Of a stretch of DNA of 64,000 bases, positions 1 through 64,000 are shown one piece after another. Location of the stretch: contig JARFTX010000014.1 of the NCBI GenBank assembly GCA_029289265.1, positions 1 through 64,000 on the forward strand, in the 5' to 3' direction. The notes beneath the pieces were generated by a model that saw only the letters and a list, made by a program, of their open reading frames with translations, had not been told where the DNA came from and did not search any database. The DNA is from Gammaproteobacteria bacterium (GTDB lineage Bacteria > Pseudomonadota > Gammaproteobacteria > Burkholderiales > Rhodocyclaceae). Position 1 is the first letter of the stretch. The number at the start of each line of letters is the position of its first letter. The position numbers were made by a program, and so were the translations under genes.

Positions 1-953
1 AAGTCGTCGTAGCGCAGCTTGATGCCGACGTTGCGCCCGGCATAGCCCTTGCGCCGCAAGTCCTCGGCAACGCGCTGGCACAACCCGGTGAAGATCGCCG
101 AGAGCGCCGCGCGGTCGTGGCGGACGTGCAGGTCGCGCTCGAAGGTGGTCTCGCGCGAGATCGACTTGGGCTCGGAGTGAGTGACGACCGGGCGCTCGTC
201 GCGGCCGTGCGCGGCCGCAACCAGCCAGGCCGCGTAGCTGCGGCCGAAGTGCGCCTGGAGCAGCCCCGCGTCGGCGACGGCGAGCTCGCCCACCGTCGCG
301 ATGCCGAGCGCGGCGAGCTTCTCGGCGGCCTTCGGGCCGATGCCGTTCACCTTGCGCACCGGCAGCGGCCAGATGCGCGCCTCGAGCTCGCCCGGCCCGA
401 GCACGGTGATCCCGTCGGGTTTGTCGAGCTCCGAGGCGAGCTTCGCCAGCAGCTTGTTGGGCGCCACGCCGATCGAGCAGGTCAGCCCCGTCGCCTCATG
501 CACCGCCGCCTTGAGCGCCGTTGCGAGCGCGCGCGTCTCGCCCGCGACCTCGGTGAGATCGATGTAGATCTCGTCGATGCCGCGATCCTCGATGCACGGC
601 GCGATCCGCGCCACCGCCGCCTTGAAGAGCCGCGAGTAGTGACGGTAGGCGTCGAAGTCGGCCGGCAGCAGCACCGCGTCGGGCGCGAGCTGGGCGGCCT
701 TCATCACCCCCATCGCCGAAAAGACGCCGAGCGCGCGCGCCTCGTAGGTCGAGGTCGTCACCACGCCGCGGCCGGCGTAGTCGCGCAGCCGAGCGAAGCG
801 GCGCACGCCGTCGCCACCGATGACCGGCTGGTCGGCCCGCCGCCCGCCGATCACCACCGCCCGGCCGCGCAGCTCCGGGTAGCGCAGGAGCTCGACGGAG
901 GCGTAGAAGGCGTCCATGTCGAGGTGGGCGATGCGGCGGGGCGGGCTGCTCAT
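1..953 (-). CDS. dinB: DNA polymerase IV (Y-family), N-terminal part; C-terminus beyond window
   Basis: Error-prone translesion DNA polymerase of the Y family, normally SOS-associated and used to bypass damaged template bases. Translating the minus strand from the ATG at 953 gives about 317 residues without a stop up to the window edge, so the C-terminal part is missing. The protein opens with the palm motif HLDMDAFYASVE (two metal-binding Asp), then has RGIDEIYIDLTE with the second acidic metal-binding pair. A helix-hairpin-helix segment (KVNGIGPKAAEKLAALGI) and the start of the little-finger domain follow. The closest upstream gene on the same strand is the 2-keto acid decarboxylase, separated by 152 bp that include a perfect hairpin, so dinB is probably transcribed on its own. 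No LexA box was recognised. Identification is firm; the exact start is likely because the motif lies right behind it. Confidence 0.95.
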   Translation of the reverse strand, partial: MSSPPRRIAHLDMDAFYASVELLRYPELRGRAVVIGGRRADQPVIGGDGVRRFARLRDYAGRGVVTTSTYEARALGVFSAMGVMKAAQLAPDAVLLPADFDAYRHYSRLFKAAVARIAPCIEDRGIDEIYIDLTEVAGETRALATALKAAVHEATGLTCSIGVAPNKLLAKLASELDKPDGITVLGPGELEARIWPLPVRKVNGIGPKAAEKLAALGIATVGELAVADAGLLQAHFGRSYAAWLVAAAHGRDERPVVTHSEPKSISRETTFERDLHVRHDRAALSAIFTGLCQRVAEDLRRKGYAGRNVGIKLRYDD

Positions 954-1056
954 GGCGGACGAGCATAGCCGATGGCACGAAACGCTGCGACGCGCGTCGC
1001 ACACCGGCGCGGATGCAGTGACGATGTGCCGGGACGTGCAGGCCGTATGACCGGAC

Positions 1057-1085
1057 GTAGGGGCGACCCGCCGGGTCGCCCCTAC
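1057..1085. repeat. Perfect 14-bp inverted repeat with 1-nt centre
   Basis: The arm GTAGGGGCGACCCG (1057-1070) is followed by a single C and then its exact complement (1072-1085). It sits directly after the stop of the decarboxylase gene and upstream of dinB, both on the minus strand. It could act as a transcription terminator or be a REP-like extragenic repeat. There is no T-run, so a Rho-independent terminator is not proven. Confidence 0.75.
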
Positions 1086-1105
1086 CGTCTCGCGACCGAC
1101 GCGCG

Positions 1106-2725
1106 TTACTTCTGCGACAGCCGCCGCACCCCGGCGACGAAGCGTGCCAGCGTGTCGGACAGCACGCCGCGCGGGATCATCGCCTCGATCAGCTGGAAGC
1201 GTCCGCGGGTGCGCACCGCGCGCTCGAGCGCGGCCTTGAGTTCGGCCCGCGTCGCCACGCGCACACCCTCGCCGCCGAGGCCCGCCGCCATCCCGGCGAA
1301 GCCCCAGTCATCGAGGTTGTTGAAGCCGGACTCGGGCTGGAAGGTGCGCAGCATCTCCCACGAGGCATTGTTCAACACGATCACGATCGGGTCCCAGCCG
1401 TAGCGCCGGCAATTGCCGAGCTCCCAGCCGGTCATCTGGAAGGCACCGTCGCCGACCAGGATCAGCGGACGCTCGCCCGAGGCAGCCTGCAGCCCGAGAC
1501 CGGCCGGCACGCCGAAGCCCATGGTCGCGTAGTAGCCGGGCGCGACCAGCGCGGTGTGCTCGATGTCCATCGCCGTGAACAGGCAATCGCCCATGTCGGC
1601 CGCGATCGGCATGCGGCCGTGAGCATCCATCAGGTCGTTCACCGCGAGTGCGATGTCGTTGGGCGTGATCGGCCCTGCGTCGGCCTGCAGCCCGCGCGGA
1701 TAGCGCGGCCGCGCGAACGGCACCGGCAGCGGTGCCGCGGTCAGGCGGGCGAGCAGTTCCTCGACCAGCGCTGCAAGCGGGATGTCCGGATAGGTGTGGT
1801 AGCCCAGCGTGACGCGGTGGTCGAGCGCCTGGATGGTCCGGCGCAGGTCGATCTGGCGCGAAGACACGCCGAAGTTGGTGTCAGAGATGATCACGCCCAG
1901 GAGCAGCAGCGCATCCGAGCGCTCGACCAGATCGGTGACCTCGGGGCGGCCGGCGACGCCCAGGTAGGTGCCCACCAGCGGCGCGTCGGTGTCAGCGAGC
2001 AAGCCGCGCCCCATCAGGCTTGTGACCACCGGCACGCCGAGGCGGCGGGCGAGTTCGGCGACCTTATCCTCGAGCCCGAAGCGACGCACCTCGACCCCGG
2101 CCATCAGCACCGGCGCGTCGGCGCCGCGCACGCGCGCGAGGATCTCGCCGACGCAGGCATCGAGCGCGTCGGCATCGACCGCCAGGGGCGGACTCGGCAC
2201 CACCGGCTCGCAGGCGACGCCCACCATATCTCGCGGCAGCTCGATATACACGGGGCGAGACTCGCGCAGGCAGCTCGCCAACACCCGCGCGATCTCGGCC
2301 GGGGCGCTGCGCGCGTCGGTGAGGCGCGCCTGGTCGCAAGTGATCTCGCGATAGACCGCGTATTGCGAGTCGAGCGTCTTTGCCTGGTGGTGCAGCAGCA
2401 GCCCCGAGCGTGACTCGCCAGCCCCGGGCGCACCCGAGATCACGACGACAGGGGACTTCTCGGCGTAGGCGCCGGCAATCGGATTCACCATGTTGAGCGC
2501 GCCCGCCCCGTAGGTCACGGCGGCCACCCCCAGCCCGCTATGGAAGCGCGCCGCTGCGTCGGCGGCGAAACCCACGCCGGGCTCGTGACTGAGGGTATGG
2601 AGCGGCAGGATGCCGGTCTCCTCGACGACCTTGAAGAAGGGCAGCGCGAAGTCGCCTGGGATGCCGAAGATCTCGTGTGCGCCGTGGTCGCGCAGCGCGT
2701 TGAGCAGGACCTGGGAGAGATTCAT
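1106..2725 (-). CDS. ipdC: Thiamine-diphosphate-dependent indolepyruvate/phenylpyruvate decarboxylase
   Basis: Predicted cytoplasmic non-oxidative 2-keto acid decarboxylase that turns phenylpyruvate and/or indolepyruvate into the aldehyde plus CO2, a step in the Ehrlich pathway and in indole-3-acetate formation. At 539 aa it has the usual family length. The ThDP-activating Glu is E48 in SHEPGVGFAADA. A His-His dyad typical of pyruvate-decarboxylase relatives lies at 112-113 (LLHHQAKTL). The diphosphate/Mg site runs from GDG (425-427) to NN (452-453). The overall pattern fits the Azospirillum-type phenylpyruvate/indolepyruvate decarboxylases rather than acetolactate synthases. No transaminase or aldehyde dehydrogenase gene adjoins it, so the pathway role is inferred from the family. 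Benzoylformate decarboxylase is a less likely alternative. Confidence 0.85.
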   Translation of the reverse strand: MNLSQVLLNALRDHGAHEIFGIPGDFALPFFKVVEETGILPLHTLSHEPGVGFAADAAARFHSGLGVAAVTYGAGALNMVNPIAGAYAEKSPVVVISGAPGAGESRSGLLLHHQAKTLDSQYAVYREITCDQARLTDARSAPAEIARVLASCLRESRPVYIELPRDMVGVACEPVVPSPPLAVDADALDACVGEILARVRGADAPVLMAGVEVRRFGLEDKVAELARRLGVPVVTSLMGRGLLADTDAPLVGTYLGVAGRPEVTDLVERSDALLLLGVIISDTNFGVSSRQIDLRRTIQALDHRVTLGYHTYPDIPLAALVEELLARLTAAPLPVPFARPRYPRGLQADAGPITPNDIALAVNDLMDAHGRMPIAADMGDCLFTAMDIEHTALVAPGYYATMGFGVPAGLGLQAASGERPLILVGDGAFQMTGWELGNCRRYGWDPIVIVLNNASWEMLRTFQPESGFNNLDDWGFAGMAAGLGGEGVRVATRAELKAALERAVRTRGRFQLIEAMIPRGVLSDTLARFVAGVRRLSQK

Positions 2726-3095
2726 GGCAAGTCATCCAAGAGTCGGGCGGGAACGCCAGCATATCGCCGGCTCGCCGGAATGTTCCTTCTGATTTGGTCC
2801 GATTTTTACGACTCGATGCCAAATTGCCCCTTTCGGGCGAAAAATTTTTGCAGATTGGCCTCCTGCCCTCGCGCGCCCGGATTGGTGCAACAAATTGCAT
2901 CGCACCACGGCGGGGCGCCTGCGCGGCGCCCACCGGTGCGCATTGAGGGCTTGTGCGTGGCGCCCCGCCTGCCGGCCGGCGCGCCTGTTTCATCGGCTTA
3001 CGATCGCTTGCATGGCCTTACCGGCGAATCGGGGCGCCCCACCTACGATGGCGCCGCATCCCCTAGATTTGCCCTCAACCCCGCAGGAGATTCCA
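2726..3095. other. Intergenic region, divergent promoter area
   Basis: It lies between the divergent decarboxylase and the small membrane protein gene. The part nearest the decarboxylase (about 2790-2860) is clearly A+T-richer than its surroundings and is the likely promoter area. The rest is GC-rich with no convincing ORF, RNA or repeat. An AGGAGA ribosome-binding site for the small gene lies at 3085-3090. Confidence 0.5.
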
Positions 3096-3320
3096 ATGAA
3101 AACAACAGAACCGGAGTTCTTCAAACAATACGTCACCGTGGTCCTCGGCACCCTGCTGTCGGTCATGACCTTCGCCTTCATCGCGATCCCATTGACCGTG
3201 GACGTGCACGCCACGCGCTACGGCCCCGCCGGCGCGACCGCAGCGGTCGCGCAGACGCAGACGCCACTGCCCCCCACCAGAACGGCCGGACGGGCCACGC
3301 CTAGAGGTCCGAGAACCTGA
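3096..3320 (+). CDS. Small single-pass membrane protein, unknown function
   Basis: A 74-aa protein starting MKTTEPEFFKQYVTVVLGTL with one hydrophobic segment at about residues 13-34 and a Pro/Thr/Arg-rich tail. The ATG at 3096 is chosen because AGGAGA sits 5-11 nt upstream; a longer in-frame reading from further upstream has no comparable site. No family is recognised. It stands alone between the decarboxylase gene and the DUF349 gene. It could be an inner-membrane anchor-type peptide, but nothing supports a specific role. Confidence 0.6.
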   Translation: MKTTEPEFFKQYVTVVLGTLLSVMTFAFIAIPLTVDVHATRYGPAGATAAVAQTQTPLPPTRTAGRATPRGPRT

Positions 3321-3523
3321 GTTCGTAGCCCGCACGCCTGGCCGCTCACCTCGGCATCGACCGCATTCGGCAAGGGCGCAACAGCAGTCCCATCGCCTCC
3401 TCGCTCACTTCCTCGCCTCTTCCCCACGTCTCTCCCGCGCACGCCGCACCGCATCGTCGCCGCATCCACCGATGCGTTCGCGTTAGCATTACGTTTCAGT
3501 CCACTGGAATCGCGAGAGACACG

Positions 3524-5575
3524 ATGAACTGGCTTGCCAAGCTCTTCGGCAGATCCGCCGATCGCAAGATCGCCGCCACACCGGCCCCGCCGTCGGCGCC
3601 CGCTTCGGCGCCGCGCGCCGCGGCCGACGTCGGCCGACTGCGCCGGACGCTCGCCGAGACCAGCGAGGCGCCCGTGCGCGAGCGCATCGAGCACGAGCTG
3701 GGCGCCGCACTGGCCGCGGCGGGCGTCGCGCCGCAGCCCGAGGATTCGCTGGCCGTCTGGCTCGAGGCGCTGTGCCAGGTCACTGACAAGCACCTCGCCG
3801 CCGACTGGGCACGCCGCATCGAGGCCGAGGCGACGCTTGCCGAGGTTGCCATGCGCAGCCGTTCGTCCGAAGTCCGGCTGATGGCCGCGCAACGCATCAC
3901 CGACGGCGAATTGCTGCAGAGGGTCGCCGATGCGCTGCGCGACCGCGACAAACGGGTGTTCCGCCACTGCAACGACTTGCTGCGCACCCGCCGCAACGCG
4001 GCCGAACGCGCCGCCCGCATCGGGAATCTCGCCGCCGCGCTGCGGGCGCTGCCCGCGGAGGGGCCGATCCCGACCTCGCAGCTCACGGACTTCGACCGCA
4101 GGCTCGCCGAACTCGGCGCCGATGCCCCCGACACCACTGAATGCGCCGAGCTGGTCGAGCGACTGCGCAGCCGGATCCGCGACGAGGCCGAGGTGCTGCG
4201 CGCGCACTTGGCCGAGTGCGCCCGCGCCGAGGCGCTGGCGGCCGAGATCCGCGCTGCCGAAGCCCCCTCGACCGCCGAGCTCTCGGCATGGCGCCACCGG
4301 CTCGCCGAACACGATCGCGCCCTCTCAGCCCTGCCGTCCTGGCTCGCCGCGCTGCCCTCGCCACGCGGGCTGGCACAAGGCCTGGCCGCGATCCGCACAG
4401 AGCTGACTGCGCTCGAAGCGGACCTGGAACGAACGGCCGCTTGCGAGAGCCTGCTCGCCGGCTTGACCGCCGGCACGACCGCCGACGAGGCCACGACCGC
4501 GGCGTGGTCGAGCCTCGCCAAACCACTCCGGGCGGGACTGCGCGAGGCGCTCGAACGGCGTTGGCTCGCCTTCGCGCATCGGCCTGTGCCGCCCGGAGCC
4601 CAAGCCGCCCCCGCGCAGGCGCGCGACCGGGCCAAGCCACCCGCCCCGCGCCTCGACGAGGGCGCGCTCGCCGCACTCGTCGACGAGTTGGAACGCGCGC
4701 TCGACGAGGGCCACCTCGCCGAAGCCACCTCGATCATGCACCGCATCGACGTGGCGGTCGGCTCGGGCCGGCTGCCGGGAGCGCTGCAGGGTCGAGTGAG
4801 CCGTGCCGGTGCCCAGCTCGCACGGCTGCGCGGCTGGGCGCGCTGGAGCGGCGAGCAGGCGCGCGAGCAGCTCATCGCCGCCGCCGAGGCCTTGCTGCAC
4901 GACGAGGTCGGGGTCGACGAGCGCGCACAGGCGGTGCCGCGCCTGGGCGCCGAGTGGAAACGGCTCGACGCCCACGGCCCCGCCTCCAAGAGTCAGTGGG
5001 AACGATTCCATGCGGCGCAGGACAAGGCCTGGGAGCCGGTGCTCGCACAACGCGCCGAGCGGGCCGCACACGAGGACGAGGCCCGCGCGGCCAAGGAGGC
5101 CTTGTGCGCCGAGTGGGAGGCGTGGTTCGCAGGAATCGCCTGGGAGCATGCCGACTTCAAGGTCGTCGAGGCGACCCGCCACGACTTCCTCGCGCGCTGG
5201 CGAACACTGGGCCACGCCGGCCATCGCGCCGAGCGGGCGCTGCGCAAGCGCCTCGATGCACTAGCGACGGCCGCGGCCGAACAAATCACTGCGGCGCGAG
5301 CGGCGGAGGTCGCGCGACGCGAAGCCCTGATCGCCGCGGCGCTCGAGGCGGCCGAGGACGCCGAGATCGGGCGTGCTGTCGCGCGGGCGAAAAAGCTGCA
5401 GCAGCGCTGGCGCGACGAGGCAGGCAGCGTGCGCCTGCCGCGCGCCGAGGAACAGGCGCTGTGGCAGCGCTTCCGCGCCGGCTGCGATGCGATCTTCGCG
5501 CGGCGCGAAGCGCAGCGTGCCGACACCCGGCACGCTGCGGCCGAGGCAGATCAGGCGCCGAGCGAGGCGGGCTAG
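3524..5575 (+). CDS. DUF349 domain-containing protein
   Basis: A 683-aa, strongly charged, almost entirely helical protein rich in Ala, Arg and Glu. DUF349 repeats are three-helix units. Here characteristic stretches such as LGAEWKRLDAHGPASKSQW and the repeated pattern 'RRAE..L..RF' in the C-terminal half (about 410-670) indicate two or more units. The N-terminal part (about 25-150) resembles a HEAT-like helical repeat with a phrase about neighbours being degraded (LMAAQRITDGELL). The biochemical role of the family is not settled. There is no signal peptide, so it is predicted cytoplasmic. Its stop overlaps the convergent SRAP gene by 4 bp. A ribosome-binding site (GAGAGA) precedes the ATG. 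Confidence 0.8.
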   Translation: MNWLAKLFGRSADRKIAATPAPPSAPASAPRAAADVGRLRRTLAETSEAPVRERIEHELGAALAAAGVAPQPEDSLAVWLEALCQVTDKHLAADWARRIEAEATLAEVAMRSRSSEVRLMAAQRITDGELLQRVADALRDRDKRVFRHCNDLLRTRRNAAERAARIGNLAAALRALPAEGPIPTSQLTDFDRRLAELGADAPDTTECAELVERLRSRIRDEAEVLRAHLAECARAEALAAEIRAAEAPSTAELSAWRHRLAEHDRALSALPSWLAALPSPRGLAQGLAAIRTELTALEADLERTAACESLLAGLTAGTTADEATTAAWSSLAKPLRAGLREALERRWLAFAHRPVPPGAQAAPAQARDRAKPPAPRLDEGALAALVDELERALDEGHLAEATSIMHRIDVAVGSGRLPGALQGRVSRAGAQLARLRGWARWSGEQAREQLIAAAEALLHDEVGVDERAQAVPRLGAEWKRLDAHGPASKSQWERFHAAQDKAWEPVLAQRAERAAHEDEARAAKEALCAEWEAWFAGIAWEHADFKVVEATRHDFLARWRTLGHAGHRAERALRKRLDALATAAAEQITAARAAEVARREALIAAALEAAEDAEIGRAVARAKKLQQRWRDEAGSVRLPRAEEQALWQRFRAGCDAIFARREAQRADTRHAAAEADQAPSEAG

Positions 5576-6240
5576 GTCGCCACCGGTTCGATCAGGCCCG
5601 GATCGTCGTTGCGCACATTGCCGACGCGTCGGGCGACCGGATGCATCGCCAAGGCGGGCGCCGGATAAGGCAGCGCGAGTGGCAGCACCTGCTGCGGCGT
5701 GCGCGCCGGATTGAGCCACAGCGCCCAGCTTTCGGGCGGCAGGATGACCGGCATGCGCTCGTGCAGCGGCGCGATCAACGCGTTCGCGTCGGTCGTGAGA
5801 ATCGTGTAGGTGTCGAGCACCTCGCCGTCGGGCCCGCGCCAGCGCTCCCACAGGCCGGCGAGCGCGAGCGGCTCGCCCGAGCGCAGCCGCACGAGATAGG
5901 GTTGCTTGCCCGCGGGCGTCTGCGCCCACTCGTAGAAGGCGTCGGCCGGCACCAGGCAGCGCCGCGCCTTGAAGGCGGAGCGGAACGCGGGCTTCTCCGC
6001 GGCGGTCTCGACGCGCGCCTGGATGAGCCGCGTCGCGATCGCCGGATCCTTCGCCCACGACGGCAGCAGCCCCCAGCGCAGCATCGCGACCTCGCGTGCG
6101 CCATCGCGCTCGCGGACGATCGGCGCAAACTGCTGCGGCGCGACGTTGTAGCGCGGCACGAAGCCGATCGCGTCGAAATCGACGTCGAAATGCCCGCGCA
6201 GCCGCGAGACCGGGCCATAGAGCGCATAGCGTCCGCACAT
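5572..6240 (-). CDS. yedK: SOS response-associated peptidase (SRAP, YedK/HMCES family)
   Basis: Cytoplasmic protein of the SRAP family, which crosslinks covalently to abasic sites in single-stranded DNA through its N-terminal cysteine and so shields them. All expected catalytic positions are present in the 222-aa product: Cys2 (MCGRYALYG), Asn32 in YNVAPQQ, Glu104 in AFYEWAQ and His160 in LHERMPVILP. Initiator Met removal would expose the reactive Cys2. The gene converges on the DUF349 gene with a 4-bp overlap. Its presence a few kb from dinB is consistent with DNA-damage tolerance, but no shared LexA site was seen. Confidence 0.93.
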   Translation of the reverse strand: MCGRYALYGPVSRLRGHFDVDFDAIGFVPRYNVAPQQFAPIVRERDGAREVAMLRWGLLPSWAKDPAIATRLIQARVETAAEKPAFRSAFKARRCLVPADAFYEWAQTPAGKQPYLVRLRSGEPLALAGLWERWRGPDGEVLDTYTILTTDANALIAPLHERMPVILPPESWALWLNPARTPQQVLPLALPYPAPALAMHPVARRVGNVRNDDPGLIEPVAT

Positions 6241-6372
6241 GGTCCAAGTGTAGCCCGGCCCGAGTCACGACGGCGGCAGATCCCGCGAAACCGATCGCAG
6301 CCAGGGCTTTACGTTCGGTCGCGCATGCGCTCGAATGCAATGATCGATTCCCGTCGAAAGAGGGTCCGCATC

Positions 6373-6591
6373 ATGACGATCGAACGCAAGCCGATACGCC
6401 GCGGCGGTATCCGCGCTGCGGGCTATGACCGTGCCAGCCGTATCCTCGAGATCGAGTTCGACAACGGTTCGGTAGTCCAGCACAGCGGCGTGGGCGAGGA
6501 GATTGCCCGCCGCTTCCTCGCCAGCGCCTCGCCGGCGAGCTATTACCGCGACAACATCGAGGAGGAGTTCGGGCGCCGGCGGGTCAGGTAG
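6373..6591 (+). CDS. KTSC domain-containing small protein
   Basis: A 72-aa protein matching the KTSC domain pattern: a short beta-rich module with ILEIEFDNGSVVQHSGV and a downstream FLASASPASYYRDNI block (the family is named after a Lys-Thr-Ser-Cys-like signature). The function of the family is unknown; members occur alone or fused to lysyl-tRNA synthetase-like proteins. The start at 6373 is chosen because AAAGAGGG lies 8-15 nt upstream; an ATG at 6340 is in frame but has no such site. Transcribed divergently from the SRAP gene. Confidence 0.75.
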   Translation: MTIERKPIRRGGIRAAGYDRASRILEIEFDNGSVVQHSGVGEEIARRFLASASPASYYRDNIEEEFGRRRVR

Positions 6592-6600
6592 GCGGCGGCG

Positions 6601-7452
6601 CTAGAAGGGGAAGCCGAGGAAGTGGTAGTCGCCGCCCAGCCGACGGTTGTCGATGCGCTGGGCGACCTCGGCCGGCAGGCTCTCGCTGTCCGGCCGCAGC
6701 AGCCCGCACAGGCGCAGCGCGCTGCGCACGTCGATCGCGTGGCCCAGCGACTCGAGCACCACCCGCGCGCAGGCCGGCTCGCGGCGGTCGGCGGCGGACA
6801 CCCCGATCTTGATCCCGGTGAGGTAGCTCACGCGACTCTTGTAGGTCGGAAAGAGGATCGTCTCGGTGAGCTCGTTGCCGGTGAGCGCCTCGTAGTCGAG
6901 CAGAAAGATGCGCTCGTTGAGGTGCAGGCCGATGCCCAGGTAGCGGCAGCGGTAGCCGCTCGCCCGGCGTCCCAGGAAGGTCAGCCGCTCGATGCGGCGG
7001 TAATAGACACCATCCTCGTACGGATAGAGATAGAAAAGGCTGCGGAGGACGTTTCCGGGGAAAGCCATCGAGTAGTAGTACTCGAAGTAGAAGCCCAGGT
7101 ACTTGTCCAGGGCGCCGCGTGACTGGCGCTGCAGTCGATCGAGGTGTGCAATGTACTCGCGCCCCGGCGGGGCTGCGGACGCGCGCACGGGGCGCACGCT
7201 CAGCAGCTGCGCGAAGCGCGCATGCGGCAGCACCATCTCGTGGGGTTCGACACCGAAGAAGTCGCAGATCCGCTGCAGCGTATGCGCCGAAGGATGGCTT
7301 GCGCCGCTCAGGTACTTGTTGAACTGTGGGCGATTTACGCCGAGCTTGCGGCAAACCAGCGCGATCGACGGAAAGTAGCTGCAGGCGTGGCGCAGATTGC
7401 GGGAGAAATCGTCGTCCTCGCCGGTGCCGCCCGATTTCGTTGCCATCCCCAT
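6601..7452 (-). CDS. HTH (Cro/C1-like) transcriptional regulator, unknown ligand
   Basis: A 283-aa protein with an N-terminal helix-turn-helix at about residues 25-75 (ALVCRKLGVNRPQFNKYLSG, then HTLQRICDFFGVEPHE). About 200 residues follow with no family I recognise; these include aromatic-rich FYFEYYYSMAF and YLYPYEDGVYYRR stretches that suggest a ligand-binding beta domain. The start at 7452 has GGAGAG 6-12 nt upstream; an alternative ATG is 6 nt further in. It is divergent from the AGCS symporter-racemase-asparaginase-aspartase series, so it is a good candidate for the local regulator. That is inference from position only. Confidence 0.65.
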   Translation of the reverse strand: MGMATKSGGTGEDDDFSRNLRHACSYFPSIALVCRKLGVNRPQFNKYLSGASHPSAHTLQRICDFFGVEPHEMVLPHARFAQLLSVRPVRASAAPPGREYIAHLDRLQRQSRGALDKYLGFYFEYYYSMAFPGNVLRSLFYLYPYEDGVYYRRIERLTFLGRRASGYRCRYLGIGLHLNERIFLLDYEALTGNELTETILFPTYKSRVSYLTGIKIGVSAADRREPACARVVLESLGHAIDVRSALRLCGLLRPDSESLPAEVAQRIDNRRLGGDYHFLGFPF

Positions 7453-7837
7453 CGCTCGCTCTCCAGTGCCGCGCCTGCAACCCCGCTCGAAGCGGGCCTG
7501 TGGCGGGGGGGGGGGGGGGGGGGGGGGGCCCCGCCCCCCCCGCCCCCCCCGCCACGAAACACCAGACAGAGAAATTGTCGCCGGGCCTGTCCCGGCCTTT
7601 AATGCAAACAAGCCCGCAGTGCCAGGCGGCGCCGACAAGCTGGCGGCCCGGCAGCGTCGCGCTTCGCGCGAATGCAATGCCCCCGCCGTCCCGGCGCCTC
7701 CCGGTACCGGCCCTGCGCCCGTCGCGCAGCGGCCGGAGACGGGCAGCGCGGGCTCGGGCTCAACGCCCGGACCCTCCGCGGATTCGCGCGCGAGGCCATG
7801 CCTGCGCCGGATACGACAACATATCTGAGGAGACGTC
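7453..7837. other. Divergent intergenic region with homopolymer G tract
   Basis: It separates the HTH regulator and the AGCS symporter and must hold both promoters. The notable element is a run of 24 G (7505-7528) followed by an almost pure C block with three interrupting G (7529-7553). No gene, riboswitch or clear promoter hexamers were recognised in the remainder. I looked for a glycine riboswitch in front of the symporter and found none. Confidence 0.6.
7505..7553. repeat. G24 homopolymer followed by C-rich block (self-complementary)
   Basis: 24 consecutive G (7505-7528), then C4-G-C8-G-C8-G-CC up to 7553. The two halves can pair into a long GC hairpin or form a G-quadruplex. The tract lies 54 bp upstream of the regulator start and about 285 bp upstream of the symporter. 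Homopolymers this long are rare in ordinary chromosomes. It may be a length-variable promoter tract or a sequencing/assembly artefact. Confidence 0.8.
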
Positions 7838-9292
7838 ATGCTGGAGTTTCTCAACGACCTGCTGTGGAGCAAGGTCCTGATCTTCGTGCTCGTGGTGCTC
7901 GGCGTGCTGTTCACGGTGCGCTCGCGCTTCGTGCAGTTTCGCTATTTCGGCAGCATGTTCGGCGTGCTCGCCTCGGCGTTCCGGCACCAGCCCGGACATC
8001 TGAGCTCGTTCCAGGCCCTGGCGCTCAGCGTCGCGGGCCGGGTCGGCGCCGGCAACATCGCCGGGGTGGCGGTCGCCGTGACGCTGGGCGGGCCGGGCGC
8101 CGTGTTCTGGATGTGGATGATCGGCCTGATCGGCATGGCGACGAGCTTCTTCGAGTGCTCGCTCGCGCAGGCCTACAAGATCGCCGAGCCCGACGGGACC
8201 TATCGCGGCGGCCCGGCCTATTACATCCAGCGCGGACTTCGCCAGAAATGGCTGGCGGTGCTGTTCTCGGTGCTGCTGCTGGTGACCTTCGGATTCAGCT
8301 TCAACGCCCTGCAGTCGTACACGATCGCAACCTCGTTCTACGACACCTTCGGCGTACCGACCTACGTGACCGGCATCATCACCGTGGGCGTGCTCGGATT
8401 GATCATCTTCGGCGGCATCAAGCGCATCGCCGAGGTCGCCGAGGTCGTCGTGCCGATCATGGCGATCGGCTACCTCGTGGTCGCGCTGGTCGTGATCGGC
8501 ACCAACCTCGGCGAGGTGCCGGCGGTGCTCGCCTATATCGTCAAGAGCGCCTTCGGCCTGGAGCCCGCCATCGGCGGCGGTATCGGCGCGGCCATCCTCT
8601 ACGGCGTGCGCCGGGGCCTGTTCTCGAACGAGGCGGGCCTGGGCAGCGCGCCCAACGTCGCCGCCGTGGCCTACGTGCCGCACCCGGTCAATCAGGGCAT
8701 CGTCCAGGCACTGAGCGTCTTCATCGACACGCTGATCCTGTGCACCTGCACGGCGATGATCATCCTGCTGTCGGGTGCCTATGAGCCGGGCATGACGGTG
8801 GGCGGCGTCTCGCTCACCCAGACGGCGCTCGCGGAGCACGTCGGCGAGTGGGGCCGGGTGTTCGTGACGATCGCGCTGCTGTTCTTCGCCTTCACGTCGA
8901 TCATGTACAACTACTACCTCGGCGAGAACAGCCTCGGCTTCATGATCGGCGAGAGCAGGCTGCTGTTCAACGGCTTCCGCACGCTCACGCTGGTCCTCGT
9001 GCTGTGGGGCTCGGTGCAGGACCTCGGCACGGTGTTCGCCTTCGCCGACGTCACGATGGGGCTGCTCGCGCTCGTGAACCTGATCGCGCTCGCGCTGCTC
9101 TTCAAGGTCGGACTGCGTCTGATGGACGACTACGACGCCCAGCGTGCCGCCGGCAACCCGCAGCCGGTGTTCGACGCCGCGAAGTTCGCCGACCTGGACC
9201 TCGACCACGCGGCGTGGGCCGACGTCGGCGACCGTGAGGCCAATCGCAGCGCGCGGCCCGGCGACACCGGCCAGATTCGCGGCGCCTCCTGA
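7838..9292 (+). CDS. Alanine/glycine:cation symporter family protein (AGCS)
   Basis: Inner-membrane sodium- or proton-coupled amino-acid importer of the AGCS family (AgcS/DagA type), 484 aa, with about 10-11 hydrophobic segments. The family signature region is clear: GRVGAGNIAGVAVAVTLGGP followed by GAVFWMWMIGLIGMATSFFE. The later block RRGLFSNEAGLGSAPNVAAV is also diagnostic. A GAGGAGA ribosome-binding site precedes the ATG. The stop is 12 bp before the racemase gene, so the four genes to aspartase look co-transcribed. The family usually carries alanine or glycine. The neighbourhood (asparaginase, aspartase, Asp/Glu racemase) suggests the substrate here may be asparagine, aspartate or a D-amino acid, which is inference. 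Confidence 0.92.
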   Translation: MLEFLNDLLWSKVLIFVLVVLGVLFTVRSRFVQFRYFGSMFGVLASAFRHQPGHLSSFQALALSVAGRVGAGNIAGVAVAVTLGGPGAVFWMWMIGLIGMATSFFECSLAQAYKIAEPDGTYRGGPAYYIQRGLRQKWLAVLFSVLLLVTFGFSFNALQSYTIATSFYDTFGVPTYVTGIITVGVLGLIIFGGIKRIAEVAEVVVPIMAIGYLVVALVVIGTNLGEVPAVLAYIVKSAFGLEPAIGGGIGAAILYGVRRGLFSNEAGLGSAPNVAAVAYVPHPVNQGIVQALSVFIDTLILCTCTAMIILLSGAYEPGMTVGGVSLTQTALAEHVGEWGRVFVTIALLFFAFTSIMYNYYLGENSLGFMIGESRLLFNGFRTLTLVLVLWGSVQDLGTVFAFADVTMGLLALVNLIALALLFKVGLRLMDDYDAQRAAGNPQPVFDAAKFADLDLDHAAWADVGDREANRSARPGDTGQIRGAS

Positions 9293-9304
9293 GGCCGAGC
9301 CGCC

Positions 9305-10051
9305 ATGGACCGTGTGCGCGGCGGCAGCCGCATCGGCATCATCGCCGGCTCGGGCCCGGAGGCCGGGGTGGACCTGTGGGCCAAGGTACTGCGCGCCAAC
9401 CGCGCACTGCTCGGCGAGCGCTTTCGCGGCGATCTCGACGCCCCCGAGGTGGTGGTCTTCTCGGTGCCCGAGCTTGGCCTGTCGATGGAGCTCGAGCCGA
9501 ACGACGCGCAGGTGTGGCGCTGCCTCGCCGACACCGCGACGCGCCTGGCGGCCCACGTCGACTACTACGGCATCGCCTGCAACACGCTCAACGTCTATGC
9601 CGAGCGGCTCGCCGCGCTGGGACTTCCGGCGCGGCTGGTGTCGGTCGCCGATGTCGTGCGCGAGCACCTCGCCGCGACGGGGGTGACACACGTCGCGCTG
9701 CTCGGGGCACGGCCGGTGACGGAGTTGGGGCCGTGGTCGGCCTACCAGGCGCTGACCCGGCACGTCGCGGTCGAGGTCCCTGGAGATTGCAACGAGCTCC
9801 ACCGCATCATCTACGACGTCAAGAGCCGCGGCGGCGAGGCGCCGGACATCGTCGCGCGCTTCGATCGCGTGCTCGCGGGGCTGGAGGCGCCAGTCGTGCT
9901 GCTGGCCTGCACCGAGCTGCCGTTGATCCCGATCGCCCGCGCCGTGCCGCGCACGGTAGACGTTACTGACCTGCTCGCGCTCGCCCTGGCCCGCCGCGCA
10001 CTGGAGCCGCGACCGGGCCGACCCGCCGCGGCGGACGGGTCTACGCCGTGA
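9305..10051 (+). CDS. Aspartate/glutamate racemase family protein
   Basis: A 248-aa cytoplasmic enzyme of the cofactor-independent two-cysteine racemase family that interconverts L- and D-aspartate or glutamate. The N-terminal GIIAGSGPEAGVDLW is typical. The two catalytic cysteines are Cys92 in IACNTLN and Cys202 in LACTELPL. Family relatives include RacD/YgeA and hydantoin racemases. It lies 12 bp after the symporter gene, and its TGA overlaps the GTG start of the asparaginase gene (GTGA), which indicates translational coupling. Substrate preference cannot be read from sequence; aspartate is favoured by context. Confidence 0.88.
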   Translation: MDRVRGGSRIGIIAGSGPEAGVDLWAKVLRANRALLGERFRGDLDAPEVVVFSVPELGLSMELEPNDAQVWRCLADTATRLAAHVDYYGIACNTLNVYAERLAALGLPARLVSVADVVREHLAATGVTHVALLGARPVTELGPWSAYQALTRHVAVEVPGDCNELHRIIYDVKSRGGEAPDIVARFDRVLAGLEAPVVLLACTELPLIPIARAVPRTVDVTDLLALALARRALEPRPGRPAAADGSTP

Positions 10052-11085
10052 AGCGCCGCGTCTATATCGCCTATGCCGGTGGCACCTTCGGCATGCGGCG
10101 CACGCCGGAGGGCTACGTACCGGAGGCGGGACTGGCGCGGCGCCTCGCGGGAGTGCTGCCGGCGTCAGGGGCCGACGGCATGCCGGAGTGGGTGCTGCGC
10201 GAGTACGAGAGGCCCATCGACAGCGCCGAGGCCCGCCCTCAGGACTGGTACGCCATCGCCGCGGACATCGCCGCGCACTACGACGCCTTCGACGGGTTCG
10301 TCGTGATCCATGGCACCGACACCATGGCCTATGCAGCCTCCGCCCTGTCGTTCGCCCTGGCCGGCCTTCGCAAGCCGGTGGTCGTGACCGGCGCGCAGAT
10401 TCCGCTGGGCGAGCCGCGCAGCGATGCCGGCGGCAATCTGCTCGGCGCGCTGCTGATCGCGGCGCGCCAACCGCTGCCGGAGGTGTGTCTGTACTTCGAC
10501 GGCAGGCTACTGCGCGGCAATCGTGCGACCAAGGTCTCGAGCACGGACTTCGATGCCTTCGATTCGCCGAACTACCCACCGCTGGGCCGCGCCGGCATCA
10601 CGATCGGGATCGATCGGTGCGCGGTGCGTCCGATGCCCGCGCGCGAGGCGTTCGAGATCGTCGCCCCAAGTGCGCACGAGATTGGCGTGCTGCCCCTCCA
10701 TCCGGCCCTGTCGGTGGCACGGCTCGAACGGATGCTTGCCCCACCGCTGGCGGCGCTGGTGCTGCAGACCTACGGCGCGGGTAACGGCCCGGTGCGCCTG
10801 CCGGGCTTCGCCGCGACGATCGCCGAGGCCTGCGGACGCGGGGTCGTCGTGGTCGGCATTTCGCAGTGCGCGCGCGGCGGCGTAAGCCCGGCGACCTACG
10901 CGACCGGCTCCGCGCTCGCCCGCGCCGGCGTCGTGGCGGGGGCCGACCTGACGCTCGAGGCGGCGCTGACCAAGCTTGTCCACCTCTTTGCGCTGGGCCT
11001 CGCCCCCCAGCAGATCCGCGCCCGCATGGCGCAGCCCCTGTGCGGCGAATGCAGGCCGCCGGCCGACGCCGGTACGGACGCCTGA
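10048..11085 (+). CDS. ansA: L-asparaginase, type I (cytoplasmic-type)
   Basis: Hydrolyses L-asparagine to L-aspartate and ammonia. At 345 aa it has no signal peptide, fitting the cytoplasmic type I enzymes. Both active-site threonine motifs are present: AYAGGTFGM at the N-terminus and VIHGTDTMAYAA at about residues 87-98. The type I signature SSTDFDAFDSPN follows at about 164-175. The start is GTG at 10048, overlapping the racemase stop by 4 bp. Aspartase begins 46 bp downstream, so product aspartate can be split to fumarate and ammonia by the next gene product. Alternative: a broad asparaginase/glutaminase. Confidence 0.93.
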   Translation: MKRRVYIAYAGGTFGMRRTPEGYVPEAGLARRLAGVLPASGADGMPEWVLREYERPIDSAEARPQDWYAIAADIAAHYDAFDGFVVIHGTDTMAYAASALSFALAGLRKPVVVTGAQIPLGEPRSDAGGNLLGALLIAARQPLPEVCLYFDGRLLRGNRATKVSSTDFDAFDSPNYPPLGRAGITIGIDRCAVRPMPAREAFEIVAPSAHEIGVLPLHPALSVARLERMLAPPLAALVLQTYGAGNGPVRLPGFAATIAEACGRGVVVVGISQCARGGVSPATYATGSALARAGVVAGADLTLEAALTKLVHLFALGLAPQQIRARMAQPLCGECRPPADAGTDA

Positions 11086-11131
11086 TCCGTCGCGCCGCCC
11101 TTCGACTTCTTCGACCGAGGACCTTTGCATC

Positions 11132-12577
11132 ATGTCATCCGCGCCCCCTTCCGACACGCCGATCACGCAACCGACACGCGTCGAACACGACCTGCTCGGC
11201 GACCTCGAAGTCTCCGCAGCCGCGTACTACGGCGTGCAGACCGCCCGTGCACTCGACAACTTCCGCATCACCGACATTCCGCTGTCGCACTTCCCGAACT
11301 TCATCCGCGCCCTGGCGATGGTGAAGAAGGCTGCCGCCCGGGCCAATCGCAAGCTCGGCTACCTGCCCGAGCCGCTCGAGCAGGCGATCGCTGCCGCCTG
11401 CGACGAGATTATCGCCGGGCGCTGGCACGAGTGGTTCGTCGTCGACATGATCCAGGGCGGCGCCGGCACCTCGACCAACATGAACGCCAACGAGGTCATC
11501 GCCAACCGCGCCCTGGAGCTCCTCGGCCACACCAAGGGCGACTACGAGCGGCTGCATCCGAACAACCACGTGAACCTCTCGCAGTCGACCAACGACGTGT
11601 ACCCGACCGCCGTGCGCCTCGGCATCCTGCTGAGCTACGGCGAGCTCACCGGCGCGATGGACACGCTGTGCGCGGCGCTGCGCGACAAGGGCGCGGAGTT
11701 CGCGCACGTGATCAAGATGGGGCGCACCCAGCTGCAGGACGCCGTGCCGATGACGCTCGGCCAGGAGTTCCTCGGCTTCGCCACCACCGTGGGCGAGGAC
11801 GTCGAGCGCCTGCACGAGCTGGTGCGCCTCTTCCGCGAGGTGAATATGGGCGCGACCGCCATCGGCACCGGCATCAACACCGACCCGGACTACGCGCCGC
11901 TGGTGGTGGCCGAGCTCGCCGAGATCAGCGGCGAGACGATGATGCTCGCCGCCGATCTGGTCGAGGCGACCTCGGATACCGGCGCCTTCGTGACCTTCTC
12001 GAGCGTGCTGAAGCGCGTCGCGGTGAAGATCTCGAAGATCTGCAACGACCTGCGCCTGCTCTCGAGCGGCCCGCGCACGGGCCTGGGCGAGATCAATCTG
12101 CCGCCGATGCAGCCGGGCTCGTCCATCATGCCCGGCAAGGTCAATCCGGTGATCCCCGAGGTGGTGAATCAGGTCGCCTACCAGGTGATCGGCAACGACC
12201 TCACCGTGACCTTCGCCGCCGAGGCCGGGCAGCTGCAGCTCAACGCCTTCGAGCCGGTCATCACCTTCAACATCCTCCAGTCGATGCGCATCATGACGCG
12301 CGCCATGGAAGTGCTCACCGAGCGCTGCATCCGCGGCATTACCGCCAACGAGGCGCACTGCCGGGCGCAGGTGACGAACAGCATCGGCATCGTCACCGCG
12401 CTCAACCCCTACATCGGCTACCACAACGCCACCCGCATCGCCCGCACGGCGCTGGAGACCGGCCGCGGGGTGACCGAGCTGGTGCTCGAGGAAGGCCTGC
12501 TCACGGGCGCCGAGCTCGACGAGATCCTCGCCCCGGAAAACATGACTCGGCCGCGCCGCATCGAGCGCAAGCCCTGA
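11132..12577 (+). CDS. aspA: Aspartate ammonia-lyase (aspartase)
   Basis: Reversible deamination of L-aspartate to fumarate and ammonia; fumarase/aspartase superfamily, cytoplasmic tetramer. The 481-aa product has the family signature SSIMPGKVNPVIPEVV containing the flexible active-site loop serine, the HPNNHVNLSQSTNDVYPTA block, and RVEHDLLGDLEVSAAAYYGV at the N-terminus. The N-terminal block and length match aspartase better than class II fumarase. ATG at 11132 is preceded by ACCGAGG. It closes the symporter-racemase-asparaginase-aspartase series, giving a complete route from imported Asn/Asp to the TCA cycle. Confidence 0.9.
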   Translation: MSSAPPSDTPITQPTRVEHDLLGDLEVSAAAYYGVQTARALDNFRITDIPLSHFPNFIRALAMVKKAAARANRKLGYLPEPLEQAIAAACDEIIAGRWHEWFVVDMIQGGAGTSTNMNANEVIANRALELLGHTKGDYERLHPNNHVNLSQSTNDVYPTAVRLGILLSYGELTGAMDTLCAALRDKGAEFAHVIKMGRTQLQDAVPMTLGQEFLGFATTVGEDVERLHELVRLFREVNMGATAIGTGINTDPDYAPLVVAELAEISGETMMLAADLVEATSDTGAFVTFSSVLKRVAVKISKICNDLRLLSSGPRTGLGEINLPPMQPGSSIMPGKVNPVIPEVVNQVAYQVIGNDLTVTFAAEAGQLQLNAFEPVITFNILQSMRIMTRAMEVLTERCIRGITANEAHCRAQVTNSIGIVTALNPYIGYHNATRIARTALETGRGVTELVLEEGLLTGAELDEILAPENMTRPRRIERKP

Positions 12578-12599
12578 CAGGCCGCCCGTGGCCGGCGCG

Positions 12600-12775
12600 G
12601 CGCGCCACCTCGGGCGGCAGGTTGTAGAGGTTCTAGTCGATCGGGTCGCCCGGGTCGGCCCGGTTCATGACCCCGTCGAGCCCCCCATCAGGCAGGCGGC
12701 AAAGGCGAGATAAGGGTTGCACGAGCCGTCCGGGGTGCGGTGTTCTTCGCGCACGCCCGCCGCCGGGGCGGCGGC
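12600..12775 (-). pseudogene. Glutamine synthetase remnant (C-terminal fragment, frameshift and stop)
   Basis: On the minus strand the fragment reads HRTPDGSCNPYLAFAACLM, then after a frame change GLDGVMNRADPGDPID, an in-frame TAG, and NLYNLPPEVAR. This order (RTPDG..NPYLAFAA, then DPGDP, then NLYNLPPEE) is the conserved C-terminal region of glutamine synthetases of the GlnT-like group. At least one frameshift and one nonsense change are visible, and only about 55 codons remain, abutting the aspartase stop. It is therefore a decayed relic next to an aspartate/glutamate locus. Seen directly in sequence; family assignment is from knowledge of the motif. Confidence 0.75.
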
Positions 12776-12779
12776 GCTG

Positions 12780-13451
12780 TCAGTTGGCGACGAAGCAATA
12801 GAACAGCCCCGCCCCGCCGGTAGCGCGCAGGTTCTCCTGGCCGCAGCCGCGCGAGCCGTGCGAGGAGTTCCACGACTGCATGTGGCGCGTCTCCTTGAGC
12901 CCGATCCGGTCGTGGTGACCGACGATCGCCGAGCCTTCGCCGCTGCTGGTCCAGTTCGCACAAGTGGTATCGCCGCCGGCGGTCGAGTACATGCCCATGG
13001 GGTCGGAACCGGTGAGGATGTCGTGCATGTTCACGGGGTCGCCGCGGCCGCTGACGACTTCGCCCTTTTCGGTGAGCGCGGTCTGCTTGGTGAGATTGAG
13101 GGCGTGCGGATGCAGGTCGTCGACATCGTTGGCGATCAGTTCGCCCTTGGCGTTATGCCACGGCCCCTTGCCGATGCGGTCACGCGCATTCTCGCCGGCC
13201 TCGCCGCCGGGCAAGGTCGTGCTCAGATACGCGCGCCAGTTCTCGTGCGGCGAGCCCGCCGCCCTGGCGAGCGCCAGACAATGGGCGTCGGCCCCGTCGA
13301 GGCCGCCCAGATCTGCGCCGTTGCCCTTGCCGACGCTGGTGATGAAAAAGGTCATGTCCGCCTGCTGCGCGTGGGCCATCGTCACCGGTCCGCCGGCCAC
13401 CAGGGCGAGTGCGACGGCGATCCCCGCCGTCGTTGCGCCATTCTGTCTCAT
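12780..13451 (-). CDS. Secreted protein with C-type-lectin/endostatin-like fold
   Basis: A 223-aa protein with a clear Sec signal peptide (MRQNGATTAGIAVALALVAG, then AHAQQ as cleavage region). The mature part contains MTFFITSVGKGNGADLGGLD, HCLALARAAGSPHENWRAYL, a Cys in DTTCANWTSS, and ends RGCGQENLRATGGAGLFYCF. This arrangement is typical of small bacterial periplasmic proteins annotated as lectin-like (endostatin-like / C-type lectin fold). Molecular function is unknown. The start at 13451 has GGAGGT about 8 nt upstream; an ATG at 13466 is in frame. It is divergent from gdhA. Confidence 0.7.
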   Translation of the reverse strand: MRQNGATTAGIAVALALVAGGPVTMAHAQQADMTFFITSVGKGNGADLGGLDGADAHCLALARAAGSPHENWRAYLSTTLPGGEAGENARDRIGKGPWHNAKGELIANDVDDLHPHALNLTKQTALTEKGEVVSGRGDPVNMHDILTGSDPMGMYSTAGGDTTCANWTSSGEGSAIVGHHDRIGLKETRHMQSWNSSHGSRGCGQENLRATGGAGLFYCFVAN

Positions 13452-13466
13452 CGCATCCACCTCCAT

Positions 13467-13934
13467 GTCTCTCTTCGTTGTTGTGGGCGGGATCGCGCCG
13501 GCCATCCCGTCATGACGGCGTGCGTGCGTCATTTCACAACTATAGGACACGAAATGCATGGGCGCGGACCGCTCCCGCATCCACAGGGCGGTGCAGGCCC
13601 CGTCCCGCCCCGCCGCGGCCGCGCGCCCGACACGAACCGCGACACGGAGCCCGAGCCCCCGCCACGGGTACGCCGGGGCAATGGGATCACGAATAGACCC
13701 GCCGTGCTGCGCGCACCCGACAGTCTCCGAAAGGCGCCCGAGGGCAGCGCAGCGTCGGTCGGCGCTCCAAAACGGTGCAATTGCGCGCGCAACGACCAAT
13801 TCCGAGCACTCCCGCCCCCATTTTGTGCGCCGATGTGCACGAAAACGGTGCACAAGCACCAAAAATCCTGGAAAATCCCCCGGCTTTCGTATCAAGACCG
13901 TCCGCTCGTCCCATTCACAGGAGCACCACCCATC
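13467..13934. other. Divergent intergenic region between lectin-like gene and gdhA
   Basis: About 470 bp without a credible gene. The left part near 13530-13560 is A+T-rich and may hold the promoter of the lectin-like gene. The right part near 13840-13915 is also A+T-rich and likely carries the gdhA promoter. An AGGAGCACC ribosome-binding site precedes gdhA. No riboswitch or strong inverted repeat was recognised. Confidence 0.45.
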
Positions 13935-15278
13935 ATGCGCTATCAGTCCCTCGAAGAGTTCATCACCGATGTCGAGCGCCGCAATCCCGGCCAGCCCGAG
14001 TTCATCCAGGCCGTGGTCGAGGTCATGGAAAGCCTCTGGCCGTACATCTCCGAGCATCCGCGCTATGCCGAGCACGGCCTGCTCGACCGCCTCGTCGAAC
14101 CCGAGCGCATCATCCAGTTCCGCGTGTCGTGGATCGACGACGCCGGCGAAGTCCAGGTGAACCGGGGCTACCGCATCCAGCACAGCTCGGCGATCGGCCC
14201 GTACAAGGGCGGCCTGCGCTTCCACCCGTCCGTGAACCAGTCGGTGCTGAAGTTCCTCGCCTTCGAGCAGACCTTCAAGAACGCGCTGACCACCCTGCCG
14301 ATGGGCGGCGGCAAGGGCGGCTCGGACTTCGACCCGAAGGGCCGCAGTCCGCGCGAGGTGATGCGCTTCTGCCAGGCCTTCATCACCGAGCTCTATCGCC
14401 ACATCGGCTCGGACACCGACGTTCCGGCGGGCGACATCGGCGTCGGCGGCCGCGAGGTGGGCTTCATGGCCGGCATGATGAAGAAGCTCTCGAACAAGGC
14501 CGACTGCGTGTTCACCGGCAAGGGCCTCGCCTTCGGCGGCTCGCTGATCCGCCCCGAGGCGACCGGCTACGGCACGGTGTACTTCGCCGAGGAGATGCTG
14601 CGCCACGCCGGCCGCTCGATGGCCGGCATGCGCGTCGCCGTGTCGGGCTCGGGGAACGTCGCCCAGTACGCGATCGAGAAGGCGATGGCGCTGGGCGCGA
14701 AGATCGTCACCTGCTCCGATTCGAGCGGCACCGTGGTCGATGAGGAAGGCTTCACGGAAGAAAAGCTCGCCGTGCTGATGGACGTCAAGAACGTGCACTA
14801 CGGCCGCGTCGCCGAGTACGCCGAGCGCCTCGGACTGCGCTTCGAGCCCGGCAAGCGCCCGTGGCACGTGCCGGTCGACATCGCGCTGCCGTGCGCGACG
14901 CAGAACGAGCTCGACGGCGAGGATGCGCGCGTGCTGATCAAGAACGGCGTCGCCTGCGTCGCCGAAGGCGCCAACATGCCCTGCACCGCCGAGGCGGTGA
15001 AGGCGTTCGAGCACCATGGCGTGCTCTACGCGCCGGGCAAGGCGAGCAACGCCGGCGGCGTGGCGACCTCGGGCCTCGAGATGAGCCAGAACGCGATGCG
15101 CCTGTCGTGGACCCGCGACGAGGTCGACGGCCGCCTGCTCGAGATCATGCAGGGCATCCACCGCATGTGCCTCGCCTACGGCACGCGCCCCGACGGCACG
15201 GTCAGCTACTCCGACGGCGCCAACGTCGCCGGCTTCGTCAAGGTCGCCGAGGCGATGCTGGCGCAGGGCGTGGTCTGA
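13935..15278 (+). CDS. gdhA: NADP-specific glutamate dehydrogenase
   Basis: Reversible amination of 2-oxoglutarate to L-glutamate; in bacteria the NADPH-linked form usually assimilates ammonia. The 447-aa length matches the hexameric small-subunit type. The glutamate-binding and catalytic region is intact: GPYKGGLRFHPSVNQS at about 88-103 and LPMGGGKGGSDFDPKGRS with the catalytic Lys127. A Rossmann motif VSGSGNVAQYAIEKA lies at about 237-251. The ATG at 13935 is preceded by AGGAG. A strong hairpin follows the stop. It is close to the aspartase locus but on its own promoter. Confidence 0.95.
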   Translation: MRYQSLEEFITDVERRNPGQPEFIQAVVEVMESLWPYISEHPRYAEHGLLDRLVEPERIIQFRVSWIDDAGEVQVNRGYRIQHSSAIGPYKGGLRFHPSVNQSVLKFLAFEQTFKNALTTLPMGGGKGGSDFDPKGRSPREVMRFCQAFITELYRHIGSDTDVPAGDIGVGGREVGFMAGMMKKLSNKADCVFTGKGLAFGGSLIRPEATGYGTVYFAEEMLRHAGRSMAGMRVAVSGSGNVAQYAIEKAMALGAKIVTCSDSSGTVVDEEGFTEEKLAVLMDVKNVHYGRVAEYAERLGLRFEPGKRPWHVPVDIALPCATQNELDGEDARVLIKNGVACVAEGANMPCTAEAVKAFEHHGVLYAPGKASNAGGVATSGLEMSQNAMRLSWTRDEVDGRLLEIMQGIHRMCLAYGTRPDGTVSYSDGANVAGFVKVAEAMLAQGVV

Positions 15279-15300
15279 CGACTTCGTCAGCTGCAGAATG

Positions 15301-15328
15301 GACAAAGGGGGCTTGCGCCCCCTTTGTC
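15301..15328. terminator. Bidirectional hairpin terminator after gdhA
   Basis: A perfect 12-bp stem (GACAAAGGGGGC with its complement) and a TTGC loop lie 22 bp after the gdhA stop and 22 bp before the stop of the convergent gene. The AAAG/CTTT arms give short A/T runs on both sides, so it can serve both genes. Confidence 0.85.
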
Positions 15329-15350
15329 GTTGACCGCCTGTCGCTACTCG

Positions 15351-17552
15351 TCAGCGCACGTTGGTCGTCGCGGTGGCGACGTCGATGTCGGGATCGTCGT
15401 CATCGATGGTCGCCGTCCAGTTCACCGGCACCGCTAGGCGCGGCACGAAGTTCTGGAAGTTGAAGGTCGTCGCACCGCCGCCCACCGGGTCGTTGACCAT
15501 CATCGTCTCCCTGTAGACCTCGACGCCGCCCTGCTGGCCGACGATGGTCGCGAGGCGCGGCGCATTGACCGTGCCGTTGTTGCGCACCGCGAGGCTCACC
15601 GCGATCGGCTGGTTGACCCGGACGTTGGCCGTGACACGGAACTGCTGGATGTCGAGATCGACGATCTGCGCCGGCGCCGTGACCGTGACCGTGACGGTGG
15701 CAACGTTGGAGAGCGCGCCGAAGGGGTCGCGGGCCTGGTAGGTGAAGGTCGCGGTACCGCTGAAGCCGGCGGGAGCCGTATAGACCACTGCGGTCCCGTT
15801 CCCGTTCGATACGACCGATCCCGTCCCGGCCGCCGGCTGGGTCAGGTTTGCGACCGTCAGCGTGTCGCCCTCGGGATCGCTATCGTTGGCGAGCACGTTG
15901 ATCGTCACCGTCGTCCCAGCCCCTGCACTGCCGGTGTCGTCGGCCGCAGTCGGCGCGGCGTTGGTCGTGGTGACCGTCACCGTCGCGGCATTGGAGACGG
16001 CACCCAGACTGTCGCGAGCCGTGTAGGTGAAGCTCGTGATGCCGAGGAATCCAACGTCCGGCGTGAACACGACTTGGTTGCCGACAATCGCCACCGAGCC
16101 GTTGGCCGGCTGCGTGACACCGTTGATCACCAGCGCATCACCGTTTGCGTCAGTGTCGTTGCCCAGCACGTCGATCGTCACCTGACTATTCACCGCCGCC
16201 GAGCGGTAGGGCAGCGTCGCGCTGTCGTTCGCCGCGACCGGCGCCGCGTTTCCGACCGTGATCGTCACGGTGGCGACGTTCGAGATCGCGCCGCGGCTGT
16301 CGACGGCGACGTAGGTGAAGGTGTCGGTGCCGCGGAAGCCCGCCTCGGGGGTGTAGGTAAACGAGCCGTCGCCCGGCCCGCCGTCGGGGCCGAACACCAG
16401 CTCGCCGTTGGCGGCATCGGCCACTAGCGCAGCGGTGAGTGGGTCGCCGTCGGCATCGCTGTCGTTCGCCAGTACGCCGGGCGCGGCGACCACCAGCAGC
16501 CCGTCGGCTGGCGTGGCATAGCCGTCGTCAGCCGCCACCGGCGGGGTGTTGGGCGCCGCAGGCTCGGGCGCCGTTGTGGCGGTGGCGATGACCACGCCGT
16601 TTCTCAGCATGTCGATGCGGACGTTGGCCGGGCACACCGGCGGCTCGGTCCGCAGCGCGTAAGTGCAGAACTGCTGATCCGGTGCCGCCGCCTGAAGCAC
16701 GTCGAGCTCGTCCGCGGCGAAGTTGATCTCCTGGCCCGCCTCGACGTTGTAGAGGCGCATCGAGTACTCCGGCCGGGTGAAGTTGCAGCTCGCGCCGCCG
16801 GCTTCGCCCAGGTAGAGACCGCCCTGCAGGCGCAGATCACCGGCGCAGCGGTAGCGTTGGATGCTGATCTGCGGATTCACGGGGTCCGCAAGGTCGCCGG
16901 CACCCACCTCCGCGGTCCACACGTGCAGGACGCCGTCCTCACCGTAGTAGCCCTCGACCGCGGCGGTGGCCCCCACCGGGACAGTCTGCGGCACCACCTC
17001 GAGACCGAACGCGTTCGCCAGCGGGTCGGCCGGCATGCGCGGATCCTGCAACATCGAGATCGGGGTACCAAGAACGCCGAAGGTGACCGCACCGGTCTGC
17101 GCATCGACCGTGGGAACCTCCGTGACCACGCCGAGCAGGACGTTCTCATTGACGTCCGAACTCACGTCGTCGGCGAGGTAGACATGATTGGTGCCGCCTT
17201 GGGGATCGCGCTTGACGCAGCCGGTCGCGGTGACCGTCGCGCCGACGAAGCCGGGCGTGGGTTGGGTATTCGCCGGTGGATCGTCGAAGCGGCCGGGGAA
17301 CGGCGTCGGATCGGCAAAGCGCGGCATGTCGAGGTCGGCCGTCGGCGTATGTACGGGTGCCGAAGGCGGGACCGTGATGAGGATTCCCATCGACGTCACG
17401 GTGCCGGCAAAGCCATCCGCGGTCACGGCGCTGATCGGACCTTCGGCGAGTAAGGGCGGGTCGGTGGGATCGCAGGTGGCGAACTGCGCCAGCGCAGGTG
17501 CCGCGGCCGAGGCCAGCAACGCCGCCGTGGCGATCTGTTTGATGGTGTTCAT
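15351..17552 (-). CDS. Secreted surface protein with three Ig/cadherin-like repeats
   Basis: A 733-aa exported protein. It has a signal peptide MNTIKQIATAALLASAAAPA with cleavage near ALAQ. An N-terminal domain (about 30-330) is paralogous to the entire neighbouring upstream gene. Three tandem repeats of about 95 aa follow (roughly 335-625), each of the pattern 'APVAANDS...VLGNDTDANGD...G..FTYTARDS.GAVSNVATVTVTV' (Big_9/cadherin-4-like, VCBS-related). A C-terminal domain of about 105 aa (QIVDLDIQQF onward) looks like a further beta-sandwich. Such repeats usually make calcium-binding stalks in adhesins. No sortase, PEP-CTERM or type I secretion signal was recognised, so its attachment is unclear. 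The start at 17552 has GGAGAG upstream. Confidence 0.75.
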   Translation of the reverse strand: MNTIKQIATAALLASAAAPALAQFATCDPTDPPLLAEGPISAVTADGFAGTVTSMGILITVPPSAPVHTPTADLDMPRFADPTPFPGRFDDPPANTQPTPGFVGATVTATGCVKRDPQGGTNHVYLADDVSSDVNENVLLGVVTEVPTVDAQTGAVTFGVLGTPISMLQDPRMPADPLANAFGLEVVPQTVPVGATAAVEGYYGEDGVLHVWTAEVGAGDLADPVNPQISIQRYRCAGDLRLQGGLYLGEAGGASCNFTRPEYSMRLYNVEAGQEINFAADELDVLQAAAPDQQFCTYALRTEPPVCPANVRIDMLRNGVVIATATTAPEPAAPNTPPVAADDGYATPADGLLVVAAPGVLANDSDADGDPLTAALVADAANGELVFGPDGGPGDGSFTYTPEAGFRGTDTFTYVAVDSRGAISNVATVTITVGNAAPVAANDSATLPYRSAAVNSQVTIDVLGNDTDANGDALVINGVTQPANGSVAIVGNQVVFTPDVGFLGITSFTYTARDSLGAVSNAATVTVTTTNAAPTAADDTGSAGAGTTVTINVLANDSDPEGDTLTVANLTQPAAGTGSVVSNGNGTAVVYTAPAGFSGTATFTYQARDPFGALSNVATVTVTVTAPAQIVDLDIQQFRVTANVRVNQPIAVSLAVRNNGTVNAPRLATIVGQQGGVEVYRETMMVNDPVGGGATTFNFQNFVPRLAVPVNWTATIDDDDPDIDVATATTNVR

Positions 17553-17622
17553 CGTGCACTCTCCAGAAGATTGGGCGATTCGAAATCCGGGGCCGGGCAA
17601 GCCGGGACCAGCGCGCGCGGCA

Positions 17623-18615
17623 TTACGGCGCGGTGGCCTCGGCCACGGACGTACCGTTCGAGCGCAGCTCGACCTTGATCGACGCAGGGCACTGGCCTCC
17701 AGGGGGGAGATCGGGCCGCAACCGGTAAGTGCAGAAGGCGGAATTGGGAGCGACGCCGTTGGTGACCGATACGTCCCGATTCGTGTTCAGCGGGATCTGC
17801 TGGCCATCCCCGAACAGGGCGAGCGAGTAGGGAGCGCCGAAGCTGCAGGAGGGCGTCGTCAGGTAGATCGCGCCGCGGATCTCCAGATCGCTGCCGCAGT
17901 CGAAGCGCTGGATGCTGATCTGGTGGGTGCCCGGGTCGGCCAGCGTGCCGCCGTCGACCTCGACAGCCCAGACATGAAGTTCGCCACTGCCGTCGTTCGC
18001 GTAGTAGCCCTCGACAGAGGCATTCACCCCCACCGCAAGCGATTCGGGGGCAAGCTCGAAACCAAAGGCGTTCATGATCGGGTCGGCCGGCATGCGCGGG
18101 TCGGTCAGCAGCTTGGTAGTCGTCCCATTGACGCCGAATGTGCCGCCGGAAAATGCCGTCGTGACCACGCCGAGCACCACATGCTCGGACACGTCCGAGA
18201 ACACATCGTCGGCGTACGCGATCGGGCCGTTGGGACCAGTCTTCACACAACCGGTAGCCTGCACGGTCGCGCCGAGAAAGCCGGCCTGGGTTCGACCAGG
18301 GAACGGCTGAGTGCTGGCAAAGGCGTTCATATCGAGCGTCGCCGTCGGCGTATGCACGTTGGCGTTCGGCAGCACCTCGAAAGTCACGCCCATAGAGGTC
18401 ATTGAGCCGCCAACGGTGCCGTCACCACCATTCGAACTGACGGCTGCGATCGGCCCTTCGGCGAGGAAGGGCGGATCGGCAGGATCGCAGACCTGTGCGA
18501 GCGCGGGCAGGCCGGCGGCGGCGAGCAGCACGGCCGCGACGGACCGCAAGGCGGTGACCACGGGCTGCCGGGTCGTCGTGGCCGCGGACGCGGCCGGTTT
18601 CAGTTTGGGCGTCAT
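17623..18615 (-). CDS. Secreted paralogue of the adjacent repeat protein, N-terminal domain only
   Basis: A 330-aa exported protein (hydrophobic stretch SVAAVLLAAAGLPALAQ at about 26-41). Its mature part aligns along its length with residues 25-330 of the next gene: both have CDP.DPP.LAEGPI.AV, VHTPTA.LDM, GATV.ATGCVK, LTDPRMPADPI.NAFG / LQDPRMPADPLANAFG, VEGYY and ISIQR. It lacks the Ig-like repeats. The pair therefore arose by tandem duplication, with gain or loss of the stalk. The family is not recognised. The two genes are 70 bp apart on the same strand. Confidence 0.65.
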   Translation of the reverse strand: MTPKLKPAASAATTTRQPVVTALRSVAAVLLAAAGLPALAQVCDPADPPFLAEGPIAAVSSNGGDGTVGGSMTSMGVTFEVLPNANVHTPTATLDMNAFASTQPFPGRTQAGFLGATVQATGCVKTGPNGPIAYADDVFSDVSEHVVLGVVTTAFSGGTFGVNGTTTKLLTDPRMPADPIMNAFGFELAPESLAVGVNASVEGYYANDGSGELHVWAVEVDGGTLADPGTHQISIQRFDCGSDLEIRGAIYLTTPSCSFGAPYSLALFGDGQQIPLNTNRDVSVTNGVAPNSAFCTYRLRPDLPPGGQCPASIKVELRSNGTSVAEATAP

Positions 18616-18997
18616 TGTGGTGCTTCTCCCTGCAGATTGATCGGGAATTCAGCCGCCGGCGTCACCCCCATCGGGTAGAACGGCGGAACGTACGCAAGGC
18701 GCAAAGCAATCTCGATGCCAGAATTCTTTTGTCATTGCACATGGGCACCGAGGCCTATCGCAGCGCATCCCCACGTCTTGAGCTCTTGTGGATGGAATGT
18801 ACCGATCGGCATGGCTTTTCCCCCAATTGGGGGAAAATCGGGGCCCCAACATTGGGGAAAAGCGGGGGATACCCCCGACTTTCGGGGCAAATGCCGCGCG
18901 CTCGGCGCCGACTTCACCCATATAACCGGCGCCGTGACCGCGCGAACTCCTTCGCGCTCGGCCACCGAGCAAGTCATGCATCCATTGGAAGGACCGA
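18616..18997. other. Intergenic region with a cluster of palindromes
   Basis: It lies between the end of the CBS-DUF294 gene and the start of the secreted paralogue, both on the minus strand. No convincing gene was found. It contains three back-to-back inverted repeats at 18816-18877 (separate entry), about 200 bp upstream of the 18615 start, and an A+T-richer stretch at about 18700-18730. Confidence 0.5.
18816..18877. promoter_or_regulatory. Cluster of three inverted repeats of C5/G5 type
   Basis: A 22-bp perfect palindrome (18816-18837: T4 C5 AATT G5 A4) is followed by CCCCAA-CA-TTGGGG (18844-18857) and CGGGGG-ATA-CCCCCG (18863-18877). They share the same core logic of a C-run facing a G-run across an A/T-rich centre. 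They could be tandem binding sites for a dimeric regulator of the downstream secreted-protein pair, or terminator-like hairpins after the CBS gene. Confidence 0.55.
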
Positions 18998-20437
18998 CTA
19001 GCGCAACAGATCGAGGCTGAAATGATGCCGCACGAACTGCTGGAAGCGCGCGACGCCTTCGAGCGCGCTGTGCAGGCGAGCACGCTCCATGCGATTGAGG
19101 GCGTCGAGGGCGATGTAGTTGTTCGGCTCGCGGCCGGCGCGCACCGCCTCGACGTGGCCGCGCAGGCGCATGTGCACCAGCCACTCGAAGCTCTCGGCGA
19201 CATCCTCCGCAGCGGCGGGCTGGAGCACGCCGGCGGCGGCGAGTGCAGCGAGCCGCTCGTGCGTGCCGCCGTCGAGGCGCTCGGCCTCGAGCGCGAGCGC
19301 CTTGACCCCGTCGGTGATCGCGAAGATCCCGGCCTTCTTGATGTCGAGCATGCCGCGGTGCTCGCCCGAGCGCTCGGCCTTGATCCGGCCGAACCAGCCG
19401 AGCGGCGGCTTGAAGCCCATCATGTTCTGCGCCATGCGCATCAGAAAGCCGCGATCCTTGCGCAGGTGGGCGAAGACGTGATCCTTGAGCGCGCGCTCGA
19501 GCCCGACATCACCATGCACGGTGCGCAGATCGACGAACATGCTGCCGCGCATGATGTGATCGGGCGTGGGCGTCTCGAACCAGCGTGCGATCTCTTTCCG
19601 CCACTCGCTCAGGCTGCGTCGCCACGGCGGGTTCTTCGCCATGATGCCGCCCGGACACGGCGGCACGCCGATCGCAATCAGGGTGTCGATCAGCTCCTGA
19701 GCAAAGACCTCGAGCCGCGCCACCTCGGCTGGGCCGAGGTCGTCTGAATAGACCAGTGCGTTGTCCTGATCGGTCGACAACGTCTGCTCGCTGCGCCCCT
19801 CGCTGCCCATCACGACGAAGGCGAAACCGTCGGGAAGATCGGCGTAGCGCTCGGCTCGCAACAGCGCGATCAGGCGCACCAGGATCTGGTCGTTCAGGTG
19901 GGCGATGAGTCTCACCATGTCGCGGGTGCGCAGACCCGTACCCGCGAGATGCAGCACCAGTGCCTGGATGCGACCGTGCAGGGCGCGCAGCGCCTCGACA
20001 TCGGCAGCGCGCTCGATGTCGAGCACCAGCTGGTGGGGCGAGTGCGCCTGCAGGCGCAGGATGTCGGTGTCGGTGATAATCCCAGCGAGCCGCCCGGTGC
20101 CGTCCACGACGGCGAGCCGGTGGATGCTGCGGCGAGACATTCGATAAAGCGCCTGATAAAGAAACTCGTGTTCGCCGATGGTCTCCAGCGGCGCGTTCAT
20201 GACGTCGCGCACCTTGAGTCCCGCGGGATCGGCGCCCACCGCGACGACCTTGTTGCGCAGATCACGGTCGGTAAAGATTCCGATCGGAGCCTCGCCTTCG
20301 GCGACCACGAGGCTCGAGACGTTGCGCGCGCGCATGACGCCCACCGCATCGACCAAGGCATCGTCGGGTCCGCAGGTGAGCACGCTGCGCTGACAGAAGT
20401 CCCTAACCGGGCGAAAAAACTGATTCTCATCGGCCAT
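18998..20437 (-). CDS. CBS-pair and DUF294 nucleotidyltransferase-like protein
   Basis: A 479-aa cytoplasmic protein. Two CBS domains occupy about residues 10-130 (VSSLVVAEGEAPIGIFTDRD and IHRLAVVDGTGRLAGIITDT); such pairs bind adenine nucleotides. A putative nucleotidyltransferase domain DUF294 follows with VVMGSEGRSEQTLSTDQDN at about 210-228, then the DUF294_C helical domain. The arrangement matches a common proteobacterial signalling protein family often found near DNA polymerase III epsilon-like exonucleases or transporters. Here no such partner is adjacent. The N-terminal cNMP-binding domain found in many relatives is missing. Exact biochemical activity is unknown. Confidence 0.85.
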   Translation of the reverse strand: MADENQFFRPVRDFCQRSVLTCGPDDALVDAVGVMRARNVSSLVVAEGEAPIGIFTDRDLRNKVVAVGADPAGLKVRDVMNAPLETIGEHEFLYQALYRMSRRSIHRLAVVDGTGRLAGIITDTDILRLQAHSPHQLVLDIERAADVEALRALHGRIQALVLHLAGTGLRTRDMVRLIAHLNDQILVRLIALLRAERYADLPDGFAFVVMGSEGRSEQTLSTDQDNALVYSDDLGPAEVARLEVFAQELIDTLIAIGVPPCPGGIMAKNPPWRRSLSEWRKEIARWFETPTPDHIMRGSMFVDLRTVHGDVGLERALKDHVFAHLRKDRGFLMRMAQNMMGFKPPLGWFGRIKAERSGEHRGMLDIKKAGIFAITDGVKALALEAERLDGGTHERLAALAAAGVLQPAAAEDVAESFEWLVHMRLRGHVEAVRAGREPNNYIALDALNRMERARLHSALEGVARFQQFVRHHFSLDLLR

Positions 20438-20689
20438 GTATTTGCCTCGTCATCCGCTGCCGGGGCCCCCGGTCGTCGATCGACCCCGCCAAGCGGAGCC
20501 CGCTGATCCCGACACGGCCTGCACGGCAGCTCGGAGGCGCCCATGATATACCGTGTCCATACACGCATTCGCGCACGGCGCAAGCGCCCTTACTCGATCC
20601 GATCGGCCCCGGATCCGGCCCTTGCCCTTCAACGCAACGGCCTAATTTGATATGGTGCAATGCACCATCCACCAATTCCGGGAGCAGGC

Positions 20690-21796
20690 ATGGCGAATCG
20701 GATCAAGACGATCGAACTCGCGCTGCAGGGCGGTGGTGCCCACGGCGCGCTGACCTGGGGCGTGCTGGAGCGCCTGCTCGAGGAGCCGCGGCTGCGCATC
20801 GAGGGGGTGAGCGGCACCAGCGCCGGGGCGATGAACGCCGCGGTGCTGGCCGACGGGCTCGAAGCGGGCGGGCGCGACGGCGCGCGCGCGGCGCTCGAGA
20901 AGTTCTGGCGCGCGGTCAGCAATGCGGCGCTGGCGAGTCCGATCCAGCGCGACCTGTGGGCGCGCATCAGCGGCAACTGGAGCCTCGAGAGCTCGCCGAG
21001 CTATCTGTTCTTCGATCACCTCTCGCGGGTGCTCTCGCCCTACGAGCTCAATCCCCTCAACCTCAACCCGCTGCGCGACCTGGTCGCCGGCCTCGTCGAC
21101 TTCGATCGCGTCAATCGCTGCACCGCGATCAAGGTGTTCGTCACCGCGACCAACGTGCGCAGCGGCCGGCCGCGCGTGTTCCGTCAGCCCGAGCTCTCGG
21201 TCGATGCGCTGATGGCCTCCGCCGCCCTGCCGTTCATGTTCCAGGCCGTCGAGATCGACGGCGAAGCCTACTGGGACGGCGGCTACATGGGTAATCCGGC
21301 GCTCTTTCCGCTGGTCGACGAATGCGACGCGCGCGATCTGGTGCTGGTGCAGATCAACCCCTTTCAGCGCCCCGACGTGCCGCGCAGCGCGCGCGACATC
21401 ATCAACCGCGTGAACGAGATCACCTTCAATTCGAGCCTCCTCAAAGAGCTGCGCGCGGTCATGCTGCTGCGCGATCTGATCGAAGCCGAGGGCCTCGAGC
21501 ACGAGCGCTACCGCGACATGCGCCTGCACCGCATCCACGGCGACGACGACCTGGTCGAGCTGCAGGCCTCGAGCAAGCTCAACGCCGAGTGGGCCTACCT
21601 GTGCCACCTGCGCGAACTCGGCCGCGGGCGCGCCGAGCGCTGGCTGGCGGCGCACTGGAACGATCTCGGCAGCCGCTCGAGCTTCGAGCTCGACTGGCTG
21701 CTCGAGGACAGCGTCCGGCCGGCGCGGGCGAAGGCGGGTGCGAAGCCGGATGCGGCGGCACGAGGCAAGGCCGGAAAGACCGGAGGTGCGCGATGA
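20690..21796 (+). CDS. Patatin-like phospholipase family protein
   Basis: A predicted serine lipid-acyl hydrolase with the patatin Ser-Asp dyad. The oxyanion motif LQGGGAHGALTWG is at 12-24, the nucleophile Ser44 is in GVSGTSAGAMNA, and the catalytic Asp196 is in YWDGGYMGNP. At 368 aa it resembles the RssA/YjjU-like bacterial patatins, without a signal peptide. The ATG at 20690 has GGGAG 5-9 nt upstream; an in-frame ATG at 20660 lacks a site. Its stop overlaps the next gene's ATG (ATGA), so the permease is translationally coupled. Patatins of this group occur near polyhydroxyalkanoate genes in some bacteria, but that is only a suggestion here. Confidence 0.88.
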   Translation: MANRIKTIELALQGGGAHGALTWGVLERLLEEPRLRIEGVSGTSAGAMNAAVLADGLEAGGRDGARAALEKFWRAVSNAALASPIQRDLWARISGNWSLESSPSYLFFDHLSRVLSPYELNPLNLNPLRDLVAGLVDFDRVNRCTAIKVFVTATNVRSGRPRVFRQPELSVDALMASAALPFMFQAVEIDGEAYWDGGYMGNPALFPLVDECDARDLVLVQINPFQRPDVPRSARDIINRVNEITFNSSLLKELRAVMLLRDLIEAEGLEHERYRDMRLHRIHGDDDLVELQASSKLNAEWAYLCHLRELGRGRAERWLAAHWNDLGSRSSFELDWLLEDSVRPARAKAGAKPDAAARGKAGKTGGAR

Positions 21797-23244
21797 TCGG
21801 CCTGCTCGGTGTACTGGCCGCCCTCGGCCTGCTGATCTGGCTCGCCTACCGCGGGGTGAGCGTGCTGCTGCTCGGCCCGGCGATGGCGCTGCTGGCGGCG
21901 CTGTTCGCCGTCGGCACGCCGCTGATGGCGAGCTACACGCAGCTCTTCATGGGTGCGGCCGGCAACTTCATCGTCCAGTACTTCCCGCTGTTCCTGCTCG
22001 GCGCGATCTTCGGCAAGCTGATGGACGACAGCGGCGCCGCCGACGCGATCGCCCGCGGCATCGTCGGCCGGCTCGGCGCCGAGCGCGCGATCCTCGCGGT
22101 CGTGCTCGCGTGCGCGCTGCTCACCTACGGCGGGGTGTCGCTCTTCGTGGTCGCCTTCGCGGTGTACCCGATCGCCGCCTCGCTCTTCCGCCAGGCCGAC
22201 ATCCCGAAGCGGCTGGTGCCGGCGACGATCGCGCTGGGCGCCTTCACCTTCACGATGACGGCGCTCCCCGGCACCCCGGCGATCCAGAACGCGATCCCGA
22301 TGCCCTACTTCGGCACCACGCCGTTCGCCGCGCCGGGGCTGGGCATCCTCGCCGCGCTGGTGATGTTCGGGCTGGGCCAGTGGTGGCTCGCGCGCCAGGC
22401 CGCCCGCGCCCGCGCCGCCGGCGAGGGCTACGGCGAGCACGACGACAAGCCGGTCGCCTTCGACAAGGACCAGCGCGAGCGCAGCGCCGGCGAGGGCTTC
22501 GACGTGGCGCTGGTCGAACCCGACGCGCCCCCACGCGGGCTGCCGCCGTTCGGGCTGGCGGTCGTGCCGGTGGTGGTCGTGATCACGCTCAACTACGTGT
22601 TCAGCACCCACCTGATCCCGGCGCTCGACACGAGCTATCTCGCCGAATCGCGCTACGGCGCGACCACGATCGACGCGGTGCGCGGCGTGTGGGCGATCAT
22701 CGGCTCGCTCACCGTGTCCTGCCTGCTGCTCGTCGCCATGTGCTGGCAGCGCCTCGCCAACCTGCGGCGCACGCTCGACGACGGCGCCAACGCCTCGGTG
22801 ATGCCGATCTTCAACACCGCGAGCCTGGTCGGCTTCGGCGCGGTGATTGCCGCGCTGCCGGCCTTCGAGCTGATCCGCGGCGCGGTCGACCAGCTGGGCG
22901 CGGGCAATCCGCTGGTGTCGCTCGCCCTGTCGGTCAATGTGCTCGCCGGGGTCACCGGCTCGGCCTCGGGCGGGATGAGCATCGCGCTGCAGACGCTCGG
23001 CGCCGACTATCTCGAGCTCGCCGCGACCGTCGGCATCGCGCCGGAGCTGCTCCACCGCGTCACGACGGTCGCCACCGGCGGCCTCGACAGCCTGCCCCAC
23101 AACGGCGCGGTGGTGACGCTGCTGTCGATCTGCGGCCTCACGCACCGCGAGGCCTACAAGGACATCTTCATGGTCGCGGTGGTGTTCCCGATCCTCGCGC
23201 TGGTGTTGCTGGTGGTGCTGGGTACGCTGTTCGGGGCGTTCTGA
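21793..23244 (+). CDS. GntP family permease
   Basis: A 483-aa integral membrane transporter of the gluconate:H+ symporter (GntP) family, with about 12 hydrophobic segments. Typical stretches are FPLFLLGAIFGKLMDDSGAA, LTYGGVSLFVVAFAVYPIA, FTMTALPGTPAIQNAIPMPY and, near the C-terminus, GVTGSASGGMSIALQTLG and DSLPHNGAVVTLLSICGLTH. The last two fit the GntP members that carry short hydroxy-acids such as 3-hydroxybutyrate rather than gluconate. The ATG overlaps the patatin stop by 4 bp. A lipid/polyester hydrolase coupled to a hydroxy-acid carrier would make functional sense, but this is inference. Confidence 0.85.
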   Translation: MIGLLGVLAALGLLIWLAYRGVSVLLLGPAMALLAALFAVGTPLMASYTQLFMGAAGNFIVQYFPLFLLGAIFGKLMDDSGAADAIARGIVGRLGAERAILAVVLACALLTYGGVSLFVVAFAVYPIAASLFRQADIPKRLVPATIALGAFTFTMTALPGTPAIQNAIPMPYFGTTPFAAPGLGILAALVMFGLGQWWLARQAARARAAGEGYGEHDDKPVAFDKDQRERSAGEGFDVALVEPDAPPRGLPPFGLAVVPVVVVITLNYVFSTHLIPALDTSYLAESRYGATTIDAVRGVWAIIGSLTVSCLLLVAMCWQRLANLRRTLDDGANASVMPIFNTASLVGFGAVIAALPAFELIRGAVDQLGAGNPLVSLALSVNVLAGVTGSASGGMSIALQTLGADYLELAATVGIAPELLHRVTTVATGGLDSLPHNGAVVTLLSICGLTHREAYKDIFMVAVVFPILALVLLVVLGTLFGAF

Positions 23245-23262
23245 CGTCGGTCGCGTCGTCGC

Positions 23263-23874
23263 TCAGCGCAAGCCGTCGAAAAACAGATCCAGCATCGCCT
23301 CGCCGTCGGCGACGACGTCGAAGCGCGTGGGCGCGCGCAGCCAGGTGAGGTAGATGCCGTGCATCAGGGTGTAGAGCGTGAGCGCCGCGGTGCGCGGGGC
23401 GAGCGAGGGCTTGAGCAGGCCCAGCTCGGCCGCGCGCTCGAAGTCGCGCACGACCTCGGCGAATCGGTCGTCGTCGAACTGCAGCGAGCGGCCGAAGGCG
23501 GGGTTGTGGTCGCCGACGAGCTCGCAGCGGGTGAGAAAGACCGCGTGCACATTGCGGTAGGTCGCATCGTCGCGCAGCCGCCGCACGCAGCGCCGGCAGG
23601 CCTCGCGGACCAGCGTGAGCGGATCGTCGGCGAGTTCCTCGCGGCGGTGGCCGAGCCACTCCCACATCGGCGCGTCGACGCGCTCGCGCATCGCGACGAG
23701 CAGCTCCTCCTTGTCGCGAAAGTGCCAGTAGACGGCGCCGCGCGTCACGCCGGCGCGGCGCGCGATCTGCTCGAGCGTGGCGCGCGCGACGCCGCGCTCG
23801 AGGAAGACCTGCTCGGCCGCATCGAGGATCGCCGCGCGGGTGGCGCCCGCCTCTTCCTTGGTCTTTCGCACCAT
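23263..23874 (-). CDS. TetR/AcrR family repressor of the adjacent efflux operon
   Basis: A 203-aa TetR-family regulator. The HTH is at about 12-58 (ATRAAILDAAEQVFLERGVA, then GVTRGAVYWHFRDKEELL). The opening MVRKTKEEAGATRAAIL closely follows the AcrR/TtgR pattern (M-RKTKEEA-TR--IL). It starts 5 bp after the end of the RND pump gene on the same strand and so is the third gene of the efflux operon. Its likely operator is the perfect inverted repeat over the operon promoter at 28236-28253. Autorepression released by a drug or solvent ligand is inferred from the family. Confidence 0.88.
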   Translation of the reverse strand: MVRKTKEEAGATRAAILDAAEQVFLERGVARATLEQIARRAGVTRGAVYWHFRDKEELLVAMRERVDAPMWEWLGHRREELADDPLTLVREACRRCVRRLRDDATYRNVHAVFLTRCELVGDHNPAFGRSLQFDDDRFAEVVRDFERAAELGLLKPSLAPRTAALTLYTLMHGIYLTWLRAPTRFDVVADGEAMLDLFFDGLR

Positions 23875-23879
23875 CGGCG

Positions 23880-26800
23880 TCACTCCCCTCCGGCCGCGGA
23901 AGGCTGCGGATTGGCTGCCGGGCGCGAGCGCGAAGACCACTCCTCGAGCAGCCGGTAAGCGAGCGGCACGAACAGCAGCGCCAGCGTGCTCGCCGCGAGC
24001 ATCCCGCCGACGACGACGACGCCGATCTCGCGGCGGCTGGCCGCGCCGGCGCCGGTCGCGAACACCAGCGGCAACGTGCCGATGATGAAGGTCGAGGCGG
24101 TCATGATGATCGCGCGGAAGCGCTGGCGCGCCGCCGCCGCCGCGGCCTCCAGCGCCGTCATGCCGGCGGCGCGGTTCTGCGCGGCGAACTCGACGATGAG
24201 GATCGCGTTCTTCGCCGCCAGTCCGATCAGCACCAGCAGGCCAACCTGAAAGTAGATGTCGTTGGGGTAGCCGGCGAGCCACACCGCGAGCCCCGCGCCG
24301 AGCACCCCGAAGGGCACCGCCGAGGCCACCGCGAGCGGCAGCGTCCAGCGCTCGTACTGGGCGGCGAGAATCAGGAACACCATCAGCAGGCCCATGCCGA
24401 AGGCGGCCGCGCCGGCGCCGGCGGCGGCGTCGAGCTGGTAAGCCTCGCCGATCCAGCCGATCTGCACCTGGGGCCCCAGCACCTCGGCGGCGACCGCCTC
24501 CATCGCCTGCTTGGCCTGGCCGCTGGTGAAGCCGGGAGCCGGCTCGCCGAGCACCTTGGCGGCGGCGAACAGGTTGTAGCGGTTGAGGATGTCGGCGTCG
24601 GCCGTGCGCTCGAGCCGCACCACCGACGAGAGCGGCACCATCTCGCCCGCCTGGGAGCGCACGAACACCCGCCGCAGGTCTTCGGGCTGGCTGCGGAACT
24701 CGCCCTCGGACTGGAGATTCACCTGCCAATTGCGCCCGGCGAGGGTGAAGTCGTTCACATAGAGCGACCCGAAGGTGCTCTGCATCGCCTCGAAGATCTG
24801 GTTGATCGGCACGCCGAGCGCGCGCGCATGCTCGCGGTCGACGTCGGCGCGATAGCGCGGGATGCCCGCGTCGAGCGTCGCGCGCACGCTGGCGAGCTCG
24901 GGGCGGGCGTTGGCCGCTGCGACGAAGCGCGCCGAGAGCGCGGCCAGCCCGGCGGCGTCGATGTCGCCGCGGTACTGCAGGTAGCCCTCGACGCCGCCGG
25001 TGAGCGACAGCCCCTGGATCGGCGGCAGCGTGAAGGCGAACACCATCGCCTCCTCGATGCCCATGCCGAGCCCCATCACGCGGCCAGCGATCGCGGCCGC
25101 GTCCTGGCCGGGGCCGCCCCGCTCGCTCCAGTCGGCGAGGTTGAGAAAGCCCACCCCGGCATTGGTGCGCAAGGCCCCGGCGACGATGTCGAAGCCGGCG
25201 AAGGCGGTGAAGTCCTGCACCTCGTCCATCGCCACCAGCGCCTCCGAGAGGTGGTCGCGCACGGCTTCGCTCCGCGGCAACGCGGCGCTCGCCGGCAGCT
25301 GGAACACGGCGAGCGCGACCCCCTGGTCCTCGGGCGGCACCAGCCCCGAAGGCAGGCGGTCGAGCACCGCGAGCGCGCCGGCAATGACCGCGACGAAGAG
25401 CGCGCTGCCGAGGACCGCGCGACGCAGCAGAAAGCGCACGCCGGCGACGAAGCCGTCGGTCACCGCGTCGAAGACGCGGTTGAAGAGGCGAAACGGCGCC
25501 GCCAGCGCCTTCGGCTCCTTGTCGAGCAGCAGCGCGCACATCGCCGGCGTGAGCGTGAGCGCGACCACCCCCGAGACCACCACCGAGACCGCGATCGTCA
25601 CCGCGAACTGGCGGTAGAGCTCGCCCGAGAGCCCTTCGAGGAACACCACCGGCGCGAACACCGCGACCAGCACCAGGGTCGAGGACACCACGGCGCCGGC
25701 GACCTGCTGCATGGTCTCGATCGCCGCCTCGCGCGCCTTGAGGCCCTGCTCGTGCATCAGCCGCTCGACGTTCTCCATGACGATGATGGCGTTGTCGACG
25801 ACGATGCCGATCGACAGCACCAGGCCGAACAGCGTCAGCAGGTTTACCGAGAAGCCCAGCGCCTGCATGCCGGCGAAGGTGCCGATCAGCGAGATCGGGA
25901 TCGCCGCGACCGGAATCAGCGTCGCACGCAGGTGCTGCAGGAACAGGAAGGTGACGATCACCACCAGCGCCAGCGCGATCAGCAGCGTGATGACCACCTC
26001 GCGGATCGAGATGTCGACGAACTCGGTGGTGTCGTAGGGCAGCGCGTACTGAAGCCCGGCCGGGAAGCGCGCCGACATCGCATCGAGCGCATCGCGCACC
26101 GCCTGGGCGGTCGCCAGCGCGTTCGCCCCGGGCTGCAGGTAGACACCCAGCGGCACCGCCGGGCGGCCGTTGTAGGTCGCCGAGAAAGCGTAATTCACCG
26201 AGCCCAGCTCGGCGCGGGCGACGTCGCCCAGGCGCAGCGCGCCGCCGTCGGCGTCGGCGCGCAGGATGATGCGCTCGAACTCCTCGGCGGTGCGCAGCTG
26301 GCCGCGCGTGCCGACCGCAAAGGTGAAGGCCTGGCCCGGCGGCGCCGGCTCGGCGCCGATGCTGCCGGCGGCGAACTGGGCGTTCTGCTCGCGCAGCGCC
26401 GCGGCGACATCCGAGGGCGTGAGCCCGTACTCGGCGAGCGCGTCGGGCCGCAGCCAGATGCGCATCGAGTAGTCCTGGGCGCCGAACAGCGACGCGTTGC
26501 CCACCCCCGGCAGGCGCACCAGCTCGTCGAGCACGTTGAGCAGCGCGTAATTGCTGATCGCGAGCGTGTCGAGGCTGCCGTCGGGCGACTGCAGCACCGG
26601 CACCATCAAGAGGTTGGTCGAGCGCGCTTCGACCCGCACCCCCTGGTCGCGCACCCGCTGCGGCAGGCGCGGCAGCGCCCGCTGGACGCGGTTATTGACG
26701 TCGATCGCGGCCTGGTTGGGATCGGTGCCGATTTCGAAGGTGACGGTGATCTGCACGGTACCCGAGTCGGTACTGCTCGACTCGAGGTAGATCATGTTGT

Positions 26801-27017
26801 CGACGCCGTTGATTTCCTGCTCGAGCGGCGCCGCCACCGACTCGGACAGCACCTGGGCGCTGGCGCCGGGATAGGTCGCATTGACGACGATCTGCGGTGG
26901 CACGACGTTGGGATACTGCTCGACCGGCAGCGCGCGCAGCGCCACCAGCCCGGCGATGACGATGAGGATGGAGATGACCGACGAGAAGATCGGCCGGTCG
27001 ATGAAGAAGCGCAGCAT
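23880..27017 (-). CDS. RND efflux pump inner-membrane permease (AcrB/MexB type)
   Basis: A 1045-aa hydrophobe/amphiphile efflux-1 (HAE1) transporter that exports drugs or solvents with proton antiport. The start [20 protein letters not shown] is canonical. The first porter region carries [17 protein letters not shown] and [12 protein letters not shown]. The proton-relay motif is in [20 protein letters not shown] (TM4 Asp-Asp region reads GIVVDNAI). The second half ends in the usual TM10-12 block ([14 protein letters not shown]). Length is typical. The ATG shares a base with the adaptor stop (TGATG). An outer-membrane TolC-type gene is not present in the operon, so it probably uses one encoded elsewhere. 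Confidence 0.95.
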
Positions 27018-28168
27018 CAGCCCCCCTCCCCTTCGGCCCCGTGCGGCGCGACCCGCATGCCGTCGCGCACCATGACGTGGCCATTGACGATGATGCGCTC
27101 GCCGTGGCCGAGCCCGGCGGCGACGACCTGAGCGCCGTCCGCGACCGGCCCCAGCGCAACGCTGCGCAGCTGCGCGACGTCGCCCTCGCCAAGCACGAAC
27201 AGCGCCGGCCCGGCCGGCCCCTGCACCACCGCCTCGGGGGGCACGCGCGCCGCCTGCTCGAGGCTTTGCACCGGCACGCGCACACGCACGAACTGCCCCG
27301 GCGCAAGCGCCGCGTCGGGGTTGGCGAATACCGCGCGGGCGGTCACCGTGCCGGTGCGCGCGTCGATCGTCGCATCGGCGAAGTCGACCCGCCCGGTCTG
27401 CTGGAGGCGGCGGCCATCGGCGAGCACCACCGTCGCCTCGAGGCCGCCGGCGCCGTGGGTGGCCTCGCGCATCACCTGTTGCGCCGTCGCGTCGTTATGC
27501 GGCAGCGCGAAGAGCACGTGCACCGGGTCGACTTGGGTGACGACGGCGAGCAGCGCGCCGCGCTCGACCAGGCTGCCCTCGGGCACGCTCTCGAGACTGG
27601 TCGAGCCCGCCACAGGGGCGCGCACCGCGGTGTAGTCGAGGTTGAGCCGCGCCTGCGCGACGCCCGCTTCCCGGATCGCGAGCTGCGCCTGGGCGAGTTC
27701 GAGGGCCGATTGGGCACGATCGCGGTCGCGCTCGCTTGCCGCCTTCTGCTTGAAGAGATCGGTCACGCGGCGCAGCTCGCGCTCGGCCTGGTTGAGATTG
27801 GCGCGGGCGTCGGCTCGCTCGGCCTCGGCCCGACGCAGCGCGATCTCGTAGGGCGCACGCTCGATGCGGAAGAGCGGCTCGCCCGCCGCAACGCGCCGGC
27901 CCTCGACGTAGAGGCGCTCCTCGAGGATGCCGCCGACCTGGGCGCGCACCTCGACCTCGCGCGCGCCGCGCACCCGGCCGGCGAACTCGCCGAAGACCTG
28001 AACGAGGCCGAGCTCGACCGCCGCGACCGTGACCGGTGGAGGCGGCGGCGCCCCGCCGCCGGCCGGATTGGCGGCAGCAGGCTGGTCGCTGCAGCCTGAA
28101 AGCAGCAGCGCGGCCGCAACGCAGCCCGCCGCGAGGACTCTGGGGATTGGGGATGGAATCGTTGTCAT
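27017..28168 (-). CDS. RND efflux periplasmic adaptor lipoprotein (AcrA/MexA type)
   Basis: A 383-aa membrane-fusion protein linking the pump to an outer-membrane channel. A lipoprotein signal with lipobox LLLSGCSD (Cys about 26) anchors it to the inner membrane. After a proline-rich spacer come the beta-barrel/lipoyl halves ([20 protein letters not shown] at about 60-79). A coiled-coil hairpin at about 90-165 is rich in Ala, Arg and Glu, and the second lipoyl half includes [23 protein letters not shown] 28168 is preferred because AAGGTGG lies about 8 nt upstream; an in-frame GTG is at 28180. First gene of the adaptor-pump-TetR operon. Confidence 0.93.
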
Positions 28169-28230
28169 TGTGGGCGCCACCTTGCAAGAGATCGGCGCCC
28201 GCGACGGATCGGAGCGGGCGCGAGCCGGAA

Positions 28231-28256
28231 ATTATACATACATGGATGTATGTTTG
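28231..28256 (-). promoter_or_regulatory. Efflux operon promoter with overlapping TetR-type operator
   Basis: On the minus strand a perfect -10 box TATAAT (28231-28236) is overlapped at its upstream edge by the inverted repeat ACATACAT-GG-ATGTATGT (28236-28253). The repeat lies in the -10/-35 spacer. It resembles the known AcrR operator of E. coli (TACATACATT...AATGTATGTA). This places a TetR-family operator exactly where repressor binding would block RNA polymerase. The start codon of the adaptor gene is about 60 bp downstream. Confidence 0.8.
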
Positions 28257-28385
28257 CGGCGGCGAGGTTGCTACCGTGTGTGTCGGGGCGCGTGTGTCGG
28301 GCGAAATGGGTCGCGGAGAGTCGCGTCAGCGGACCCTGTCACACGATCCTGTCAAGCCGGGGGCGGGCGCGCGCGGGCAGCCCCC

Positions 28386-28955
28386 TTACATGACGCCGAC
28401 CCCGATCAGCCGGGGGTGCAGCCAGAAGGCAAAGGCGAAGTAGAGCGCGAGGCCGCCGACCACGGCGATCGCGTCGTTGACGGCCGAGGCCGGTGCGTGC
28501 GGCACCGGGCGCGGCGTGCGGCGCTTGAGCGAGATGCGGTCGGCGACCGCCCAGGCGAGGAAGGCGCCGAACAGCAGCACGTCGGCCGCCATGCCGTTGG
28601 CGAACAGGTGGGCGAGCGCCCACAGCTTGACCGCGACCAGCATCGGGTGGCGCGCCGCGCGCTGGATGCGCCCGGGCAGATAGGCCGCAAGCAGCAGCGG
28701 AAACACCGGCACCATCAGCACCGCCGCGAGATGGCGCAGCCACGTCGGCGGCCAGTACAGCAGCACCGGATCGAGCCGCGCCGCCGCATAGCCCCGAACG
28801 ATCAGCACCAGCCCGATGAGCGAGACCAGCGCGTACAGCCCCTTCCACGGCCACTCGCCGATTCTTGCGGCGATGCGGTTGCGCCACGGCTCATTGACGA
28901 TCGAGACCGAATGCGCGGCAAAGAAGATCACCAGCCCGAGTACCAGCACGCCCAT
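28386..28955 (-). CDS. NnrU family membrane protein
   Basis: A 189-aa inner-membrane protein with about six hydrophobic segments. It matches NnrU by VLGLVIFFAAHSVSIVNEPW, LVSLIGLVLIVRGYAAARLD, the RAARHPMLVAVKLWALAHL block and GMAADVLLFGAFLAWAVADR. NnrU-type proteins were first described near nitric-oxide reductase genes in Rhodobacter. Many are also annotated as isoprenylcysteine-methyltransferase-like, and their chemistry is unknown. No denitrification gene is near here. A GGAGGG ribosome-binding site precedes the ATG at 28955. Confidence 0.82.
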   Translation of the reverse strand: MGVLVLGLVIFFAAHSVSIVNEPWRNRIAARIGEWPWKGLYALVSLIGLVLIVRGYAAARLDPVLLYWPPTWLRHLAAVLMVPVFPLLLAAYLPGRIQRAARHPMLVAVKLWALAHLFANGMAADVLLFGAFLAWAVADRISLKRRTPRPVPHAPASAVNDAIAVVGGLALYFAFAFWLHPRLIGVGVM

Positions 28956-29014
28956 CTGCCCACCCTCCGAGGAAATTCCGCAACACGGTAGCACACCGGA
29001 CCGCGCCGCCGTGC

Positions 29015-29890
29015 TCAGCGCATGAAGTCGAGCAGGTGCGCGAGCAACGCCTCCGGCGCCTCCTCGGGGATGTAGTGCCCGCAGTCGAGCGCCTCGCCGC
29101 TCACGCGGGCGGCGACCGCGCGCCACTCGGCGAGCGGGTCGAAACAGCGCTCGATGATGCCGTGGCGGCCCCACAGCACCCGCAGCGGACATTCGATGCG
29201 GCGTCCCGCCGCGCGGTCGGCGCGGTCGTGCTCCAGGTCGATGGTGTTCGCCGCGCGGTAGTCCTCGCACAGCGCGTGCGCCGCGCCCGGCTGCGACAGC
29301 GCGCGCCGGTACTCGGCGAGCGCGGCCGGATCGAAGGCGGACAGATCGGCGTGGCGCCCGCCCAGGGTGCGCTCGATGTAGCCGCCGGGCGAGGCCTCGA
29401 TCAGCGTCTCCGGCAACGGCGGCGGCTGGATCAGGAAGAACCAGTGGAAATAGGCGGTGGCGAAGCGCCGGTCGGTCTTCTCGTACATCGCCAGCGTCGG
29501 CGCGATGTCGAGCACCATCACCTTCTCGACCGCTGCCGGGTGATCCATGACGAGCCGATGCGCGACGCGCCCGCCGCGGTCGTGCCCGCACAAAAAGAAA
29601 CGCTCGAAGCCGAGCGCCGCCATCACCGCCACCTGGTCGGCGGCCATCGCGCGCTTGCTGTAGTTGGCGTGGTCGGGCAGGCCGGGCGGCTTCGACGCAT
29701 CGCCGTAGCCGCGCAGGTCGGTGGCGACGACCGTGAACCGCTGCGCCAGCGGCTCGGCGACCCGGTGCCAGATCACGTGCGTCTGCGGGTGACCGTGCAA
29801 GAGCAGCAGCGGCGGACCCTCGCCCCCCTTGCGGCCGTGGATGTGGATATCGCCGACCACGACGTCGAACTCGGTAAAGCCTGGAAACAT
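29015..29890 (-). CDS. Alpha/beta hydrolase, haloacetate (fluoroacetate) dehalogenase-like
   Basis: A 291-aa cytoplasmic alpha/beta hydrolase. The nucleophile elbow is an Asp (LCGHDRGGRVAHRL), as in haloalkane/haloacetate dehalogenases. It shares the fluoroacetate dehalogenase pattern: FHWFFLIQPPPLPE (His-Trp halide/substrate pocket), DLSAFDPAALAEYRRAL, LCEDYRAANTIDLEHD, and a catalytic His in LDCGHYIPEEAPE. Family enzymes hydrolyse haloacetates to glycolate, but many homologues act on unknown esters or epoxides. The ATG at 29890 has GAGGTGA just upstream; a GTG at 29899 is in frame. True substrate unknown. Confidence 0.82.
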   Translation of the reverse strand: MFPGFTEFDVVVGDIHIHGRKGGEGPPLLLLHGHPQTHVIWHRVAEPLAQRFTVVATDLRGYGDASKPPGLPDHANYSKRAMAADQVAVMAALGFERFFLCGHDRGGRVAHRLVMDHPAAVEKVMVLDIAPTLAMYEKTDRRFATAYFHWFFLIQPPPLPETLIEASPGGYIERTLGGRHADLSAFDPAALAEYRRALSQPGAAHALCEDYRAANTIDLEHDRADRAAGRRIECPLRVLWGRHGIIERCFDPLAEWRAVAARVSGEALDCGHYIPEEAPEALLAHLLDFMR

Positions 29891-30069
29891 GATCGTCACC
29901 TCGCGCCGGCTGGGCCGAACCGGTCCCAGTCTAACGCGCTGCGCCGCCGCGCGCGGGGGTCCGTGAATGCAAGACGGAAGCGAACGCGAGTCGAAGCGAC
30001 CGCCCCGGCCGATCCGCCCGGAGTAGACTGAGGCCTTCGGCGGACAGGGTCCGCCATACGGGTATCACC

Positions 30070-30705
30070 ATGGCGATCCACGACGAGCCGGCCGACGGCG
30101 AAACTCCTGCCTCCGTCCTCGCCTTCTGGTTCGGCGCCGAGCGCGACGACGCGGCCACTGCCGCCGCGCAGGCGAAACTGTGGTGGCACAAGCACCCCGC
30201 CACCGACCGCGCGATCGCCGGGCGCTTCGCGTCGTGGCTCGAACGCGCCGCCGCCGGCGAACTCGACGCCTGGGCCGCGAGCCCACGCGGCCGGCTCGCC
30301 CTGATCCTGCTCACCGACCAGTTCCCGCGCAACATCCACCGCGACACGCCGCAGGCCTTCGCCTTCGACCCGCTCGCGCGCGCCTGGTGCATCGACGGCC
30401 TCGCGCTCGGCATGGACGCCGCGCTGCGCCCGATCGAGCGCGTGTTCTTCTATCTGCCGCTCGAGCATTCCGAATCGCTGCCCGACCAGGACCGCGCCGT
30501 CGCGTTGTTCGAGACCCTGGCGGCCGAGGCGGCCCGCCTCGCCCCGGACGGTCGCGCCGCCTTCGAGGGCTTCGCCGACTACGCCCGCCGCCACCGCGAC
30601 GTCATCGCCCGCTTCGGCCGCTTCCCGCACCGCAACCGCATCCTGGGCCGGGCCTCGACCGAGTCCGAGCGAGCCTTCCTGCGCGAACCAGGGTCGTCGT
30701 TCTGA
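30070..30705 (+). CDS. DUF924 family protein
   Basis: A 211-aa soluble protein. The DUF924 pattern is complete: VLAFWFG near the N-terminus, LALILLTDQFPRNIHRDTPQ, FAFDPLA, VFFYLPLEHSES and the end block RFGRFPHRNRILGRASTESE. The fold is helical and TPR-like in known structures; the function is unknown. Divergent from the hydrolase gene, with about 180 bp between them. No partner gene suggests a pathway. Confidence 0.88.
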   Translation: MAIHDEPADGETPASVLAFWFGAERDDAATAAAQAKLWWHKHPATDRAIAGRFASWLERAAAGELDAWAASPRGRLALILLTDQFPRNIHRDTPQAFAFDPLARAWCIDGLALGMDAALRPIERVFFYLPLEHSESLPDQDRAVALFETLAAEAARLAPDGRAAFEGFADYARRHRDVIARFGRFPHRNRILGRASTESERAFLREPGSSF

Positions 30706-30742
30706 GGGCCCGCCCGATACTCGCGCATGCGCCGCACGCGCC

Positions 30743-31810
30743 TCAGCGACCGGGCACGATCGCCCGGCCGATCGTGTGGGTATCGGTGCCGAACCAGATC
30801 GCGTTGGTGTCGGGATCGAAGACCATGTGTCGCACCGCCCCGCCGCCCGAGGGCACCTCGTCGAGCGAGATGAAGCGCTCGGTGGCCGCGTCGAAGCCGA
30901 CGAAGCGGTTCGGCCGCGGGCCGGTCTCGACGTACCAGACGCGATCCTCGCCGTCGACCGCCAGCGCATAGAGCGAGGCCCATTCGCCGCCCGGACTCTG
31001 CCACTGCTTCATCGAGCCGTCCCGGGGATCGTGCACGCCGAGATAGCCGCGCGCCGCATCCACCCACCAGACGCGCCCGTCGGAGGTCAGCCCGATGCGG
31101 CGGATGCGGCTGCGCTCGTCCGGCGTCCGGACGATGTCCAGCCGCAGCGTGACGGGATCGACCGTACCGATCGCATTGGACCCCATGAAGGCGATCCACG
31201 GCCGGTCCTGCCGATCGACGACGAGTCCGTAGGGACGCATGCCCCGTCCGGGCACCGCGATGATGTCGACCTGGCCGGTGCGCGTCGCGAGCTTCCCGAT
31301 GTAGCCGGCGCTGCCGGAGCGCTGCACGGTAAACCAGAGGTCGCCGTCCGAGGTCCAGTCCATGGTGTGGGGATCATTGACCCCGGCCGGCATCGCGTAG
31401 CGGGTGACGGCGCCGCTTCGCGGGTCGAGCTTGCCGATGTGGCGGTCGCGATTGCCGGCGTACCAGGGGTAGCCTTGCGCATCGACGACGACGGTATGCG
31501 GGCCGGCGCCCGGAATCTCGTAGCGGACCATCTCGCCCGAATCCGGATCGAGCCGCGCGACGTAGTCGCCGACCTGGCCGACGAACCAGACCGATCCGTC
31601 GGGCGCCTTGGCGGGGTCGCGCGGACGGGTGTTGGGCCAGGGGACCGGCCACTCGTGGAACTCGAGCAGCGAGGGCAGCGCCTCGCCCGTCGGCATGCCA
31701 CCGGCAGGCTCCGCGCCGGCGGACGGCGACGCACCGAACACCCAGGCGCCGAGCACGATGCCGAGCAACGCCAGGCGGCCGTGCGAACAATGGGGGGCAC
31801 GAGCAGGCAT
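30743..31810 (-). CDS. Virginiamycin B lyase-like (Vgb) beta-propeller protein, exported
   Basis: A 355-aa protein with an N-terminal signal peptide (LALLGIVLGAWVFGASPSAGA). The mature part is a seven-bladed propeller built of repeats such as APDGSVWFVGQVGDYVARLD, DAQGYPWYAGNRDRHIGKLD, TSDGDLWFTVQRSGSAGYIG and DRQDRPWIAFMGSNAIGTVD. This is the Vgb/streptogramin-lyase and SMP-30-like arrangement. Most environmental Vgb-like proteins are not antibiotic resistance enzymes, and export argues against that role here. The ATG at 31810 has GGAGG 7 nt upstream. Confidence 0.78.
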   Translation of the reverse strand: MPARAPHCSHGRLALLGIVLGAWVFGASPSAGAEPAGGMPTGEALPSLLEFHEWPVPWPNTRPRDPAKAPDGSVWFVGQVGDYVARLDPDSGEMVRYEIPGAGPHTVVVDAQGYPWYAGNRDRHIGKLDPRSGAVTRYAMPAGVNDPHTMDWTSDGDLWFTVQRSGSAGYIGKLATRTGQVDIIAVPGRGMRPYGLVVDRQDRPWIAFMGSNAIGTVDPVTLRLDIVRTPDERSRIRRIGLTSDGRVWWVDAARGYLGVHDPRDGSMKQWQSPGGEWASLYALAVDGEDRVWYVETGPRPNRFVGFDAATERFISLDEVPSGGGAVRHMVFDPDTNAIWFGTDTHTIGRAIVPGR

Positions 31811-32160
31811 GGCCAATCCTCCAGGTAGGTCGCGCAGAGCGAACAGGGCCTGCGGCGCCGCGCCGGCCGGGCACGCGGCGGGCGACGAGCAGCGGGCAGC
31901 GGGCCAATGAGACCGCAATGGCTGAGCGACCCGCCCGCGATGGTTCGAGTTCCCCGGAGGACATCACGGCCGGCCGCGATCCTCCCGAGGGGCTTTGGCG
32001 ATCGCCCCGCAGCTGGGGTAACCTCGATCGCTTGCGCGCCCGCACGGCGCCAAGGGGTCGACGCCGGGGCGTCGATCGATTCCCGGTGAGCGCAGCGGCG
32101 GCGGCCCGCCCCGGCGCCCCTTGCCCTCATGACCTTCGAGGCCCATTGCACCACCCGACC
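31811..32160. other. Divergent intergenic region
   Basis: About 350 bp between the Vgb-like gene and the dienoyl-CoA reductase gene. Weak ORF extensions of both genes run into it but lack ribosome-binding sites. No RNA, repeat or clear promoter was recognised. Confidence 0.4.
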
Positions 32161-34152
32161 ATGAACTATCCGAATCTCCTCGCGCCGATCCGCATCGGCG
32201 CCGTCACCCTGCCCAACCGCGTCCTCATGGGCTCGATGCACACCAACCTCGAGGAACTGGGCGAGGCCGGCGCGCCGGCGCTGGCGGCCTTCTACGCCGA
32301 GCGGGCGCGACACGGCGCGGCACTGCTCGTCACCGGCGGCTATGCGCCCAACGTCGAGGGCCGCATGAAGGCCGGGCCGGGCTATCTCGTCGACGCGCGC
32401 CAGCTCGCCGAGCACCGCCCGGTGACTGCAGCCGTACACGAGGCCGGCGGGCGGATCCTGCTGCAGATCCTGCACAGCGGCCGCTACGGCATGCACGAGG
32501 ACATCGTCGCGCCGTCGGCGATCCGCGCCCCGATCTCGCGCACCACGCCGCGCGAGCTGAGCGCGGCCGAGATCCGCCGCACCATCGCCGACTACGCGCG
32601 CTGCGCCGAGCTCGCGGTCGCGGCCGGCTACGACGGCTGCGAGATCATGGCCTCCGAGGGCTACTTGCTCGCCCAGTTCGCGGCGCCGCGCACCAACCGG
32701 CGCGACGACGAGTGGGGCGGGACGCTCGCGAACCGCATCCGGCTCGCGGTCGAGGTCGTCCGGGCAGTGCGGGCCGCGCTCGGCCCCGAACGCCTGCTGG
32801 TGTTCCGCCAGTCGGTGCTGGATCTGGTCGACGGCGGGCTCGAATGGGACGAGACGGTCGCGATGGCGCAGGCGGTCGCCGCGGCCGGCGCCGACCTGAT
32901 CAGCACGGGCGTCGGCTGGCACGAATCGTCGGTGCCGACGGTGCAGCAGAGCGTGCCGGCGGCGCTCTTCAGCGAGGCGGTGGGCCGCCTGCGGCGCGCG
33001 CTCGACGTGCCGGTCGCCGCGTCGAACCGCATCAACACGCCGGAGATCGCCGAGGCGGTGCTCGCCCGCGGCGACGCCGACCTGGTCGCGCTCGCCCGCC
33101 CCTTCCTCGCCGACGCGGCCTTCGTCGCCAAGGCGGCGGCGGGACGCGCCGACACCCTCATCCCCTGCATCGCCTGCAATCAGGCCTGCCTCGACCACTA
33201 TTTCACCGGCGCGCCGATGAGCTGCATGGTGAACCCCGCGGCCGGGCGCGAGACCGAGTTCCGGCTGACGCCGGCCGCCCGCCGCAAGCGCGTCGCCGTG
33301 GTCGGCGCCGGACCGGCGGGGCTCGCGGCCGCGACGACGGCGGCCCGGCGCGGCCACGCGGTCGCGCTGTTCGAGGCCGACGCGCTGCCGGGCGGGCAGT
33401 TCCGCCTCGCCGCCAGGGTGCCCGGCAAGGAGGACTATGCGAAGGTGATCGACGCCTACGTCGCGCTCCTCGCCGAGGAGGGCGGCACCCTGCATCTGGG
33501 CCGCCCCGCCGACGCCGCCGCGCTGCGCGCCGGCGGCTACGACGAGATCGTCGTCGCGAGCGGCGTGCGCGCCCGCCGCCCGGACATCCCCGGCATCGAA
33601 CGGCCCATCGTCGTCGGCTACGCCGACCTGCTCTCCGGCCGGGTCGAGGCCGGCCGGCGGGTTGCCATCATCGGCGCCGGCGGGATCGGCTTCGATGTCG
33701 CCGCCTATCTGGTCGCCTCCGGCGAGACGCCCTCGCTCGCAGGCTACGTAGAGCGCTGGAGCGGCACCGAGCCGGCACCGGCGACCGGCACCCGGGCGCG
33801 CCAGGTGTGGATGTTCAAGCGCTCGGCCGGCCCCTTCGGCAAGACGTTGGGCAAGACCACCGGCTGGGTGCTGCGGCGCGAACTCGCCGATCACGGCGTC
33901 ACGCAGCTCGATGCCGTCGAGTACCTGCGCATCACCGACGACGGCCTGCATTATCGCCGCGACGGCACGGACGCCTTCCTCGCCGTCGACACCATCGTCT
34001 GCTGTGCCGGACAGGATTCCGAGGCCGCGCTCGCCGAGGTGCTCGCCGGGCACGGCGCGAACGTCCATCTGATCGGCGGCGCGGCCCGCGCCGGCGAGCT
34101 GGACGCGAAGCGGGCCTTCGAGGAAGGGATGCGGGTCGGGCTGGCGCTGTAG
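32161..34152 (+). CDS. fadH: NADPH-dependent 2,4-dienoyl-CoA reductase (FadH-type)
   Basis: Reduces 2,4-dienoyl-CoA during beta-oxidation of unsaturated fatty acids; 663 aa, close to E. coli FadH. The N-terminal FMN TIM barrel (1-330) begins NLLAPIRIGAVTLPNRVLMG with the SEGYLLAQF block. A 4Fe-4S motif follows with Cys336, Cys339, Cys343 and Cys355 (C-X2-C-X3-C-X11-C). The C-terminal FAD/NADPH part carries VVGAGPAGLAAATTAARRG and later IIGAGGIGFDVAAYL. The ATG at 32161 is chosen because it starts directly before the barrel; the ribosome-binding site is weak. A related old-yellow-enzyme such as trimethylamine dehydrogenase or an enoate reductase is the main alternative. Confidence 0.9.
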   Translation: MNYPNLLAPIRIGAVTLPNRVLMGSMHTNLEELGEAGAPALAAFYAERARHGAALLVTGGYAPNVEGRMKAGPGYLVDARQLAEHRPVTAAVHEAGGRILLQILHSGRYGMHEDIVAPSAIRAPISRTTPRELSAAEIRRTIADYARCAELAVAAGYDGCEIMASEGYLLAQFAAPRTNRRDDEWGGTLANRIRLAVEVVRAVRAALGPERLLVFRQSVLDLVDGGLEWDETVAMAQAVAAAGADLISTGVGWHESSVPTVQQSVPAALFSEAVGRLRRALDVPVAASNRINTPEIAEAVLARGDADLVALARPFLADAAFVAKAAAGRADTLIPCIACNQACLDHYFTGAPMSCMVNPAAGRETEFRLTPAARRKRVAVVGAGPAGLAAATTAARRGHAVALFEADALPGGQFRLAARVPGKEDYAKVIDAYVALLAEEGGTLHLGRPADAAALRAGGYDEIVVASGVRARRPDIPGIERPIVVGYADLLSGRVEAGRRVAIIGAGGIGFDVAAYLVASGETPSLAGYVERWSGTEPAPATGTRARQVWMFKRSAGPFGKTLGKTTGWVLRRELADHGVTQLDAVEYLRITDDGLHYRRDGTDAFLAVDTIVCCAGQDSEAALAEVLAGHGANVHLIGGAARAGELDAKRAFEEGMRVGLAL

Positions 34153-34157
34153 GCGGC

Positions 34158-34601
34158 CTACGGCTCGAGTTCCAGCATCTTGTTGGTTTCCATGTCGAAC
34201 GGCGCCGAGAAGTGCTCGTGCACGACCAGCCAGCGGCCGTCGCGCTTGCGATAGCAGGCGGTCATGCGCATCCAGCCCGAGCACTCCTTGCCGTCCGGAC
34301 CGGTGCCGCCGCAGCGGGTGAGCGCGTGGCAGAAGGCGACATCGCCGGCGGCGGCGACTTGTGGATCACGCAGCTCGAAGATCATCGGGCCCGTGCACAT
34401 CTTCAGGCAGGTCGCCCAGTGCTCGCGATAGGCGTCGCGCCCGACGAACTGCAGCGCGACGATGGCGTCGTAGGCGACGATGTCGGGTGCGTAGTGCGCG
34501 ACGATTCCCTCCAGGTCCTTGGCACGCACGGCCTCCTGCCACTGGTCGAGCACGGCACGGACTTCAGCCTTGGCGATTGCGGTCAGGTCGTTTGCATTCA
34601 T
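34158..34601 (-). CDS. SnoaL/NTF2-like domain protein
   Basis: A 147-aa protein with the NTF2-like cone fold pattern: a helix (VRAVLDQWQEAVRAKDLEGI), then VAHYAPDIVAYDA, a phrase REHWATCLKMC, and beta strands ending GRWLVVHEHFSAPFD. Such proteins (DUF4440/SnoaL_3-like) bind small hydrophobic ligands or act as isomerases; the specific role is unknown. An AGGAG precedes the ATG. It is followed on the same strand, about 115 bp upstream, by a PhnB-like gene, so the two may be co-transcribed. Confidence 0.75.
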   Translation of the reverse strand: MNANDLTAIAKAEVRAVLDQWQEAVRAKDLEGIVAHYAPDIVAYDAIVALQFVGRDAYREHWATCLKMCTGPMIFELRDPQVAAAGDVAFCHALTRCGGTGPDGKECSGWMRMTACYRKRDGRWLVVHEHFSAPFDMETNKMLELEP

Positions 34602-34715
34602 TGCGTTTCTCCTCGGTGGGGTCAGGCGGCGGTCCGGCCGGGCAGCGCCCTGACGGGGCGGACCTCGATGCGGCCGAGACGGGCGGGATACGCTCAACCG
34701 GTCGTCAGCCGATCC

Positions 34716-35129
34716 TCACTGCTTCTTCTCGCAGTTGATCATCCACGGCACGCCGAAGCGGTCGATGAACATCGCGAAGCGCTCCGCCCAGAAGGTCTCG
34801 GCGAGCGGCATCTGCACCGTGCCGTCCTTGGCGAGCGCGGCGTAGAGGCGCTCGGCCTCGGCGACCGAATCCACGTTGAGCGACACCGACACGCCGCGGA
34901 TCGGCTCGTACGGGCAGGCGGGCGTGCAGTCCGAGCCCATCAGCACCTGGTCGCCGACGGCGAGCCGGGCATGGATGATCTTGCCGCGATAGGCCGGCGG
35001 GATCTCTTCGGCACCGGGCGCCTCGCCATAGGAAAGCATCATCTCGATGGTGCCGCGAAGGCTCTCGGCGTAATGACGGAAGGCGGCCTCGCAGCAGCCG
35101 TCGAAACTCAGGTAGGGATTGATTCGCAT
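34716..35129 (-). CDS. VOC superfamily protein, PhnB-like
   Basis: A 137-aa glyoxalase/bleomycin-resistance-fold protein of the PhnB-like (3-demethylubiquinone-9 3-methyltransferase-like) group. Typical blocks: INPYLSFDGCCEAAFRHYAE at the start, IIHARLAVGDQVLMGSD in the middle, and the ending MFIDRFGVPWMINCEKK. Function unknown; no metal-binding set can be assigned with certainty. The start at 35129 is preceded by GAGGT 8 nt away. A longer in-frame extension to 35354 has no homology and was not used. Confidence 0.85.
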   Translation of the reverse strand: MRINPYLSFDGCCEAAFRHYAESLRGTIEMMLSYGEAPGAEEIPPAYRGKIIHARLAVGDQVLMGSDCTPACPYEPIRGVSVSLNVDSVAEAERLYAALAKDGTVQMPLAETFWAERFAMFIDRFGVPWMINCEKKQ

Positions 35130-35438
35130 CTCGTGTACCTCGTGCGTCTCGAGTGGTGGGGTGGGGGCGCCGCCCGCAACCGCGCCGGGATGTCCGGTCT
35201 GAACTTCGTAATAGCCGAGTGGCAGCGCCGAGTCCATGGCCGCTCCGCGGCGGACAGCCGTCCGAGGAAGGAAACGGTCGTGGCTTACCCTGTAGTCGAT
35301 CCGAGGTGAGCGAAATCGACAACGGGCCGCGCCCACGTGCTCACACTGACACACGCGGCCGCGGCTCGACCTGCGCGGTCGTATCCGCGCCGCCCGACCT
35401 TCGCCGCACGGGCACCCGCCCGCCGGCGGCTCAGGCGC
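35130..35438. other. Intergenic region
   Basis: About 310 bp between two minus-strand genes. It must contain the promoter of the PhnB-like/SnoaL-like pair. I see no gene, RNA or obvious hairpin in it. Confidence 0.4.
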
Positions 35439-37607
35439 TTACTTCGCCGGGTCCATCTCCGAAATCATCAGCCGCGCGGGAGTCGCGTCGTGGGCGATCG
35501 TCCCGACCCAGATCCGGTAGGTCCCGGAGCTCGGCCGCGCAAAGGCGACGGTCGGATTGAGCCCGCGCGCGGGACCGTCGTCGTTGCAGTACCAGTTGCC
35601 GTCGGGTGCATGGATCGCCAGCGAGATGTCGTCGTCGGCCTCGCCGTAGATGAAGAGCTTGTACTCGCCGGCCTGGTAGTCGAGCGCGAGATCGGGCTGG
35701 TCGGCGTCGATCCGGCCGACGCAGTCTTCGCCCAGCGTCGCATCGAGGGCTGCGGAGCCGCCGGCCATCAGGTCGACGCGATAGGGGTCGGGCGCGAAAT
35801 CGGCCGTCAGCTTCACCGCCCCGAACATCGGCGCGGCCTCGAGGTTAGGCTTGGCGGCGATCGCGCCGTCACCGTCGCTGAACAGTGCGGCGAGCGCACC
35901 CAGTGCCAGCAGGCCGGCATCTGCATCGCTCTCTACCCCATTGACCGAGAGCTTCCCGGCAGCCCAGCTCGCCTCGGCGCGCACCGCATCGGCCGAGACG
36001 ACGAGGAACGGAATCTCGCGTGCGGCCGCGATCAGCTGCTCGTAGCGCGCTTCGGCCTCGGCTGCCCGTGAAGCCGCATCGGGCACGGGTTGGCCGGAGC
36101 GGACCTCGCCCCGCCACTCCGCCTCGACCAGCGCCGCAGCCAGCGAGCGCAGCGCGGCCGTGCGCACCGCGATGCCCGCCTGGGCTTCGAGGCGACCGAG
36201 AAGCTGAACCGGATCGTCGAGGTCGACACCCGGCTCGCCCGCGAAGGACACGACCAGGCGCGCGGTGGCGTCATCCGGGCCGTCGACGCCCAGCGCGATC
36301 CGGTCGAAGCCGGCCGACACCTTGCCCGCCAGAAGACGAGCGCCGACCGAGCGCAGGGTCTGCTCGAACTCCGCGTCGGGCACGAACACGCCGGCCTGCG
36401 TCTGGCGTTCGATGGCGGCAAGGAGCTCGTCGAGCGGCGCGGCGGCGAGCCCCTTGATCGAGAAGTCCAGCTGGCCACCGGCGATGCCGACGCCGTCGAT
36501 CGACACCGGACCGATGCCGAGCGCAAGCGTCTGATCGATGGCCTCGCCGGCGAGGCGGGTACGGGAGCTCAGCGCGAGCGCCGCCGCCTCGAGGCGCGAA
36601 CCCTGCGCGCTCGCGGCGAGACGGTCGAGCCGAGCACCGGCATCGCCAACCCAGATCGTCGGCCATTCGCTCACGGCATCCATGTCGAAGGCGAGCTTGC
36701 CGGCCTCGACCGACGCGGCCTGCGTGCCGGAGGTTTCGAACCGCAGCGAGCCGATGGCCCCATCCGCCTTGAGCGCCTGGCGCGGCGCACCGTCGCGACC
36801 CGCCGCCGTGCGGGCCGCAGTGCGCAGCTCGATTCCGGCGAGCGTGAAACCGTCCTTCTCGGCGGAAAGCGCAAGCTCACGGACGGCCAGCGAAGCGGGG
36901 CCGGTCCACAGCCCTTCGCCTATGCGCTTCAGGTCCCCCGCCACCGCGATGCCGCGCACCGCCGCCCGAGCGGCGTCCGACCCCGAAGACGCGACCGAGA
37001 GTTCGTCGAGGCGAAACTCGGCATCGATCGCCCGCGCTCCAGCGCCGACAGCCATGCGTCCCGCGAGTCCGGCAAGCACCAGATCGGCAACGGGCTCGTC
37101 CGGGGCCGGCGCGAGCTTGCCGCGGTAGTCGATGCCACGCAGCCGCAGCGCGAGCGTGCGGTCCAGGCCGAGCACCGCGACGCCCTCCAGCAGCGGCCGC
37201 TGGCCGGGGTACTGCGGCAGCATGTCGCGCAAGCCCTCAGGCAGCGGCACCGCGTGCTCGCTGCGGGCGAGCGCCACCCCGTCGCCGCCGCCCACCCACG
37301 GCCCGTGCCGCACCGCGCTGCTGCCCTGGATGCGCACGCCGGGCGGGGCCTCGTCGGAGAATTCCGCGACCAGCTCGTGCAGCACGCTGCCCGGCAGCGG
37401 GCGCAGTTCGACGTCGTAATGCAGCACGCCGTCGAACAGGCGCCGCTCGTAACTCATGCGATGGACGCGTACGTCGTCGAGGGCGGCGAGGGCCGTCTCG
37501 TAGCCGGCCACCTCCTGTGCAATGACGGTGCCGACGTGGTGCGCCGTGCCGACGTAGGCGGCGGCGAGCGCGGCGAGGACGGAGGCGGCGACGAGAGTTT
37601 TCTTCAT
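35439..37607 (-). CDS. DUF945 (YdgA-like) protein with C-terminal beta-domain extension
   Basis: A 722-aa protein with an N-terminal signal anchor (MKKTLVAASVLAALAAAYVG). The first about 590 residues follow the DUF945/YdgA pattern, as in GYETALAALDDVRVHRMSYE, LFDGVLHYDVELRPLPG and repeated LDRLAASAQG-type strands. YdgA-like proteins are envelope proteins of unknown function. The last about 130 residues (from PMFGAVKLTADF) look like a separate beta-sandwich, with YKLFIYGEADDDISLAIHAP, a Cys in NWYCNDDG and SSGTYRIWVGTIA. This resembles pre-peptidase C-terminal-like domains and is not usual in DUF945 proteins. An alternative ATG lies at 37616. Confidence 0.7.
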   Translation of the reverse strand: MKKTLVAASVLAALAAAYVGTAHHVGTVIAQEVAGYETALAALDDVRVHRMSYERRLFDGVLHYDVELRPLPGSVLHELVAEFSDEAPPGVRIQGSSAVRHGPWVGGGDGVALARSEHAVPLPEGLRDMLPQYPGQRPLLEGVAVLGLDRTLALRLRGIDYRGKLAPAPDEPVADLVLAGLAGRMAVGAGARAIDAEFRLDELSVASSGSDAARAAVRGIAVAGDLKRIGEGLWTGPASLAVRELALSAEKDGFTLAGIELRTAARTAAGRDGAPRQALKADGAIGSLRFETSGTQAASVEAGKLAFDMDAVSEWPTIWVGDAGARLDRLAASAQGSRLEAAALALSSRTRLAGEAIDQTLALGIGPVSIDGVGIAGGQLDFSIKGLAAAPLDELLAAIERQTQAGVFVPDAEFEQTLRSVGARLLAGKVSAGFDRIALGVDGPDDATARLVVSFAGEPGVDLDDPVQLLGRLEAQAGIAVRTAALRSLAAALVEAEWRGEVRSGQPVPDAASRAAEAEARYEQLIAAAREIPFLVVSADAVRAEASWAAGKLSVNGVESDADAGLLALGALAALFSDGDGAIAAKPNLEAAPMFGAVKLTADFAPDPYRVDLMAGGSAALDATLGEDCVGRIDADQPDLALDYQAGEYKLFIYGEADDDISLAIHAPDGNWYCNDDGPARGLNPTVAFARPSSGTYRIWVGTIAHDATPARLMISEMDPAK

Positions 37608-37822
37608 GGTGGTCATTCGTTCGCGATGGACAGAGAGCGGCAGTCTATCCGGGTATTCGCGGAACATGCTGGAACTATTGCACGCAGGCCTCAACGTCCG
37701 GACAGGCCGATCTTTCGCGCTCGACATCGAGCGGGGAGCTTGACCTCAGGACCGGACGATTCCAACCTGTCAGGGCAGACCGTCAAGCGTCCGCGATCGA
37801 TAACGACAACGAGGAGACCCCC

Positions 37823-39436
37823 ATGCAGAGCCCGACCGCCCCTTCGCCCACGCGCGGCACCTTCATGAGCGGTGCCGACTACCGCGAGTCGCTGCGCCGC
37901 TATCAACCCACCGTCTATGTCGATGGCCGGCGCGTCGAGTCGGTCGCCGACGAGCCGGCGCTGCAGCCCGGCATCCGCGCGCTCGCCGTCAGCTACGATT
38001 TCGCGCTCGACCCCGACAAGGCGCCGCTGATGACCGCAGTGCAGTCCTCGCGCGGCAAGACCGTCAATCGCATGCTGCATCTCAACGAGTCCGCCGGCGA
38101 TCTGCTGAACAAGCTCGAGGCGGTGCGGGTGCTGTGCCAGGAGACGGGCTGCGCGCAGCGCTATCTCGCGCACGACGCGCTCAACGCGCTCGGCCAGGTC
38201 ACGGCGCGCATCGACGACGCGCGCGGCGGCCGCGAGCACCGCGACCGCTTCGCGGCCTATCTCGAGCACGTCCAGGACGGCGACCTCGCCCTCGGCATCG
38301 CGATGACCGACGCCAAGGGCGATCGCACGCGGCGCCCGCACGAGCAGGCGAACGCCGACAGCTACGTGCATGTGGTCGAGCGCGACGGCCGCGGCATCGT
38401 GATCTCCGGCGCCAAGGCGATCGTCACCGGCGCGCCCTACATGCACGAGCTGCTGGTGATGCCGTGCCGCAACATGGGCGCCGAGGACGCCGACTTCGCG
38501 GTGTGCTGCGCGGTGCCGGTCGATGCGCCGGGGCTCACCATGGTGGCGCGCCCGGCCGGGCGCCCGGGCGAGAAGCCCGAGCACGGCGAGCCGCTCTTCT
38601 CGCGCCGCTACGGCCAGTCGACCGCGGTGGTGATGTTCGACCGCGTGTTCGTGCCGTGGGAGCGCGTCTTCTACGCCGGCGAGTGGGAGCACTCGGGCGT
38701 GCTCACCTACAGCTACGCCACCCACCACCGCCACAGCTGCATCGGCGCGCGCGCCGGCTTCGGCGACCTGCTGATCGGCGCCGGCGCGCTGATGTGCGAG
38801 GCGAACGGCTTCGATCCCGGACGCACGGCGTCGCTGCGCGAGCCGATGGTGGAGCTCATCAAGATCGTCGAGGGCTTCTTCGCCTGCGGCGTCGCCGCGA
38901 GCGTCTACGGCGTCGCCGACGAGCACAGCGGCACCTTCATGCCCGAGCCGGTGTTCGCCAACATCGGCAAGCTCCTGCTCGCCACACAGATCTACGACAT
39001 GCACCGCCTCGCCCACGAGGTCTCCGGCGGGCTGGTGGTCGCCCTGCCCGGCCCCGACGAGGACCACAACCCGGCCACCGCCGCGACGCTCGCCGAGGTG
39101 TTGCGCGCGAACCCCGCCGTGCCCTACGACAAGCGCATCGAGGTGGCGCGTTTCGTCGAGGACCTCACCGCCTCCTACCAGGGCGGCTGGTACTCGCTGA
39201 TCAGCCTGCACGGCGGCGGCTCGCCGGCGGCGATGAAGCAGGAGATTTGGCGCCACTACCCGGTCGGCAGCAAGGTGGAGCTGGTCGAGCGGCTGCTCGA
39301 GCGCGGCGTGCTGCACGATGCGTCGCGCCCGATCACCCGCAACCGCCAGCCCGGACGCTGCTGCGCGGCCGGCTGCGCCGCGCCGGGTGAGCCGATCATG
39401 GTCCGGCTGCCCGCGGCGCCACCGCTCAGGGACTAG
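37823..39436 (+). CDS. 4-hydroxybutyryl-CoA dehydratase / 4-hydroxyphenylacetate hydroxylase-family protein lacking two cluster ligands
   Basis: A 537-aa acyl-CoA-dehydrogenase-like flavoprotein. It aligns over its length with 4-hydroxybutyryl-CoA dehydratase: MSGADYRESLRRYQPTVYV, GKTVNRMLHLNESAGDLLNK, GIAMTDAKGDRTRRP and SLISLHGGGSPAAMKQEI. In the clostridial enzyme the 4Fe-4S cluster is held by Cys99, Cys103, His292 and Cys299 (recalled, not looked up). Here the matching positions read Cys (TGCAQRY), Tyr, His (HHRHSC) and Ala (IGARAG). A normal cluster therefore seems impossible, and a flavin-only activity related to 4-hydroxyphenylacetate 3-monooxygenase (HpaB) is more likely. No flavin reductase partner is adjacent. 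Confidence 0.75.
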   Translation: MQSPTAPSPTRGTFMSGADYRESLRRYQPTVYVDGRRVESVADEPALQPGIRALAVSYDFALDPDKAPLMTAVQSSRGKTVNRMLHLNESAGDLLNKLEAVRVLCQETGCAQRYLAHDALNALGQVTARIDDARGGREHRDRFAAYLEHVQDGDLALGIAMTDAKGDRTRRPHEQANADSYVHVVERDGRGIVISGAKAIVTGAPYMHELLVMPCRNMGAEDADFAVCCAVPVDAPGLTMVARPAGRPGEKPEHGEPLFSRRYGQSTAVVMFDRVFVPWERVFYAGEWEHSGVLTYSYATHHRHSCIGARAGFGDLLIGAGALMCEANGFDPGRTASLREPMVELIKIVEGFFACGVAASVYGVADEHSGTFMPEPVFANIGKLLLATQIYDMHRLAHEVSGGLVVALPGPDEDHNPATAATLAEVLRANPAVPYDKRIEVARFVEDLTASYQGGWYSLISLHGGGSPAAMKQEIWRHYPVGSKVELVERLLERGVLHDASRPITRNRQPGRCCAAGCAAPGEPIMVRLPAAPPLRD

Positions 39437-40208
39437 GCTCTTCGCCCGGCAGACCGTCCTCGCCGTCGCGCCGCGCCGCTTGGCGGGCGCGGTGCGCGCT
39501 GCGATGCTGGTGCAGGTCGATGGCAATCTTGAGCGCGACCAGGATCGCCAGCGCCGGCGCGAGCGAGCCGCCGCCGCTGCCGATGACGAGGAAGGCGCCG
39601 AACAGGATCGCCAGGTGCAGTGCGACGATGCGCTTGTAGGGATCGAACATGATGTCGTCGGCATCGCGCCCGGCATCCTCGCCACCGGTGAAGTGATGCA
39701 CCACGGTCGAGATGCCGTGGCTCACGACGAAGGCGAGAAGCGGCAGCGTCAGCAGACCCGGCGCGTCGCGCGTGATCTCGGCGATCAGTCCGGCCAGCAT
39801 GTGGAAAGGGAGGAGCGGCCCCCACGCGTCGTCGTCGAATCCGGCCGGAGCGTCGGCCGCGTCGGCGCCCTGGGTCGCCAGCGCGAGGATGAACATGCCG
39901 TGCCCGGCGCAGAAGAAGGAGTAATGGAAGCTGAAGAAGGCGGCCGGGAACAGCGCTTTCAGGCCCCCGGCGTGCAGCATCCGCAGCAAGGTGTAGCCGC
40001 CGACCACCAGATTTTCGAGCCAGTAGAGCAGCAACAGGTTGCGCGCGCTCCAGTCGAAGAACAGCACGCCGGCGAGTGGAATCAGGTTGGCGATGACGAG
40101 CGCCCGCAGCGGCAGGCGGTCGCGCTCGGCCCAGTCGCGGGGGGGCTGCGCTGGCGGCGGCGGGCGCCGGCCCGGTGGCGGGGCCGACGCTCGCAGCATC
40201 GACGGCAT
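39426..40208 (-). CDS. DUF6498-like multi-spanning membrane protein
   Basis: A membrane protein with about six hydrophobic segments: ALVIANLIPLAGVLFFDWSA, LLYWLENLVVGGYTLLRML, AAFFSFHYSFFCAGHGMFIL, LLTLPLLAFVVSHGISTVVH and ALHLAILFGAFLVIGSGGG. The WLENLVVG and HYSFFC..HG..I stretches match the DUF6498 pattern. Function unknown. The start is uncertain: ATG 40208 (260 aa) comes right before a Pro-rich cytoplasmic segment; an in-frame ATG at 40337 would give 303 aa. Neither has a good ribosome-binding site. The stop overlaps the end of the convergent 4HBD-like gene by about 10 bp. Confidence 0.65.
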   Translation of the reverse strand: MPSMLRASAPPPGRRPPPPAQPPRDWAERDRLPLRALVIANLIPLAGVLFFDWSARNLLLLYWLENLVVGGYTLLRMLHAGGLKALFPAAFFSFHYSFFCAGHGMFILALATQGADAADAPAGFDDDAWGPLLPFHMLAGLIAEITRDAPGLLTLPLLAFVVSHGISTVVHHFTGGEDAGRDADDIMFDPYKRIVALHLAILFGAFLVIGSGGGSLAPALAILVALKIAIDLHQHRSAHRARQAARRDGEDGLPGEEPSP

Positions 40209-40535
40209 GGTGTCCGCGTCGCCGCGCGCGGCATCGAGCGGGGAATCGCGCTCGGCATGCGCCGTCGTGATGCAGACGGGGCCGCCGCCGAGGCTGCCCG
40301 AGGCGCCGCTCGGCACAGTCTCCAGAAATCGCGTCATGGTCGGAATGCTCACGGGGCAGGAAGTCCGCGCCATGTTACCGCTGCCCCGCTCACGCAGACG
40401 GATTTGTCCGGCCCGAACTGAAGTTTCCGCCGCGGCGGCCGTTAATACCTCGAACGCACGGGATTGCGCCCGCACCGTCGGCAGGGCTGGAGGTGTCGCG
40501 GTGCCGCGCGTCCAAGTCATCCGGGGAACGCGGCC

Positions 40536-41618
40536 ATGATCATCGCCTCATCCGAAATCAGCATGCAGTCCTCGCACCTCGCGTTCAGCCGCACCGAGGT
40601 GTCGGAACGGCTTGAGATGTGGGTCGGCCCAAGGCCCGCCCGTGCGGCCAACCCTGCGCTCCCGCCGCAAGCCGCGCCGCGCGCGCACGCTCAGGCGGCG
40701 CTGGGCGCGCCTTCGGCGCGGGTGTCGCTCTCGGCAGAGGGCCTCGCCGCCCAATCCGCCGACGAGGTGCAGGACGAGATGGATCCGCTCGACGCCGACC
40801 CGCGGCTCAAGCTGCTGGCGACCATGATCGAGATGCTGACCGGCCGTGCGCTGCGCACGCTTCGGCTCGGTGACTTCACGCCGGCATCCAAGCCCGGCTT
40901 CGAGCCACCGGCTGGCCCGCGCGGCGAGACGCGCGGCGGAGCCGGGGCCGGTTTCGGCATCGAGTACGAGTTCAACTCCACGCGCATCGAGTACGAGCAC
41001 ACGCGCTTTCAGGCGAGCGGGACGATCCGCACGGCCGACGGGCAGGAGATCCGCTTCGAGGTCGCCTTCGCGATGGAGCGCAGCTTCATGGAGTCGACGC
41101 AATTCAGCTTCCGCGCCGGCGACGCGCGCCTCAAGGATCCGCTGGTGCTCGACTTCGGCGGACCGGCCGCGGCGCTGCAGAACACCCGCTTCGCCTTCGA
41201 TCTCGACGGCGACGGCGAACTCGACCAGGTGCCGCTGCTCGGCGGCGGCCGGGGCTTTCTCGCCATCGACCGCAACGGCAACGGGCAGATCGACAGCGGC
41301 AAGGAGTTGTTCGGCCCGACGAGTGGCGACGGCTTCGCCGAGCTTGCCGCGCTGGACGCCGACGGCAACGGCTGGATCGACGCGGCCGACCCGGCCTGGG
41401 CGCAGCTGCGCCTGTGGCAGCCCTCGGCCGACGGCCTGGGCAGCCTGCAGACCCTCGACGAGGCCGGGGTCGGCGCGCTCTACCTGAGCCGTGTCGCAAC
41501 GCCCTTCGATCTGCGCAACGGCGCCAACGAGACGCTGGGTGTGATGCGCTCGAGCGGCGTCTACGTCGGCGCCGACGGGCGCGTCGGCACGGTCAGCCAG
41601 ATCGACCTGAGCGTCTGA
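40536..41618 (+). CDS. EF-hand-like calcium-binding protein, unknown function
   Basis: A 360-aa protein without a Sec signal peptide. The middle part (about 137-195) is beta-rich (GIEYEFNSTRIEYEHTRFQA). Three EF-hand-type calcium loops follow: DLDGDGELD (222-230), DRNGNGQID (245-253) and DADGNGWID (274-282), within the context GRGFLAIDRNGNG..KELFGPTSGDGFAEL. That context is common in VCBS/RTX-associated modules of large secreted proteins, but here it stands alone, without RTX repeats. Secretion route and role are unknown. GGGGAA precedes the ATG at 40536; an in-frame ATG at 40563 is possible. Confidence 0.65.
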   Translation: MIIASSEISMQSSHLAFSRTEVSERLEMWVGPRPARAANPALPPQAAPRAHAQAALGAPSARVSLSAEGLAAQSADEVQDEMDPLDADPRLKLLATMIEMLTGRALRTLRLGDFTPASKPGFEPPAGPRGETRGGAGAGFGIEYEFNSTRIEYEHTRFQASGTIRTADGQEIRFEVAFAMERSFMESTQFSFRAGDARLKDPLVLDFGGPAAALQNTRFAFDLDGDGELDQVPLLGGGRGFLAIDRNGNGQIDSGKELFGPTSGDGFAELAALDADGNGWIDAADPAWAQLRLWQPSADGLGSLQTLDEAGVGALYLSRVATPFDLRNGANETLGVMRSSGVYVGADGRVGTVSQIDLSV

Positions 41619-41743
41619 CCATGCTCGTCCTCGCGTGCGAGCGCCAACGCGGCGCCATCACACGATGGACATTGCTTTGCCCCTGAGCGCTTCATAGACT
41701 TCAAGCGGGCCGGTGAGCGCGACAGCCATCCGGGGGTGCCCGC

Positions 41744-44554
41744 GTGTCGATCTTCATATCCTACTCGCGCCGGGACGCCGACTTCGTGCGTCGCCTGCAT
41801 CTCGCGCTCGAGGCGCGTCAGCGCGACACGTGGGTCGACTGGGAAGGGATTCCGCCCAGCGCCGAGTGGATGCGAGAGATCGAAGCCGCCATCGACGCCG
41901 CCGAGGCGGTCGTCTTCGTGATCAGTCCGGATGCTGTCGCGTCTGCCGTTTGCCTGCGCGAACTGGCTCATGCCGAAGCGCAAAACAAGCGCCTGCTTCC
42001 GGTCGTCTGCCGCGACACCGATGCAGCAGCCGTGCCGCTGGCATTGGCGCGCCTGAACTGGGTGCGGTTCGATGATCGTGACGGCTTCGACGACGCAGTC
42101 TGCACCCTTCTTCAGGCCGTCGACACCGATCTGGATTGGGTGCGAGCCCACACCCGGCTCCTGCTGAGAGCCACCGAATGGGCGTCGAAGGCGCGCAACC
42201 CTGGCCTCGCCCTGCACGGTTCCGAGTTGGAAGCGGCCGAGCAATGGCTCGTCGCGGGTCCGACCAAGGAGCCGCGCCCGACTGCGCTGCAGACGACTTA
42301 CGTCATCGAGAGCCGCCGACGGGCGACCCGGCGCCGCATGCAGTTTCTTGGCGCGACGACGGCAGCAGCCATCGTGATTGCCGTGCTCGGCACGCTATTC
42401 ATCCATCAGCGCCAGGAAACCGCACGACAGGAGGCCTTGGCCACCGCGCGCCGGCTCGCCGCAGTCGCCGAGCGCGTGCGCGAACAGCCCTCGTTCGCCA
42501 GCCCCACCGACAACCCGCTGGAGACCAGCCTGCAGCTCGCGGCCGAGGCACTGCGCCGACTCATCGACCTGGACGAGCGCTCACTCGAGGTCGAACTCGC
42601 ACTCCGCCGTGCGCTGGGTCCGATGCCGTTTGCTGTACCCACCCCTGCCCCGGATCCGAATCCCCGATACGACTTCGAGCAGGTCGTTTTCACCTCCGAC
42701 CGGCTTGCCGCCGTCAGCGGCGAGCCCTTCTCGACGCACCGCTGGGATGCCCAGACTCTGCAGCCGCTGCCCGGCCGCCTGCACGGCTTCGAGCACAAGC
42801 CGAAGGCGCTGTCTCCCGACGGCCAATTCGTCGCCACGACGCCGCGCGACGACCGCGAAAGCGCCGTCGACATCTGGGCGATCGACGGCCCCGCGCCACT
42901 GAGCCGCATTCCCGCCGGCCCCGGCACCGTAGGGGCGGTGGCGCTCCTTCCCGGCGGCGCCCATGCCGTGGTAAGCACTCGGCGCTACCATCGCGGCGAG
43001 GACTGGACGGACTACGCCACGGCACTGTGGCGCACGCGGGATCCGGAAATCGTGGCGAGACTGCCGGGTGTCGAGATCGCGCACCCGAGCGCCGACGGGC
43101 GTCACCTCGCCGGCCACCTGGGCGAGCGCCTTCTGGTGTGGGAGACGCAGCGCCTGCTGGCCGGCGACCTCGCGCCACGCATCGATCTCGGCCCGGCCAG
43201 CTGGTCGGAGTTCAGCGCCGACGGGCGCCACCTGATCGTGTTTCGCGACGACCCGTCTGCGGACGTGGAGGTATGGAGCGTCGCCTCGTGGCAGCCGACG
43301 GCGCGCCTGCCCGAGGCGCTAACCGGGCGACTCGGGCCCGACAGCCGTCTTGTCGCGGTACTCGACGCGAGCGACCGTAAGTTGCTGCGCATCGTCGAGG
43401 TAGCGACCCGCCGCGAGCAGGCGCGGATCTTCGCCGGAATACCCGGACCGCAAGTCGCCTTCAGCTCCGATGGCAAGCGCGTCGCGGTAGGGGGCCTCAG
43501 GCGTATCGATGTGTGGCTCATGCCGGAGCCAGGCGGTGCCGCCGCAACCTTGGCCGCCGGCCCGATCACCCAGATCGCCTTCGATGCCGGCTCACGTCGG
43601 CTGTTGCTGTTGGATCCGGCAGGAATCCGCAGCTGGGAGGTGGGCGAAACGCAGGCGTCGGCACGGCGCGACTGGCCGATGGGCGGAGAAGTCCGGGCCG
43701 TATCGGCCGACGGCCGGCGCGTCGCTGTCGCCAGCGGTGATGGCCGGGTGATCGTGGCCGGAGCAGGCGACGGCGACGAACAGATCGGCATACCCCTTAC
43801 CGGGCCCGTACACGCGCTGGCCTTGAGTCCGGGCGCACGCTTCCTGGCCGTCGCCACTGCCGAGCGTCGGCTCCTCCTGGCACAGACCGCACCAGCCCAG
43901 GTCCTGGCATCGATCGCGCTGCCCGGCGAGGCTACGCCGATCGAGCTCGCCGTCTCGGACGAGGGTGATCAGGTAGTGGCACTGATGCGATACGCTCCGT
44001 CGAGGATCGGCGAGAGAATGGAATTGCTGGTTTGGCAACGCGGCGCCGCGTCGGAACTGTCGAGTATGGGGGTCGGTCGGCAGGACAGCGGGCTGGCGGC
44101 CAACGTATGCGCCCTGGGGCCGCAAGGCCGTCGCATTGCCGTCAGCAACTCCCGCACCTCTGTCCAGGTGCGGGACGCTCGCAGTGGAAGCGAACTCCTG
44201 ACAGCCGACGAGGCGGGCGGGCGCGAGCGCTGCACCTTCAGTCCGGACGAACGCTACCTGGCGATCACCGGCGCCGATGACAGCGTGCGGGTGTGGGATG
44301 TCGAGCAGCGCAGGGAAATCGCTCGCCTCGAAAGCCTGCCCAACGTCGCCGGCCTCGCCTTCAGCCCCGACATGCGGACCCTGGCCACGCTTTCCAGCGA
44401 CGGGACGGTCCAGACCTGGGCGCTCGGCTACCGCGAACTCCTGGAGAGCGCCTGCCTGCGGCTGCGCAGCAATCTCTCTGACCACGACTGGGCGCGCTAC
44501 ATCGGGGGAACGCGTAACCCCACCGTCGCATGTCCCGGGCTGGCTACACCCTGA
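41744..44554 (+). CDS. TIR domain - transmembrane - WD40-like propeller protein
   Basis: A 936-aa protein. Residues 1-135 form a TIR domain: MSIFISYSRRDADFVRRL, TWVDWEGIPPSAEW, FVISPDAVASAVCLRELAHA with the conserved Glu73 that is catalytic in NADase TIRs, and LLPVVCRDTDAAAVP. A basic patch (RRRATRRR, 191-198) precedes one TM helix (about 201-220). A coiled stretch and a long C-terminal half with many WD40-type blades follow (for example ALSPGARFLAVATAERRLLL, FSPDERYLAITGADDSVRVWD, FSPDMRTLATLSSDGTVQTW). Start is GTG 41744 with GGGGGTG upstream. TIR-TM-propeller proteins are widespread in bacteria; a role in NAD-depleting defence or in signalling is an inference. Confidence 0.85.
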   Translation: MSIFISYSRRDADFVRRLHLALEARQRDTWVDWEGIPPSAEWMREIEAAIDAAEAVVFVISPDAVASAVCLRELAHAEAQNKRLLPVVCRDTDAAAVPLALARLNWVRFDDRDGFDDAVCTLLQAVDTDLDWVRAHTRLLLRATEWASKARNPGLALHGSELEAAEQWLVAGPTKEPRPTALQTTYVIESRRRATRRRMQFLGATTAAAIVIAVLGTLFIHQRQETARQEALATARRLAAVAERVREQPSFASPTDNPLETSLQLAAEALRRLIDLDERSLEVELALRRALGPMPFAVPTPAPDPNPRYDFEQVVFTSDRLAAVSGEPFSTHRWDAQTLQPLPGRLHGFEHKPKALSPDGQFVATTPRDDRESAVDIWAIDGPAPLSRIPAGPGTVGAVALLPGGAHAVVSTRRYHRGEDWTDYATALWRTRDPEIVARLPGVEIAHPSADGRHLAGHLGERLLVWETQRLLAGDLAPRIDLGPASWSEFSADGRHLIVFRDDPSADVEVWSVASWQPTARLPEALTGRLGPDSRLVAVLDASDRKLLRIVEVATRREQARIFAGIPGPQVAFSSDGKRVAVGGLRRIDVWLMPEPGGAAATLAAGPITQIAFDAGSRRLLLLDPAGIRSWEVGETQASARRDWPMGGEVRAVSADGRRVAVASGDGRVIVAGAGDGDEQIGIPLTGPVHALALSPGARFLAVATAERRLLLAQTAPAQVLASIALPGEATPIELAVSDEGDQVVALMRYAPSRIGERMELLVWQRGAASELSSMGVGRQDSGLAANVCALGPQGRRIAVSNSRTSVQVRDARSGSELLTADEAGGRERCTFSPDERYLAITGADDSVRVWDVEQRREIARLESLPNVAGLAFSPDMRTLATLSSDGTVQTWALGYRELLESACLRLRSNLSDHDWARYIGGTRNPTVACPGLATP

Positions 44555-44632
44555 GCGCCGAAGGGCGGCGCGTGCCGGCCCCTGCGCACCGACCGGCCGA
44601 CGGCCAACGCCCGCGCGGGGCGCCGTCGGCGG

Positions 44633-44905
44633 TCAATCCGACTTCGAGGCCGACTGCAACGGCCCTTCCCGCAGGGCGGGCGAGTCTTCCTGGACCTGGC
44701 GCGTGAACTTCCAGCCGATCGGAGTGTGGACGAAGGCGAAGCGGGTCGGCTCGTCGATGTAGACGTCGAACGAACCCCGGGCCGACTGGGCGATCTCTTC
44801 GATCGAAAACAGGCGCTTGCCCTGGCTGGCGGCGTCGTCCGCCGAGGCGGCCTGGGCGCCGATGAGCGCGATCGCGCCGAGGACGATGAGGCGAGGCAGT
44901 TTCAT
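44633..44905 (-). CDS. Small exported protein, unknown
   Basis: A 90-aa protein with a signal peptide (LPRLIVLGAIALIGAQAASA, cleavage near ASA-DD). The mature part contains SIEEIAQSARGSFDVYIDEP, then TRFAFVHTPIGWKFTRQV. No family recognised and no cysteines. Convergent with the TIR gene; upstream lies the TRAP locus on the other strand. It could be a periplasmic protein of a few strands. The start is chosen at the ATG directly in front of the signal peptide; a longer in-frame reading is not supported. Confidence 0.55.
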   Translation of the reverse strand: MKLPRLIVLGAIALIGAQAASADDAASQGKRLFSIEEIAQSARGSFDVYIDEPTRFAFVHTPIGWKFTRQVQEDSPALREGPLQSASKSD

Positions 44906-45364
44906 GGTGGATCCTTTCCCGTAACGAAGGTTTGCCGGTGAACGCGGTGGGCCCTCGTGCGGCACACCTCGCTGACCGGCGTCAGTGCTGAATGGGTGCA
45001 TTAGAGGCCATTTGCCGCAATGCAGCAAATCGTATGTGCTGATGCGGCGATAAATCCCGCTTTGCCGTGCAACCCATGAGACATGAGCTATCGGGCCCTT
45101 GCCGGCGGCACCGTGGACGCGCACCGGGCGCGATCGTACGGATTTGTGATGTGCGCATGCACAAGTACCGCCGAGGATTCTCTGATCCGGATCAGGCGGG
45201 ATCCTGAACAGTTCGAAGGGAACCGATCGGGTAGCCGCGCATTCTGTTTCCTTGTCGGGTGGGTTCTGCGGTGGCTCCTCTGCCCCTGGCCGGTGACGCC
45301 CCGAGGCAGAAAGTCCGGCGTGGCGCCCCTCGGCATCGAAGCCGATAGAAGAACGGAGGAGACC
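44906..45364. other. Divergent intergenic region upstream of the TRAP operon
   Basis: About 460 bp. It contains an imperfect dyad ATTTGC-N9-GCAAAT at 45010-45030, possibly an operator, and an A+T-richer area at about 45000-45060 that may hold promoters. GGAGGAGA (45355-45362) is the ribosome-binding site of the solute-binding protein. No gene with support is present; the upstream extension of the TRAP frame has no plausible start. Confidence 0.45.
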
Positions 45365-46405
45365 ATGTCAATGTTGAAGAATCGGGTGTTCGGCACCCTG
45401 ATGACGTTCGGCTGCGCCGTCGCGCTGGCCCTGGCGTCGATCCAGCCCGCCGAGGCGCAACGCACGACGATCCGCTTCGCCACGTCCAACGTCGGCTCGT
45501 ACGGCTACGCGGTGGGCAGCGTCATGTCCGAAGTGCTGCAGCAGAATCTCGGCCGCGACTTCGCGGTGGTCGTGCAGCCCTATCCGTCGACCTCGGGCGC
45601 GATGCGCTCGGTCATGAATGGCGACGGCGAGTTCGGCTACACCGCCGACGTCGGGATGCGCGGCCTGTACGACGGGGAGCGTCCCTACGACAACTTCAAG
45701 CCCTCGCACGGAATGCTGGTGCACAGCCTCTACGTCTATCCGATGGAGACCTTCATGCTGGTCCCCGACCGGCGCAAGGGCGAGTTCGGCTCCTACAAGG
45801 ACTTCGACGGCAAGCCGATCTTCTTCACACCGGCCGGCTTCATGAACTGGCTCAACATGCGGCGCATCTTCTCCACGCTCGGCTACGAGTTCAATCACGT
45901 CGAGATCGACAGCGCGACCGTGGCCGATGCCTTCGAGGCCGGCAGCATCGTCGGCTCCGCGGGCTACACGACCGCGGGCGCATCGCTGCCCACGTACTGG
46001 CGCGAGGCCGAGCTGCGCACCAATCTCGCCGCGATCAACCTGTCGGACGAAGAGATGATGAAGCTGCGCGAGGGCGGCCTCGCGCCGGTGGCGGTGGATC
46101 CCACCAAGGCGTTCAGCCAGGAACTGGGCGTCGACAAGGTCTGGGGGGTTCCGATCTACTTCGCCTACAACGTGCGCGCCGATTTCGATGCCGATCTGCT
46201 GAAGCGGATCCTCGACATCCTCCACGAGAACGTCGGCAAGCTGGTCGAAGGCGACGCCGGTTTCGGCCCGCTGGCTGCGGACTTCGTCGGCACCCAGGCG
46301 GCCGGCGTTGCGGCCAATCCGGACATCCCGGTGCATGCCGGGCTGGCCGCGTTCCTCAAGGAGCACGGCCGCTGGGATGACCGCTGGACGATCGCCGGAC
46401 AGTAA
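45365..46405 (+). CDS. TAXI family TRAP transporter solute-binding subunit
   Basis: A 346-aa periplasmic binding protein of the TRAP-associated extracytoplasmic immunogenic (TAXI) family. Signal peptide at 1-31 (MLKNRVFGTLMTFGCAVALA, cleavage AEAQ). The mature part shows IRFATSNVGSYGYAVGSVMS, QPYPSTSGAMRSVMNGDGEF and DFDGKPIFFTPAGF, which are typical of TAXI proteins. Substrates of these systems are poorly known (often C4-dicarboxylates, glutamate or other organic acids). A strong GGAGGAG precedes the ATG. The permease gene follows 60 bp downstream. Confidence 0.9.
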   Translation: MSMLKNRVFGTLMTFGCAVALALASIQPAEAQRTTIRFATSNVGSYGYAVGSVMSEVLQQNLGRDFAVVVQPYPSTSGAMRSVMNGDGEFGYTADVGMRGLYDGERPYDNFKPSHGMLVHSLYVYPMETFMLVPDRRKGEFGSYKDFDGKPIFFTPAGFMNWLNMRRIFSTLGYEFNHVEIDSATVADAFEAGSIVGSAGYTTAGASLPTYWREAELRTNLAAINLSDEEMMKLREGGLAPVAVDPTKAFSQELGVDKVWGVPIYFAYNVRADFDADLLKRILDILHENVGKLVEGDAGFGPLAADFVGTQAAGVAANPDIPVHAGLAAFLKEHGRWDDRWTIAGQ

Positions 46406-46465
46406 CGGACTCGACCTCCGACGCCACCGGGCGGGCAGCGCGTCGCGACGCGTGCGCCCGGCCCC

Positions 46466-48457
46466 ATGGCGTCACGACCCGATCCGGCAAGGCCGCCCGT
46501 GGAAGTCCTCAAGCGTCTGCTGACCCTCAGGAATCTCGCCTTCGTGGCGGGCCTCGTGCTGTTCGTCGCCCTCATGCGCTACTTCTTCACGGGGGCCGGC
46601 GGGCCGCGCTTCCTGGCAGTGAATCTGGTGCCGCTGGCGCTGATCATCCAGATGCTGTTCCTCTATCAGGAGCGCTACTTCTATCCGCGGCTTCCCGCCG
46701 CGGCGAACCACGTGCTCGTCCTGGCCTACGTCGGCATCTGCCTGTACGCCATGTATTACCTCACCGTGAATTACGAGGACGTCGCGATCTGGCGGCAGGC
46801 CGCCTACACGCGCCACGACTTGATCGTCGGCGCGCTGATGTTCCTGCTGGTGATGGAGCTGTCGCGCCTGGTGCACCCGATCCTGTTCTGGGTGAACGTG
46901 GTCCTGGTGGGCTATACGCTCTGGGGCTATCTGAGCCCGATCGACTTCTTCTGGCATCCCAGCGTGAGTCTGGAGCGCATCGTCACCTCGAGCACCGTGG
47001 AGTTCTCGACCGGCGTGTATGGACGCTACTCGCAGCTCGCGCTGACGCTGATCGCGGCCTTTCTGCTGCTTGCCGCGGCCGCGAGCGGATTCGGCGCCCA
47101 GGGCGCGCTGGTGGATGTCATGCGGCGGCTGGCGGGACGCTCGCGGCATACCGTGCCGCAGACCGCGGTGCTGGCGTCGGTGTCGGTGGGCATGGTCAGC
47201 GGCTCGGGCTCGGCCAATACAGCCGTGACCGGCAGTTTCACGATCCCGCTGATGAAGCGCTACGGCGTCCCGCCGACCTTCGCCGGGGCGGTCGAGACCG
47301 CCGCGTCGATGGGCGGGCTCATCATGCCGCCGCTGATGGCGGTGGCGGGCTTCCTGATGGCGGAATTCCTCAGCGTACCGTACTGGGAGGTGGTGATCCG
47401 CGGTTTTGCCGTGGCCTTCGTGTACTTCACTTCGCTGGTTCTCGCCGTCCATCTGCTCAGCGTGCGCCTGCTCCCCAACACGCCCATACAGATTCCCGAA
47501 GTCCCGCTCTACGACTGGGTGAGAACCGCCATCTTCTTCACCGGCATCGTGGTGTTGATCGTGCTGATGAGCGCCTTCGGCTACGGCGCGATGCGGGCTG
47601 CGCTGTTCACCGCGGCCTCGGTGCTGGCGATGCTGCTGCTCGCCTGGCTGTTCTTCCGGTACGTGCTCCGGGACCCGCTGGTGACCGACGAATCGCTGCT
47701 GCGCAACCTGCGCACGATGATCGAGACCCATGCCGAGATGACCTCGTACCTGACGCTCCTGATGGCCACCCTCGGCATCATGATCGGCCTGTTCACGGTG
47801 ACCGGCTTCATCACCCGCATGGGCTCGCTGCTGCTGCATCTGGGCGAGTTCCACATCATCGCGACGATCATCATGGCGTGGATCTTCGGCTGGCTGGTCG
47901 GCACGGGGCTGCCGCCCACGGCCACCTACATCATCGTCGCCGTCATCATCGTGCCGCCACTGCGCGCCCTGGGGGTCGATCCCTGGGTCGCCCATTTCTT
48001 CGCCTTCCTGCTGGCGATCTGGGGCGAGCTGTCGCCGCCGACCTCGCTCACGGCGGCGGTGGCGGCGAAGATCGCCGAGGCTTCGTTCATGCGCACGATG
48101 TGGGAGGCGCTCAAGATCTGCCTGCCGATCACGATCATGTCGTTCGCGATCTTCGTGCGCAGCGACATGGTGGTGAATCCCGGCTGGGATCAGATCACCG
48201 ACACCCTGCTGGTGGCGGTGGGGACATGCGGCGTCACCTACGCGGTGTTCGGCCGCTTCTTCGTCGCACGAGCGGCGCGGTGGTCGATGCGACTGCTGAT
48301 GCTCGCCCTGTCCATGGTGGTCGTCTTCCATCCGGAGGACCCGATTGCCTTCGTGGCCGCCGCGATCCTGCTGCCCTTGCTGGTCGCAGGCGTCCTGCGG
48401 CATCACCGCCTCGCCCCGCCCAAGATGGTCGAGGCGACGGCCCCGTCGGGCGGATAG
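46466..48457 (+). CDS. TRAP transporter fused permease (DctQM-type, TAXI-associated)
   Basis: A 663-aa inner-membrane protein combining the small (DctQ) and large (DctM) subunits, as in other TAXI systems. About 16 hydrophobic segments are seen. The DctM-typical stretch VSVGMVSGSGSANTAVTGSF with MKRYGVPPTFAGAVETAASM and GGLIMPPLMAVAGFLMAEFL is diagnostic, as is GTGLPPTATYIIVAVIIVPP with WGELSPPTSLTAAVAAKIAE. The C-terminal part fits DUF3394. Energised by a sodium or proton gradient and working with the preceding TAXI protein. An in-frame GTG at 46499 is an alternative start. Confidence 0.92.
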   Translation: MASRPDPARPPVEVLKRLLTLRNLAFVAGLVLFVALMRYFFTGAGGPRFLAVNLVPLALIIQMLFLYQERYFYPRLPAAANHVLVLAYVGICLYAMYYLTVNYEDVAIWRQAAYTRHDLIVGALMFLLVMELSRLVHPILFWVNVVLVGYTLWGYLSPIDFFWHPSVSLERIVTSSTVEFSTGVYGRYSQLALTLIAAFLLLAAAASGFGAQGALVDVMRRLAGRSRHTVPQTAVLASVSVGMVSGSGSANTAVTGSFTIPLMKRYGVPPTFAGAVETAASMGGLIMPPLMAVAGFLMAEFLSVPYWEVVIRGFAVAFVYFTSLVLAVHLLSVRLLPNTPIQIPEVPLYDWVRTAIFFTGIVVLIVLMSAFGYGAMRAALFTAASVLAMLLLAWLFFRYVLRDPLVTDESLLRNLRTMIETHAEMTSYLTLLMATLGIMIGLFTVTGFITRMGSLLLHLGEFHIIATIIMAWIFGWLVGTGLPPTATYIIVAVIIVPPLRALGVDPWVAHFFAFLLAIWGELSPPTSLTAAVAAKIAEASFMRTMWEALKICLPITIMSFAIFVRSDMVVNPGWDQITDTLLVAVGTCGVTYAVFGRFFVARAARWSMRLLMLALSMVVVFHPEDPIAFVAAAILLPLLVAGVLRHHRLAPPKMVEATAPSGG

Positions 48458-48550
48458 CCCGCGGCATCGCGCACGGCGACTCCTGCCGCACGCGCACCGG
48501 CGCGCGACACCCTTTTTTCATCGCATGAGCCCAGCCGGGTTCCCGGGCGC

Positions 48551-51400
48551 TCAGCGCTTGGGCGGCAGCGGCGAGAAGTACCCGACCACCAGCAGCACCA
48601 GCCCCGCGCCGATGAAGGAGACGATGCGCGCAAGCGCCCCGCTGGCCGCCATGTCGACGACAAACAGCTTCACCACGACGACGCCCATCAGCGCCGCCCC
48701 GACGAGCCACGGCGTGCGCTGCGCTCGGCGGCCGGCGAACAGCATCAGCCCGAGTCCGAGCACCGCCCAGCATAGCGACAACGTCGCCTGGGTGGTCGCC
48801 GAGGCGAGCAGCGCATCGAGCCGCCAGGGGATGCCGGTGAGGTGGTGAACGGCCCGCAACAAGGCGCCATTGAAGGCGACAAAGGCGATGCCTCCGAGCG
48901 CCAGGGTCAGGCCGAGCAACGCCGCCCCGGCCGCCGCGAGCAGGCCGGCTGCGCGGTGCAGCCACCAGGCGATGGTCGCGAGCGCAGCGAAGACTGCGAG
49001 ATCGAGCGGGTTGAACAGCGGCAGGAAGGGCCAGGGACTCATGTCGCCGTCGCTCCCCGGCTGGACGGCCAGCGACCACAGGGCGAGTGCGACGGCGACC
49101 GGCGCGGCGCCCCATGTGAGGTAGGCATCGCGCCACGCCGACAGCGGCCAGACAGTGCCGGCCCTGGGCACGAGCAGCAGCGCAAGCAGCGCCGTCGGCG
49201 GCAGCGCGTAGGCCGCCGCCTGCCAGCCCGACCCGATCGCCAGGCTCGCCGCGCGCAACCCGAGTTCCTGCGAGAGCACGAACGCCACGACCCACAGCCC
49301 GCCCGCATGGACCAGCGCGAGGGCCCGCCGCTCCAGCACTTCGGCCGGAGAGGCACGCAGGCAGGCGAGATGCAGCGCCAGCGCGATCGGCCAGGCGAAC
49401 CATCCTCCGTGTGCGCCGGGCGGCACGCCGTAGGCGAAGGCCAGCGCCGCCGCGAGCGCCATCCCGGCAAGCGGCAGCGGCGCCGCGGTCGCGAGATCCG
49501 GCCAGCGCAGCCGCGGCGCGAGCCGGATCGCGATCCACGCGCTCGGCGCGAACAGCCACAATGCAGCGGCGGCCCGCTGGCCGATGTGGAGATGCGCGTC
49601 GATCTCAGCCCAGGCGCCGCCCAGCCACCACAGCCAGGCCCAGCCGAGCAGGCCCAGCCCCACCGGGCGCAGGCTGACTCCCGGCAACGCCCGCGTCGCC
49701 GCGCACCACGCGCTGAAGAACGCGGCCGCCGAGATCATGACCGTACCCAGCAGCGCGCTGTTCGCCACCGGCGGGCTGCGCAGGGCCGGGTGCTGGGCGA
49801 GATCGGCGGCGAACAGGACGGCGGCGCCGGCCTGGAGCAGCAGGCCCGCACCCATGACGAGATGGCGCTGCTGGCGCAATCCGACCCACCACAGCGCCGC
49901 CCCTTCGAGCGCCCAGGCCGCGGCGCTCCAGCGGCCGTCGAAAGCGAGCGGCAGCGCGAGGGTGAGGAAGGTCACGCCGAGCGCGGCAAAACAGGTCACC
50001 AGCAGCGCGAATGCCGGACGCCGAAGCCGGTGCAGCAGCACGGCAAGCGCCACGTAGAAGGTGCCGACCGCGGCCGCGCTCCAGGCAAGTGCATAAGGCA
50101 TGTCGGCGACCAGCGCGGCCTGCAGCCCGAAGCCCACCACCGGCACGCCGAACACCAGCGTGCCGTCGACCGGATCGCGCAGCACCGGCGCCTGGTGGCG
50201 CGCGTAGGCGACCGCCGCAGCGACGTACATCAGGAAGAACAGAATCAGGAAGGGCTCGACGGTGGCGAAATGCGCGGGGTGGTAGTAGCGCGCGCCCCAA
50301 AGCAGGCCGATCGCGAAGGTGAACAGGAAGCCGACCAGGTTGAGCCCGCGCCATGCCTTGCTCCAGGCGAGCACCAGCACGCCCGCGTTGAGCAGGGCGT
50401 AGTAGCCGAACAACTGGACGTGACTGCCTGCTCCGGTCGAGGCGAGGATGGGCGCGGCGAAACCGCCGGCGGCGCCGATCACCGCGAGCGCCGGGGCGTC
50501 CTGGCGCGTCGCGAGCCATGCCGCGACCCCGACCAGCGCGAGCATCAGGCCGAAGGCCGTCGCCGCCGGATAGAGGTCGTAGAGCCGCAGCGCGGCAAAG
50601 GCGCTCAGATACAGCACAGCCACGCCGCCGCCCTGCAGGCTCAGCGCATAGCCGGGCCGGCGCTCGCGCAGGCGCCAGCCGAGACCGAGCAGGACCAGAC
50701 CGAACGCGGCGATCCCGCCCATGCGCATGGCCGGCGGCAGAAGCTCGTGCTCGATCGCGTGGCGGGCAAGAAACGCCAGCCCGAAGAAGAGCACCAGGAG
50801 CCCCACCCGCACCAGGGTGTTGCCCCCCAGCAACCAGGACTGGGCGCGCGCGTAGATGGCATCGAGATCGATCGGACTGGAGGCCGAAGCCTCGACGCTC
50901 GCGCCCGCGAGCGGAGCCGTCGACGCGGCGGGCGGTTGGGTGGACGGTGCCGGTGAGGCCGCATCGGGCAAATCGAAGATCAGTGCTTCTCGCCCGGCCG
51001 GCCCGGAGGGGATCGGTCCCGCAGCATCCGGCCCGGAAGTGGCCACATCGAGTGCCACGGGCGCCGCAACGTCGGCCTCGGGAGAAGCCGACTCGGGAGC
51101 GGCGGTTCCGAGCCCCGCGATGGCTCCGGCCGCAACCGGCGCCTCCGCGACCGGCGCCTCCGCGACCGGCGCCTCCCCCGCGCCGCGCCTCGCGCCGGCA
51201 CTCTGCTCGAGCCGCCGCCGAAGGCCCCTCATCTCCTCCTCGAGATGCGCGAGCCGGTCGGCTTGGCCGGCGAGCGCCTGTCCGCTGCGGGCGAGCACGC
51301 TGCCGATCGCCCCGCCCAGCAGCGCCCCGACGACCCCCGCGCCCAACCCGTCGAACAGACCCAGCAGCGCACCCGCGACCACCCACAATGCAAGCCTCAC
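48551..51400 (-). CDS. DUF2339 multi-spanning membrane protein
   Basis: A very hydrophobic protein of about 949 aa with more than 20 predicted membrane segments, typical of DUF2339. The N-terminus has a TM pair, then a coiled-coil heptad stretch (LAHLEEEMRGLRRRLEQSAG) and a low-complexity Ala/Pro/Ser linker that includes the repeat APVAE three times. The DUF2339 core starts near AQSWLLGGNTLVRVGLLVLF and includes GGIAAFGLVLLGLGWRLRER and GLALQGGG-like blocks. Function unknown. A GTG start at 51400 preceded by GGGGGC is preferred over a TTG at 51412. The DUF1499 gene lies 99 bp upstream on the same strand. Confidence 0.85.
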   Translation of the reverse strand: MRLALWVVAGALLGLFDGLGAGVVGALLGGAIGSVLARSGQALAGQADRLAHLEEEMRGLRRRLEQSAGARRGAGEAPVAEAPVAEAPVAAGAIAGLGTAAPESASPEADVAAPVALDVATSGPDAAGPIPSGPAGREALIFDLPDAASPAPSTQPPAASTAPLAGASVEASASSPIDLDAIYARAQSWLLGGNTLVRVGLLVLFFGLAFLARHAIEHELLPPAMRMGGIAAFGLVLLGLGWRLRERRPGYALSLQGGGVAVLYLSAFAALRLYDLYPAATAFGLMLALVGVAAWLATRQDAPALAVIGAAGGFAAPILASTGAGSHVQLFGYYALLNAGVLVLAWSKAWRGLNLVGFLFTFAIGLLWGARYYHPAHFATVEPFLILFFLMYVAAAVAYARHQAPVLRDPVDGTLVFGVPVVGFGLQAALVADMPYALAWSAAAVGTFYVALAVLLHRLRRPAFALLVTCFAALGVTFLTLALPLAFDGRWSAAAWALEGAALWWVGLRQQRHLVMGAGLLLQAGAAVLFAADLAQHPALRSPPVANSALLGTVMISAAAFFSAWCAATRALPGVSLRPVGLGLLGWAWLWWLGGAWAEIDAHLHIGQRAAAALWLFAPSAWIAIRLAPRLRWPDLATAAPLPLAGMALAAALAFAYGVPPGAHGGWFAWPIALALHLACLRASPAEVLERRALALVHAGGLWVVAFVLSQELGLRAASLAIGSGWQAAAYALPPTALLALLLVPRAGTVWPLSAWRDAYLTWGAAPVAVALALWSLAVQPGSDGDMSPWPFLPLFNPLDLAVFAALATIAWWLHRAAGLLAAAGAALLGLTLALGGIAFVAFNGALLRAVHHLTGIPWRLDALLASATTQATLSLCWAVLGLGLMLFAGRRAQRTPWLVGAALMGVVVVKLFVVDMAASGALARIVSFIGAGLVLLVVGYFSPLPPKR
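51138..51182. repeat. Short tandem repeat inside the DUF2339 gene
   Basis: The 15-mer GACCGGCGCCTCCGC (and close variant ending CCCCC) is repeated about three times and encodes the APVAE repeats of the linker in the minus-strand gene. Because the unit is a multiple of three, copy-number change would keep the frame. Confidence 0.7.
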
Positions 51401-51499
51401 AGCCGCCCCCAAACGATATCCAGATCATGCGAGCGTACTGCAGGCGATGGCGGCCGGCCAGTGCAGGATGCACACCGGGCCGATGTCAGAAGTGAGCGC

Positions 51500-52210
51500 T
51501 CAGCTGCGCAGCCGCGCGAGAAAGGCGCGAATCCGCCTGGCATTGGCGCCGACGTCGCTCACGCCGACGCGCGACAGCGAACGCACGTCGATGCGGCTGC
51601 CACCCTCGGCCGGCGTCACGCGCACGACGACATCGTCCTTGAAGCCGAACCAGAAGGTCGTGTCGGTCGCCTCGAGCGTGCCGCGCTCGGCATCCTGGGC
51701 GACGATGTCCCAGCCCATCGCCTGCGCGGCCTGCAAGGCTCGGGCGAGCGCCTGCGACGGCGCAAGATCGAGCACCACGGGCCCGATGTCGGGATACGCG
51801 CCGCGCTGCGCATTGGCGACGGCGGCACCGCCGTGCTCGACCGGATTCGTGTCGCGTCCGCGCAGCGGCACGACGGCGAAAAAGGCAGGCGGGTTGTCCA
51901 GATCGGTGCTGATGTCGTGGATCCGCGGCAGCGAGCGCGCCACCTGGACCCAGTAGGCCGGTACCGCCGCGACGGCGACCCCGACAGCCAATGCAAGCCC
52001 GGACAACGCGATCCCGCCCGCCCGCAGCTGCGGCACGACAAGGCCGGCGAGGCCGATCACGGCCGCGCCCCCGCCCAGCACCGCGGCACCGATCAGCAGC
52101 TGCAGCCCGAGCTGGTAAGACCACAGCCCAAGGCGCGTGCCCGGCCCCGACCCGACCAGCAACAACGCGGCCAGCACGGCCAGACCGAGCGCAACGCGGG
52201 GCAGCATCAT
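51500..52210 (-). CDS. DUF1499 domain-containing membrane protein
   Basis: A 236-aa protein with three or so N-terminal hydrophobic segments (ALGLAVLAALLLVGSGPG, LLIGAAVLGGGAAVIGLAGL, ALSGLALAVGVAVAAVPAYW) followed by the DUF1499 domain (about 100-236). Characteristic parts: RIHDISTDLDNPPAFFAVVP, PDIGPVVLDLAPSQALARAL, ATDTTFWFGFKDDVVVRVTP and GSRIDVRSLSRVGVSDVGAN. Function unknown. GGAG precedes the ATG at 52210. Located 99 bp upstream of the DUF2339 gene on the same strand, so both may be co-transcribed membrane proteins. Confidence 0.88.
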   Translation of the reverse strand: MMLPRVALGLAVLAALLLVGSGPGTRLGLWSYQLGLQLLIGAAVLGGGAAVIGLAGLVVPQLRAGGIALSGLALAVGVAVAAVPAYWVQVARSLPRIHDISTDLDNPPAFFAVVPLRGRDTNPVEHGGAAVANAQRGAYPDIGPVVLDLAPSQALARALQAAQAMGWDIVAQDAERGTLEATDTTFWFGFKDDVVVRVTPAEGGSRIDVRSLSRVGVSDVGANARRIRAFLARLRS

Positions 52211-52352
52211 GAGGACAGTCTCCGGACACAAAGGCCGCCGCAACGTGCAGCGGCAACCACGTTCGTTCGATCCGCACCCGCCACGGTCGTTCGCATGGCT
52301 ACGCACTCACCGGCGAAGCGCCTCGGCCCCGACTCCGGCAGGCCTCCCGGGT

Positions 52353-53003
52353 TCAGGCGCGCTTCAACCAGGCCAGCCGCTGCTCGATCTTGCCGCGCCA
52401 CGCCGCCGCGATGCCCGGCGTCTGCGCCAGGCGTTCGAGCGCATCGAGCGCGGGCCGGTGTTCCTGCCACAGCAACATGGCCGCATGGAGCGTCGGTGCG
52501 TCCGGAGCCGGCCGCAGCAGTTCGAGCGGGTCGCCCGGCGCGACGGCGCCCGGCTCGAGCACCCGCCAGTACCAGCCCGTCAGCCGCTGCTCGGCGATGT
52601 ACGCCGCCATGCCTTCGCACGCGAAGCGCTCGTCGATCTTCCAGCACGGATTGCGCGGCTGGCAGACCTGCAGCTCGACCGCCCCCAGGCGCCAGACGTC
52701 TCCGATGCGCACGTCGCGCTCGTCGAGATCCGGAGAAGACAGGTTCTCGCCCAGCGAGCCTGGCTGCAACTCCGCCGCAGCGTCGGGAAACCGCGCCGCA
52801 AGCGGCCGGTAGTGGCGCGCCGGATAGAGATGGACGGCCTTTTCGGGACCGCCATGCACCCGGCGGTCCGCCTGCTGGTCGCCGACGAAGCCGTCGAAAC
52901 CCACCTCGACCCGCCCAGTCACCGGCGCCTTGTACATGCCGGTGGGCCGGCCGGACGCGGGCAGCGGACGGATGCCGCCGATGAAGAGGGATACCTGGGC
53001 CAT
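52353..53003 (-). CDS. MOSC domain-containing protein (YiiM-like)
   Basis: A 216-aa protein of the MOSC family, whose members bind molybdenum cofactor or activate N-hydroxylated compounds (YiiM/YcbX group). Motifs: FVGDQQADRRVHGGPEKAVH, GSLGENLSSPDLDERDVRIG, LEVCQPRNPCWKID-like stretch (here LQVCQPRNPCWKIDER) carrying the conserved MOSC cysteine, and GWYWRVLEPGAVAPGD. It probably handles molybdenum cofactor-dependent detoxification. GGGAG precedes the ATG at 53003. It diverges from the ferric-reductase-like gene, which is a possible redox partner (inference). Confidence 0.9.
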   Translation of the reverse strand: MAQVSLFIGGIRPLPASGRPTGMYKAPVTGRVEVGFDGFVGDQQADRRVHGGPEKAVHLYPARHYRPLAARFPDAAAELQPGSLGENLSSPDLDERDVRIGDVWRLGAVELQVCQPRNPCWKIDERFACEGMAAYIAEQRLTGWYWRVLEPGAVAPGDPLELLRPAPDAPTLHAAMLLWQEHRPALDALERLAQTPGIAAAWRGKIEQRLAWLKRA

Positions 53004-53231
53004 GCACGCTCCCGACGCGCCGCGGGTGGAATCCGGCCAAGCGGGAAATGCCGCTCGGGGAAAGAGAACACGATGGTGCCACAAGTCCTGTGCGCCGAGT
53101 TGGGCCGTCCTCCCATGGATGAACGCAGGGTGAACGCGCCCTTCAGGGGTCGTTCAGAGCCGGGTGCGCACAATGGGCTCACGCTCGGGCGAGGGTACGT
53201 GCCCCCCGTGCCGTCCACCGGGAGACCCGAT

Positions 53232-54536
53232 ATGCATCCGCTCCTCACTGGCTTCATCACGGTCGTCGTGCTGGCCTGGTTCGCGGGCCTTCCCGCAGCC
53301 GCTTCGTCGCTGCCGTGGTTCGCCTACGAACAGGCAATGTATTTGAGCGGCCTGCTTGCGATTGCGCTGATGTCGCTCACGACGATGCTGGCGACGCGTC
53401 CAGCCTGGCTCGAGCGACCGCTGGGCGGAATGGACCGCATCTACCGCCTGCACAAGCACGCAGGCATTCTCGCGGCCGGCTTCGCCGCAACCCATTGGCT
53501 CATCGAGATGTCCGACGATGTCCTCGAATCGTTCCTCGGCGGTGAGGCGTGGGAGTTCGCCGAAGGCTCCGGGCTTGTGCACGCCATGCGCGAGGCGGCC
53601 GAGGAGATCGGCGAATGGGCGATCTACGTCGTGCTCGCGATGCTCGCAATCACCTTGTGGAAGCGCTTTCCGTACTCGGTATGGCGTTATCTGCACCGGG
53701 CGATGCCTGCGCTGTATCTGCTTCTCGCGTTTCACGCCGCATGGCTCGCGCCGACCGAGTGGTGGCACCTGCCGACCGGCTGGCTGCTCGCGGCCTTGCT
53801 CGCGGGCGGCAGTTTCGCCAGCGCGTTGTCGCTGGGCGGTCTGATCGGTCGCAGCCGCCGCTCGTTCGGTCGCATCGTCGCAGTGACGAGCCCCAGCCCC
53901 GAGATCACCGAGGTCGTCTGCCGCACCGGCGAGGGCTGGCGCGGGCATCGTCCGGGGCAGTTCGCCTTCGTGACCTTCGATCGTCTGGAAGGCGCCCATC
54001 CGTTCACGATCGCGGGAGCCGACCCCGCCTCGGGCACCGTGACCTTCCAGATCAAGGCGCTCGGTGACTACACACGCGGACTGGCCCGACGTCTCAGCGT
54101 CGGCCAGCCCGTGACCCTCGAAGGCCCCTATGGGCGCTTCGACTTCGCCCGCCACGACCGCGCCGCGCGCCAGGTCTGGATTGCCGGCGGCATCGGTGTC
54201 ACGCCCTTCCTGGCGTGGCTCGAGGCGCTGGGTGACGCGCCGGAGAGCGCGCCAGACGTCGAGCTGCATTACTGCACCCGCGACCGCGAGCGCGACCCCT
54301 TGGTCGCACGACTCGAGGCATTGTGCGCACAAGTGCCGTCGGTGCGCCTGCAGGTGCACGGAGCACGCCAGGATGAGCGGATCACCGCGCAGGCCGTGGC
54401 CGGAAGCGGTCACACGAAGACCGAGGTATGGTTCTGCGGCCCGCAAGGGCTTGGCCGCGTGCTGCGGGACGGCCTGCAAGGCCTGCGCAATGCGGGACGG
54501 ATCCGTTTCCATCAGGAAGCTTTCGAGATGCGATGA
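53232..54536 (+). CDS. Ferric reductase-like transmembrane NAD(P)H:flavin oxidoreductase
   Basis: A 434-aa inner-membrane flavocytochrome-like protein. The N-terminal half has about six TM helices of the ferric-reductase domain with likely haem-ligand histidines (YRLHKHAGILAAGFAATHWL; YLHRAMPALYLLLAFHAAWL). The C-terminal half is a FAD/NAD(P) module: HRPGQFAFVTF, HPFTIAGADP (FAD), IKALGDYTRGLARRL, VTLEGPYGRF, and the NAD(P) motif VWIAGGIGVTPFLAWLEAL, ending VWFCGPQGLGRVLRDGL. Transfers electrons from NAD(P)H across the membrane, for example to ferric iron or periplasmic partners. GGGAG precedes the ATG at 53232. Confidence 0.9.
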   Translation: MHPLLTGFITVVVLAWFAGLPAAASSLPWFAYEQAMYLSGLLAIALMSLTTMLATRPAWLERPLGGMDRIYRLHKHAGILAAGFAATHWLIEMSDDVLESFLGGEAWEFAEGSGLVHAMREAAEEIGEWAIYVVLAMLAITLWKRFPYSVWRYLHRAMPALYLLLAFHAAWLAPTEWWHLPTGWLLAALLAGGSFASALSLGGLIGRSRRSFGRIVAVTSPSPEITEVVCRTGEGWRGHRPGQFAFVTFDRLEGAHPFTIAGADPASGTVTFQIKALGDYTRGLARRLSVGQPVTLEGPYGRFDFARHDRAARQVWIAGGIGVTPFLAWLEALGDAPESAPDVELHYCTRDRERDPLVARLEALCAQVPSVRLQVHGARQDERITAQAVAGSGHTKTEVWFCGPQGLGRVLRDGLQGLRNAGRIRFHQEAFEMR

Positions 54537-54606
54537 ATCCGCCCACGCCGACGGACAGCCGAGGCCAGATGCCACGACACGGGTGCGCCCTCCAGCACGG
54601 CCCGAT

Positions 54607-55803
54607 TCACCCCTTCACACACACCACCTGCTTGAGCGTGTGCAGCACCTCGGTGAGATCGCGCTGGTTGGCCATCACGGCATCGATGTCCTTGTAGGCA
54701 CCGGGAATCTCGTCGACCACGCCCTTGTCCTTGCGGCAGATCACCCCTTCGGTCTGGCGGGCGAGATCCTGTTCGTTGAACCGTTTTGCGGCGGCGGTGC
54801 GGCTCATGCGTCGGCCTGCCCCATGAGCGCTGGAACAGAAGCTCTCTGGATTGCCCCGACCCCGCACGATGTAGCTTCGCGCCCCCATGCTGCCCGGCAC
54901 GATCCCGAGCTCGCCCGCACCCGCGCGGATCGCGCCCTTGCGGGTGACCCACACATCGGCGCCGAAGTGGCGTTCCCGCGCGACATAGTTGTGATGGCAG
55001 TTCACCGCCTCGGTGGTGACCGAGAACGGCGGAAGATGGCGTGCCAGCGCCGTGAGCACCAGATCGAGCATGGTCCGGCGATTGGCCATCGCGTACTCCT
55101 GCGCCCAATGCACCGCCTCGACGTAATCCGCGAAGTGCGCGCTGCCTTCCTCGAAATAGGCGAGATCCCGGTCGGGAAGATGGACCGTGTGCCGCTCCAT
55201 GTCCTTGCGGGCGAGTTCGATGAAGTAGGTCGCGATCGCGTTGCCAACGCCACGACTGCCGGAGTGCAGCATCACCCAGAGCCGATCGTGCTCGTCCAGG
55301 CACACCTCGATGAAGTGGTTGCCCCCGCCGAGCGTGCCCATCTGATTGGCCCATTTCGAGAACGTGCCGAACGCCTTGAGCAACCGCGGATGGCGCTTCA
55401 CCAATGCGGCGAGCCCGGGCTCGAAGGGTCGGACCGCCTGGATCTGCACCCGCGCGTCCTTGTGCTGGGCCCGGCCGACCGGCACGTCCCGGCTGATCTG
55501 ATCGAACACCTTTCTGAGGCGCTTCTCGTCGATGTCGTTCCCGGTGAGCGACAGGCGCGCCGCGACCATGCCGCAGCCGATATCGACACCGACCGCCGCC
55601 GGAATGATCGCGCGATGGGTCGCGATGACCGACCCGATGGTGGCGCCGATCCCGAGATGCACATCGGGCATCGCCGCCACATGGTGATGGACGAAGGGCA
55701 GGGTCGCGATGTTGGAAAGCTGCTCGATCGAGCGCTCATCGACATCGTCGGTCCAGATCTTGACGGGCACCCCGGCACCGGCGAGCTCACGTTGAATGGG
55801 CAT
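54607..55803 (-). CDS. rtcB: RtcB family RNA ligase (3'-phosphate RNA-splicing ligase)
   Basis: A 398-aa GTP/Mn-dependent ligase that joins 2',3'-cyclic-phosphate or 3'-phosphate RNA ends to 5'-OH ends; used in RNA repair. All family blocks are present: MPDVHLGIGATIGSVIATH, VGVDIGCGMVAARL (the metal-binding Cys), GTLGGGNHFIEV, MLHSGSRGVGNAI, NCHHNYVARERHFGADVW, then the catalytic His in SSAHGAGRRMSR (guanylylated His in the family). Length is near the 408 aa of E. coli RtcB. Start 55803 is preferred, as GAGG is 9 nt upstream; the ATG at 55809 would be too close. No rtcA or rtcR neighbour. Confidence 0.95.
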   Translation of the reverse strand: MPIQRELAGAGVPVKIWTDDVDERSIEQLSNIATLPFVHHHVAAMPDVHLGIGATIGSVIATHRAIIPAAVGVDIGCGMVAARLSLTGNDIDEKRLRKVFDQISRDVPVGRAQHKDARVQIQAVRPFEPGLAALVKRHPRLLKAFGTFSKWANQMGTLGGGNHFIEVCLDEHDRLWVMLHSGSRGVGNAIATYFIELARKDMERHTVHLPDRDLAYFEEGSAHFADYVEAVHWAQEYAMANRRTMLDLVLTALARHLPPFSVTTEAVNCHHNYVARERHFGADVWVTRKGAIRAGAGELGIVPGSMGARSYIVRGRGNPESFCSSAHGAGRRMSRTAAAKRFNEQDLARQTEGVICRKDKGVVDEIPGAYKDIDAVMANQRDLTEVLHTLKQVVCVKG

Positions 55804-55946
55804 GCTCATTCACCTCAAGTCGATGCGTACTGCCGCCTGAGCAGGTCTTCACGGGCGCATGCGACGGGCGTCCAGATAGTCACCGCCGTGAATGAGCCAG
55901 TGGACGCGCTTGATCTGGCCGAGCGGGCATGCGCCGGCGCCCTCAC

Positions 55947-56075
55947 TCACCCCGGGTAGCGCTTCCCGCAGTACACAAGGTCCTCGCCCTTCTCGCAATC
56001 CCCCACCCTCCACTGCGCCACGGTCGCGTCCTCAAGCGGGCCGCCGAGGAGGATTGGTTTAAAAGCCCTGAAACA
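55947..56075 (-). pseudogene. Possible C-terminal coding remnant, family not recognised
   Basis: On the minus strand a frame reading PILLGGPLEDATVAQWRVGD followed by CEKGEDLVYCGKRYPG and a TGA stop runs out of the end of ccdB in a different frame. Its composition looks protein-like and it carries two Cys, but it has no start of its own. It may be the tail of a gene truncated when the ccdAB module was inserted, or a chance reading. Confidence 0.3.
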
Positions 56076-56358
56076 AGAGATCCAAAGCCGCAACGATTTC
56101 TGACCGCTTGGATTCAAGTGACACCAGCGGCTGCTTGAGCAACGGGTTCGGAACGGCCGCCAAGCCTTGGGTCATCATTACAACGCGATGCCCCTCGACT
56201 TCAAAAACCGGGTTGAGCGTTTTGGCGAACTGAGGAATTTCACCTTCAGGGAACAGTGGAACCACCACCCGTGTTGCGAAATGGTCATTCACGTCCGCCT
56301 GCACATTGAGCAGATACCCGGCGTGATCAGGGTTTCGATAGACCGTGAATTGCGCCAT
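56059..56358 (-). CDS. ccdB: CcdB family toxin (type II TA)
   Basis: A 99-aa toxin related to CcdB, a gyrase poison in F plasmid. It matches by MAQFTVYRNPDHAGYLLNVQ, DHFATRVVVPLFPEGEIPQF, LNPVFEVEGHRVVMMTQGLA and a C-terminal LLFQGF that corresponds to the WGI tail essential for gyrase binding. It is shorter or similar in length to F CcdB (101 aa) and appears intact. Its ATG shares a base with the ccdA stop (TGATG), as usual for such pairs. Chromosomal copy next to a tRNA and integron, so probably a stabilising module of the accessory region. Confidence 0.9.
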   Translation of the reverse strand: MAQFTVYRNPDHAGYLLNVQADVNDHFATRVVVPLFPEGEIPQFAKTLNPVFEVEGHRVVMMTQGLAAVPNPLLKQPLVSLESKRSEIVAALDLLFQGF

Positions 56359-56603
56359 CAGAAGGTCCTGTACTTAGCCAGGGGCAAGCCGTTCTTCTCG
56401 ACGTAGGCATTCCAACACTCGAACGCTTCGGCGTTTTCAGCAACCCAAAGCTCTGCGCGCTTTTCAGCCACGGCTCTGGCCACACCGGCCTCTGCGGCTT
56501 GCGAAACATTGATCCGCAATGCCTTCGCTTCTGCAAGGAGCGGTTCAGCCAATGAGACGTTGGTGGCCTTTTTGGGAGCGGTTGCGTATTGATAATTGGA
56601 CAT
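56358..56603 (-). CDS. ccdA: CcdA family antitoxin
   Basis: An 81-aa antitoxin. The N-terminal half has a ribbon-helix-helix-like DNA-binding region (ATNVSLAEPLLAEAKALRIN), and the C-terminal half wraps the toxin (AELWVAENAEAFECWNAYVE, NGLPLAKYRTF). The pattern 'NVSLS..L..AR.LGINVS' is the CcdA hallmark. The stop overlaps the ccdB start. An AGAAGG ribosome-binding site precedes the ATG. It is expected to repress its own operon; no exact operator was identified. Confidence 0.9.
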   Translation of the reverse strand: MSNYQYATAPKKATNVSLAEPLLAEAKALRINVSQAAEAGVARAVAEKRAELWVAENAEAFECWNAYVEKNGLPLAKYRTF

Positions 56604-56818
56604 GGCTCGGCCTTCTGATGAGGTATGAGCAAGAGCGTACTACGCATGCGCCCGAAAGAAAACATCCTGAATGCGCATCGATGGACACATCGGAGCCTCG
56701 GTATCTCTGCAGGATCGAGCAGTTGCTCGAGCACATCCCAGACACCAAGGTCACGGAGTGCAAAGGCCCCATGAGCCCATCAGCGAAATGAGGCCCATGC
56801 TCTTTCGACTGGCGTGAA

Positions 56819-56835
56819 CTAATCCAATGGATTAG
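56819..56835. promoter_or_regulatory. Palindrome in front of higB, likely HigA operator
   Basis: CTAATCC-AAT-GGATTAG is a perfect 7-bp inverted repeat with 3-nt spacer, ending 10 bp before the higB start. A short palindrome in this position is typical of the HTH antitoxin binding site of type II toxin-antitoxin operons. Confidence 0.7.
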
Positions 56836-56845
56836 ATTCGAACCC

Positions 56846-57183
56846 ATGCAAACGCTTGCCGAGACGCCCGAGTACATCCGCCGTGCCGAGAGGTTGCTGG
56901 CCGACGATGAGCGTCGCGACATCCTCAATTATCTGGCGTCGCATCCCAAGGCTGGCGATCTGGTGGAGCACCGGAGGCATTCGGAAGCTGCGCTGGTCGC
57001 GGGGCGGCAGGGGAAAGAGCGGTGGCGTGCGGATCATCTGCTACTTTCACAACGAAACGATGCCGCTCTACCTGCTGACCGTTTTCGCCAAGAACGAGCG
57101 AGCGCGCGAATCTCAGCAAGGCCGAGAGAAACATGCTGGCTGATCTGGTCGAGCTGCTGGTGTCGGCCTGGCAACAGGAGTGA
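56846..57183 (+). pseudogene. higB: RelE/HigB-like toxin with two frameshifts
   Basis: The toxin can be followed in three frames. It begins MQTLAETPEYIRRAERLLAD and runs to KAGDLVE. It then needs a +1/-2 shift to continue GTGGIRKLRWSRGGRGKSGG and ICYFHNETMPLYLLTVFAKN. After ER a 4-bp tandem duplication (GAGCGAGC at about 57094-57103) shifts again to NLSKAERNMLADLVELLVSA WQQE and the natural stop TGA at 57181-57183. The order is that of RelE-fold HigB-2-like mRNA interferases. As it stands no full toxin can be made, while the antitoxin downstream is intact. Confidence 0.8.
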
Positions 57184-57187
57184 AACC

Positions 57188-57475
57188 ATGAGCAAGGCTT
57201 TCGACAGCATCAAGCAGGGACTTTCTGAAGCCATCGCTCACGCGAAAGGCGAGAACCAGGGCGTGAAGGTCTATCGTCCCCATGCGGTCGACGTGAAAGC
57301 GCTGCGCCAACGCGTTCATATGACGCAAGAGCAGTTCGCCGCCCGCTTCGGTTTTTCTGTCGCAACGGTGAGACATTGGGAGCGGGGAGACCGACGTCCG
57401 CAAGGACCGGCCCTGGTGCTTCTCAACCTGATCGAGAAGAACCACACCGCTGTGCTGAGCGCGCTTGAGGCGTAA
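57188..57475 (+). CDS. higA: HigA-like HTH antitoxin (intact)
   Basis: A 95-aa Xre-type antitoxin. A helix-turn-helix lies at about 41-75 (VKALRQRVHMTQEQFAARFG, FSVATVRHWERGDRRPQGPA). The N-terminal part (MSKAFDSIKQGLSEAIAHAK) matches the usual start of the HigA/NadS-like antitoxins encoded after RelE-type toxins. It begins 4 bp after the toxin's natural stop. It would bind the palindrome at 56819-56835 and autorepress. Likely retained after toxin inactivation. Confidence 0.88.
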   Translation: MSKAFDSIKQGLSEAIAHAKGENQGVKVYRPHAVDVKALRQRVHMTQEQFAARFGFSVATVRHWERGDRRPQGPALVLLNLIEKNHTAVLSALEA

Positions 57476-57489
57476 CATCCGGAAAGACA

Positions 57490-57513
57490 CTGGGCGTAGG
57501 TGCCCAGCTTTAT
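57490..57513 (+). terminator. Putative terminator after higA
   Basis: CTGGGC-GTAGGT-GCCCAG (57490-57507) followed by CTTTAT. A 6-bp stem and weak T-run directly after the higA stop. Confidence 0.5.
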
Positions 57514-57529
57514 CCTCACCGGAGAAATG

Positions 57530-57567
57530 AAAAAGACGCTGACTTCTACATGAAATCAGCGCCTTTT
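57530..57567 (-). terminator. Terminator downstream of tRNA-Arg
   Basis: On the minus strand GGCGCTGA pairs with TCAGCGTC (one G-U wobble) across a 13-nt loop, followed by TTTTT. It lies just after the 3' end of the minus-strand tRNA. Confidence 0.65.
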
Positions 57568-57573
57568 GATGTT

Positions 57574-57650
57574 TGGCGCGCCCGAGACGATTCGAACGTC
57601 CGACCCCTGCCTTCGGAGGGCAGTACTCTATCCAGCTGAGCTACGGGCGC
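57574..57650 (-). tRNA. tRNA-Arg (anticodon CCG)
   Basis: The minus strand shows a complete cloverleaf: acceptor GCGCCCG/CGGGCGC, D arm with GCTCAGCTGGATAGAG, anticodon stem-loop CTGCC-CTCCGAA-GGCAG giving anticodon CCG, T arm with GTTCGAATC, and an encoded CCA (57574-57576). It reads CGG arginine codons. It borders a region with toxin-antitoxin genes, IS relic and an integron, and tRNA genes often serve as insertion targets. Confidence 0.93.
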
Positions 57651-57820
57651 TTGGGGAACGAGCAACGGGCGACCCGTTTTCTCGAAGCGGGCAAGCTTAC
57701 CGCTGTTCGGCGCCAAAGTCCATGGCGGCGCTGGTCGGCACGATCGCATGTACCACCGGTGCCAAGGGGAACCCAATTTTCCGCACCTCCCCTGCGGGAC
57801 TTGAATCTTCCCCACCCGGC

Positions 57821-57946
57821 TCATGCTTCGGCCTCTTCCGGGCGGACGAGACCGGCCTTCAACTTCTCTTTCAGTCGGTGCGAGTTGCCGCGAATGTTCA
57901 GCGTCACGGCGTGATGCGGTAGCCGATCGAGGATCGCGGTGGAGCC
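57821..57946 (-). pseudogene. istB: IS21-family IstB C-terminal relic
   Basis: The minus-strand frame from GSTAILDRLPHHAVTLNIRG to NSHRLKEKLKAGLVRPEE matches the end of IstB, the AAA+ helper ATPase of IS21 elements (typical: AILDRLLHHA..L.I.G.S.RLK.K...GL). Only about 41 codons remain, with no IstA and no terminal repeat seen. It marks a past insertion. Confidence 0.7.
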
Positions 57947-57977
57947 GCTCGATCTCCGCAGCAATGCGCTGCCGCCG

Positions 57978-58094
57978 CTACGCGGCGGGCAGCGCCTCCA
58001 CGCTTGCGGCGCCGCGCTCGCGCAGCGCCTCGACCAGCGCGGCGAGACGCGCATCGATCAGCGGATCGTAGAGACCATCTGGCAGCGCGATCAT
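57978..58094 (-). pseudogene. Short 5' gene fragment, possibly of a PLD/DEAD-type helicase (DUF3427)
   Basis: Reads MIALPDGLYDPLIDARLAAL then VEALRERGAASVEALPAA and a TAG stop, next to the IstB relic. The phrase LPDGLYD.LI..RLA resembles the first residues of DUF3427-type helicases. Its ATG overlaps the stop of an upstream ORF tail, as in an operon. Assignment is weak. Confidence 0.3.
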
Positions 58095-58292
58095 GCGGGT
58101 CTGCCCCAGCTCAGACCTCCAAACTTCGACCATTCGGAGCCGAGACACTCCCCAATGTCATTGCTTAAGGCCGTGAGGAAATTCTCGATGGATTGCAGCT
58201 TCATGCCGTAGTATGCCTTCGCGCACCTCCGGTCCGAGGACTCGGACACGTTTACGCCATATCCGGCGTACATGCACGGGCATAGCACACAG

Positions 58293-59243
58293 ATGGCACG
58301 ACGTCGCTACCGAAGGAACGAAGGTCTGTTCGAAATCGCTGCACGGTCGGACTGGCGTGTCGCGGCTGGACTCGCTGCCACCTGTGCGCTTGGCGCGGGC
58401 GCACTCATTCCCGGCCTCGCCGCGCAAAACCCGCTCCTTGGCCCGGTTGCCGCGGTCTTCGCGCCCCTCGGATGGCTGTTCGCATTCGCCTTCGCCTGCA
58501 TTGCCGCGGTGCGCTTTGCGAAGCAGCGCACCGCGGCACCAGCCCTCGCCCCGGATTCACGCGTCGCCACCCGGCCGCGCCGAAGCAGCCCCGGGCGTCC
58601 CACCGCCCGAGGCCATGACGTCGACACCTCCCCGTCTGACAGCGGACCCGCGCAGTCGCCCGCAGCCGGCCCTGCTGGACCGGAGCGTCCGGACCACTGG
58701 TCGCTCGACGTGCTCGAGCAGATCGACTGGAAGCGCTTTGAGGACTTGTGCTGCGAGTTCTATCGCGTCAAGGGAATTCGCGCCGAGACCACACCCCTTG
58801 GCGCCGACGGTGGCATCGACGTCCGCCTCTTCCAGGATTCCACCGAGCCCGACCAGGTCACCGCCATCGTCCAGTGCAAGGCCTTGAGCAAGCAAGTCGG
58901 CGTCAAGCTGGTGCGCGAGTTGCGCGGCGTGATGGCCCACGAAAAGGTGCAAAAGGCCTTCTTCATGGCCCCCAGCGGCTTCACCGAAGATGCCCGCGCC
59001 TTCGCCACCGAAAACCGCATCACCTTGCTCGACGGCAAGCTCTTCCTGGCGATGCTGCAGCGTCTGCCGGAGGAAGCCGGCCGGCGCTTACTCGAGTTCG
59101 CGACTGAAGGCGATTGGACGACGCCGAGTTGCCCGAGCTGCGGGACCAAGATGGCCGCCAGAGAGGGCCAGCGGGGTCCGTTCTGGGGCTGCTCAACATT
59201 TCCAAGGTGCCGCGGAAAACTCCAGATGCGCACGTCGACCTAG
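58293..59243 (+). CDS. Membrane-anchored Mrr-like restriction endonuclease with zinc ribbon
   Basis: A 316-aa protein. Two TM helices lie at about 22-43 and 51-74, followed by a Pro/Ser-rich linker. The Mrr_cat nuclease domain (about 140-260) carries IDWKRFEDLCCEFYRVKGIR, the active-site Asp176 in GADGGIDVRLF and Gln194-Cys-Lys196 in AIVQCKALSK, then FFMAPSGFTEDARAFA. A C-terminal topoisomerase-type C4 zinc ribbon has Cys280, Cys283, Cys300 and Cys306. It probably cleaves DNA near the inner membrane. An in-frame ATG at 58272 would add 7 residues. Only 6 bp separate its stop from the next gene. Confidence 0.85.
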   Translation: MARRRYRRNEGLFEIAARSDWRVAAGLAATCALGAGALIPGLAAQNPLLGPVAAVFAPLGWLFAFAFACIAAVRFAKQRTAAPALAPDSRVATRPRRSSPGRPTARGHDVDTSPSDSGPAQSPAAGPAGPERPDHWSLDVLEQIDWKRFEDLCCEFYRVKGIRAETTPLGADGGIDVRLFQDSTEPDQVTAIVQCKALSKQVGVKLVRELRGVMAHEKVQKAFFMAPSGFTEDARAFATENRITLLDGKLFLAMLQRLPEEAGRRLLEFATEGDWTTPSCPSCGTKMAAREGQRGPFWGCSTFPRCRGKLQMRTST

Positions 59244-59249
59244 CCACAC

Positions 59250-59852
59250 ATGAGCATGACTGCACGCATTCGCCATCTGAACCCCCTGTACCTTGTGCTG
59301 CTGCTCGGCGCGACGCCCCTCGCAACGCCCGTCGACGTGGCCGCTCAGGCAATCTATCGTTGCGAACGCGACGGGCGCGTCACCTACACGGACGCGCCCT
59401 GCGACCAGCCCGTCATCCGACATGGCACCGCAGCCGGCGGCAATGCGCCGCCCAACAATACGCAAACAGTCATAGGCGGCGGGTATCAGAACCCATACGG
59501 CCCTTGGCGCGGGCAGGCGCAATTTCAGCTCACACACATCGGCGCGCGCTCCGACACGATCCACCAAGTGGTCCACCTCGTTCTCGAAATTGCCGAGGAC
59601 GGCAAGGTCGCGGGTACCAGCCGGGAAAATGGTTGCGACATGCTTGGCATCGCCACGCCTGGCGCAACGCCGAGAATCCTCAATCTCGACGTCACCCTCT
59701 CACGCTGCAGCGCGAAGGACCTCAACCGTCGATACCGTGGCACGATCCTGCTGAATCCCGCAGACCGATCCGCGCACCTCAGCCTGAATGCGCAGCGCGT
59801 GATTCCTGGGATGAGTCTGGTCGCTGACATCAAGGCTGCGCTGCGGAGATGA
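59250..59852 (+). CDS. DUF4124 domain-containing exported protein
   Basis: A 200-aa protein with a signal peptide (PLYLVLLLGATPLATPVDVA, cleavage near AAQA). The DUF4124 motif follows directly: AIYRCERDGRVTYTDAPCDQ with the two conserved cysteines. The C-terminal 100 residues are beta-rich and contain two further cysteines (ENGCDMLG, SRCSAKDLN). DUF4124 proteins are common in Beta/Gammaproteobacteria and have no known function. It follows the Mrr-like gene by 6 bp and may be read with it. Confidence 0.82.
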   Translation: MSMTARIRHLNPLYLVLLLGATPLATPVDVAAQAIYRCERDGRVTYTDAPCDQPVIRHGTAAGGNAPPNNTQTVIGGGYQNPYGPWRGQAQFQLTHIGARSDTIHQVVHLVLEIAEDGKVAGTSRENGCDMLGIATPGATPRILNLDVTLSRCSAKDLNRRYRGTILLNPADRSAHLSLNAQRVIPGMSLVADIKAALRR

Positions 59853-60038
59853 TGGGTGCGTTGGCAGTCGTTAAGGGAAAAGGCTGGGTAGCAGTCTTGG
59901 ATAGGTTCTGTTCGGCAGGCCTCGGCGCAGGGGCAGATTGGAGATGACATCTCATCGGCCAGAGGTGCCGCTCAATGCTCGGCGGCTGGACTACCGCTAT
60001 CGACCCAATGCGGCCGCTGAGCTTTTGGGAAAGCTGTC

Positions 60039-60109
60039 GTTCAACGTGCGAATTCACAGGCGCTGCGCGGCTTCATCGCGCAGCGTCCTTGTGGAATGAC
60101 CAGTTAAAC
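60039..60109 (-). other. attC recombination site 1 (71 bp), integron cassette end
   Basis: Minus-strand reading: begins GTTTAAC (RYYYAAC) and ends GTTGAAC (GTTRRRY). The centre forms a strong imperfect hairpin (GCGCTGCGCG with CGCGCAGCGT). The cassette gene's TAA stop lies inside the first box, as is common for integron cassettes. Confidence 0.82.
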
Positions 60110-60742
60110 ATCGGTAGGCGATAGATCATCGAACTGCTTTGCTTCCATGTTTCGACGGCGCTCATCAAGGAGTTCTCCGTCAAACATCCAATAGCCAGGC
60201 CCACTCGCCGCAGGTGTGCTGTAACCAAGACTGTGCAATGCCTTCAGTGCTGCGGCAGAAAGGCTCAGCACTTCGCCTTGGAAGTCAACCTTGCCGTCAT
60301 CCACAACGGTGGCAGTTATGTTCTCATCGCGGGAAAGCGTGAGAACGTCTCCTGCCTTTATTCCGAGGGCGTCAAGCTTGAGCCGCGGCCTACGCGATTT
60401 GGCCTTTTCGAGAGCCGCTTGTTCTTCCACATCAATCTGTGCGGCTCCCGGAGTGATTTCCTTGAACTCACCAATGCTGATTGCAAGGACAACCTTTTCT
60501 GGGTCGATTCTGAAGAACTCCCGTTTCGGATTTACTCGACCTTCCGAAAATAGTTGGTGGAGTGTTTTCTCGAGCTTCGCGCAATCCTTCACCTCGGCGG
60601 CGAAATAGCATTCAAATGGCAGCGGCACTCCAGAATGTGCACTGAGTTGGCCAATTCGTGCCTCAACGCTATCGGTTGTCAGACCAACTTTCACGAGGCC
60701 CGGCATGGCCTCATTGGTAAGAACGTAAATAATGTTCGGCAT
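60104..60742 (-). CDS. Cassette C: GIY-YIG (T5orf172-like) nuclease-domain protein
   Basis: A 212-aa protein in the third cassette. The N-terminal domain (1-95) has NIIYVLTNEAMPGLVKVGLT (GIY-YIG 'IYVLTN...VKVG'), then EARIGQLSAHSGVPLPFECY, KLEKTLHQLFSEGRVNPKRE and FFRIDPE, fitting the T5orf172/MUG113 subgroup. The C-terminal half (about 125-200) with GEVLSLSAAALKALHSLGYS and GPGYWMFDGELLDERRR resembles DUF4357, often fused to GIY-YIG or restriction proteins. Start ATG 60742 (a TTG at 60751 is in frame). A DNA-processing or defence role is inferred. Confidence 0.8.
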   Translation of the reverse strand: MPNIIYVLTNEAMPGLVKVGLTTDSVEARIGQLSAHSGVPLPFECYFAAEVKDCAKLEKTLHQLFSEGRVNPKREFFRIDPEKVVLAISIGEFKEITPGAAQIDVEEQAALEKAKSRRPRLKLDALGIKAGDVLTLSRDENITATVVDDGKVDFQGEVLSLSAAALKALHSLGYSTPAASGPGYWMFDGELLDERRRNMEAKQFDDLSPTDV

Positions 60743-60764
60743 TCCGCGCAACCTTTGTTGAGAT

Positions 60765-60854
60765 GTTTAACGTCAGCGATGAGCCGCGAGCAAAAGCTCG
60801 TCGCTTTTGCGAGTCGGGCGACCAACGGGAGCGGACTCGATCGCTTTGTTAGGC
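60765..60854 (-). other. attC recombination site 2 (90 bp)
   Basis: Minus strand: GCCTAAC ... GTTAAAC with classical flanks (GCCTAACAAAGCGATCGAG at the start, TCGCTGACGTTAAAC at the end) and an internal inverted repeat CGACGAGCTTTTGCTCG. It lies 24 bp after the stop of the cassette B gene and 22 bp before the start of the cassette C gene. Confidence 0.9.
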
Positions 60855-60878
60855 ACTGAGCCGCCCTTCCGGCAGTGA

Positions 60879-61898
60879 CTACTCAGAACCCCGCGGTGCG
60901 GTGTTCTTAGTAAGCAACTCTAAGACCGACTTTGAGGTTGCCAGCGATTCACCCCGCTGCTGCGAAAATCCTGTGTCTTGGGGCGAGAAGATGCATGACG
61001 CCGCGTGGGCCAGGACGATATCCTGCGTGCCGCCCTCACCTGCTGCCTCGACAAGAGCGCGGTATGTAAGCAATGCGTTCTGACGATGCCGATTCACAAC
61101 GGCATTGTGCTTGTGCGTCGTGTAATTGCGCGCAGACATGATGAGCATATATGCAAGTACCGCAAAGACCAGAACCTTGCTCGTTGCAAGCTGAATAGCT
61201 TCGAATGTGTTGGCAGGCGAGAGCCATTCCCACTTGTGTAGAGACAAGCTGGCAACAGCGAAGAACGCAACAGCGCCAGCAAACTTGTACGTGTAATCTA
61301 GCCATGTAGCGGCTAGCGTTTCCTGCGACTCTGCCTCCCCCTTGAAGTAACTGGCTTGCTGAGAAACGCCTTGCTCAGACGCAACCGCCCTAATCGCTGC
61401 CAAGGCAGCATCGGCATCAACCTTGGCATTGCCAAGCTCCTTCGTCAGCTTTTCCGACTGATCCTTGATCGATTGAATTGTTGCACGCGCCTGACTCTCA
61501 AGAAGGCTCGTGTCGGTTATTCTCGCTACACCGTAAGCAATGAACTGCCATAGCTGATCGAATACTTGATCTCGACGGGACTGAAGACCGCTGATTAGCT
61601 GCTTCCTCGTATTGCTTGCATTGTTCGCAGTCGCATCAAAGTCGAGGATCTGCTTGAAGACGTTGAAGTCCGCATCCGCCTGACCTTGAATTGCGTTAAG
61701 CTGACCGTCGGTGAAATCATCCAGAGCTGTGATCGGAATTCGCTTGTAGACGTCGATGACGGCCTCCGCGAATGGCACGGCTTCCACAAAGCTCATCTGC
61801 CTACCGAGATCATCCTCGCGACCAAGTGTCGCAGGATCAAACTGCTGAACGCGACTTAGAGACTCTGTGCAGGTTTCAAGTATTGATTTCGTTGCCAT
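60879..61898 (-). CDS. Cassette B: two-TM coiled-coil protein, unknown
   Basis: A 339-aa protein encoded by the second cassette. Residues 1-200 are helical and rich in coiled-coil heptads (TIQSIKDQSEKLTKELGNAK). Two TM helices follow at about 215-232 (FAGAVAFFAVASLSLHKW) and 243-262 (LVFAVLAYMLIMSARNY). A cytoplasmic C-terminal helical region reads HKHNAVVNRHRQNALLTYRA, TQDIVLAHAASCIFSPQDTG. This layout recalls two-TM effectors of anti-phage systems, but no family is assigned. Base composition is lower in GC than the chromosome to the left. Confidence 0.7.
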   Translation of the reverse strand: MATKSILETCTESLSRVQQFDPATLGREDDLGRQMSFVEAVPFAEAVIDVYKRIPITALDDFTDGQLNAIQGQADADFNVFKQILDFDATANNASNTRKQLISGLQSRRDQVFDQLWQFIAYGVARITDTSLLESQARATIQSIKDQSEKLTKELGNAKVDADAALAAIRAVASEQGVSQQASYFKGEAESQETLAATWLDYTYKFAGAVAFFAVASLSLHKWEWLSPANTFEAIQLATSKVLVFAVLAYMLIMSARNYTTHKHNAVVNRHRQNALLTYRALVEAAGEGGTQDIVLAHAASCIFSPQDTGFSQQRGESLATSKSVLELLTKNTAPRGSE

Positions 61899-61951
61899 GC
61901 GCCCCCCTGTTTTTGTTGGCAGTTGCAGTCTAAACGCGCATCACCTGTGCG

Positions 61952-62050
61952 GCCTAACGACAAGCATCAGATGCGTGGTGAAGTGGCATGCCCCTTGCGC
62001 AAGTAAGGGGCAGCACTCTTTGCCACGTCAGCTGCATGCACTTGCTGGGC
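61952..62050 (-). other. attC recombination site 3 (99 bp)
   Basis: Minus strand: starts GCCCAGC (one mismatch to RYYYAAC), ends TCGTTAGGC (GTTRRRY). Long central inverted repeat TGCCCCTTAC/GCAAGGGGCA. It starts 13 bp after the stop of the cassette A gene. Confidence 0.82.
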
Positions 62051-62062
62051 GCGCGCATGAAG

Positions 62063-62860
62063 TCAGCTCGATTCCTGGCCATTTTGTGCTGTACCAGCTA
62101 AGCTGGACTCAATCGCTGTCTGTGCTGACTGAGCAATCCTTGCGAAGCGCTCCTGCAGTGGATAGAGACCATCCACGAAACCGTTTCTGATTGCATCGAG
62201 ATAGCCATTCCGCACCTCAGACAACTCGAGGACTGTGCTATCCGTGCATGCCGCCTCGTAGAGTTCAGAGACTCTTCGCAAGTCAGGTCGGCCATGCTCA
62301 CTCATTACGTGACTAAAAAGCTTCGTGCATAAGTGGCGCATATAGAGCTCCGTCATCGCGCGATACGGCTTCAAGAAGGCATTCAAAGACATATAGGTGT
62401 TGAATTGCTCTTCGTAGAGACATGCAATTGAGCTCTCTATCCAAATCGCACGGCAGTAGTTCCGAAGTAGTTCGGCTTCCTTTCTTTGAATGTCTTCGTC
62501 CGTCTCAGAGCCATAAATCGCCGCGAGACATACGTGGCGGAGCGCCTCATCACCGCCGAGGGTTAGATAGTGATCAGAGACAGCGTTATCAGCCTGCTCG
62601 AGCAATAAGATACGGCATAGTCGCGCTTGATCGGATTTAGTCTTTTCGTCCGAGATAGCGCGAAGTCGTACGGATATAGACTCAACAAGATCAGCTATTG
62701 CATGGGAGGACGCATCAGATCGCTGGAGACGCTTCACATATGTCGTAACGGGCTCGTTGCGTGCCACGGCTTCTGCATAGAACCGAAATATCGCTTGCAA
62801 ATCGTGATAGCTGAGCCGGGGCTTGAAGCGTGCCCATAGGTGCCTCCACAAAATCGCCAC
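62063..62860 (-). CDS. Cassette A: hypothetical soluble helical protein
   Basis: A 265-aa protein in the first cassette after attI. It starts at GTG 62860 with AGGAGGAG 5 nt upstream (an upstream in-frame TTG lies inside attI). Residues are mostly helical: YHDLQAIFRFYAEAVARNEP, DLVESISVRLRAISDEKTKS, LLRNYCRAIWIESSIACLYE and MTELYMRHLCTKLFSHVMSE. No TM segment and no recognised motif. Codon usage is less GC-biased than in the genes before 55000, which fits an acquired cassette. Confidence 0.65.
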   Translation of the reverse strand: MAILWRHLWARFKPRLSYHDLQAIFRFYAEAVARNEPVTTYVKRLQRSDASSHAIADLVESISVRLRAISDEKTKSDQARLCRILLLEQADNAVSDHYLTLGGDEALRHVCLAAIYGSETDEDIQRKEAELLRNYCRAIWIESSIACLYEEQFNTYMSLNAFLKPYRAMTELYMRHLCTKLFSHVMSEHGRPDLRRVSELYEAACTDSTVLELSEVRNGYLDAIRNGFVDGLYPLQERFARIAQSAQTAIESSLAGTAQNGQESS

Positions 62861-62902
62861 CGTGACTCCTCCTATACCTCGACGTGAAGCATTTGATTGA
62901 AC

Positions 62903-62946
62903 GCCCAACTTTGTTTTCTGGCGACAGCTATGCCGCGTAACATCGG
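62903..62946 (-). other. attI-like integron primary recombination site
   Basis: The minus strand reads CCGATGTTACGCGGCATAGC, then TGTCGCCAGAAAACAAAGTT and GGGC. Compared with the last 44 bp of class 1 attI1 (recalled), it has equal length and differs at about 8 positions; the end AAAACAAAGTT-RRRY is nearly identical. The cassette A gene follows directly. This indicates the proximal end of an integron array. Confidence 0.75.
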
Positions 62947-63539
62947 AATGCCTGATAACGTGTTCTGCAAGTTACTGTTTAGAAGCAGATATTACGCGAA
63001 CCACAGAATAACAAGGCAGGAAAAGCAGCAGCCGACTGATTTCCGGGTCGAGGCGACCGATCTTGCATACAGGCCAGTAGCATACCGCCTCGCCCCGATG
63101 ACCGCTATCCGGGTCGGGTGACCAGTGACGGCTTCTGGCCGATCTGAGTCGGTCACGACTCGTCGCCTGACCGGCAGCACCGGCCGACGAGAAGTCTGTC
63201 TGCGCGCCGTACCCCGCATACCCGCTCCACGGCCGGAGCGGACGGTGAGCTGACAAGCATTGAATGACCGCGTCCGGGCAAACTGCGGCCTGTCGCCCTT
63301 CGGGCAGTATCGCCCACTGGGCCTGTCTTTGTGCCGCAAACGACCGGTGCAGCTAGCCGCCAATCAGATGCGAGTGGCGCCCAGCCGACCGTAGCGGTGG
63401 CGGCGTCTGGTTGCCATCTAGCACTCCTGCATCGTCATTAGCACAGCCTACGCTAAGGGATCGGCTAGTCGCTCCTCAATGCCCAGATCAGCTACGACTG
63501 CTTCCATGTCGCTGCCGAACTGCCTGCGACGGGCGGTTA
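62947..63539. other. Non-coding region where an integrase would be expected
   Basis: About 590 bp without a credible gene. The integron integrase should start within about 200 bp of attI on the plus strand, or end there on the minus strand; both strands show only short unrelated readings. The stretch 63130-63380 is GC-rich with imperfect inverted repeats around CCCTTCGGGCAGTATCGCCC. It gives the impression of an extragenic repeat, but I cannot confirm copies elsewhere. Confidence 0.5.
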
Positions 63540-64000
63540 CTACGCCCCAGGCTTCAGTCTTGGTGGCGGATAGGGTTGAAACCTCACACGCATGATCTTG
63601 GCGACCATACCCGCATAAAGCATCCACATTAAAGCATGTGGAGCCCAGTGCATATCCCAGCGCTCGAAGCTCATCCAAGCCAGCATTAGCAGCATCACGG
63701 TAAGAAGGACCCACACATCCCACCCCGGGCGCGGCAGGATTGTTCTGTCGTCCTCCCCAGACGCTAGGACCGGAAATCGAGCCCCGACGGGTTCGGTAGT
63801 GCCAATCACCTTCCCGCACGGTTCTGGGTTGAGGCAAACGCCGCCGTCGTGAACCACTTGCACGGCCGCACCATCCGATGCGTTAAGGTGATCGAAGTCA
63901 AACAGCACCTTGCTGCCCGCCTCTGTCATGACGATTCGGGGTTCCGCAAATCCACATGCCGAGTCCGTGACCGCAATGGTTTGAGCAGTCAGGATTCGGC
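63540..64000 (-). CDS. Hypothetical membrane protein, 5' end beyond window
   Basis: The minus-strand frame is open from the window edge to the stop at 63540 (about 152 codons). Visible sequence: TIAVTDSACGFAEPRIVMTE, then AGSKVLFDFDHLNASDGAAV, a Cys pair in GVCLNPEPCGKV, and two hydrophobic segments (VWVLLTVMLLMLAW and MHWAPHALMWMLYAGMVAK), ending in a Pro-rich tail. An internal ATG at 63929 would give 129 aa, but the upstream frame also looks coding. No family recognised. Same orientation as the integron cassettes. Confidence 0.5.
   Translation of the reverse strand, partial: RILTAQTIAVTDSACGFAEPRIVMTEAGSKVLFDFDHLNASDGAAVQVVHDGGVCLNPEPCGKVIGTTEPVGARFPVLASGEDDRTILPRPGWDVWVLLTVMLLMLAWMSFERWDMHWAPHALMWMLYAGMVAKIMRVRFQPYPPPRLKPGA

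Follow-up and report, generated by a model that had tools for sequence, protein, structure and literature searches.

The window, meaning the whole 64,000-nucleotide stretch of DNA that was analysed, carries at 41744-44554 an open frame that starts with GTG and encodes a protein of 936 amino acids, in which a TIR domain, a linker, one hydrophobic segment and a WD40-like half follow one another. The gene and its parts, with residues numbered from the GTG codon, are as follows.

41744..44554, + strand: whole gene, a single open frame with a GTG start, for the 936-aa TIR-linker-TM-WD40 protein
41750..42109, + strand: TIR domain, residues 3-122, N-terminal and predicted cytoplasmic (TIR_2 Pfam match, AlphaFold model, TIR structure matches)
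41960..41962, + strand: codon of Glu73, predicted catalytic (alignment with Cat1 Glu74; conserved in 18/18)
42119..42343, + strand: conserved helical linker, residues 126-200, Arg-rich at its end (alignment, model helices)
42347..42403, + strand: single predicted TM helix, residues about 202-220 (hydropathy, charge bias)
42665..44428, + strand: ~14 degenerate WD40-like blades, residues ~308-895, predicted periplasmic sensor (Pfam, model strands)
44453..44533, + strand: C-terminal Cys904 and Cys930, candidate disulfide (pair kept across propeller-type members)

Pfam analysis of the protein gave TIR_2 at E 2.5e-25 (89.8 bits against a curated cut-off of 28) and WD40 at E 8.7e-16, the propeller models spanning residues ~653-917. 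Since these scores are joined by homologues with an identical order of parts, chance can be ruled out, and the reading of the first-pass annotation, a TIR domain joined through one TM helix to a WD40-like half, is borne out by the 936-aa frame, the Pfam matches and the hydropathy. Modelled with AlphaFold, residues 1-245 reach a mean pLDDT of 88.4 and contain helices at 130-148 and 159-174, then one continuous helix from 181 to 244 that runs through the TM segment. In the full-length model, strands extend over residues 310-893 with a mean pLDDT of only 66.7, too low for blades to be counted or a disulfide distance to be taken from it, leaving the blade number a count by eye, and the propeller matches WD40 structures with Z ~30 across ~320 aligned residues. 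Read in this way from the repeats between residues ~308 and 895, the ~14 blades would be enough for two 7-bladed propellers. Tandem Repeats Finder detected no DNA tandem repeat in the window's propeller, which suggests that this domain is older and degenerate, without recent repeat expansion. The same program reported 123- and 120-base arrays in two cyanobacterial relatives, L002 and L052 (L002:8919-10606 and L052:5927-7896), whose closely similar 120-123-base WD40 repeats are a sign of recent expansion of the blades and perhaps of sensor diversification.

In its own 3.76-Mb genome, the full-length protein matches no locus besides its own gene, and TIR_2 is found five more times, one of these on an nSTAND1 protein. 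The GC content of the gene (0.69-0.70) is within the range of its surroundings, and a genomic island at this position, judged by composition, was rejected. The upstream neighbour is a protein that matches EF-hand weakly; on the downstream side there are an NMT1-like protein and a TRAP-type DctM permease, and HpaB, DUF6498, DUF945, DUF2339, MOSC and RtcB genes are found further out. To survey neighbours, 58 ORFs representing the window and 14 relatives were compared with PADLOC and Pfam; they came from 218 mechanically predicted ORFs at 18 loci, a set that includes family members and frames that may not be genes. The most frequent Pfam family among them reached 3/58 (UvrB/UvrC motif) and the most frequent PADLOC family 2/58. 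Single neighbours match defence models (type II/III methyltransferases, SspA/DndA, type IV restriction, among the best 25 of 71 families). A defence island was rejected, with no Pfam or PADLOC family widely recurrent in the 58 ORFs, and the claim that the gene stands alone, without a known defence partner, is supported by ten ordinary neighbours in the window and no widely recurring gene across the survey. Because no partner gene recurs, direct NAD+ depletion by the protein itself fits the genomic context. Elsewhere in the window, GC falls from ~0.70 to 0.52-0.65 at 55500-63000, around a tRNA-Arg (57574-57650), and this segment, which is perhaps a genomic island, includes by eye an Mrr-type restriction enzyme-like frame (58272-59243) and a GIY-YIG/T5orf172-like one (60104-60751).

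Residues of the TIR active site

The family alignment comprises 19 rows, of which one (L047) starts inside the TIR domain, so that 18 sequences are compared at the early TIR positions. Ser6, Tyr7, Asp32, Ile36, Ser67, Cys70 and Glu73 are identical in all 18, the window protein included. In the profile search against solved chains, Cat1 ranks first (E 6.2e-12), with TLR6 a close second (1.5e-11); the window TIR sequence searched alone against the PDB retrieved only TLR15, at E 0.002. The alignment to Cat1 is gapless from residue 5 past 74 and places S7, D33, S68 and E74 of Cat1 on S6, D32, S67 and E73, and Cat1 K121-Y122 correspond to N105-W106 by an offset derived from the printed alignment. 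Position 106 is W in 13, Y in 5 and H in 1 of the 19 sequences. Cat1 H8, N9, N10 and K121 are unmatched, the window protein having Y7, S8, R9 and N105 there. According to the study of Cat1 (PMC12162218), its site is lined by S7, H8, N9, N10, D33, S68 and E74 of one TIR and by K121 and Y122 of the neighbouring TIR; the N10A, D33A, S68A, E74A, K121A and Y122A variants are defective in cells, toxicity is lost in D33A, S68A and E74A, and D33A cuts the in vitro activity only partly. The window protein has the residues expected of a NADase TIR, a catalytic Glu with the NAD-pocket Asp and Ser, in E73, D32, S67 and S6. Glu73, located in a CxxE motif after beta-C, had been picked out as catalytic-type, and its alignment with Cat1 Glu74 and its conservation in 18/18 support its placement at the catalytic position.

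The fold of the TIR domain was compared with solved structures using the model of the TIR-linker-TM part, which was also searched with Foldseek and was well covered over residues 1-130. SPARTA and SARM1 TIRs occupy most of the top rows with Z 17-18 (highest Z 18.4), while a Hydra Toll-related TIR ties at Z 18.0 and IL-1RAcP and MyD88 reach 16.6. The structure check put forward in the first-pass annotation was thus answered in part: the model resembles the SPARTA and SARM1 enzymes, but since the Hydra Toll-related TIR scores equally, the fold does not separate an enzyme from a scaffold. Nor is conservation of the Glu sufficient by itself, because one TLR subgroup also keeps it, in >90% of cases according to PMC7075850. 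Together with the TLR and MyD88 TIRs, which rank close to it among solved sequences and folds, and with the absence in 18/18 sequences of a Trp described below, this would agree with a non-enzymatic TIR acting as an assembly module, in which an outside signal clusters the TIRs and recruits a separate cytoplasmic effector in the manner of MyD88 and TLRs. We judge such a module unlikely: Ser6, Asp32, Ser67 and Glu73 are kept in 18/18, position 106 is W or Y in 18/19, and no Pfam family exceeds 3 among the 58 neighbours.

The Trp found four residues before the Glu in Cat1 (W70) and AbTir (W204) is Val69 in the window protein, and none of the 18 family members aligned has a Trp there (V 12, I 2, Y 2, T 1, A 1). 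A Trp at this position is a strongly, not absolutely, conserved mark of cyclic-ADPR TIRs, one that the window protein lacks. PMC11374754 and PMC10937652 report that AbTir requires this Trp for 2'cADPR, that W204A also strongly lowers NADase activity, and that in TcpC the Trp is dispensable and the product is linear ADPR. As the Trp is missing in 18/18, the predicted product leans to linear ADPR, with the caveat that Cat1 has a Trp at -4 yet produces linear ADPR; the missing Trp could instead mean weak or no activity. The same absence of the cyclisation-linked Trp argues against a TIR whose product would be a cyclic ADPR-type messenger acting on an effector that is not linked to it, as in a Thoeris-like system split over the genome. 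The five other TIR_2 matches, with one on an nSTAND1 protein, could point to further TIR-signalling parts of that kind, but no SIR2/SLOG family, as expected of a Thoeris effector, was found in the ten window neighbours, and we hold such a messenger to be quite improbable.

Membrane topology and exchange of the outer sensor

In the window protein, residues 202-220 form the top hydrophobic segment (Kyte-Doolittle 2.22), the next peak (1.76 at residue 53) being the TIR core. All 19 sequences have their top hydrophobic segment behind the linker; a second segment, at residue 531, is nearly equal to it in L043 (1.97 vs 1.99), and in L049 the top segment is weak (1.51). The 15 residues before the TM contain 3-6 K/R and those after it 0-4, the net charge ranges from +2 to +5 ahead of the TM and from -3 to +2 beyond it, and the charge before exceeds the charge after in 19/19. 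The same holds for three plasmid-encoded proteins, with K/R before/after of 4/2 in P0003, 4/1 in P0004 (for the segment ahead of CHASE2) and 7/2 in P0005, whereas the bias is absent from a fourth, P0002 (4 and 4). Past the last blade, a Cys pair with a spacing of 13-29 is present in 17/18 complete propeller-type members, a count that omits L005 (cut by the contig end) and L047, P0002, P0004 and P0005 (other C-termini), and that takes L049 as propeller-type by eye only (no Pfam WD40 match at 0.01). The exception, L044, has 0 Cys beyond residue 300; in L004 the first Cys of the pair is shifted (spacing 13), and in 10/18 the pair is the only Cys past residue 300. A different Cys distribution is seen at L043:8905-11829, whose WD40 half holds 18 Cys with 7/9 consecutive pairs separated by <=13 residues, as if the blade hairpins were disulfide-bonded; such Cys abundance is unusual in WD40 proteins.

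Sequences that carry other outer parts were examined as well. L047 has the TIR-linker unit with TPR as its outer part. In the Kovacikia plasmid protein P0004 (L053:3690-6836), one chain has three stretches that match TIR_2, pieces that by eye resemble the linker, and then CHASE2 (E 4.3e-56); the Bernardetia one, P0005 (L054:3687-6191), likewise has three TIR_2 stretches and linker-like pieces, followed by a TM and a coiled coil. PMC8195603 counts CHASE2 as an extracellular domain and as a receptor for small molecules. In the Agrobacterium protein P0002, WD40 is followed by Peptidase_M23 (E 4.5e-21), with metal ligands partly lost by eye; this single chain of TIR, linker, TM, WD40 and C-terminal Peptidase_M23, encoded on a pAt plasmid (L051:3962-6892), is a possible peptidoglycan-sensing TIR receptor. 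The family appears from these sequences to keep its inner TIR-linker half and to exchange the outer sensor. One further protein, L131 (frame from 1590), from a genome of the window's own taxonomic family, combines by eye a TIR and a CHAT-like central part with one TM and, at the C-terminus, two LysM-like repeats; it may be another cell-wall-facing TIR receptor that does not have the window-type linker.

The propeller is placed outside because of the charge bias in 19/19, the Cys pair in 17/18 and the relatives bearing CHASE2 or a peptidase domain, and the location of the sensor half on the far side of the membrane, as first suggested, thus holds as a prediction. Bacterial WD40 domains are often thought to be cytoplasmic, the topology is predicted only and P0002 is without charge bias, as would be expected if the hydrophobic stretch did not cross the membrane in this way and the propeller stayed in the cytoplasm; given the bias, the Cys pair and the relatives in which CHASE2 or M23 occupies the propeller's side, we consider such an arrangement very improbable. 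At the level of sequence, the parts, their order and conservation, the topology indicators and the swapping of sensors are established, and the well-conserved receptor architecture is real. The window protein has the traits by which we propose to delimit a TIR-linker-TM family: an HT...W...T linker directly after the TIR, one TM and the positive side towards the TIR.

Relatives of the TIR-linker-TM half are patchily distributed over several phyla. Ten loci, confirmed out of 36 pattern matches, come from named species genomes (five from Cyanobacteria, two from Chloroflexi, two from one Alphaproteobacterium and one from Myxococcales), eight additional homologue loci come from other genomes, and plasmid homologues were found in Tolypothrix, Kovacikia, Agrobacterium and Bernardetia (4/72,556 plasmid records). 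The TIR-linker-TM part is present in 5/273 other genomes of the class, one further match covering the TIR alone; in a phylum sample that overlaps the class sample, 5/398 (counting the window's genome) have matches that extend along the TIR-linker-TM profile and 18 have matches over about the TIR only. Among 60 relatives, 16 gave partial matches and 16 likewise TIR matches, and none of the matches listed has the NTPase-free full-length layout. Phage records gave 0 matches in 50,697 at E 1e-10, and no relative was found in viral contigs with the six short peptide patterns searched. The absence of viral relatives from these searches, the ordinary neighbours in the window and the relative with a peptidoglycan-peptidase domain, which hints at cell-wall sensing, would suit an envelope-stress or developmental regulator acting via NAD or ADPR rather than a defence device. 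We see this role as rather unlikely, the patchy spread and the rarity of the full-length form standing against it, and plasmid copies and swapped sensors being more like conflict systems than housekeeping.

Link to nSTAND1 receptors and proposed mechanism

Linker residues His136, Thr137 and Thr180 are found in 19/19 rows. The idea that the linker is a known domain was rejected, as three family linkers gave Pfam matches of E 0.16 at best. A linker-only search of 252 genomes of the class gave 6 strong matches, all in TIR-linker-TM family proteins (own included), and one weak match to a TIR-nSTAND1-WD40 protein (L088); every match sits in a TIR-bearing protein, and a linker existing without TIR was therefore discarded. 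The linker-TM profile also matches 8/30 nSTAND1 loci, with E values that, for so small a set, run from 1.5e-7 to 0.007, and none of their ten-fold shuffles. These eight include L101, the nSTAND1 protein of the window's own genome, and not L088, which the linker search itself had retrieved. L126 and L127, from two genomes of the window's own family, have a TIR-(Walker A)-TM-WD40 layout and match the linker as well (E 8.7e-12 for L127), and L128, from the same order, shares this layout. These three, frames with hits to the TIR and to WD40 or the linker, had been candidates for NTPase-free members and were rejected when six stretches were rechecked, each having a Walker-A NTPase in its middle.

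With L088, L126 and L127, the window protein shares an N-terminal TIR, a related linker-TM and a C-terminal WD40, and L126 ends by eye in a Cys-pair motif of the same type. The NTPase that lies between TIR and linker in L088 (Pfam nSTAND1), L126 and L127 (Walker A motif) is absent from the window protein, whose best 25 of 34 Pfam matches (to E 0.021) contain no NTPase family and in which a motif scan found no G....GK[ST]. It therefore has the linker-TM of nSTAND1-WD40 proteins and lacks the NTPase that a STAND/NLR-type receptor carries between effector and sensor. In addition, the TIRs of the nSTAND1 relatives retain the Trp before the Glu, whereas the window protein does not. Judged by its sequence, it resembles an nSTAND1-type receptor that has TIR and membrane-sensor parts but no NTPase switch.

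Other known systems share some of these traits. Cat1 is the best solved profile match, with four active-site residues in common, but it has a CARF sensor for cA4, forms filament networks and is not described as a membrane receptor in the available text of PMC12162218. SPARTA TIR-APAZ and SARM1 have the TIR fold of the window protein; among the best 25 of 34 protein matches and in the ten neighbours, no APAZ/Argonaute family was found. SPARTA and SARM1 have APAZ/Argonaute or other sensing parts, without a TM receptor half. TIR-WD40 fusion is a known architecture in bacteria, and PkwA-type proteins hold effector and WD40 in one chain, with a kinase in place of the TIR. The WD40 domain of these receptor kinases (solved as 5yzv) matches residues 788-894. 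Animal Toll-like receptors likewise have a single TM, a repeat-type sensor outside and a TIR inside, but in the window protein the TIR is N-terminal, order and orientation are reversed and the sensor is a propeller; having neither an extracellular LRR nor a C-terminal TIR, it resembles them in plan, not in membership. The new part is the NTPase-free, outside-in layout with swappable sensors. In the literature consulted (titles and abstract openings, mostly outside subscription journals), no transmembrane bacterial TIR with an outside propeller is described. The occurrence of TIR effectors, of propellers and of CHASE2 in conflict systems is described in PMC7159879 and PMC8195603, and outside sensing is not a wholly new idea because some sensors of such systems are predicted to be periplasmic in PMC10907252.

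We give somewhat better than an even chance to a stand-alone membrane receptor in which a signal from the envelope leads to clustering of the TIRs and loss of NAD+. In such a receptor, the periplasmic C-terminal propeller would bind an envelope-level cue, possibly a phage, a toxin or a signal of cell-wall damage, and binding outside would cluster the chains, presumably by oligomerisation. The signal would pass inward through the single TM and the continuous helix 181-244, and the cytoplasmic TIRs would pair as in Cat1 to form a composite active site from Glu73, Asp32, Ser67 and Ser6 of one TIR and the aromatic residue 106 of the next. NAD+ would then be cleaved to nicotinamide and, most likely, linear ADP-ribose, leading to growth halt. 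The NADase activity, its product, the ligand and the role of the protein are predictions. As the family is rare and outside any evident defence island, a role in defence would be one assigned by analogy. A broader version, in which these proteins are bacterial counterparts of Toll-like receptors, is put forward more tentatively, as possible rather than probable: swappable ectodomains (WD40 propeller, CHASE2, TPR, or propeller with a peptidoglycan-peptidase-like domain) would sense envelope attack and activate the TIR NADase without NTPase, messenger or partner, and an early abortive defence would start at or before phage DNA entry.

In the literature consulted, other bacterial TIR systems appear to be cued from inside the cell, by capsids for Thoeris, target nucleic acid for SPARTA, cA4 for Cat1 and the phage protein YonE for SpbK. 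If the proposed receptor is correct, a transmembrane TIR receptor could hardly be simpler than this TIR enzyme wired outward by one helix, and a Toll-like plan would exist in bacteria with an enzyme-type TIR. The system is compact, and signal passage via one TM helix to a TIR could be studied in it by ectodomain swaps; as the window's own family also contains NTPase-bearing relatives, receptors that have the switch and receptors that lack it can be compared directly. In the genome of the window itself, L101 (contig C25, ~78.4-80 kb) is a very long frame with a MinD/ParA-like N-terminus (by eye), TIR_2, nSTAND1 and a similar linker-TM.
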